Shown here piece after piece: positions 1 through 26,761 of a stretch of DNA of 26,761 bases. The stretch is from positions 2,235 through 28,995 of IMG/VR virus record IMGVR_UViG_3300030331_000970. One strand, written 5' to 3'. Position 1 is the stretch's first letter, and every line of letters begins with the position of its first letter. This DNA is from a virus. Both the position numbers and the translations under genes were made by a program. The notes below the pieces were generated by a model. That model worked only from the letters and a program-made list of their open reading frames with translations. It was not told where the DNA came from and searched no databases.

Positions 1-15
1 TAAGATAACGAAGAT

Positions 16-612
16 GTGCTTATAAACCAAGCCAAGTCACGCGTTGAAGCGCAGCTTGCACAGGCTAATGCTAACTATAAAGCGGCCTATGAAGCAGGTG
101 ACTCTGACAAGCTGTTAGAGGCGCAATCAGAGCTTACAAGGTTACAGAACGAACAATATCGCATAAGTAACTATGTACCTCCAAAACGAGATAATGCTGA
201 ACCTGTGCCGACAGAAGCGCCAAAACAGGAAACGCAGCCCGAACCTGCGAAGCCACCACAACGTGCTTTAGATTGGGCAGATAAAAACACTTGGTTTATG
301 AAAGATAAGCGAATGACAGGCTTTGCGTACGGTGTACATGAAGAACTTGTTGCAAAAGGTGTTGAACCAAATAGCGAAGAGTATTACAATGAAATAGACA
401 CGGCCATGCGGTCAGTGTTTCCAGATAAGTTTGAGGCTGTTGCAGAGGAGTCTGCGCCACCCCAGCCTCAAGCGGGTAACGTGGTTGCCCCGCCGTCTCG
501 TACGTCAAAGAAACCACGCAAGGTGAAGTTAACTCCAACCGCAGCCGCACTCGCCAAACGGCTCGGTCTTACTAACGAACAGTATGCGGCGCAATTAATG
601 AAGGAAGGCTGA
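16..612 (+). CDS. Probable scaffolding protein, C-terminal part (5' end doubtful)
   Basis: 198 residues from GTG at 16. The N-terminal 50 residues are a charged Ala/Glu/Gln-rich helix likely to form a coiled coil. Residues 52-83 are Pro-rich and disordered. The last 30 residues form a basic helical segment (KPRKVKLTPTAAALAKRLGL). This architecture, just upstream of the capsid genes, fits the C-terminal half of a phage scaffolding protein, whose basic C-terminal helix usually contacts the coat protein (family knowledge). An in-frame TAA lies at 1-3, and the five intervening codons (DNEDV) read smoothly into the protein. There is no good Shine-Dalgarno before GTG. The true gene may therefore be longer upstream and cut by the window edge, a sequencing error or a real stop. 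The TGA ends one base before the next ATG. The scaffold role is inferred. Confidence 0.6.
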   Translation: MLINQAKSRVEAQLAQANANYKAAYEAGDSDKLLEAQSELTRLQNEQYRISNYVPPKRDNAEPVPTEAPKQETQPEPAKPPQRALDWADKNTWFMKDKRMTGFAYGVHEELVAKGVEPNSEEYYNEIDTAMRSVFPDKFEAVAEESAPPQPQAGNVVAPPSRTSKKPRKVKLTPTAAALAKRLGLTNEQYAAQLMKEG

Positions 613-613
613 T

Positions 614-1057
614 ATGGCTGATAGAACTCCACGCACTACAGAAACTAGAGAAAAGACAGAACGTAGAAAAGGATGGTCACGACCATCTGCGTTACCTACT
701 CCCGAACCAAGGGATGGATTACACTTCCGTTGGATTCGCACATCAACTTTGGGGCAGAGTGACAATACTAATGTTTCTACTCGATTCCGTGAAGGCTATA
801 CACCAGTCAAAGCATCGGACCATTCTGATTTAAACATTGTGTCTGACATCGATTCCCGATTCAAAGACAACATTGAGGTAGGTGGTCTGCTATTATGCAG
901 CATACCTGCTGAAATCGCTGAAGAACGTGTTCAAGTCCAACTTGAACAGGCTCAACACGCACAAGAGGCTGTGGACCGTAATTTCATGAGAGAGAACGAC
1001 CCACGTATGCCTGTGTTGAATCCCGAGCGTTCCACGCGAACTTCATTTGGGAAGTAA
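614..1057 (+). CDS. Conserved marine-phage protein of the head block, function unknown
   Basis: 147 residues. The start is ATG at 614, with AAGGAAGG about 6 nt upstream inside the end of the previous gene. The N-terminal 30 residues are Arg/Lys/Thr-rich and probably disordered (MADRTPRTTETREKTERRKG). The middle part contains FRWIRTSTLGQSDNTNVSTR and a segment around VKASDHSDLNIVSDID. The last 40 residues are helical and Gln/Glu-rich. I recognise it only as a type of protein regularly found between scaffold and capsid genes of marine podovirus-like phages. That position suggests head assembly or a minor head component. No enzymatic motif, signal peptide or membrane segment is visible. Function is unassigned. 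Confidence 0.8.
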   Translation: MADRTPRTTETREKTERRKGWSRPSALPTPEPRDGLHFRWIRTSTLGQSDNTNVSTRFREGYTPVKASDHSDLNIVSDIDSRFKDNIEVGGLLLCSIPAEIAEERVQVQLEQAQHAQEAVDRNFMRENDPRMPVLNPERSTRTSFGK

Positions 1058-1105
1058 CCTTTTTAGGGAGCTTCCTTGGTATTAACTTGGTTAGGAGATT
1101 GAGCA

Positions 1106-1717
1106 ATGGCTACTACAGCAGCTCCCTATGGCCTGAAGCCCGTAAGACGAGCCGATGGCATGCCCTATGCAGGGGCAACTAATACATACCTGATCGATCC
1201 CGCTGGCGAGGCGACCAATCTTTTTAACGGTCAAGTTGTCATAATTGGGGCAGACGGGTTTATTGCGCTCGCAACAGGAACAGGCGCGGACTTAACGTCC
1301 AACTCCATTAGCGGCACTTCAGGTGTTGGCGCTATCGGTGTGTTTGTTGGTTGTGAGTACACAAACGCAGAAGGCCAACAGCTTTTTGCACAGCACTATC
1401 CATCTGGCACAGCCAATGGTGGGCCTATCAAGGCTCTCGTTGTTGACGATCCAAACGTACTATTCCAAGCACAGCTTGATGGTACAGGGGCGCAAACAAT
1501 TATCGGAACTAACACATTCTTTGCAGCCGCACAGTCTACCTCTACAGGTAACACAGCGACAGGCAATTCCACATCAGCACTAGATGCGACTGTCCAAACT
1601 ACAGCAGCAGCGTTTAGGATTGTGGAGCATGTATCTGATCCAGCGGATGCATTTCCAGATGTGTTGGTTAAATTCAACCCCGGTGGTCATCAGATGACCA
1701 ACAACGTCGGCTTATAA
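1106..1717 (+). CDS. Putative head decoration or structural protein
   Basis: 203 residues. ATG at 1106 is preceded by TTAGGAGATTGAGCA, which gives a good AGGAG site. The protein opens with ATTAAPYGLKPVRRADG, a start I associate with abundant marine-phage proteins encoded just before the major capsid protein. It is rich in Gly, Thr, Ala and Ser, with many short predicted beta strands and no Lys-rich tail, like a virion surface or capsid-stabilising protein. It ends 12 nt before the capsid gene, so coat and decoration would be made together. The decoration role is inferred from position and composition. A minor capsid or head-fibre role is the alternative. Confidence 0.7.
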   Translation: MATTAAPYGLKPVRRADGMPYAGATNTYLIDPAGEATNLFNGQVVIIGADGFIALATGTGADLTSNSISGTSGVGAIGVFVGCEYTNAEGQQLFAQHYPSGTANGGPIKALVVDDPNVLFQAQLDGTGAQTIIGTNTFFAAAQSTSTGNTATGNSTSALDATVQTTAAAFRIVEHVSDPADAFPDVLVKFNPGGHQMTNNVGL

Positions 1718-1729
1718 GGAGGCTAACTA

Positions 1730-2635
1730 ATGGCTATTTCACGCGCACAGCTCCTTAAAGAGCTACTTCCCGGCCTAAACGCATTGTTCGGCTTGGAATA
1801 CGATAACTATGAAAATGAGCATGCTGAGATTTACGAGACAGAAAATTCAGACAGAAGTTTTGAAGAAGAAGTCAAGTTGTCCGGTTTTGCAGCAGCCCCT
1901 GTGAAAGCAGAAGGCTCCTCATTAGCATATGACAATGCACAAGAGCATTACACTGCTCGCTACAACCATGAGACCGTTGCAATGGGTTTCTCTATCACTG
2001 AAGAAGCGATGGAAGACAACTTGTACGACTCATTGTCTGCTAGATATACAAAAGCACTAGCTCGCGCTATGGCTTACACCAAGCAGACTAAGGCTGCAGC
2101 GTTGCTGAATACAGGATTCACATCCTTCAGCTCGGGCGATGGCGTTTCATTGTTCAATACTGCTCACCCAACTGTGGGTGGCGGAACAAACGCTAACCGT
2201 CTAGCAGTAAATGCAGACTTGAACGAAACTTCACTAGAGCAAGCAGTTATCGATATCGCAGCGTTCACAGACGAACGTGGCCTATTGATCGCGGCTCGCC
2301 CTCGTAAGCTTATCGTTCCACCTGCGTTAATGTTCGTGGCAACAAGACTGCTACAGACAGAGCTTCGCACAGGTACAGCGGATAACGATACAAACGCATT
2401 GCGTTCAAATGGATCGATCCCTGAAGGCTACCGTGTGAATCACTATCTAACGGACACAGACGCATTCTTTATCACCACAGACATTCCAAACGGAATGAAG
2501 CACTTCGTGCGTACTCCAATGGCTACGGCTATGGACGGTGATTTTGATACAGGTAATGTTCGCTACAAAGCTCGTGAGCGTTACTCTTTTGGTGTATCAG
2601 ATCCGCTAGGGATGTTTGGTTCTCCCGGAGCATAA
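1730..2635 (+). CDS. Major capsid protein (HK97 fold)
   Basis: 301 residues, the usual size for a compact HK97-fold coat protein without a large processed N-domain. The start ATG has a near-consensus AAGGAGG 7-8 nt upstream, as expected for the most abundant virion protein. Visible features are a helical N-arm (AISRAQLLKELLPGLNALFG), an acidic E-loop-like region at residues 20-50, the central LFNTAHPTVGGG motif near residue 141, typical of HK97/Mu-type coat proteins, and the strand-rich C-terminal half with PRKLIVPPAL and RYKARERYSFGVSDPLG. The gene lies directly after the scaffold and decoration genes and is followed by an intrinsic terminator, so it ends a head operon. Confidence in the coat assignment is high. 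Subfamily placement is not claimed. Confidence 0.9.
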   Translation: MAISRAQLLKELLPGLNALFGLEYDNYENEHAEIYETENSDRSFEEEVKLSGFAAAPVKAEGSSLAYDNAQEHYTARYNHETVAMGFSITEEAMEDNLYDSLSARYTKALARAMAYTKQTKAAALLNTGFTSFSSGDGVSLFNTAHPTVGGGTNANRLAVNADLNETSLEQAVIDIAAFTDERGLLIAARPRKLIVPPALMFVATRLLQTELRTGTADNDTNALRSNGSIPEGYRVNHYLTDTDAFFITTDIPNGMKHFVRTPMATAMDGDFDTGNVRYKARERYSFGVSDPLGMFGSPGA

Positions 2636-2668
2636 TTTATGTTACGGTAGAATTACCTCTCTCGAACT

Positions 2669-2697
2669 GGGGCAGCGCAAGTTGCCCCTTTCTTTTT
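2669..2697 (+). terminator. Rho-independent terminator after the capsid gene
   Basis: GGGGCAGC (2669-2676) and GTTGCCCC (2681-2688) form an 8-bp stem with one G-T pair, closed by a GCAA tetraloop of the stable GNRA class. TTTCTTTTT (2689-2697) follows at once. It lies 33 nt after the capsid stop. This is the clearest terminator in the window and marks the end of the head transcription unit. Confidence 0.85.
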
Positions 2698-2707
2698 GTA
2701 AAATGTA

Positions 2708-2716
2708 TGTTATGAT
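2708..2716 (+). promoter_or_regulatory. Candidate extended -10 promoter
   Basis: TG-T-TATGAT matches the extended -10 pattern TGnTATAAT in all but one position. It begins 11 nt after the terminator T-tract, where a new promoter is needed. No convincing -35 box sits 16-18 nt upstream, which extended -10 promoters tolerate. Transcription would start near 2723, giving a leader of about 90 nt before the ATG at 2812. A phage-encoded or modified polymerase could ignore this site. Confidence 0.4.
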
Positions 2717-2767
2717 CTTTGCAGGGGCAACATTAGCCTTGCAGACAGGACACTCCCCGACCTGACG

Positions 2768-2799
2768 TTGCACAGACTGCTAGGCAAAACCTTGTGCAA
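2768..2799 (+). promoter_or_regulatory. Hairpin in the leader of the next gene
   Basis: TTGCACA (2768-2774) and TGTGCAA (2793-2799) are a perfect 7-bp inverted repeat. The enclosed 18 nt contain a second small pairing, TGC-TAG-GCA. The right arm ends 12 nt before the ATG at 2812 and abuts AAAGGG, the only ribosome-binding candidate. Folding could therefore modulate translation. The rest of the leader (2722-2767) has further GGGG/CCCC pairing potential. Chance is possible. No known riboswitch class is recognised. Confidence 0.3.
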
Positions 2800-2811
2800 A
2801 GGGTATATATT

Positions 2812-3036
2812 ATGGCATCAACTACATTTTCAGGCCCAGTTACAGCTACCGCTGGTTTTGTGGGCGATATTAAACTTCCTACATTTACTGTGGCTACAGC
2901 ACCATCTGCTGCAACTTCAGGTGCAGGTACAATCATCTTTGTCTCAAACGGGGCAGGAGGAAATCCTTGTGTTGCAATCTCTGATGGCACTAACTTTATA
3001 CGCCCAGATACTGGCGGCACTATTGCAGCTTCATAA
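2812..3036 (+). CDS. Small fibre-domain-like virion protein
   Basis: 74 residues from ATG 2812 (MASTTFSGPVTATAGFVGD). A GTG 18 nt upstream in frame exists but lies inside a hairpin arm and lacks a ribosome-binding site, so ATG is preferred. The C-terminal 45 residues (ATAPSAATSGAGTIIFVSNG, then CVAISDGTNFIRPDTGG) resemble the short beta module that commonly ends marine-phage tail or head fibre proteins (a resemblance from memory). Here the module is almost a free-standing protein. It is the first gene after the terminator and putative promoter. Function is inferred to be structural. Confidence 0.65.
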   Translation: MASTTFSGPVTATAGFVGDIKLPTFTVATAPSAATSGAGTIIFVSNGAGGNPCVAISDGTNFIRPDTGGTIAAS

Positions 3037-3046
3037 GGGGTAAATC

Positions 3047-3259
3047 ATGAGTAGATTTGCACCACCAAGCGCGGAAGAGTTAGCGGCTCGTGGGTTAGAC
3101 CCAGATGGTAACCCACTGAAAGTTTGGAAAAATACTAAAAAAGTCCGAGCAAGAAACGATGATGGAACGCTTAAAGCAGATGATCCTTCTACACCTGAAA
3201 ACGAGGCGTGGGAAGAAGCACCTGTTGCAAAGCGTGGTCGTCCTAAGAAAAAGGGATAA
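3047..3259 (+). CDS. Small charged protein with basic C-terminal tail
   Basis: 70 residues. ATG at 3047 is preceded by AAGGGGTAAATC, a good ribosome-binding site. The start, SRFAPPSAEELAARGLDPDG, is followed by a Lys/Arg-rich middle, an acidic stretch and the tail AKRGRPKKKG. The tail contains GRP flanked by basic residues, the core of an AT-hook-like minor-groove DNA-binding motif. That motif is short and could be coincidental. The protein is probably disordered. It sits in a string of small genes between capsid and connector genes. Function is unknown; DNA contact inside the head is one inference. Confidence 0.65.
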   Translation: MSRFAPPSAEELAARGLDPDGNPLKVWKNTKKVRARNDDGTLKADDPSTPENEAWEEAPVAKRGRPKKKG

Positions 3260-3262
3260 ACC

Positions 3263-3538
3263 ATGTCTTACTCTAGTGATGTACAGGCAAAGCGTGTTAC
3301 AGGCACAGGTTCACTTGCAGTCGGACCTGCCCGTATTCGCCAGATACATGTATTATCAGGGTCAGGTACGCCTCGACTAACCATTACAGATGGTAATGGT
3401 GGGGCTACAGTTCTAGATTTAGATCTAGTGGCCTCTGACACTCACGCTGTTAACATTCCAAACGATGGAATTAAAGTCAGCGATATATTTGTTTCTGTTG
3501 CAACGAATATAACAGCATTAACAGTGTTTTATAATTAA
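3263..3538 (+). CDS. Small beta-rich structural-type protein
   Basis: 91 residues, starting ATG 3263, three bases after the previous stop. It consists of alternating hydrophobic strands with Gly/Thr/Asp turns (QIHVLSGSGTPRLTITDGNG; ATVLDLDLVASDTHAVNIPN) and ends FVSVATNITALTVFYN. This pattern resembles a compact beta-sandwich like those of phage capsid-decoration or fibre-knob proteins. No cysteine, signal peptide or membrane helix is present. A head or tail accessory role is inferred from fold pattern and position only. Confidence 0.65.
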   Translation: MSYSSDVQAKRVTGTGSLAVGPARIRQIHVLSGSGTPRLTITDGNGGATVLDLDLVASDTHAVNIPNDGIKVSDIFVSVATNITALTVFYN

Positions 3539-3542
3539 TGTT

Positions 3543-3833
3543 ATGGCTGCTCGCAAAGGAACTATGAAGGGTCACACCATCAAGGGGGGCCATAAAAGGC
3601 CCACCAAAAAAGGTGCGGGTATGACCGCCAAAGGCGTAGCTAAGTATCGTAGGGACAACCCCGGTTCTAAGCTTAAAACTGCTGTTACTGGTAAAGTTAA
3701 GAAGGGCAGTAAGGCCGCAAAGCGGCGTAAATCTTTCTGCGCTAGATCTGCAGGGCAGATGAAAAAGTTTCCAAAAGCAGCAAAAGATCCGAATAGCCGT
3801 CTAAGACAGGCTAGGAAGAGATGGAAATGTTAG
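3543..3833 (+). CDS. DUF6321-like small basic protein
   Basis: 96 residues, roughly a third Lys plus Arg. The region from about residue 27 (GMTAKGVAKYRRDNPGSKLK) through GSKAAKRRKSFCARSAGQ (55-72) to the terminal RKRWKC matches the family I remember as DUF6321, found in phages, algal viruses and some bacteria. C66 in the SFCAR motif and the terminal C96 look conserved. Function of the family is unknown. The charge suggests nucleic acid or phosphate binding. The gene ends one base before the next start, so the two are translationally linked. Gene identity is confident; the family number is from memory. Confidence 0.8.
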   Translation: MAARKGTMKGHTIKGGHKRPTKKGAGMTAKGVAKYRRDNPGSKLKTAVTGKVKKGSKAAKRRKSFCARSAGQMKKFPKAAKDPNSRLRQARKRWKC

Positions 3834-4178
3834 ATGGCTATCTCAAGATCTAACATACGTAGTCAATTAAAAGGGAGTTCTCCTATGCCGTTTCAATCTA
3901 CAGGCGATGATGCAAAAGACTTAGCGATGCTAAGAGCTGCTAAAAATATAGATGACGGTCCTGTCACTATGAAAAAGGGTGGTAAAGTCAAAAAGAAAAA
4001 GAAAGCTAAGAGTCGTGTCAATGAGGCGGGTAACTATACCAAGCCGGGTCTCAGAAAACGTATATTTAATAGAATAAAAGCAGGTGGTAAAGGTGGCGCA
4101 CCGGGTCAGTGGTCAGCCAGAAAAGCTCAAATGATGGCTCAAGCTTATAAAAAAGCAGGTGGGGGTTACAGAGATTGA
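3834..4178 (+). CDS. Basic protein with GQWSARKAQ domain (DUF5872-like)
   Basis: 114 residues, ATG directly abutting the previous TAG. The N-terminal half is variable and carries a KKGGKVKKKKKAK tract at about residues 46-60. The C-terminal 55 residues (NYTKPGLRKRIFNRIKAGGK, then APGQWSARKAQMMAQAYKKA and GGGYRD) are a recognisable small basic domain in viruses and bacteria that I recall as part of DUF5872 proteins. The KKGGK motif echoes KRGG motifs in four nearby genes. The TGA overlaps the TTG start of the next gene. Role unknown. The family number is from memory. Confidence 0.75.
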   Translation: MAISRSNIRSQLKGSSPMPFQSTGDDAKDLAMLRAAKNIDDGPVTMKKGGKVKKKKKAKSRVNEAGNYTKPGLRKRIFNRIKAGGKGGAPGQWSARKAQMMAQAYKKAGGGYRD

Positions 4179-4705
4179 GTAGCATAGAGGCAGATCTACG
4201 AAGCTGGTCGCGTGAGGTTTTGGAAGTGCCAAACCAAAGCCTCAAAGGTCTTTCTGCTTGCCCGTATGCAAAGAATGCATGGAAACGTGACAAAGTCCTA
4301 GTTGTAGAGACAGACGATGTGTACGCAGATAGCTTACGTCATTGCGCTGACTTTACCGTCACAGGTAAAGAACTTGTCGTAGTAGCGTCTTATAAAATCC
4401 CAAAACTAAATAAATTTCACAGGTATGTGCAAAACCTAAACATACTATTTGAGAACTTGCATTGTATGGAGTTTCATCCTGATTACGGTGCAGACGATGC
4501 AGAGCTTGATTTTCTGTCTGATCATGATTGGGAGAGTTCTGTAGATCAACCATATTGCATGGTATTTATTCAAGATCTTGAGTTAGTAGTTCAAGCAAGT
4601 GACAAGCTCGAACGCTTGGGCTATTATGAGGTGTACCCTAAAGAAGAGTATACAGAGCTGGTTGTTAACAGGAAAAGGAGATTGACAGATGGCTATGAAA
4701 CCTAG
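4175..4705 (+). CDS. DUF1415-like protein of unknown function
   Basis: 176 residues from TTG 4175, overlapping the previous stop as TTGA; GGTGGGGG lies upstream. Visible landmarks are GLSACPYAKNAW (residues 25-36, with C29-P30), FHPDY (100-104), QPY (125-127) and LERLGY (145-150). The same landmarks in the same order (LCPFA, FHPDY, SPYP, LERLG) occur in the bacterial DUF1415 family as I remember it, and the length is similar. DUF1415 has no established function that I know of. No signal peptide or membrane segment is visible. It is not an obvious virion protein, so it may be an accessory or host-interaction gene inside the late operon. The downstream 51-residue gene overlaps its 3' end. Confidence 0.75.
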   Translation: MSSIEADLRSWSREVLEVPNQSLKGLSACPYAKNAWKRDKVLVVETDDVYADSLRHCADFTVTGKELVVVASYKIPKLNKFHRYVQNLNILFENLHCMEFHPDYGADDAELDFLSDHDWESSVDQPYCMVFIQDLELVVQASDKLERLGYYEVYPKEEYTELVVNRKRRLTDGYET

Positions 4706-4844
4706 AGCGATGAAAAAGACTATGAAACGCGGCGGCAAAACGATGGCGATGAAACGTGGCGGTAAAGCGAAGAAAATGATGGGTGGTGGTATGGCTAAGA
4801 AGCCTATGGCCATGAAACGTGGCGGTAAAGCGAAGAAGAAGTAA
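4689..4844 (+). CDS. 51-residue Met/Lys/Gly-rich repetitive peptide (KRGG repeats)
   Basis: ATG 4689 to TAA 4844. AGGAG lies 8 nt upstream of the ATG. The peptide has an extreme composition, almost only Met, Lys, Arg, Gly and Ala, with three copies of MKRGGK (residues 12-17, 21-26 and 42-47), two of them as AMKRGGKAKK. No acidic residue is present. It overlaps the previous gene by 17 nt, and its stop shares one base with the next ATG (TAATG), so it is embedded in a coupled chain. Similar KRGG or KKGG peptides are common in marine phages (from memory). Function is unknown; nucleic acid or membrane binding is a guess. Confidence 0.75.
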   Translation: MAMKPRAMKKTMKRGGKTMAMKRGGKAKKMMGGGMAKKPMAMKRGGKAKKK

Positions 4845-5098
4845 TGCCGTTAAAGAAATCGCAGAGAAGTCTTAAAAACTGGACCAAACAAAAATGGCGA
4901 ACCAAGAGCGGCAAGCCATCCACGCAAGGTAAGAAGGCTACGGGAGAGCGTTATCTCCCCTCTGCGGCTATTAGATCTCTTAGCCCTGCTGAATATGCAG
5001 CTACTTCAAGGGCTAAGAGAAAAGGTAAAAAGGCAGGTAAACAGCACGTGCGCCAGCCTAAAAAGATCGCGAAGAAGACGAGACAGTTTAGGAAATAA
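4844..5098 (+). CDS. Small basic protein, WTKQKWRTKSGK family
   Basis: 84 residues, start coupled to the previous stop (TAATG). It contains SLKNWTKQKWRTKSGKPS (about residues 9-26), ATGERYLPSAAIRSLSPAEY (33-52) and a Lys-rich end with KQHVRQPKKIAKKTRQFR. This combination is a widespread small domain in phages, algal viruses and bacteria. In some proteins I recall it following the GQWSARKAQ domain seen here in the gene at 3834, so the two may be separated halves of one DUF5872-type architecture. There is no catalytic motif. Trp, Arg and Lys clusters suggest polyanion binding. Function unknown. Confidence 0.75.
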   Translation: MPLKKSQRSLKNWTKQKWRTKSGKPSTQGKKATGERYLPSAAIRSLSPAEYAATSRAKRKGKKAGKQHVRQPKKIAKKTRQFRK

Positions 5099-5101
5099 CA
5101 A

Positions 5102-5779
5102 ATGGCAGTAGTTACACCAGATTTACCTGATATATTCGAGGAAGCCTACGAACGTGCAGGAGTAGAACTAAACACAGGTTACGATCTTCGAACAGCAAGG
5201 CGTAGCCTTAATATCATGTTGCTTGAGTGGCAGAACAGAGGACTTAATCTGTTTACTATAGACGAGGGGACTCTAGCCATAGCTGCGGGTACAGTAACGT
5301 ATACCATGCCCGTAGATACCATAGATGTCATAGAGCATCACATACGAACTGGCACTGGTACTAGTCAGGTAGATACAGCCTTGGAGCGTATATCCGTGTC
5401 TAGCTATGCTGCCCAGTCTAACAAAAATACAACAGGAAAGCCTAGTCAGATATATGTACAAAGACTAGCTACAGAGACAAGAGTAACATTATGGCCTGTG
5501 CCAGACGCTGCATACACACTAGCTTATTATAGACTAAAAGGAATAGATGGACTGTCTTCAGGAGTTGGTACAACAGCAGCAGTGCCTCCCAGATTTGTCC
5601 CATGTCTAGTAGCTGGCCTTGCTTATCAAATAGCCATGAAAAAGCCTGAGTCAGCAGATAGAGTCGTTCCTTTAAAACAAGAGTATGAGTATCAGTTTGA
5701 GCTTGCAGCGGGTGAGGATGCAGAGACAGCTTCTATAAGATTTGTACCACACAATACATTTATTCTGGGGGGTGGATGA
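5102..5779 (+). CDS. Head-tail adaptor protein (P22 gp4-like)
   Basis: 225 residues. The helical N-terminus contains LRTARRSLNIMLLEWQNRGL and NLFTID (about residues 27-53), the hallmark of P22 gp4-type tail accessory factors that dock below the portal in podovirus-like virions. A beta-rich middle follows (TLAIAAGTVTYTMP; RVTLWPVPDAAYTLAYYRLK). A helical end (CLVAGLAYQIAMKKPESADR) resembles the membrane-less helical region of connector adaptors. The gene overlaps the next one by 4 nt. Together with the gp10-like gene at 21466 this supports a podovirus-type short tail. Family placement is by motif only. Confidence 0.75.
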   Translation: MAVVTPDLPDIFEEAYERAGVELNTGYDLRTARRSLNIMLLEWQNRGLNLFTIDEGTLAIAAGTVTYTMPVDTIDVIEHHIRTGTGTSQVDTALERISVSSYAAQSNKNTTGKPSQIYVQRLATETRVTLWPVPDAAYTLAYYRLKGIDGLSSGVGTTAAVPPRFVPCLVAGLAYQIAMKKPESADRVVPLKQEYEYQFELAAGEDAETASIRFVPHNTFILGGG

Positions 5780-6636
5780 GAACCGCTAGAAACAAATATT
5801 CTTTTGGCTTCTGTGACAGAACTGGCTTCAGATACCCTCTAACTGATCTAGTTGATGAGTATAAGAATGGTGTGAAGACAGGTTTACGTGTGGGAAGAGA
5901 CGTGGCTGACGACGATCACCCACAAAACTTTCTTGGTAGAGTCAGAGTATTTGATCCGCAAAGTCTGGCAAATGCAAGGCCAGACACCGCCCTAGCAGCA
6001 AGCAGACAGTTATTTGGATTCGATCCTGTTTGGAACCCTGCTCAATTTATGACTGCGTCTGTTGGTAGGGTTACTGTAAGCTTTGATGAGAGTCTAGCAA
6101 ACGCCACAGGTGTTTCTGCTACAGGTACAGTTGGTGCAGCGTCAGCTCTCACATTTACTGCAGATATTACTGCACCATCTATTATGCAAAGTGGTGTAGG
6201 GACTGTCACAATAACAGGTGATTTAGTTACAACCGTTCCTGTTACTGGTTCTGTCGCAGTTGGTGGAGCTGGCGTTGCAACTCCGTCAGTTAATGTAACA
6301 CAATCTTTTGCAGTTACAGTTGCTGCCGCAGGTTATGGCAGCGGAAATAGGTTTTATATTGACGGCGTACAAGCGCCTACAGGAACAATTAATGAAGGAA
6401 GCACTTATCTGTTTGATCAATCTGACTCAAGCAATAGTGGTCACCCATTAAGATTTTCAACAACGCCAAATGGAACTCATGCGGGTGGTGTGGAGTACAC
6501 AACAGGCGTAACTTACAATGGAACGCCGGGCAATGCAGGGGCCTATACTCAGATCGTTGTGGCTGTAGGCGCACCAACATTATACTATTATTGTCCAAAC
6601 CACAGTGGTATGGGAGGCCAAGCGAATACACCTTAA
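5776..6636 (+). CDS. Virion protein with C-terminal cupredoxin-like copper site
   Basis: 286 residues, three parts. Residues 1-90 (FGFCDRTGFRYP, then DDDHPQNFLGRVRVFDPQ and FGFDPVWNP) are a conserved marine-phage N-domain. Residues 108-175 carry Thr/Gly/Val repeats (TGVSATGTVG, VTGSVAVGG) of the same type as in the gene at 18338. Residues 178-286 look like a cupredoxin: H223 in SGHPLRF, then C273-P-N-H276-S-G-M279, a C-x2-H-x2-M loop that with H223 gives the His-Cys-His-Met set of a type-1 copper centre. Similar domains occur on marine-phage structural proteins (memory). It overlaps the adaptor gene by 4 nt, so a tail or connector location is likely. Copper binding and any redox role are unproven. 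Confidence 0.8.
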   Translation: MRTARNKYSFGFCDRTGFRYPLTDLVDEYKNGVKTGLRVGRDVADDDHPQNFLGRVRVFDPQSLANARPDTALAASRQLFGFDPVWNPAQFMTASVGRVTVSFDESLANATGVSATGTVGAASALTFTADITAPSIMQSGVGTVTITGDLVTTVPVTGSVAVGGAGVATPSVNVTQSFAVTVAAAGYGSGNRFYIDGVQAPTGTINEGSTYLFDQSDSSNSGHPLRFSTTPNGTHAGGVEYTTGVTYNGTPGNAGAYTQIVVAVGAPTLYYYCPNHSGMGGQANTP

Positions 6637-6687
6637 CGGTGGATTTGGGAATTTAAACATGATAGCATTATTAAAAGGAGATTAGAT

Positions 6688-6900
6688 ATGCCCGGAAAAA
6701 CTTTAAAGCCCGTACCCGCAGGAAATAAAGGGTTGGGTAAATTACCAACAGATGTTCGTAACAAAATGGGTTTCATGAAACGCGGAGGACAAGTGTCTCT
6801 ACTTTCTGAGGATCATCCTGACATATTTAAAGCATCGAGTGGTCAGGCTCGTGGCATGGGTGCAGCAATCCGTGGTGGTAAATTTAGTAAGAACGGATAA
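6688..6900 (+). CDS. Small protein with MKRGGQ and RGMGAAIRGG motifs
   Basis: 70 residues. AAAAGGAGATTAGAT gives a strong ribosome-binding site 8 nt before ATG. The N-terminal half includes KLPTDVRNKMGFMKRGGQVS; the C-terminal half ends QARGMGAAIRGGKFSKNG. The RGMG(A/K)A(I/-)RGG tail recurs in the next gene, so the two are paralogous at their ends. The protein is basic, small and Gly-rich, with no cysteine and no membrane segment. I have seen such tails in small marine-phage proteins but know of no function. The 51-nt gap upstream is one of the larger gaps in this region. Confidence 0.75.
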   Translation: MPGKTLKPVPAGNKGLGKLPTDVRNKMGFMKRGGQVSLLSEDHPDIFKASSGQARGMGAAIRGGKFSKNG

Positions 6901-6905
6901 TTATC

Positions 6906-7127
6906 ATGGGTAAAATGAAAGAAAAAGACTCAGAACTGCAGGAATTACGTGAAGAGTTCTTTGACGGTCCTATGTCAGACTCAATGAGTTTTGATCAATT
7001 TTTGCTGAGTAAAGGTAAAAGCGACTTGCTTAAACTATCAGGTCGCAGCCCAATTAAAAAGAATATGGGTGGCTCAATATGTCGTGGTATGGGTAAAGCT
7101 CGTGGCGGTCAATTTACAGTAAGGTAG
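6906..7127 (+). CDS. Small protein with C-terminal RGMGKARGGQF motif
   Basis: 73 residues, ATG at 6906. The N-terminal 45 residues are acidic and helical (MKEKDSELQELREEFFDGPM; MSFDQFLLSKGK). The C-terminal 25 are basic and Gly-rich (KKNMGGSICRGMGKARGGQF). The tail matches the end of the preceding gene, which points to a shared interaction motif on two different bodies. The single Cys sits in the tail. It lies 5 nt before the second adaptor gene. Function unknown; an adaptor for virion assembly is a guess. Confidence 0.7.
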   Translation: MGKMKEKDSELQELREEFFDGPMSDSMSFDQFLLSKGKSDLLKLSGRSPIKKNMGGSICRGMGKARGGQFTVR

Positions 7128-7132
7128 ACTAA

Positions 7133-7792
7133 ATGAACTATACAGAGTTAGTACAGGCAATACAGGACTACACAGAGAACACAGAGACTTCTTTTGTGAC
7201 TAATATCCCTACGTTTGTACGACAGGCAGAGGAGAAGATACTCCGTCAGGTTCTCATTCCAGAGCTTCGAAAAGCTGCTACTGGTAGCACAGTTGCTAAC
7301 TCTCAATATCTTGCTAGGCCAACAGACATGATTGCTGTGTACTCTATAGCTATACAGGACGGCAGTGGTAACTATAGCTATTTGCTAAATAAGAATGTTA
7401 CTTTTATGAAGGAAGCGTTTCCTGCATCAGACACAGGTTTACCAAAGTACTACGGTCAGTTTGTTGGTGGCACAACAAGTACACCGGGATATTTTATATT
7501 AGCCCCAACGCCAGACGCTGCCTATCTTGCTCAAATAAACTATTACTACGACCCACCATCTATAGTTACTGCAGGTACAACATATTTAGGTGACAATGCC
7601 GAAACAGCTTTGCTGTATGGTTCACTATTAGAAGCGTACTCATACATGAAGGGCGATACAGATCTCATGAACGAGTACAGAAAACAACATCAGCTCGCTA
7701 TGCAAGCCTTTACTAAAGTGGGTGGCTTACTGCAACAAGACGGTTATAGAGATGGCGAAGAGGGATACAGCAAAGACGAGGGCAATGTTTAA
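7133..7792 (+). CDS. Phage adaptor / head-tail connector protein (SU10-adaptor-like)
   Basis: 219 residues. The start MNYTELVQAIQDYTENTETS leads into a helical segment with FVRQAEEKILRQVLIPELRK. This is followed by a beta middle with YFILAPTPDAAYLAQINYYY and the helical stretch DNAETALLYGSLLEAYSYMK. This order is typical of adaptor proteins of short-tailed phages (SU10-type adaptor; T7 gp11-like). Length fits. It shows the same overall helix-sheet-helix plan as the gene at 5102, including a PDAAY motif (ILAPTPDAAYLAQINYYY versus LWPVPDAAYTLAYYRL), so the two may be distant paralogues that form successive rings under the portal. The 3' end overlaps the next gene by 8 nt. Confidence 0.75.
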   Translation: MNYTELVQAIQDYTENTETSFVTNIPTFVRQAEEKILRQVLIPELRKAATGSTVANSQYLARPTDMIAVYSIAIQDGSGNYSYLLNKNVTFMKEAFPASDTGLPKYYGQFVGGTTSTPGYFILAPTPDAAYLAQINYYYDPPSIVTAGTTYLGDNAETALLYGSLLEAYSYMKGDTDLMNEYRKQHQLAMQAFTKVGGLLQQDGYRDGEEGYSKDEGNV

Positions 7793-8078
7793 GTTTAATA
7801 TAGATATACCAAAAGAACCTATAGTTAATATACGAACTACAGAGAATAGAGGGTTTACACCTGATGAGGTGGCAGAGAGATGTGTAGAAAAGCTGATAAG
7901 CGTTTCCGACAATGCACATCCTGCTATTCGAGATCAGGCTCAAGCCTTTCAAAAGCACATGGAAAAGACGGTTGCATTTTATATGCGAGAAGCTATTCGC
8001 AGTGACCGCACAACCGTGTATAATGCCTTGAAAGACGCAGGGCATCCTAAACTTGCCGAGCTAATAAGGAGATTATGA
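7785..8078 (+). CDS. Conserved small helical phage protein
   Basis: 97 residues from ATG 7785 (MFKFNIDIPKEPIVNIR). An in-frame ATG at 7722 would add 21 residues that lie entirely inside the adaptor gene and look unlike protein. GAGGGC just before 7785 supports the shorter form. A short beta N-terminus precedes helices containing FTPDEVAERCVEKLISVSDN, AHPAIRDQAQAFQKHMEKTV and SDRTTVYNALKDAGHPKLAE. I recognise it as a recurrent marine-phage protein beside the adaptor gene but know no function. There is no membrane or signal segment. It overlaps the adaptor by 8 nt and precedes the fibre block by one nucleotide. Confidence 0.75.
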   Translation: MFKFNIDIPKEPIVNIRTTENRGFTPDEVAERCVEKLISVSDNAHPAIRDQAQAFQKHMEKTVAFYMREAIRSDRTTVYNALKDAGHPKLAELIRRL

Positions 8079-8079
8079 T

Positions 8080-8535
8080 ATGGCATTTTCTGGTAACTTT
8101 ATGTGTTCGTCCTTCAAGCAAGAACTTCTTGAGGGGGGACATAACTTCAAAGCTAGCGGCTCAGGAGGGCATACATTCAAGCTAGCGATGTATACAAACA
8201 GCGCTTCCTTCAACGCAGCTACGACTGCTTATACTACCTCTAACGAGGTAAGTGGGTCTGGTTATTCTGCAGGTGGTGGAACTCTGACAAATGTAAATCC
8301 ATCGTTGGAAGGTAGCACGACAGCGGTGACAGATTTCGATGACCTGACGTTTAGCAGTGCAACTGTGACAGCTCGTGGAGCTTTGATTTATAACACCACA
8401 ACAGGTGGCGGATCAGGCACAACAGACACAGTAGTTGTACTAGACTTTGGTTCTGACAAGACCTCTACAGCAGGTGACTTTACTATTCAGTTCCCAGCGA
8501 AAACAGCTTCAGACGCTATCATTCGCATAGCTTAA
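8080..8535 (+). CDS. Beta-rich virion structural protein
   Basis: 151 residues. ATG 8080 follows AAGGAGATTATGAT. The start MAFSGNFMCSSFKQELLEGG, the central HTFKLAMYTNSASFNAATTA with YTTSNEVSGSGYSAGGGTL, and the end DFTIQFPAKTASDAIIRIA are typical of a family of about 150 residues encoded next to tail-fibre genes in many marine phages. Residues alternate between hydrophobic strands and Gly/Ser/Thr turns; Lys and Arg are scarce. It most likely forms part of the tail or fibre base. The assignment rests on sequence style and position. No precise role is known. Confidence 0.7.
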   Translation: MAFSGNFMCSSFKQELLEGGHNFKASGSGGHTFKLAMYTNSASFNAATTAYTTSNEVSGSGYSAGGGTLTNVNPSLEGSTTAVTDFDDLTFSSATVTARGALIYNTTTGGGSGTTDTVVVLDFGSDKTSTAGDFTIQFPAKTASDAIIRIA

Positions 8536-8547
8536 CGGAGCTTTACT

Positions 8548-9261
8548 GTGGTGAAATTTGCAGATCGAGTTAAGGTAAGCGTCAGCACAACCGGAACCGG
8601 TACTGTGACCCTCGGTTCTGCTGAGTCAGGTTTTCAGACTTTTGCGGCTGGCGGTATCTCTAATGGGGATACCGTCAGATACGTTATAGAAGATGGAACT
8701 GATTTTGAGATAGGACAAGGTGTATATACACATTCAGGTACGACCCTGACGCGAGTACTATCATCCAGTTCAACAGGATCGTTATTAAACCTTTCAGGTA
8801 GCGCAGTTTTATTTATCAGCCCCAGTGCTGAAGATCTAACACTTTCTGGTAACTCTCATGAGTTTACGAGCTTTACTGCAACTTCAAACCAAACAACTTT
8901 TACTGTGAGCTATGGTATTGGAAACATTCTCGTATTTATAAATGGAGCCAAACTAAATGCTGCAGACTTCACAGCCACAAATGGAACGTCTGTGGTTCTC
9001 GCGTCTGGAGCAAGTTCAGGTGATATTGTAGAGGTAGTAGAGTATGGCGGTGCATCCGCTAACTATTCGACAACAGAGTTTACGGCAACAGCAGGTCAGA
9101 CCGCATTCTCAGGAAGCTACAATATAAATAAATCAGCAGTGTATCTAAACGGTGTCCTTCTGCTACCAACAACAGATTATTCGATAAGCGCATCAGCGGT
9201 TACCTTGGCATCAGGTGCTTCGGTGGGCGATATTCTTCAAGTTCAACAATATGCTATTTAG
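8548..9261 (+). CDS. Fibre-type protein with two beta-sandwich repeats
   Basis: 237 residues with a GTG start; GTG 8548 and GTG 8551 are both possible, and GGAG at 8537-8540 lies 7 or 10 nt away. The N-terminal 95 residues begin [20 protein letters not shown] with the segment [20 protein letters not shown], commonly seen as the virion-proximal domain of marine-phage fibres. Two tandem repeats of about 68 residues follow. Each has [13 protein letters not shown] or [13 protein letters not shown], then a VFINGAKL or VYLNGVLL strand, then [18 protein letters not shown] or [18 protein letters not shown]. This repeat type is known in phage tail-fibre proteins. The protein probably makes the proximal fibre shaft. 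Confidence 0.75.
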
Positions 9262-9270
9262 GGATTTGAC

Positions 9271-10254
9271 ATGACTATAAACAGAAATTTATCAAAGTTT
9301 GCTGCAAAAGTTACCTCTTCAGGGACTTATGACATTGTAGAAGATACTAGTCCTCAATTAGGCGGTAATCTTGATGTAAACGGTAATGCAATAGTATCAG
9401 CATCAAATGCCAACATTGCAATCACACCAGACGGCTCTGGTAAAGTAATCATCGATGGACTTTCCCATCCAACAGCAGATGGCAGCGCAGGACATGTCTT
9501 GAAGACAGACGGTTCTGGCAATTTAGGATTTGCATCTGTTGGCACACTTTCTGGTTCAGGAATCCAAGATGTAGTAGATGATTCTTCTCCACAGCTAGGT
9601 GGCAACCTAGACGTTCAAGCTAGAGAAATAAACACAAGTACATCTAATGGTAATATAAAACTTAATCCCAACGGGACTGGTTGTGTTGAGGTAATGGGAG
9701 ATGGCACTTCCAGTGGTACTGTCGGTGCAATACAACTTAATTGTTCAGTGAACAGTCACGGTGTAAAAATTCAAAGTCCACCCCACAGCGCGGGTTCTAC
9801 ATATACTCTTACACTTCCTGAAAATACTGGGAGTAATGGTCAGGCACTAACGACTAACGGTAGTGGTGTTCTTAGCTTTACAACAATATCAACCACCACA
9901 GACTTAAACGCTTTGAGTGCAGGTACAATCAACACAGCGAATGACAGCATAGCGTTTATTGATGCAGACGACAGCAACAACTCTAAAAAAGAATCTGTTG
10001 CTGACTTTTTAACAGCGATTGCAGGTTCTGGTATTACAGTATCAGGAAATCAGCTCACAGCATCTGGCGGTGGTGGAGGTGGCGGTGGAGCCACTGGTGG
10101 TGGTAGTGACGAAGTCTTCTATGAAAACGATCAGACAGTTACAACCAACTACACAATAACTGCCAGTCACAACGCCATGAGTGCAGGGCCGATAACAGTA
10201 AATAACGGTGTAACAGTAACAGTTCCTTCAGGAACTAGGTGGGTTGTAGTTTAG
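9271..10254 (+). CDS. Tail-fibre protein with SPQLGGNLD repeats
   Basis: 327 residues, ATG 9271. Two copies of the marine-phage fibre motif are present: YDIVEDTSPQLGGNLDVNGN near residue 20 and DVVDDSSPQLGGNLDVQ near residue 100. GHVLKTDGSGNLGF and GQALTTNGSGVLSF are the linker motifs usual in these fibres. A nine-Gly tract lies near residue 270. The C-terminal 45 residues (TVTTNYTITASHNAMSAGPI, ending VPSGTRWVVV) are a common fibre end domain in cyanophages and pelagiphages. The stop TAG shares its last base with the GTG start of the first propeller gene. Receptor contact or shaft function is inferred. Confidence 0.8.
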   Translation: MTINRNLSKFAAKVTSSGTYDIVEDTSPQLGGNLDVNGNAIVSASNANIAITPDGSGKVIIDGLSHPTADGSAGHVLKTDGSGNLGFASVGTLSGSGIQDVVDDSSPQLGGNLDVQAREINTSTSNGNIKLNPNGTGCVEVMGDGTSSGTVGAIQLNCSVNSHGVKIQSPPHSAGSTYTLTLPENTGSNGQALTTNGSGVLSFTTISTTTDLNALSAGTINTANDSIAFIDADDSNNSKKESVADFLTAIAGSGITVSGNQLTASGGGGGGGGATGGGSDEVFYENDQTVTTNYTITASHNAMSAGPITVNNGVTVTVPSGTRWVVV

Positions 10255-11417
10255 TGCCTGAAATTAAAGTAGATGCAGTTGTAAATTTAGCGGGTACAGG
10301 TAAGCCTAACTTTCCTGTCAGTCCCACGCATTCTGGTGGATCTGCTTTAAGTACTATGAATACTTACTCTTACACATCGTCAGCAACAGAACCAAGTAGC
10401 CCTAAGAACGGAGCTATCTGGTGGGACAGCGCCAACAGTAAAGTAATGGTCTACATAAATGGCGATTTCAAAGAGATAACTTTAAATACTGATTATCCTG
10501 TGGATGGCATTGCTTGGGGCGGAGACAGGGGTCTTGCTGCAGGAGGGGTAACTACTCAATCATCTTCTTATGATGATATTTTATACTTTAATATTGCTGG
10601 TAGTGGAGGAGGCTCTGCAAGTTTTGGTGACTTACAATTATTTAGGTATCAAGGAGGTGCAGCAGGTTCTTCTACAAGAGCCTTGTTTGCGGGCGGTTAT
10701 ACCCCCGCTGGAGCAAGAGCAAATGAGATAGATTATGTTACTCCGTCAACTATTGGTAATAGTACAGATTTTGGTAATTTAACTGTAGGTAGAAGCGCTA
10801 ATTCTGCTTGCAGTAATGGAACAAGGGCGCTTTTTGGAGGTGGATATGGCCCTAGTTCATATAGAGATATTGTTGATTATGTAACAGTAGATACCACTGG
10901 TAACGCTACCGACTTTGGAGATCTTAGCGGAGTAGGGTCAGGTCATTCAGATGGTGCAGGTGGGGATACAACAAGAGCTGTTTTTGCGGGAGGTATTGGA
11001 TCTTATTACTCAGTTACAATCGACTATTTTACTTATGCAACAACAGGCAATGCAACAGATTTTGGAGATCTTCTCTATTCTGCTGCTAGAAACATGGCAG
11101 TTTCAGATGCAACCAGAACAGTTTTTGCGGGAGACTCTCCTAGTAGTTATCACACCCCAGCAGGTAGAAATATAGAGTATATAACAACACAAACAACAGG
11201 TAATGGCACTGACTTTGGTGATTTAACTAACCAATATTCTATGGCTACTGCTTGTGGAAATGCCGTTAGAGGGGTATTTATAGGAGATGTTACCACAAGT
11301 CCTTACACTGGAATGGAGCTTATAACCATTCAAACCACTGGTAATTCCTCTGATTTTGGAGATTTAGCAGAAAACAGAGGTTATCAAGGTATGGCCGCAT
11401 CAGGAGCAGCATCATGA
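10254..11417 (+). CDS. Kelch-like beta-propeller protein 1 (anchor type A1)
   Basis: 387 residues from GTG 10254. This start aligns with its paralogues (xxxIKVDxI); an in-frame GTG 15 nt upstream would only add residues inside the fibre gene. Residues 1-75 are an anchor-like domain with TEPSSPKNGAIWWDSANSKV. Residues 88-387 hold six kelch-like blades whose FGDL or FGNL cores sit at F124, F173, F221, F270, F321 and F368, a period of 47-51. The blade consensus is TRALFAGG, variable loop, IEYITxxTTGNATDFGDL. The first blade starts WGGDRG and the chain ends in a partial strand (SGAAS), as in propellers closed by an N/C-terminal strand. There are no catalytic copper-oxidase residues as in galactose oxidase. 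Probable receptor-binding or decoration protein (inference). Confidence 0.85.
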   Translation: MPEIKVDAVVNLAGTGKPNFPVSPTHSGGSALSTMNTYSYTSSATEPSSPKNGAIWWDSANSKVMVYINGDFKEITLNTDYPVDGIAWGGDRGLAAGGVTTQSSSYDDILYFNIAGSGGGSASFGDLQLFRYQGGAAGSSTRALFAGGYTPAGARANEIDYVTPSTIGNSTDFGNLTVGRSANSACSNGTRALFGGGYGPSSYRDIVDYVTVDTTGNATDFGDLSGVGSGHSDGAGGDTTRAVFAGGIGSYYSVTIDYFTYATTGNATDFGDLLYSAARNMAVSDATRTVFAGDSPSSYHTPAGRNIEYITTQTTGNGTDFGDLTNQYSMATACGNAVRGVFIGDVTTSPYTGMELITIQTTGNSSDFGDLAENRGYQGMAASGAAS

Positions 11418-12565
11418 CAGAATTAAAAGTAGATAACATAACCAACCTAGCAGGATCAGGTAAACCAAACCTTCCTGTTCAACCGACTGTAGGAAGCAAC
11501 GCAGCTATAAGCACACTGAACACGCACGAATATACATCTTCTGGTACAGCGCCTAGCAATCCTAAAAATGGAGCTTTGTGGTGGGACAGCGCTAATAATA
11601 ATGTTAATGTTTATATAGACGGTGGGTTTAAAAAAATTCAACTAAACGCTTCTGCAGCATCTGGTAACCCTTGGAGTGGTAGTAGAGCTATTTTTGGAGG
11701 GGGAGATTTTAACGTCAATGGAGCGCGAAGCAATGCCATTGATTACAGCGCTATTCAAACAGCAGGAAACGCTGTTGATTTTGGTGATTTGACAATAGCA
11801 AGGGACTGGATAACATCTGGTAGCAATAAAACTAGAGGTTTATTTCTTGGGGGCTTGCCCACCGCTACTTTCGAAACAATAGATTACATAACTATAGGAA
11901 CCACAGGAAATGCTACCGATTTTGGTGATTTAGTTTTTGGTCTTTATAATCACACATCATGTTCTGATGGCACTAGGGCTTTAACATGGGGTGGAAACAG
12001 GTACAACGTTTCTCCTACTTATCATAATACCATAATGCAAACTGTTATTGCCACAACAGGTAATTCTACAGATTTTGGTGATATGACTGTCAATGGTAGA
12101 TATACTTCTAGTTGCAGCGATGCTACAAGATCCGTTTGTGCTGTAGGGGAGACTAACAACAGCGGTTATGAAAATAAAATGGAATATATAACTACAGCCT
12201 CACCCGGAAACGCCACTGACTTCGGAGACCTATCTTCGGCAAGAGGCCAGATGGCTGGCACAAATGATGCTACAAGAGGTATATTTGTAGGCGGTTGGGA
12301 TGGTAGCAATCGTTACAATAATATAGAATACATAACGATCCAAACCGCAGGGAACGGAACTGATTTTGGTGATGCGAGTAACGCTATAGTTCGCGCTGCT
12401 TGTTGCGCCGATACAACCAGAGCATTAATTTCAGGCGGTTACGAAGAAACTGCTGCTAGACTTAATGTTATAGAGTATATAACTGTTCAAACCCCCGGAA
12501 ATGCAACAGATTATGGTGATATGACTTCGGACAGGTATGAACATACCTCAATGTCAGGAGACTAG
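11414..12565 (+). CDS. Kelch-like beta-propeller protein 2 (anchor type A1)
   Basis: 383 residues. ATG 11414 overlaps the previous TGA (ATGA); AGGAG for it lies within the previous gene's SGAAS codons. The anchor (TELKVDNITNLAGSGKPNLP) is closely related to that of propeller 1, so these two are a sister pair. Blade cores lie at F123, F170, F221, F270, F318 and Y367. The repeat begins NPWSGSRAIFGGG. Variable loops after each Gly pair differ strongly from propeller 1 (for example DFNVNGARSN, LPTATFET). It ends MTSDRYEHTSMSGD without the final Ala-Ser. Same inferred role; differing loops would give a different binding surface. Confidence 0.85.
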   Translation: MTELKVDNITNLAGSGKPNLPVQPTVGSNAAISTLNTHEYTSSGTAPSNPKNGALWWDSANNNVNVYIDGGFKKIQLNASAASGNPWSGSRAIFGGGDFNVNGARSNAIDYSAIQTAGNAVDFGDLTIARDWITSGSNKTRGLFLGGLPTATFETIDYITIGTTGNATDFGDLVFGLYNHTSCSDGTRALTWGGNRYNVSPTYHNTIMQTVIATTGNSTDFGDMTVNGRYTSSCSDATRSVCAVGETNNSGYENKMEYITTASPGNATDFGDLSSARGQMAGTNDATRGIFVGGWDGSNRYNNIEYITIQTAGNGTDFGDASNAIVRAACCADTTRALISGGYEETAARLNVIEYITVQTPGNATDYGDMTSDRYEHTSMSGD

Positions 12566-12567
12566 CG

Positions 12568-13731
12568 ATGAGTGAAATAGACAGAATAATAACGATTACA
12601 GACAGAGCGGGTACAGGCGCTCCTAATTTTACCTTTGGTGTAAACTTCGCAGGATCTGACAGTGGTATAAGTCCTCATAAACACACAGAGGGAAACACAG
12701 AACCTAGCAGCCCTAGTAATGGAGACACTTGGTGGGATACCGACAACGACCTCTATAAAGTCTATATGGACAACGAGTGGAAAGACTGGTTAGGCACTTC
12801 TGCTGCGGCAGCTTCTCATTATGGTGATAGAGGACACAAGGCGGGTGTAAGCCATACTGGTACGAATAGAATAGAGTATTGGGATATGACCTCTGCAGGA
12901 AATGCAGCAGACTTTGGTGACCTTACACTTGGAGATTATGCTAGACAGGGTATGGCTAGTGATGGAACACGCATATACATGCCTCTCTATAAAAACACAA
13001 CACAAATAGATTTTTGGGCTTCTGCTACTTTAGGCAACGCTTCGGATTATGGAGATTTGCAATACGGTACTTTTGATAGCGACTGTGAAAGCGACGGGTC
13101 TAAAATGCTTTTGGTTCATGGGTACGCACGAAGCGGTAGCACTAACTATGCAGATGGCATTGGTAACAAGATAGAGCAACTTACTGTAGGAACAGGCAAT
13201 GCAGGAGTTACTGCAACAGATTTTGGAAATCAATTAACAAGCGGTCTTTATTATATGCGATGTGTATCAAACGCGACAAGGATGTTAATAGGGGGAGGTA
13301 TTACATCTGGTATTCAAGACACTATAGCCTATGTAACTTTTGCAACAGCAGGAAACGCTGTAGATGCAGGAGATTTAAATGTAGGGCGTTACGCTCATGC
13401 ATCGGCAGGATCAGGAGCAGGGGATATAGGGTGTTTTGCAGGAGGTAATTACGTCCTGCCGGGTGGTTATACCAATTCAATAGATCAAAAAAATCTTACA
13501 AACACAAACAATGCTACAGACTTTGGTGATTTGGCGACAACACCTTATTATTTTGACGGATGCTCCAACGCTACTAAGGGTCATTTTTTAGGGGGTTATG
13601 ACTCCGCAGCAAGTGCAGGAAGTAACGCAATACAACAAATTACCTTCGCTACAGCCGGTAATGCCTCAGATTTTGGTGATTTGTTAGATGCAGGTTGGCA
13701 TGTAGCAGCATCTTCAGGAGCGGCCTCATGA
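12568..13731 (+). CDS. Kelch-like beta-propeller protein 3 (anchor type B)
   Basis: 387 residues, ATG 12568, two bases after the previous stop, with AGGAG 9 nt upstream. It has a different anchor, type B: MSEIDRIITITDRAGTGAPN, then GSDSGISPHKHTEGN, TEPSSPSNGDTWWDTDNDLY and NEWKDWLGTS. Blade cores lie at F116, Y161, F219, A267, F319 and F369. This member is the most degenerate: blade 3 has an insertion (GTGNAGVTATDFGNQL), blade 4 has AGD instead of FGD, and blade 5 has TNTNNATDFGDL. The His pair in SPHKH is shared only with propeller 5. It ends ASSGAAS. Same inferred virion role. Confidence 0.85.
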   Translation: MSEIDRIITITDRAGTGAPNFTFGVNFAGSDSGISPHKHTEGNTEPSSPSNGDTWWDTDNDLYKVYMDNEWKDWLGTSAAAASHYGDRGHKAGVSHTGTNRIEYWDMTSAGNAADFGDLTLGDYARQGMASDGTRIYMPLYKNTTQIDFWASATLGNASDYGDLQYGTFDSDCESDGSKMLLVHGYARSGSTNYADGIGNKIEQLTVGTGNAGVTATDFGNQLTSGLYYMRCVSNATRMLIGGGITSGIQDTIAYVTFATAGNAVDAGDLNVGRYAHASAGSGAGDIGCFAGGNYVLPGGYTNSIDQKNLTNTNNATDFGDLATTPYYFDGCSNATKGHFLGGYDSAASAGSNAIQQITFATAGNASDFGDLLDAGWHVAASSGAAS

Positions 13732-14924
13732 GTACAATAAAAGTAGATACAATAAAGAATAGAAGCAATGCAATTAACCTGCCCAATAACTTCAAGATAG
13801 ATGGAGATAGTATCGTACAAGGACATACTGTTTCTGCCACTGAACCTAGTAGTCCTGAAAAAGGTGATTTCTGGTGGGATAGTGCTAACAATAAACTCTA
13901 TCGATATATCAATAGTGAGTTTAAAGAACTTAGTTTAGTTGCAGCTGATCCATTTTGGGGCGGGGATAGAGCATTAAGAGCGGGTCGCAGGGGTTCTGGA
14001 GTTGCGGGTAGCACTCTAAATTTAGATTATTGGGATATAACTACTTTAGGCAACGCTGCTGACTTTGGAGATTGCGATAACAGCGTAAACGGTACAAACT
14101 CAACGAGTTCTGATCATTCTGCCTCAAACAGAAGCAGGGCGATTGTATCCAGAAACCGTAATAGTAATAACACATATGACTATTTTACTATTCCAATACC
14201 GGGAAATTCAGCCTTTTTTGGTAACGCTCTAGAAACCGCTAGAAGTGGTGCGGGAATTGGTGATGGCACTTATGCAGTTTTTGCGGGTGGTTATATTAAT
14301 GGCGGCCCCACTGGTACTGGTTATCGTAACGACATAAATGTTTTTACTATTGATACAACAGGCAATGCTTCAGATTTTGGTAATCTTCGTAGAATCACTG
14401 GTTTTTCTGGTGGGGCAGGTAATGCTAGTAGAGGCACTATATTTGGTGGTCAAGCATATGTTAGCAGTTATTATTATGAAGATGAGATACAATATATTCC
14501 GTTGGGTGGCGTTACCGGAAATGCTTCAGACTTTGGTGATATGTCAAGTGGAGCTTATAGGGTCACCGCTGCCTCAGATGCGACAAGAGCTGTTGCAATT
14601 TTAGGAAATGCAGGGCCTAATTTTGGAGGTTCTTCTCCGACTAATAAAATGGAGTACATAACTGTTGATACTACAGGAAACTCTACGGATTTTGGTGATC
14701 TAAATAATTTTAATGCTAATAGAACGGAACGATCCGCAGCATGTGAAAATGAAACAAGAATATGTATTTCTGGTGGTGAAACATCTACTTCAGGTGGCAC
14801 AGTTAATGAGTATACCAATGAAATTATGTACATTACTACGCAAACAACAGGCAATGCTCAAGACTTTGGTGACCTATTAGATGGTTTGGATCAAGGTTTT
14901 TCTTCTTCGGGAGATGCTTCTTGA
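13728..14924 (+). CDS. Kelch-like beta-propeller protein 4 (anchor type A2)
   Basis: 398 residues, the longest of the six. ATG 13728 (MSTIKVDTIKN) overlaps the previous TGA. An in-frame TTG at 13695 is possible but would add 11 residues lying inside propeller 3 and is not supported by the paralogues. Anchor A2 contains LPNNFKIDGDSIVQGHTVSA then TEPSSPEKGDFWWDSANNKL. Blade cores lie at F113, F164, F217, F269, F322 and F380, with blades up to 58 residues because loops are longer (YINGGPTGTGYRND, QAYVSSYYYED). Aromatic- and Gly-rich loops are typical of carbohydrate-contacting surfaces (inference). It ends SSSGDAS and overlaps the TTG of the next gene. Confidence 0.85.
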   Translation: MSTIKVDTIKNRSNAINLPNNFKIDGDSIVQGHTVSATEPSSPEKGDFWWDSANNKLYRYINSEFKELSLVAADPFWGGDRALRAGRRGSGVAGSTLNLDYWDITTLGNAADFGDCDNSVNGTNSTSSDHSASNRSRAIVSRNRNSNNTYDYFTIPIPGNSAFFGNALETARSGAGIGDGTYAVFAGGYINGGPTGTGYRNDINVFTIDTTGNASDFGNLRRITGFSGGAGNASRGTIFGGQAYVSSYYYEDEIQYIPLGGVTGNASDFGDMSSGAYRVTAASDATRAVAILGNAGPNFGGSSPTNKMEYITVDTTGNSTDFGDLNNFNANRTERSAACENETRICISGGETSTSGGTVNEYTNEIMYITTQTTGNAQDFGDLLDGLDQGFSSSGDAS

Positions 14925-16093
14925 GTGATGTTGTTGGCATAGAAAAGATCACAGACAAGGCAGGTACAGGTGCGCCTGACTTTACTAATGGTTTTAACAT
15001 AGCAGGATCTGATAGCGGTATAAGTCCTCATAAACATACAGAAGGTGCAACAGAACCTTCTAGCCCATCAAATGGAGATGCATGGTTAGACACAGACAAC
15101 AATATATACAAAGTTTATATTGATGGAGAATGGAAAGACTGGCTAGGAACTTCCACTTCCTCACCTACGTTTAATTGGGGTGGATCTAGGGCTGTTTATA
15201 TAGGACGCTTTAACTACCCGTCTCCATATGATCGTGAAATAGACTACTTTGATATATCAAGCTCAAGTAACGCTGCTGATTTTGGAGATCTAACTCAAGC
15301 TAGGGAAGATGGAGCAGGAGTTAGTAACGGAACTAGAGCTGTATTTGCAGGAGGTAAAGTTAGCTCAACTAAGTACAACACAATAGACTACATAACTACT
15401 GCAACAACAGGAAATGCTACTGACTTTGGTGATTTAACCACATACCCTTTTAGTAGCACTGGTGCGAGTAGCAGGGATTCACTTGCATCTGCTGGCAACA
15501 ATACCTACGGTTTGTTTATGGGAGGATATCTACATGGTGGTGGGAGTGGTAATATTATTGATTATATTACAATAGCCAACACAGGCAACGCTACCGACTT
15601 TGGAGATCTCACCGCCGCCGATCATGGAGGTTCTGCTTTTAACGATGCTACCCGCGCTGTGTACGTTCAAGGTACAGACACATCTAAGAACAATATAGAA
15701 TATGTGTCTATTGATACTCCGGGAAATGCAACTAACTTTGGAACCCAAACCACTGCACACTCTTTTGAACATGCTTCTTGTGCTGATGCTACAAGAGGTT
15801 TGACTTCGGGTGGAATAAGTAGCGCACCTTTTTTAAACCATATAACTTATTTTACTACTCAAAGCGCAGGTAATGGAACTGATTTTGGAAATCTAACTGC
15901 TCGATGTAGACATGGCTCGGCATCAGATGGTACTTATGGTACTTTTATAGGAGGTTATGCCACTTCTAGTAGCCCATACCTTATAAATGTAATAGAAAGA
16001 GTGACTATCCAAACTCCCGCAAATGCTACCGATCATGGAGACATGCAAAGTATATCCCAATATATTGACGCGACATCAGGATCAGCTTCATGA
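14921..16093 (+). CDS. Kelch-like beta-propeller protein 5 (anchor type B)
   Basis: 390 residues from TTG 14921 (TTGA overlap with the previous stop). GGGAG about 7 nt upstream and alignment of MSDVVGIEKITDKAGTGAPD with propeller 3 decide this start; the ATG at 14928 is out of frame. The type B anchor (GSDSGISPHKHTEGA; TEPSSPSNGDAWLDTDNNIY; WKDWLGTS) is nearly identical in plan to propeller 3. Six blades follow, opening FNWGGSRAVYIGR, with cores NAADFGDL, NATDFGDL, NATDFGDL, NATNFGTQ, NGTDFGNL and NATDHGDM. Drift is strongest in blades 4 and 6. The C-terminus TSGSAS overlaps the start of propeller 6. Same inferred role. Confidence 0.85.
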   Translation: MSDVVGIEKITDKAGTGAPDFTNGFNIAGSDSGISPHKHTEGATEPSSPSNGDAWLDTDNNIYKVYIDGEWKDWLGTSTSSPTFNWGGSRAVYIGRFNYPSPYDREIDYFDISSSSNAADFGDLTQAREDGAGVSNGTRAVFAGGKVSSTKYNTIDYITTATTGNATDFGDLTTYPFSSTGASSRDSLASAGNNTYGLFMGGYLHGGGSGNIIDYITIANTGNATDFGDLTAADHGGSAFNDATRAVYVQGTDTSKNNIEYVSIDTPGNATNFGTQTTAHSFEHASCADATRGLTSGGISSAPFLNHITYFTTQSAGNGTDFGNLTARCRHGSASDGTYGTFIGGYATSSSPYLINVIERVTIQTPANATDHGDMQSISQYIDATSGSAS

Positions 16094-17166
16094 GTACAAT
16101 TAAAGTAGACGAAATATTTGGTGATCTTCCTACAGATGCTGTTGACTTACCTAACAAATTTACAGTGGACGGTGCTTCCGTAGAACAGGGATATACTGAG
16201 TCTGGCACTGAACCATCTTCTCCTAGCAACGGAGACTATTGGTGGGACACTGGTAACGATAAACTATACAGGTATATGGACGGTGGGTTTAAAGAACTTG
16301 GTTTAGCGCCTAGTGGTAATCCTTGGAGTGGTAACAGGGCAATAGTTTTTAGTGCTGCAGCTAATGAAATCCAATACTTTGATATAACTAGCCCCGGCAA
16401 TGCTACTGATTTCGGTGACATGAGTGAGCCAGTAGATTATATAGGGGCAGCGGGAAGTAGAACAAGAGCTATTAGGGCTTGTGGGACTTCATACCCCGGC
16501 AATACTAGACGTAATACATTAGAATATGTAACTCCGTCCACAACAGGAAATGCTCAAGACTTTGGTGACTCTACTTCAGTTAGAAATGCTTTAGCGTGTT
16601 GTAGTAATGGAACCCGAATGCTTACAGGTGGTGGTTATAATGGATCAGCTTATATAAATATTGTTGATTACATTACTGTCGATACAACGGGTAATGCAAT
16701 AGATTTTGGTGATCTTTCAGCAACAGGTCAAAGTTCTTGCGGTGCAGGAGAAGACGCAACAAGGGCAGTGTTTGGTGGCGGTATAGGCGGCAACACTGAT
16801 ACAATAGAGTACTTTACATTTGCAACTCCGGGAAACGCCACAGATTTTGGTAACTTAATAGGAAATATGTACAGAAACTCAGCTTGCTCAGATGCTACAA
16901 GAGTATATTTTACAGGGAACGGAACCGACATAGAGTATATTACAACTCAAACAACAGGAAACGCTACTGATTATGGAAATCTAACCCAAAGCTATATTTA
17001 CCACGGCTGCTGTGAGAATGAGACTATAGGTACTACCATGTGTCCCTCAAGTACTAATGTAAATATAGACTATTTTACAATGTCTACTAGTGGAAACGCT
17101 ACAGATTTTGGTGATCTTATTACCGCCAGAACAGGGGCCGCCGCAACTTCAGGGTTACCATCTTAA
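16090..17166 (+). CDS. Kelch-like beta-propeller protein 6 (anchor type A2)
   Basis: 358 residues, the shortest member; ATG 16090 in an ATGA overlap. The A2 anchor (MSTIKVDEIFGDLPTDAVDL; then TEPSSPSNGDYWWDTGNDKL) matches propeller 4. There are six blades, starting NPWSGNRAIVF, with cores NATDFGDM, NAQDFGDS, NAIDFGDL, NATDFGNL, NATDYGNL and NATDFGDL. Loops are short in blades 1 and 5, giving the compact size. The end (TSGLPS) departs from SGAAS, and AAAGGAG for the next gene lies after the stop rather than inside the coding end, consistent with this being the last gene of the coupled array. Confidence 0.85.
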   Translation: MSTIKVDEIFGDLPTDAVDLPNKFTVDGASVEQGYTESGTEPSSPSNGDYWWDTGNDKLYRYMDGGFKELGLAPSGNPWSGNRAIVFSAAANEIQYFDITSPGNATDFGDMSEPVDYIGAAGSRTRAIRACGTSYPGNTRRNTLEYVTPSTTGNAQDFGDSTSVRNALACCSNGTRMLTGGGYNGSAYINIVDYITVDTTGNAIDFGDLSATGQSSCGAGEDATRAVFGGGIGGNTDTIEYFTFATPGNATDFGNLIGNMYRNSACSDATRVYFTGNGTDIEYITTQTTGNATDYGNLTQSYIYHGCCENETIGTTMCPSSTNVNIDYFTMSTSGNATDFGDLITARTGAAATSGLPS

Positions 17167-17177
17167 AGGAGAAAAAA

Positions 17178-18023
17178 ATGGGAAAGACTAAAACTAAAAA
17201 GAAGACTAACGTAGTAACGAAACCAATTACATTTTCGTTACCTATAGAAGCGTCTGAGAATATCAATCAGGTAGCTGCTGCGCGGGTGGCAGAAAAGTTA
17301 CCAGAGATAGATCAGGCAACCAGAGCTTTTGATCGTAATAACTCAGCGACAACTTTGTCTATGATGACACTCACTATGCTCAACGGTCACTCTCCTATGC
17401 GTATGCTTCGTCAGATTACAGCAGAGGTAGAGAAACGTAAGATGGCGCTTGCAGAGGCGCAGGTCAACCATGCTGAGAAGCGTGTAGAGCTACTGGAGCT
17501 TGAAGAGGCTGATGATATTGTTTCTGAGGCTAAACTAAAAGCAGGTAGACATGGGCTAACAATGATGGAGCATAAGATAAACGGCTCTATCAAAGACATA
17601 GCAGTGCTTATTGATAGCTACGAGAACATAAAAGAGAAGTGGGATATAGACGAGTGGGACGAAGAAGCCTTTGAAAGAGAAGAGAAGCGTCACCATGTGC
17701 GTAGGGGCTTTGAGCTTATGTACCGAAACCTGATGGATGGTGGCAGAGTTTCTACTTCTACAATAGAATACATGCAGCAATATGGTGTCCACCCACAGGT
17801 AGCTATGACTGAAGTGTCTGGGTACATACAGCACACTGCACAGAAGATAAAAAACCATGAATTACCTCACTCCAATGATTTAGAGGAGTTCATGGATCTA
17901 ATGGCGGATAAATATTATAAGAATGCAGATAAAACTGCTGAAAGAATATTTGGTAAATCAGATTTTCTGAACCCCGAATATATGTTAAGACTAGAAAAAA
18001 CGGAGAAAAAAGATGATACTTGA
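17178..18023 (+). CDS. Coiled-coil virion-associated protein, function unknown
   Basis: 281 residues. AAAGGAGAAAAAAATG gives a strong start. The first 15 residues are Lys/Thr-rich. Residues 55-80 contain ATTLSMMTLTMLNGHSPMRM, a conserved-looking segment in marine-phage homologues as I remember them. Residues 78-125 are a strongly predicted coiled coil (EVEKRKMALAEAQVNHAEKR onward). The C-terminal half is helical and charged, with HHVRRGFELMYRNLMDGG and a Met-rich region. No signal or membrane segment is present. Position between fibre genes and further tail genes suggests a structural or internal virion protein. I cannot name a function. It overlaps the next gene by 11 nt. Confidence 0.75.
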   Translation: MGKTKTKKKTNVVTKPITFSLPIEASENINQVAAARVAEKLPEIDQATRAFDRNNSATTLSMMTLTMLNGHSPMRMLRQITAEVEKRKMALAEAQVNHAEKRVELLELEEADDIVSEAKLKAGRHGLTMMEHKINGSIKDIAVLIDSYENIKEKWDIDEWDEEAFEREEKRHHVRRGFELMYRNLMDGGRVSTSTIEYMQQYGVHPQVAMTEVSGYIQHTAQKIKNHELPHSNDLEEFMDLMADKYYKNADKTAERIFGKSDFLNPEYMLRLEKTEKKDDT

Positions 18024-18327
18024 ATACAAAATGCATATGACCGCAGGAGGTATGATGACTCCTGTTTGGGTAGAGGACGGTGGATACTGGGCTAAATCAG
18101 ATCACACCAAAATTGGCTGGTCACCAGATGAGGCTGATAGAGAATACTATATCCCAGATACAGTTACAGAGCTTACAGCGACAGAGCTGGAGGCTAGAGT
18201 TTTAGCAATGCATAGCGCTGATCCTTTTTTAAAGATGGCAGAAAATCCAGAAGATGATCCCGTAGAAATGACTACTGATGAAGTTAAAGCACAAGTCGCT
18301 GCTTGGGTATCTGCAAGAGAGTCATAG
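18013..18327 (+). CDS. Small conserved marine-phage protein
   Basis: 104 residues, ATG 18013, starting inside the end of the previous gene, with GGAG about 7 nt upstream. The N-terminal half reads like a small beta domain: MTPVWVEDGGYWAKSDHTKI, then GWSPDEADREYYIPDTVTEL, with aromatic residues (W19, Y25, W26, W36) that could form a binding face. The C-terminal half is helical (TATELEARVLAMHSADPFLK; TTDEVKAQVAAWVSARES). I recognise the GWSPxEADREYYIPDTV segment as recurrent in marine phages but know no function. It is probably co-translated with the coiled-coil gene. Confidence 0.7.
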   Translation: MILEYKMHMTAGGMMTPVWVEDGGYWAKSDHTKIGWSPDEADREYYIPDTVTELTATELEARVLAMHSADPFLKMAENPEDDPVEMTTDEVKAQVAAWVSARES

Positions 18328-18337
18328 GGACACTTAG

Positions 18338-19324
18338 ATGTTTGGCTTTCACCCAGTAGCATCGGCTCCGATAGCTGATGATCAGGCAGGAGTAGTCGTT
18401 CCGATTACTGTCTCCGTTACTGGGTTAAGCGCGACAGCCTCTACAGCCGCTACTACGGTAACAGGTGCTGTAGACACACCACAGACAGGTCTTGGCTCTA
18501 CAGGTGGAGTTGGAACTCTTACCGTCACAGGCATTGGTAATACTAGTGCCACAGGCGTTGCAGCCACTGGCTCTGTAGGCTCGGCAATAGCAAGCCTACC
18601 TGATCAAGCATCAGTATCGGGTCTCGAAGCAACTACAGGCATAGGCTCAGTCACAACAGCTAACCAGACGATTGTTTCCGTAACAGGCGTATCATCTAGC
18701 ACAACTTCTGGTTCTGTCACTGTCGAAGGCTTGGCAAACGTCCCTGCAACGGGTCTTGAGGCTACTGTTTCTGTAGGCTCTCCAGTTATACTTGCAGACA
18801 CTGATATTGATGTCACAGGTGTGAGCGCCACGGCCTCTGTAGGAGCAGCCTCTGCAAGCATAGCTGTAGATGTGTCTGTGACAGGCATAGCAGCCAACAG
18901 TTCTACGAATGACGTAACTATAGTTGGCGCAGCCAGTATACCTGCAACAGGACTGCAGGGTAGCGCTAATGTGGGAACTATCGCTGTAGCGGCAAATGCA
19001 AGCACATCAGTCACAGGCGTAAGCGCAACGAGTGCTACTTCTTCAGTCAATCCAGTTTCAAGTGTAGATGTTACAGGCGTAGGCGCTACTGGTGGCGTAG
19101 GAAGTGCATCAATAGTGGGTATCGCTTCAGTACAAGTAACTGGCGTCTCTGGCCTTGGTGTGGTCGGCACAACTAGACATTATACACCAGTAGACTTAAT
19201 AGGAGTGCCTGTAGACCCATACTCAGCCTTGGTTGTAGACGTTCCAGTGGATGATGTGTATACTGAGGTTGATTTAACTGAAGAACCAGAACTTGTATGG
19301 ACAGATTTAGACGTAGCAGCATAG
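18338..19324 (+). CDS. Virion protein with about twelve VTG-VSAT repeats
   Basis: 328 residues. The start MFGFHPVASAPIADDQAG is a typical opening of marine-phage structural proteins. Residues about 28-275 are some twelve tandem units of about 21 residues with core (V/A)TG(V/L)xATxxVGS, including VTGLSATAS, ATGVAATGSVGS, VSGLEATTGIGS, VTGVSATASVGA and VTGVGATGGVGS. The composition, almost only Val, Thr, Gly, Ala, Ser and Ile, suggests stacked beta strands (solenoid or Ig-like shaft). The last 45 residues are acidic with YTPVDLIGVPVDPYSALVVD and end in VWTDLDVAA. Shorter runs of the same unit occur in the genes at 5776 and 23388. Possible fibre shaft or spacer; function inferred. Confidence 0.8.
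   Translation: MFGFHPVASAPIADDQAGVVVPITVSVTGLSATASTAATTVTGAVDTPQTGLGSTGGVGTLTVTGIGNTSATGVAATGSVGSAIASLPDQASVSGLEATTGIGSVTTANQTIVSVTGVSSSTTSGSVTVEGLANVPATGLEATVSVGSPVILADTDIDVTGVSATASVGAASASIAVDVSVTGIAANSSTNDVTIVGAASIPATGLQGSANVGTIAVAANASTSVTGVSATSATSSVNPVSSVDVTGVGATGGVGSASIVGIASVQVTGVSGLGVVGTTRHYTPVDLIGVPVDPYSALVVDVPVDDVYTEVDLTEEPELVWTDLDVAA
18419..19162 (+). repeat. Tandem (V/A)TG(V/L)xATxxVGS coding repeats
   Basis: About twelve divergent copies of a roughly 63-nt unit inside the gene at 18338, visible at protein level and partly at DNA level (acaggcgt and acaggtg words recur at the same phase). The composition bias also opens a long antisense reading frame that is not considered a gene. 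Confidence 0.75.
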
Positions 19325-19333
19325 GAGCATAGC

Positions 19334-20071
19334 ATGCCCAGTACATTTACAACAAACACAGGTATAGAAAAACCTGCCAGTGGTGAGCAAGCTGGAAGCT
19401 GGGGCATCACTGTAAATACGAACAGTGACATAATTGATCGAGCTATCAATGGTGTTGTTTCTTTAAATCTTGTAGGAACATCCAGCAATCTTACAACAAG
19501 CAATGGTGCTACATCAGACGGACAAAACAAAGTTCTTCTTTGTAGCGGCACTTTAGCAGCGGCTCATACTATCACCATACTCCCTGCAGACGCACAGAAA
19601 GTTTATTATGTAAAGAATGATGCAACTAAAATAGTTACGTTTTCTCAAGGCTCTGGCGCAACCACAGCAAACATAGCCGTAGGTTCTTTCGCAATCATAT
19701 ACGCTGACGGTAACAACAATGTTGTGAACTTATCGCTTAGTTCTGAGTTAGGTCAGCTTAAACAGAACGGTGAACCTGTAACATCAAGTGCTGACGAGCT
19801 TAACGTGCTTGATGGAGTGACTACTACTCTAGAAGCGGCTGATCTAAATCTACTAGATGGCGCACAACCAAATACCGTTGTTGCTTCAAAGGCTATTGTT
19901 TATGGGGCTAGCGGTGAAGTCAAAGCAAATACAATAGCTTTGGGTAATTGGACTATTACTGAATCTGGTAGTGAATTAAAATTTGCATACAGTGGAACTA
20001 ATAGGTTTAAGATAACATCTACAGGAGCAACAGTAGCTGAAGGTGATGTAACAGCGTTTGGAAGTGCATAA
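19334..20071 (+). CDS. Tail-fibre protein with LDG repeats
   Basis: 245 residues. AGGAGCATAGCATG gives a good start. The N-terminus PSTFTTNTGIEKPASGEQAG, then SWGITVNTNSDIIDRAINGV, is the conserved attachment domain of many marine-phage fibres. A beta-rich region follows. Residues 152-176 hold two TSSADELNVLDG/LEAADLNLLDG repeats, the well-known A(E)LNxLDGV linker of fibres. The C-terminal 45 residues are a strand-rich end (NWTITESGSELKFAYSGTNR and on). The stop shares a base with the next ATG (TAATG), coupling it to the Gly-rich adhesin, consistent with a fibre-plus-tip pair. Confidence 0.8.
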   Translation: MPSTFTTNTGIEKPASGEQAGSWGITVNTNSDIIDRAINGVVSLNLVGTSSNLTTSNGATSDGQNKVLLCSGTLAAAHTITILPADAQKVYYVKNDATKIVTFSQGSGATTANIAVGSFAIIYADGNNNVVNLSLSSELGQLKQNGEPVTSSADELNVLDGVTTTLEAADLNLLDGAQPNTVVASKAIVYGASGEVKANTIALGNWTITESGSELKFAYSGTNRFKITSTGATVAEGDVTAFGSA

Positions 20072-20811
20072 TGGCTTTACCTACCACAGGCCCATTAAGT
20101 TTGAACCAAATTCACGTTGAAGTAAACGGTACTAGCGGAACTATATGTTCTCTAAACGATGCAGATATTAGAAGTCTTCTCAATCCAGACAAGGGCGCTA
20201 ATCAGGCAAACTCTATAAGCGAGTATCGTGGCGCTTCTCACACTGTTACTTTTACTTATGAACTTATAGGTGGTGGCGGTGGTGGAGGTAATGGTCGTGA
20301 AGATAAGGGTGACGGTGTAAATCGTGGAGCCACTGGAGGAAGCTCTAGCATCGCAGCTTCTGGTATTTCAACAATTACCGCATCTGGAGGACAAGGCGGT
20401 AGAGCAGGTATGTACGTTCCAAATGTTAATGAGAATTTAAGGGTCGGACAGGCATCCCATTATGGTAACGGAGGCACTGCAGGGGCGCACCTACCGGGGA
20501 ATGCAGGTAGAGGTGGCGATGCTCCTTCAACGTCTTATGGCGCAGGTGGCGGTGGCGGTGGCGGTGACAATAGAAATAACCCCTACGATCAAACAGGTGC
20601 AGGAGGTGAAGGCGGATTTGCTTCAACTAGGTTAACAGGCACAGCAACAGTTCAAAGCGGAACTACTGTTACAATAACTATCGGTGGCGGTGGCGCGGGT
20701 CGAAATGTAGAAAATCCGGGTGGTAATGGCGCAGGAGGATTTGCAAAAATTACAGCTAACGGCAACGTGACCAACTTTCCATCCAGTGGCAGCATAACAT
20801 TAACAGGTTAA
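20071..20811 (+). CDS. Glycine-rich tail adhesin
   Basis: 246 residues, start overlapping the previous stop. Residues 1-55 (ALPTTGPLSLNQIHVEVNGT; ADIRSLLNP; SISEYRGAS) are a conserved fibre-attachment module. From residue 66 on, Gly dominates, with seven-Gly runs at 67-73 and 159-165 and GGGGAG at 205-210, separated by variable segments such as MYVPNVNENLRVGQASHYGN and DNRNNPYDQTG. Alternating Gly-rich arches and variable loops recall distal adhesins such as gp38 of Salmonella phage S16, where loops between polyglycine helices bind the receptor (family knowledge; fold equivalence is inference). The C-terminal 50 residues return to beta structure (VTITIGGGGAG; SGSITLTG). Confidence 0.75.
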   Translation: MALPTTGPLSLNQIHVEVNGTSGTICSLNDADIRSLLNPDKGANQANSISEYRGASHTVTFTYELIGGGGGGGNGREDKGDGVNRGATGGSSSIAASGISTITASGGQGGRAGMYVPNVNENLRVGQASHYGNGGTAGAHLPGNAGRGGDAPSTSYGAGGGGGGGDNRNNPYDQTGAGGEGGFASTRLTGTATVQSGTTVTITIGGGGAGRNVENPGGNGAGGFAKITANGNVTNFPSSGSITLTG

Positions 20812-20819
20812 GGAATAAT

Positions 20820-21485
20820 ATGTCTGAATATCGTGAAACAAAAGCAAGGTTCTGTGTTGGTAATGATTTTAGGTTTTTAACTCCTGCACTTGATAACTTA
20901 TCACCTGATATAAGAAGTCAATTAGTAGAGCTTATATATTCTTGGCGTGATGGTGTGGAGAGCATTTGTGTTGTAGCAGAAAGCCTTGATTGCCTAAGAA
21001 CTATGTTAAATGGTAATGTGCCGCTCGAGATTTCAGAAGCTAGAATGTTTCCACATCCAAGATATGGTGTAGACTTAGAAAGTATTGGGACTGACAATCT
21101 AAGATTGTATAGAGATGATATAGAAAGAGAAGGCATTTCCCTAGTTGGTTTTAAGTTTGATTCTGAAGGAAATTTGACTGAGAGGAAAGATTATTGGAAT
21201 GACAAAACAAGTAATAAAACTCGTGTATTAATAGATAGATACGATGCTTCTGACAACTTAATCTCTTCTAAAGAGCCAGAAATAATGGTGACAAAAGATG
21301 ATTTTTTGGGCAGTAGTGAAATAGCGGATAAGGTCGAACAAATAGCTAATGAAAAAAGATATGACGTAGTTTGGCTGAATAAAGTTAACGCTAAACAATC
21401 TTATATTAGAATAAGAAGACCACATGTAATGTTAGGGGCGCATATAGAATACTTAAAGGCAAAACATGGTTTTACAGAAACTTGA
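20820..21485 (+). CDS. Unrecognised 221-residue protein between adhesin and gp10-like gene
   Basis: ATG 20820 has AAGGAATAAT upstream. I do not recognise a family. The protein is soluble-looking and charged. The N-terminal part is alpha/beta with FCVGNDFRFLTPALDNLSPD and a helical stretch (LVELIYSWRDGVESICVVAE). Near residue 78 is FPHPRYGVDLESIG. The middle is hydrophilic and beta-hairpin-like (GFKFDSEGNLTERKDYWNDK), and the C-terminus is basic (SYIRIRRPHVMLGAHIEYLK). There is no membrane, signal or low-complexity segment, unlike its fibre neighbours. It overlaps the gp10-like gene by 20 nt. A fibre-assembly chaperone is one possibility from its position after an adhesin, but this is only an inference. 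Confidence 0.75.
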   Translation: MSEYRETKARFCVGNDFRFLTPALDNLSPDIRSQLVELIYSWRDGVESICVVAESLDCLRTMLNGNVPLEISEARMFPHPRYGVDLESIGTDNLRLYRDDIEREGISLVGFKFDSEGNLTERKDYWNDKTSNKTRVLIDRYDASDNLISSKEPEIMVTKDDFLGSSEIADKVEQIANEKRYDVVWLNKVNAKQSYIRIRRPHVMLGAHIEYLKAKHGFTET

Positions 21486-23388
21486 ATTTAGACCCGGAAT
21501 AAATACGGAACTTCCTGATTATGCCAACGAAAACGGTTGGAGTGACGGAGATAAAATACGATTTCGTGTAGGGTATCCAGAAAAAATAGGTGGTTGGGCA
21601 AGAAAAGGCGACAATCAATTTATAGGATCTGCTCGTGCTTTAAAGCCTTGGCTTACATTAGAATCCGACAGGCTTATTGGTGTGGGGACGCATCTTAAAT
21701 ACTACATAGAAGATGGTGGTGTGTACTACGATATTACACCTATCAGAAACACTACTGCAGCAGGAGATGTCACATTTTCCGCTAGTCAAGGTAGCAGCAT
21801 TATAACTGTGACAGATACCAATCACGAAGCTAGGGCGGGAGATTTTGTTACTTTTAGCGGAGCTGCTAGTTTAGGTGGGGCTATAACAGCCGATGTCCTG
21901 AATCAAGAATATCAAATCCAAACCGCCCCAACAACAGCCACATACACAATTAATGCAAGAGCAGCTACTACAAACGTAAATCAATACTATAGCAACGGTG
22001 TTATAGACGATAGTGCAGCTTTAGTTGTTGCCACGTCAGGAGATACTAACACAGGTGGCTCTTCTGCAGTTGCGGCCTATCAGGTGCAAACAGGTACAGA
22101 TACATCTACATTTGGCAATGGTTGGGGTGCAGGTACTTGGTCTAGAGGTGCTTGGAACTCAAAAGCTACAGTTAATGTGCTGTCCGAAAATTTAAGGCTT
22201 TGGCAGCATGATACCTTTGGAGAGGATCTAGTCTTTTGTATACGAGATGGTTCTGTATTTTATTGGGATACTTCTGGCACAACAGCGCAAAGAGGCGTGT
22301 ACTTATCGTCTCTCACAGGTGCAAGCAACACACCAACAATCGCAAAACAAGTTATGGTGTCAGATGTCGATAGACATGTTATAGCTTTTGGATGCAATCC
22401 TGTTGGCTCTAATGTTCAAGACCCGCTGCTTATCAGATTTTCAGACCAAGAGAACCCTGCTGACTGGACACCAAGCACTACTAATACAGCAGGAGATCTT
22501 CGCATAGGTTCTGGTACAGCCATAGTGCAAGCGGTGGAGACCAGACAGGAGATACTTGTATTTACAGACCAAGCATTACACTCCATGCAATTTATCGGCC
22601 CACCTTATACTTTTGGTATCAACAGGGTGTCTGAGAATATAACTATTCGTAGTCCTAACGCTGCTGTGGCTATTGGAGATAGCGTATACTGGATGGGCGT
22701 TGATCAGTTCTATGTGTACAGAGGTAACGTAAATCAACTTAACTGCACCGTAAAAGAGAAGGTATTAACAGATATTAACAATGATCAGTCTACAAAAATA
22801 TTTGTTGGTGTTAACTCTGGGTTTCAAGAAATATGGTGGTTCTACCCATCACTAAACAGTGACAATATTGATAAGTACGTTGTCTATAATTACGAAATGG
22901 ATATTTGGTATTATGGCACTCTTAATCGAACAGCGTGGATTGACAGAGGTATAGACGACTTTCCAATAGCTGCAGGTACAGACGGTAAACTTTACTCTCA
23001 TGAGTTCGGTATAGACGATCAAAGCGGGACAACACCTGCTGCAGTAGAATCGTTTATACAATCTGCCCCAATAGACTTAGGTGATGGTGAAGTATTTAGC
23101 TATGTTAGAAAACTAATACCTGATATAACTTTTAGAACAAGCACAAACCCTGCACCACAAGCAGACTTTACTGTCGATGCTTTTAACTACAACGGTGGTC
23201 TGCAGGTAAGCACAGATACTGCAAATATTGTAAAATCTTCTTCTGTGCCTGTTGAACAGTATACAGAGAAAGTAGATCTTAGGGTAAGAGGTAGAGCCGT
23301 AGCCTTAAAAATAAGCTCTGATCAAGTGGGTACAACATGGAGAACAGGTTTAAATAGACTAGATATTCGGCCTGATGGTAAGAGATAA
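21466..23388 (+). CDS. P22 gp10-like tail protein (packaged DNA stabilisation family)
   Basis: 640 residues, large for this window. The start ATG 21466 lies inside the previous gene. The opening LEFRPGINTELPDYANENGW, with SDGDKIRFRVGYPEKIGGWA, is diagnostic of P22 gp10-like tail-hub proteins (Phage_stabilise family), which form the tail tube or hub below the gp4 adaptor and close the DNA channel. The rest is beta-rich, with VFYWDTSGTTAQRGVY, LLIRFSDQENPADWTPSTTN, EILVFTDQALHSMQFIGPPY and VYWMGVDQFYVYRG, repeated strand patterns compatible with the expected propeller-like body (the equivalent T7 gp12 also has one). It supports a podovirus-type tail. Its stop overlaps the next ATG. Confidence 0.85.
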   Translation: MVLQKLEFRPGINTELPDYANENGWSDGDKIRFRVGYPEKIGGWARKGDNQFIGSARALKPWLTLESDRLIGVGTHLKYYIEDGGVYYDITPIRNTTAAGDVTFSASQGSSIITVTDTNHEARAGDFVTFSGAASLGGAITADVLNQEYQIQTAPTTATYTINARAATTNVNQYYSNGVIDDSAALVVATSGDTNTGGSSAVAAYQVQTGTDTSTFGNGWGAGTWSRGAWNSKATVNVLSENLRLWQHDTFGEDLVFCIRDGSVFYWDTSGTTAQRGVYLSSLTGASNTPTIAKQVMVSDVDRHVIAFGCNPVGSNVQDPLLIRFSDQENPADWTPSTTNTAGDLRIGSGTAIVQAVETRQEILVFTDQALHSMQFIGPPYTFGINRVSENITIRSPNAAVAIGDSVYWMGVDQFYVYRGNVNQLNCTVKEKVLTDINNDQSTKIFVGVNSGFQEIWWFYPSLNSDNIDKYVVYNYEMDIWYYGTLNRTAWIDRGIDDFPIAAGTDGKLYSHEFGIDDQSGTTPAAVESFIQSAPIDLGDGEVFSYVRKLIPDITFRTSTNPAPQADFTVDAFNYNGGLQVSTDTANIVKSSSVPVEQYTEKVDLRVRGRAVALKISSDQVGTTWRTGLNRLDIRPDGKR

Positions 23389-23876
23389 TGGCAGACAATC
23401 CGCTCCCACGATACTTCTTTGGTGTGCCACCAAGAGAATATGATCCAAACTATATGCGTGAAGTCGTTAGGGCTTTTTCTCTTTTCCAAGAACAGCTATC
23501 AAATCCGGGTAAAGTAACTGCTAACGAGCTAAACCTTAAACCAGAAGGTGGCGGCATAAGGCAGTTTGCCAATAATGTAGAGGCTTACGCAGCAGGTTTA
23601 CAGCCGGGCGATATGTGGATGTTATCTACAGGTGAGGTAAGAATTACTATAGACCCTAATGTGACAGTGCCAGTAAGTATTGAGTTTTTTAACTCTGCTA
23701 CAGGGCAGGTGGGTCAGGTTATAACAGATGATGCATCCGCAGAAATAGAACAACCAGTATTCTTTACAGGTCAAGGTCAGGTTGGAAATGTCAGCACAGA
23801 CTCTGCCTATTCTTTGACTGGAACCGCTGCATCTGCTACTTCTGGTGTGGGTGGAGTAACAGTTAGTATAACATAA
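23388..23876 (+). CDS. Virion protein ending in a VTG-type repeat
   Basis: 162 residues, ATG 23388 overlapping the TAA of the gp10-like gene. The N-terminal half (LPRYFFGVPPREYDPNYMRE; VVRAFSLFQEQLSNPGKVTA) is a conserved helical module in marine phages that often follows the gp10-like gene (memory). The second half moves into short beta repeats: SATGQVGQV, FFTGQGQVGNV and the end SLTGTAASATSGVGGVTVSI, the same repeat type as in the genes at 18338 and 5776. It likely joins the tail hub to a fibre or needle. Precise role unknown. Confidence 0.75.
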   Translation: MADNPLPRYFFGVPPREYDPNYMREVVRAFSLFQEQLSNPGKVTANELNLKPEGGGIRQFANNVEAYAAGLQPGDMWMLSTGEVRITIDPNVTVPVSIEFFNSATGQVGQVITDDASAEIEQPVFFTGQGQVGNVSTDSAYSLTGTAASATSGVGGVTVSIT

Positions 23877-23885
23877 GGAGTTGTT

Positions 23886-24113
23886 ATGTCTGATACAGTG
23901 ATAAACATGCCCGATGGCTCAAAGTGGTCACCCTCCACCTCTGTAGATGTTGTGCAGTGTGAAAGCTGCGGAAACTTAGTAGACACACCTGCAGAGATAG
24001 CGTCATATCCTGATGGAAAGTGTCCAGATTGTGGCGAGAATTGGACAGGTAGTGAGGTGCGAGCTACGACTATAACAGTAACAGCACCTGCACAGATAAA
24101 TGGTGACACCTAA
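23886..24113 (+). CDS. Small zinc-ribbon protein
   Basis: 75 residues. TAAGGAGTTGTTATG is a near-ideal start. Two CxxC knuckles, C25-E-S-C28-G and C46-P-D-C49-G, 17 residues apart, make a classic zinc ribbon. The C-terminal 25 residues are Thr/Val-rich beta (SEVRATTITVTAPAQINGD) with no metal ligands. It opens the block of small genes before lysis, and its stop shares a base with the ATG of the next gene. Zinc ribbons bind nucleic acid or proteins; which applies here is unknown. Metal type is inferred from ligand spacing. Confidence 0.8.
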   Translation: MSDTVINMPDGSKWSPSTSVDVVQCESCGNLVDTPAEIASYPDGKCPDCGENWTGSEVRATTITVTAPAQINGDT

Positions 24114-24529
24114 TGGACCTGCCCAAGGTAAATATCGCTGTCGCTGCCAGTGCAGTTGTAGCCATAGTTAGCACGATTGGAGGTGGTATTTGGTACGCCT
24201 CTTCTCAAGCATCAATTATTGAGGGGTTAACAGAACAGGTTGAGACTTTAACCATTGAGAACAATGCTACTGACAGAACAAATCTCATTCGTGATGTAGA
24301 GGAAAACAGCGAAAGAATAGATGAAATCATAGAATATATCGTCGAAGTCGAGGAAGATGGTGATGATACGATTGATGAGATCTACGCGGAGTTTGAAGAC
24401 GTATACGAAACACAAGAGGGATTTATCCTACAATTCAACCAAATCATAAAATTGCAAGCTAGGGTAAAGACTTTAGAAAATACGTTAGAGTTCTTGGCAA
24501 GACGCCCAACAATGTCCGATGGTAGATAG
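24113..24529 (+). CDS. Membrane-anchored coiled-coil protein (possible inner spanin)
   Basis: 138 residues. Residues 7-29 are a single hydrophobic helix (VNIAVAASAVVAIVSTIGGG), preceded only by MDLPK. From residue 33 on the chain is acidic, helical and coiled-coil-like (IIEGLTEQVETLTIENNATD; DVEENSERIDEIIEYIVEVE), ending KTLENTLEFLARRP. One N-terminal TM helix plus a periplasmic coiled coil is the layout of inner-membrane spanins (Rz-like) in Gram-negative phage lysis; the location upstream of holin and endolysin fits. Direct Rz similarity is not visible, and no adjacent lipoprotein-type outer spanin is certain. Alternative: a virion or superinfection membrane protein. Confidence 0.75.
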   Translation: MDLPKVNIAVAASAVVAIVSTIGGGIWYASSQASIIEGLTEQVETLTIENNATDRTNLIRDVEENSERIDEIIEYIVEVEEDGDDTIDEIYAEFEDVYETQEGFILQFNQIIKLQARVKTLENTLEFLARRPTMSDGR

Positions 24530-24531
24530 CA

Positions 24532-24987
24532 ATGGACCCCATTACTTTGCTCGCCGGACTAAAAACTGGATTGGCCGCTGGCAAATCCGTGGCTTCATTA
24601 TCTAAACAAATTGGACAGTTTTTCGATGCAACCGATAGTGCTAAGAAGAAGTTACAGCAGAAGGGTGTGTCTGGTAAGAATGTAAATGCCATAGCTATGG
24701 AAAGGTTTGCTAAATTAAGACAAGCCGCTGAAGCTGAAGAAGAGTTAAAAAAGTACATATCTGAAACATTAGGACCATCTCATTGGCAGACACTTCTAAA
24801 GATACGCAGAGAAGTCTTACAAGAAAAACGCGAAGCAGAGGCACAAGCAAGAAGAGATGCAATAGCACAGCAGGAGCTTATTATTACAATAGTTGGTATA
24901 GCTGTTTTGCTTGTTTTTACATTTGTCGGGGCTGCTGCTTATCTTCACTATATGCAGTGGATTGACGTAAGGGATTATTTTCCATGA
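24532..24987 (+). CDS. Helical protein with C-terminal membrane segment
   Basis: 151 residues. The N-terminus MDPITLLAGLKTGLAAGKSV, with SLSKQIGQFFDATDSAKKKL, is a pattern I recall from a conserved cyanophage/pelagiphage family. The middle is long charged helix (RFAKLRQAAEAEEELKKYIS; WQTLLKIRREVLQEKREAEA). Residues 116-140 are one strong TM helix (LIITIVGIAVLLVFTFVGAA), with a short tail after it. Some annotations treat related proteins as virion-associated and some as lysis-related; the sequence does not decide. The start is 3 nt after the previous stop, and the TGA overlaps the next ATG (ATGA), so it is co-translated with the membrane and lysis genes around it. Confidence 0.75.
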   Translation: MDPITLLAGLKTGLAAGKSVASLSKQIGQFFDATDSAKKKLQQKGVSGKNVNAIAMERFAKLRQAAEAEEELKKYISETLGPSHWQTLLKIRREVLQEKREAEAQARRDAIAQQELIITIVGIAVLLVFTFVGAAAYLHYMQWIDVRDYFP

Positions 24988-25160
24988 TATATGTCTTAGT
25001 CTTTTTACATTTTATTAGCACAGACCGCCTACAATACTACCAAATCGGCACGTATTCGGACAAAGAGCAATGCCTAGAAGAAGCAGAAAAAGCAAAGATC
25101 ATGGTAACACACAACTCGATGAAGGTGACTTGCCTCGAGGTGAACGCCCAACAATCATAG
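24984..25160 (+). CDS. 58-residue protein, N-terminal hydrophobic segment and two cysteines
   Basis: ATG 24984 (in the ATGA overlap) to TAG 25160. MIYVLVFLHFISTDRLQYYQ gives a short hydrophobic N-terminus that could be a signal or anchor. A compact domain, QIGTYSDKEQCLEEAEKAKI then VTHNSMKVTCLEVNAQQ, carries two cysteines (C30, C50) placed for one disulfide, which would fit export to the periplasm. I recall similar 55-65-residue proteins in marine phages near holin genes. Function unknown; a lysis accessory (for example spanin partner) is inferred from location. It has no lipobox, so a classic outer spanin is unlikely. Confidence 0.65.
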   Translation: MIYVLVFLHFISTDRLQYYQIGTYSDKEQCLEEAEKAKIMVTHNSMKVTCLEVNAQQS

Positions 25161-25318
25161 AAAGAGGCAAAAAATTTGCAGCATACGATAAAAATGGTAA
25201 ACTAATTATATTAGGGTATAATAGGCAAATAATACAGGAGTACGCAGATGCCCAAGCAAAAATACGATTTAAACGACAACGGAAAAATAGATCCAGAAGA
25301 GCGCGAAATCATGCTTGA
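25070..25318 (+). CDS. Small basic protein overlapping both neighbours (start uncertain)
   Basis: Up to 82 residues in frame +2. The central part, RPTIIERGKKFAAYDKNGKL then IILGYNRQIIQEYADAQ, looks like genuine protein and covers the otherwise empty stretch 25161-25247. The first 20 residues (from ATG 25070) lie inside the previous gene and may be a shadow. TTG 25130, preceded by GAAGGTG, is an alternative start giving 62 residues. The 3' end overlaps the next gene by 71 nt and encodes a very basic tail (KIRFKRQRKNRSRRARNHA). Function unknown. Treat as probable rather than certain. Confidence 0.45.
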   Translation: MPRRSRKSKDHGNTQLDEGDLPRGERPTIIERGKKFAAYDKNGKLIILGYNRQIIQEYADAQAKIRFKRQRKNRSRRARNHA

Positions 25319-25553
25319 GGACCGTCGTAGAATTATGATGGACGCTGATGCTAAACGAGATGCACAGAGACGTATGGCTTGGTTTAGCCTTACTGGTATG
25401 CTTTTATTCCCATTTGGCGTTGTATTTACCGAATGGATGGAGCTACCCAGAGCGTCAGAGATGCTAAGTAGCATGAGCAATATATACTACGTCAGTATCG
25501 CTGCCATAGTTGCGGCTTACTATGGGTTTACGAACATGGGTAAAGGACAATGA
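25248..25553 (+). CDS. EF-hand, two-TM protein (putative holin)
   Basis: 101 residues. CAGGAG lies 7-8 nt before ATG 25248, a strong start. Residues 7-18 (DLNDNGKIDPEE) fit the 12-position EF-hand calcium loop: D1, N3, N5, G6, I8, D9, E12. A charged helix follows (EREIMLEDRRRIMMDADAKR). Two TM helices come next, at about 44-63 (AWFSLTGMLLFPFGVVF) and 79-97 (IYYVSIAAIVAAYYGFTNM). Small size, a charged cytoplasmic N-terminus and two TM helices next to a GTA-type holin and endolysin suggest a holin or holin partner. Calcium control of lysis would be an unusual idea but rests only on the motif. ATGA overlap with the next gene. Confidence 0.75.
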   Translation: MPKQKYDLNDNGKIDPEEREIMLEDRRRIMMDADAKRDAQRRMAWFSLTGMLLFPFGVVFTEWMELPRASEMLSSMSNIYYVSIAAIVAAYYGFTNMGKGQ

Positions 25554-25933
25554 TAGGACAGTTATTAGGACCAGTAGCAGGTCTGGCTAGCAGTTGGCTT
25601 GATGCAAAGACTACAAAGCAAGCGGCAGAAGCAAAGTTAAAACTTACAGAGGCAGAGGCGAAAGCTAAGATATTATTATCTGAAAAGACGTCTGTGGCTG
25701 ATTGGGAACGTATCATGGCGGAAAACAGCAAGTCGTCATGGAAAGACGAATTTTTTGTAATTGTGCTGTCAATCCCGCTTATTTTAGCCTTCATACCCGG
25801 TGCAGAAGGCATTGTAGATAGAGGTTTTGAGCAGCTTCACAAAGCCCCAGACTGGTATTTTTACAGTTTGGGTATTGCAATAAGTGCGTCCTTTGGCGTG
25901 AAAGGGTACAAACAGTTTACGAGGAGGAAGTGA
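25550..25933 (+). CDS. Holin of the gene-transfer-agent 3TM type
   Basis: 127 residues, ATG 25550 in an ATGA overlap. The N-terminus is a Gly/Leu amphipathic helix (MIGQLLGPVAGLASSWLDAK). Residues 20-60 are an Ala/Glu/Lys helix (AEAKLKLTEAEAKAKILLSE), followed by DWERIMAENSKSSWKDEF. Two hydrophobic helices lie at about 68-84 (FFVIVLSIPLILAFIPG) and 101-117 (DWYFYSLGIAISASFGV), and the tail is basic. The WKDE segment before the first helix and the tail after the second match what I remember of the GTA_holin_3TM family. It should permeabilise the inner membrane so that the endolysin at 26102 reaches peptidoglycan. Good but not certain. Confidence 0.75.
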   Translation: MIGQLLGPVAGLASSWLDAKTTKQAAEAKLKLTEAEAKAKILLSEKTSVADWERIMAENSKSSWKDEFFVIVLSIPLILAFIPGAEGIVDRGFEQLHKAPDWYFYSLGIAISASFGVKGYKQFTRRK

Positions 25934-26112
25934 TGGCTAAAGGTCAAAAACATTACTTTAGAGACGGAACAGAACATAAGGGTGGCACTCACAAAATGCC
26001 CGGTGGCAAGTTGCATTCTGGTAAGAACCACAGCAAGAACAGTAAACTCCTGTATCACTTTCGTGAGTTGAGTGCGACAGCAAAGAAAAAGGCTAGAGCT
26101 AATGGCGTTTGA
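25933..26112 (+). CDS. Small basic KMPGGKLH-type phage protein
   Basis: 59 residues from ATG 25933, which shares a base with the holin stop (TGATG) and has GAGGAGG 5 nt upstream. A GTG at 25930 would add one residue and is less likely. AKGQKHYFRDGTEHKGGTHK, then MPGGKLHSGKNHSKNSKLLY, is rich in Lys, His and Gly, followed by HFRELSATAKKKARANG. This is a recognisable small protein that often lies next to lysis genes in cyanophages and pelagiphages. His spacing (H10, H18, H23, H31, H37) might bind metal or nucleic acid. Function unknown. It overlaps the endolysin start by 11 nt. Confidence 0.75.
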   Translation: MAKGQKHYFRDGTEHKGGTHKMPGGKLHSGKNHSKNSKLLYHFRELSATAKKKARANGV

Positions 26113-26719
26113 AGCATTAAAACAACTACAAGAAAAGTGCGGTGTTACTCCTGATGGTGCATTTGGCCCTAACACAGCTAAAGCAATAGTAACGCACTAC
26201 GAGTTGTCTCCAGAAAGAGGCGCACACTTATTAGGGCAAGTGGTGCATGAAAGCGGTACGTTTAGGTACACCAGAGAGAACTTAAATTATTCTGTAGAAG
26301 CTATGATGAAAGTATGGCCTAGTCGCTTCCCTACGAAAGAAAGCGCAGAACCGTATGCTAGAAACCCAAAAGCACTGGCTGAAAACGTGTATTTCGACAG
26401 GATGGGGAACGATTCTAAAGAAAAAGCTAGCGCCTACATAGGCCGAGGATTCCTTCAACTCACGGGGTATAACAACGTTCGAGCCTTTGCTTCAGACATG
26501 CGTGTTCCAGAAGTCTTAGACAACCCACAACTGCTAGAAGAAGATTATGCAATGGACACGGCTTTGTGGTTTTTTAAGAGGAATAATCTATGGAAAATAT
26601 GTGATGAAGGTGTCAACGATGATACTATAAAAAGACTGACAAAACGTATAAACGGCGGTTACACTGGATTAGATCACCGTGTGAAGGAAACGAAGAAGAT
26701 TTATGAGTGGATATCTTAG
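26102..26719 (+). CDS. Endolysin, GH19 chitinase-like lysozyme
   Basis: 205 residues from ATG 26102 (MAFEALKQLQEKCGVTPDGA). An upstream in-frame ATG at 26072 would lie within the previous gene and is less plausible. The GH19 pattern is clear: GQVVHESGTF with candidate catalytic Glu50, RENLNYS with possible second Glu59, the signature YIGRGFLQLTGYNNV, then DTALWFFKRNNL and TKRINGGYTGLDHRV. The short N-terminal KCGVTPDGAFGPNTAKAI resembles part of the peptidoglycan-binding-like start of these phage enzymes. It has no signal peptide, so it needs the upstream holins. It cleaves the glycan strands of peptidoglycan to release progeny (family knowledge). Confidence 0.88.
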   Translation: MAFEALKQLQEKCGVTPDGAFGPNTAKAIVTHYELSPERGAHLLGQVVHESGTFRYTRENLNYSVEAMMKVWPSRFPTKESAEPYARNPKALAENVYFDRMGNDSKEKASAYIGRGFLQLTGYNNVRAFASDMRVPEVLDNPQLLEEDYAMDTALWFFKRNNLWKICDEGVNDDTIKRLTKRINGGYTGLDHRVKETKKIYEWIS

Positions 26720-26727
26720 CACACAGA

Positions 26728-26736
26728 TGCTATTAT
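26728..26736 (+). promoter_or_regulatory. Candidate extended -10 promoter after the endolysin
   Basis: TG-C-TATTAT fits TGnTATAAT except for one base, the same element type as at 2708-2716. It lies 9 nt after the endolysin stop. No good -35 box is visible. A GGAG (26752-26755) just before the window end could be the ribosome-binding site of the next gene. The site is AT-rich, and such matches occur by chance. Confidence 0.28.
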
Positions 26737-26761
26737 ACACACAGACTTGTTGGAGATAAGC

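Follow-up and report, generated by a model that had tools for sequence, protein, structure and literature searches.

Modular tail fibres and propeller adhesins are both already known in phages, as separate systems. Giant phages such as CBB (CBB_550, CBB_552 and CBB_554) and giant Yersinia and Pseudomonas phages resemble the locus described here in carrying several kelch genes near each other, and the kelch protein CBB_552 is present in the CBB virion (PMC5259590). These phages differ in being jumbo myophages, and the passage on their kelch genes mentions neither anchor classes nor an array grammar, nor any exchange of heads. The receptor-binding protein gp61 of Staphylococcus aureus phage 80alpha contains a five-bladed propeller, which likewise serves as a receptor-binding platform (PMC7048315); it differs in blade number, in consisting of one trimeric protein that also has a stem and a tower domain, and in binding wall teichoic acid. 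In the metaviromic islands of marine phages (Mizuno et al. 2014), pelagiphage-like tail fibres and C1q proteins likewise join a conserved N-terminus to a variable receptor-recognition domain (PMC3909814). Those islands differ in concerning single genes recognized by read under-recruitment, and the terms kelch, propeller and tandem are absent from the text (PMC3909814). A tandem array of three anchor classes with exchange of single heads did not turn up in full-text searches of open-licence papers.

The window, the whole stretch of 26,761 nucleotides analysed here, corresponds to positions 2235-28995 of a linear 28,995-bp IMG/VR virus record that is probably a fragment. Its relevant features are:

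1730..2635, plus strand: major capsid protein, 67-69% identical to those of Pelagibacter phages HTVC023P and HTVC027P
5102..5779, plus strand: SU10_adaptor family protein (PF24175, 8.5e-13)
7133..7792, plus strand: second SU10_adaptor family protein, short-tailed phage neck (PF24175, 9.4e-21)
9271..10254, plus strand: tail-fibre-like gene of 327 aa with SPQLGGNLDVNG repeats, directly upstream of g1
10254..11417, plus strand: g1, class A anchor (about residues 1-86) and six-bladed kelch head, GTG start
11400..11417, plus strand: junction motif TCAGGAGCAGCATCATGA, with AGGAG inside the conserved codons for the C-terminal SGAAS, 7 nt ahead of the next start codon
11414..12565, plus strand: g2, class A anchor and six-bladed head (AlphaFold2 model m6e7381666bfd)
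12568..13731, plus strand: g3, class B anchor and six-bladed head (AlphaFold2 model m58a9bf346fc6)
13728..14924, plus strand: g4, class C anchor and six-bladed head, ATG overlapping the g3 stop
14921..16093, plus strand: g5, class B anchor and six-bladed head, TTG start
16090..17166, plus strand: g6, class C anchor and six-bladed head
17178..18023, plus strand: conserved 281-aa gene of unknown function after the array

Positions 10254-17166 are filled exactly by six adjacent same-strand open reading frames, the tandem paralogues g1 to g6, of 387, 383, 387, 398, 390 and 358 aa, respectively; a preliminary description of this DNA had proposed six adjacent genes of 358-398 residues, and coordinates and lengths bear it out. 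The genes start at GTG 10254, ATG 11414, ATG 12568, ATG 13728, TTG 14921 and ATG 16090, the program-called TTG 13695 of g4 having been judged too far upstream. Four of the five inner junctions are 4-base overlaps and one is a 2-bp gap, while the g1 start overlaps the stop of the upstream gene by one base. In comparisons within the record, the other five proteins match g2 with E-values of 1e-25 to 1e-82; the similarity among the six is not due to chance. Each protein combines an N-terminal anchor of about 80 aa with a head that is probably self-closing. The anchor motif PSSPxNGxxWWD, proposed earlier as shared, is common to all six but not uniform, occurring as PSSPKNGAIWWD, PSNPKNGALWWD, PSSPSNGDTWWD, PSSPEKGDFWWD, PSSPSNGDAWLD and PSSPSNGDYWWD. 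Six units could be cut from every protein, in agreement with the 36 blades first counted, and the blade cores of g1 are 49, 48, 49, 51 and 47 residues apart, matching the spacing of 47-51 given before; two of the 36 cores are degenerate, blade 1 of g1 reading GGSASFGDL and blade 3 of g3 carrying four inserted residues.

That these are six-bladed kelch-like propellers, as the preliminary description had suggested, is now backed by monomer structure prediction for g2 and g3 and by homology for the other four. AlphaFold2, run with alignments of relatives, modelled both as propellers of six four-stranded blades with the same strand pattern (mean pLDDT 88.5 for g2, with the head mostly at 90-98, and 86.2 for g3); anchor residues 1-39 were modelled at low confidence (pLDDT 45-59). 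In Foldseek, the g2 model finds its best PDB matches among solved kelch domains with six blades, at TM (target) values mostly of 0.83-0.91 and E-values down to 3e-19; they include the designed SAKe6 (0.90) and KLHL12/KEAP1 (0.84-0.91). The model fits the kelch beta-propeller fold, which is defined by a closed ring of four-stranded blades and TM scores clearly above 0.5 to solved kelch domains. Among viral models, it matched an uncharacterised uncultured-phage protein (33% identity) as well as kelch-named phage and poxvirus proteins. The heads share with KEAP1, KLHL12 and SAKe6 the six four-stranded blades, the GG doublet, the variable BC and DA loops and a C-terminal strand order implying closure of blade 1; they differ in sequence (10-16% identity) and in being fused to a phage anchor instead of BTB. 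No Pfam kelch model scored above its curated cut-off in the six proteins (best Kelch_1, 13 bits against 20.1, in g2 only), none appeared at E<=0.01 when 74 members of the family were compared with Pfam, and no PDB sequence matched above threshold when profiles built from 6 or from 74 proteins were used. Pfam hits to OxoDH_E1alpha_N were discounted; in the window proteins they cover only an 11-residue stretch of the repeat core.

The repeat runs from strand B (TRGVFxGG) through C (NxIDYVTI) and D (NATDFGDL) to A (xxACSDG). In KLHL20 a C-terminal strand A closes blade I (PMC6720452), and because the window repeats start at B and end at A, the head should be a self-closing cassette, as far as strand order tells. 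The ligand surface of solved kelch domains is formed by the BC and DA loops (PMC6720452). Over 1494 blades from 249 heads, the BC loop (positions 9-16) has an entropy of 3.0-3.9 bits and the D-A segment (38-43) one of 3.1-3.9 bits, against 0.1-2.5 bits at most strand positions, the strands and the NATDFGDL turn being conserved. Head variability is evidently concentrated in the BC and DA loops, the face that binds ligand in kelch proteins.

Three anchor classes can be told apart, A, B and C, and in the window they follow the order AABCBC. Within the window, anchors of one class are 58% (g1/g2), 71% (g3/g5) and 57% (g4/g6) identical and other pairs 34-46%, whereas head identities span 36-54% and do not pair by anchor class (37% for g3/g5). 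A tree of 79 anchors recovers the classes with 4 label changes against a shuffled mean of 37.5 and separates class C from the rest at a branch with support 93, although it has few columns and its inner forks are weak; on the head tree, the same labels need 32 changes against a shuffled 36.4. Heads average 40.0% identity when their anchors belong to one class and 39.2% when they do not; for the anchors themselves the figures are 58 and 40%. These comparisons indicate separate histories for anchors and heads: anchors track class and position, and heads do not. The three-class rule is not universal, because some related arrays have no recognisable B or C anchors and some (L119 and L136) hold a single propeller gene.

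Anchors and heads are also uncoupled between phages. Across contigs, 181 pairs of anchors reach 80% identity or more, although the pairs are not independent of one another; their heads are at most 60% identical in 161, at 60-80% in 1 and at 80% or more in 19. Swapping is not seen in every pair, and a few loci share both anchor and head. Among the window phage and three relatives (four phages in all), anchors are 75-97% identical and heads mostly 22-54%, the conserved N-terminal anchor and variable C-terminal domain expected of a tail receptor-binding protein. Each of these same-anchor relatives has a different subset of the window heads. In L010, the six anchors are 85-92% identical and the heads of g1 to g6 46, 93, 38, 38, 96 and 54%, so that only g2 and g5 match and the rest (38-54%) are at the level of paralogues. 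The window's anchors recur (75-89%) in L329, which lies on a contig assigned to a Porticoccaceae MAG and whose sole head in common with the window is that of g3 (85%). L172 is 96.7% identical in nucleotides over 2.5 kb, from about 8000 through the g1 anchor, beyond which it matches only in anchor islands of about 250 bp; its first head is a non-propeller with a weak Laminin_G_3 match. L098 and L287 also have other heads on related anchors, although anchored genes carry propellers in 175 cases against about three genuine exceptions. Conversely, similar heads stand on unlike anchors (head/anchor identities of 87/42% for L108/L110, 86/39% for L098/L180 and 98/49% for L154/L156).

Synonymous divergence dates some of these exchanges. 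Between the window and L010, dS is 0.36 for the g2 anchor and 0.07 for its head, and 0.63 and 0.06 for those of g5; shared heads are thus 5-10 times below their own anchors, which points to replacement of heads as whole cassettes moved horizontally between phages. The g2 and g5 heads were exchanged more recently than the backbones of the window phage and L010 split. The idea that heads diverged gradually, driven by positive selection, was rejected, since distances are bimodal and dS of shared heads is below that of their own anchors; dN/dS of heads in recent pairs is mostly 0.1-0.7, above that of anchors in several pairs, and within these pairs no clear positive selection was seen. Assembly chimaerism is possible for any single contig and unlikely for so many. 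Mutagenesis by a diversity-generating retroelement was also considered; the divergence seen is whole-head replacement, not scattered point changes, and no reverse transcriptase (RVT_1) was found in the 28,995-bp record, itself a fragment.

Such arrays are widespread. At least 485 relatives of the propeller proteins occur in IMG/VR, and among the matches listed, 268 of 306 distinct complete genes have exactly six blades (twelve in 24 and eighteen in 1), which makes six blades the evolutionary unit. Arrays range from 1 to 11 genes; three is the commonest size (38 of 81 loci, taken from the first scan together with the window), with all counts minima because many loci are cut by contig ends. Relatives of the gene downstream of the array have propeller genes with them at 71 of 80 loci. 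The search of marine viral contigs suggested in the preliminary description thus corrects its view of the tandem expansion as the most unusual system in the window: tandem propeller arrays are common in this marine phage group, and the one described here is typical of that group, not unique to its phage. When g1, g2, the head of g5 and the gene after the array were run against a phage collection (tblastn), they either had no match or hit just the anchor motif, in P-SSM2 and similar records; no homologue of the heads was found there. Hits in bacterial genomes, few and mostly on MAG contigs, do not show a cellular family, because L329, a MAG contig, carries the array of the window phage.

The array is flanked on both sides by homologues of HTVC023P/027P tail-module genes, and the capsid protein is 72% identical to that of Synechococcus phage MinM2 in addition to the Pelagibacter phage matches listed above. 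The upstream gene (9271..10254) matches phrog_31104 (2.9e-28), phrog_5342, a tail fibre (1.1e-9), and phrog_677 (1.9e-7); its earlier label of gp10-like does correspond to one PHROG match, but that match is weak and the sole basis of the label. These matches and the two SU10_adaptor genes place the array in a tail module next to tail-fibre genes, and PF24175 suggests an SU10-like tail. In SU10, the tail fibres, six long and six short, are trimeric and sit on the adaptor and nozzle, six of them docked on the dodecameric adaptor by trimeric N-termini (PMC9509320). HTVC023P has four tandem paralogues, gp59-gp62, in the slot matching the array, with MSxIKVDxI-like N-termini; they differ in having glycine-rich heads without propeller blades. 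The same slot holds another head type in this cultured relative, because the paralogues directly follow a distant relative (E 4e-5) of the window gene at 8548-9261 and come shortly after a 61% relative of that at 8080-8535.

These observations suggest, with a probability of about 0.72, that the array encodes a multi-headed apparatus for receptor binding in a short-tailed phage of the SU10/HTVC023P type, its heads being reassorted between phages. The six genes would encode receptor-binding (adhesin) subunits of the tail, all present in the virion, each docking on a tail or fibre site by its class A, B or C anchor and carrying the binding face on the self-contained propeller that follows. The BC/DA face would bind a ligand on the host surface, either a glycan or an outer-membrane protein, the three classes would take different docking sites or form a hetero-oligomer, and recombination would run through the conserved anchor islands. 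The phage would display several specificities together and alter its repertoire head by head. The preliminary description had raised both a set of binding specificities and a reservoir for recombination; sequence and dS support these ideas and sharpen them to whole-cassette exchange behind conserved anchors. Three recurring anchor classes also fit a hetero-oligomeric spike, the third possibility raised there.

Decoration proteins can carry adhesive folds. The propellers might coat the tail or capsid, giving stability or loose glycan or particle binding, with head variation reflecting recognition escape or drift, and the short anchors, which have no long fibre shaft, agree with this. It is nevertheless an unlikely reading: the array sits between a tail-fibre-like gene and more tail genes, HTVC023P has four adhesin-like paralogues in the matching place, and variability is concentrated on the kelch ligand face.

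On the multi-headed reading, the gene junctions would preserve translation when heads are swapped. In the window, the conserved C-terminus SG(A/S)AS is encoded as TCAGGAGCxGCxTCATGA or close variants, with an AGGAG-like site 7-8 nt before the next start codon and the start overlapping the stop; the layout of 11400..11417 recurs, with variants, near 12568, 13728, 14921 and 16090. SG is probably kept for structure too, because in L117 and L114 the AGGAG-like site lies at or after the stop instead. Since the SGAAS end and the next start form a ribosome-binding junction, a head swapped between anchor and stop would, in our reading, maintain translational coupling and leave the neighbouring gene translatable. 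Promoter and terminator scans were near shuffled expectation and uninformative.

In another reading, one or few of the six proteins are displayed at a time and the rest are a silent reservoir that donates heads to an expressed site. Head recombination is real, as a reservoir needs, yet every copy has its own anchor and start codon, g2 to g6 also have a Shine-Dalgarno-like site, and the anchors are under purifying selection (dN/dS about 0.1-0.2 in most comparisons). Silent cassettes would not need intact anchors. Moreover, no window head occurs at a different position in the three closest relatives (best 59%). A silent reservoir is thus improbable. Least probable is a fixed hetero-oligomer in which A, B and C build one spike, array size sets stoichiometry and swaps alter a single composite surface: A comes first in nearly all arrays with window-like anchors and ABC, AABBCC and AABCBC would suit it, but ACBB, ACABBBC and ABCBC give unequal class numbers (classes by best match to window anchors, with L019 and L110 genes labelled B regrouped as A from the tree) and single heads change independently, even if the idea is partly compatible with the multi-headed apparatus.

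A more specific form of the multi-headed apparatus, to which we give even odds, is a combinatorial array: the ordered A, B and C anchors would be docking addresses, and kelch heads, rarely others, would be shuffled between marine short-tailed phages via the anchor islands and the ribosome-site junction, so that one virion has several specificities and exchanges single heads. The anchor classes predict the number of different docking sites on the tail, and the heads, in which a conserved frame carries variable loops, make up an extensive natural library of kelch scaffolds. Sequence data by themselves could test the proposal, through time series that follow the turnover of heads, and so could heads in purified form. 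Through a tandem array with several anchors and single-head reassortment, marine phages of this group, which have a capsid close to the pelagiphage one, would possess a concrete genetic means of changing host range quickly and step by step.

Among the matches listed, 12 blades, forming two fused propellers, occur in genes of L331 and L333 and in about two dozen IMG/VR genes, and 18 in one gene (L035). These genes lack the PSSP anchor, the short N-terminal part of the array proteins; fn3 matches were found in 17 of the 74 aligned relatives.

Other features of the window and of the cultured Pelagibacter phage HTVC023P (L251) are as follows.
Window 3543-3833: small DUF6321 protein (PF19846)
Window 5102-5779: SU10_adaptor-family gene
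Window 7133-7792: a different SU10_adaptor-family gene
Window 17178-18023: 281-aa protein rich in lysine and glutamate
Window 20071-20811: Gly-rich protein of 246 aa, N-terminus ALPTTGPLSLNQIHVE
L251 16242-21938: gp59-gp62, four tandem paralogues annotated as hypothetical

The DUF6321 protein shares 77-85% identity with its HTVC023P and HTVC027P counterparts, far above the conservation of most neighboring genes, and about 75 of its residues recur at the C-terminal end of proteins from several PHROG families, which differ greatly in length.

The 281-aa protein matched no Pfam family and nothing in the phage collection; its conservation between contigs reaches 97%, and in relatives its homologs almost always lie close to the propeller array. 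A possible role is that of assembly factor of the propeller heads.

The Gly-rich protein is a candidate additional adhesin. In HTVC023P, the genomic slot matching the propeller array is occupied by gp59-gp62, whose N-termini are MSxIKVDxI-like and whose C-terminal domains are long and Gly-rich. These four genes make up another array of adhesin-like paralogues in tandem, this one from a pelagiphage in culture.
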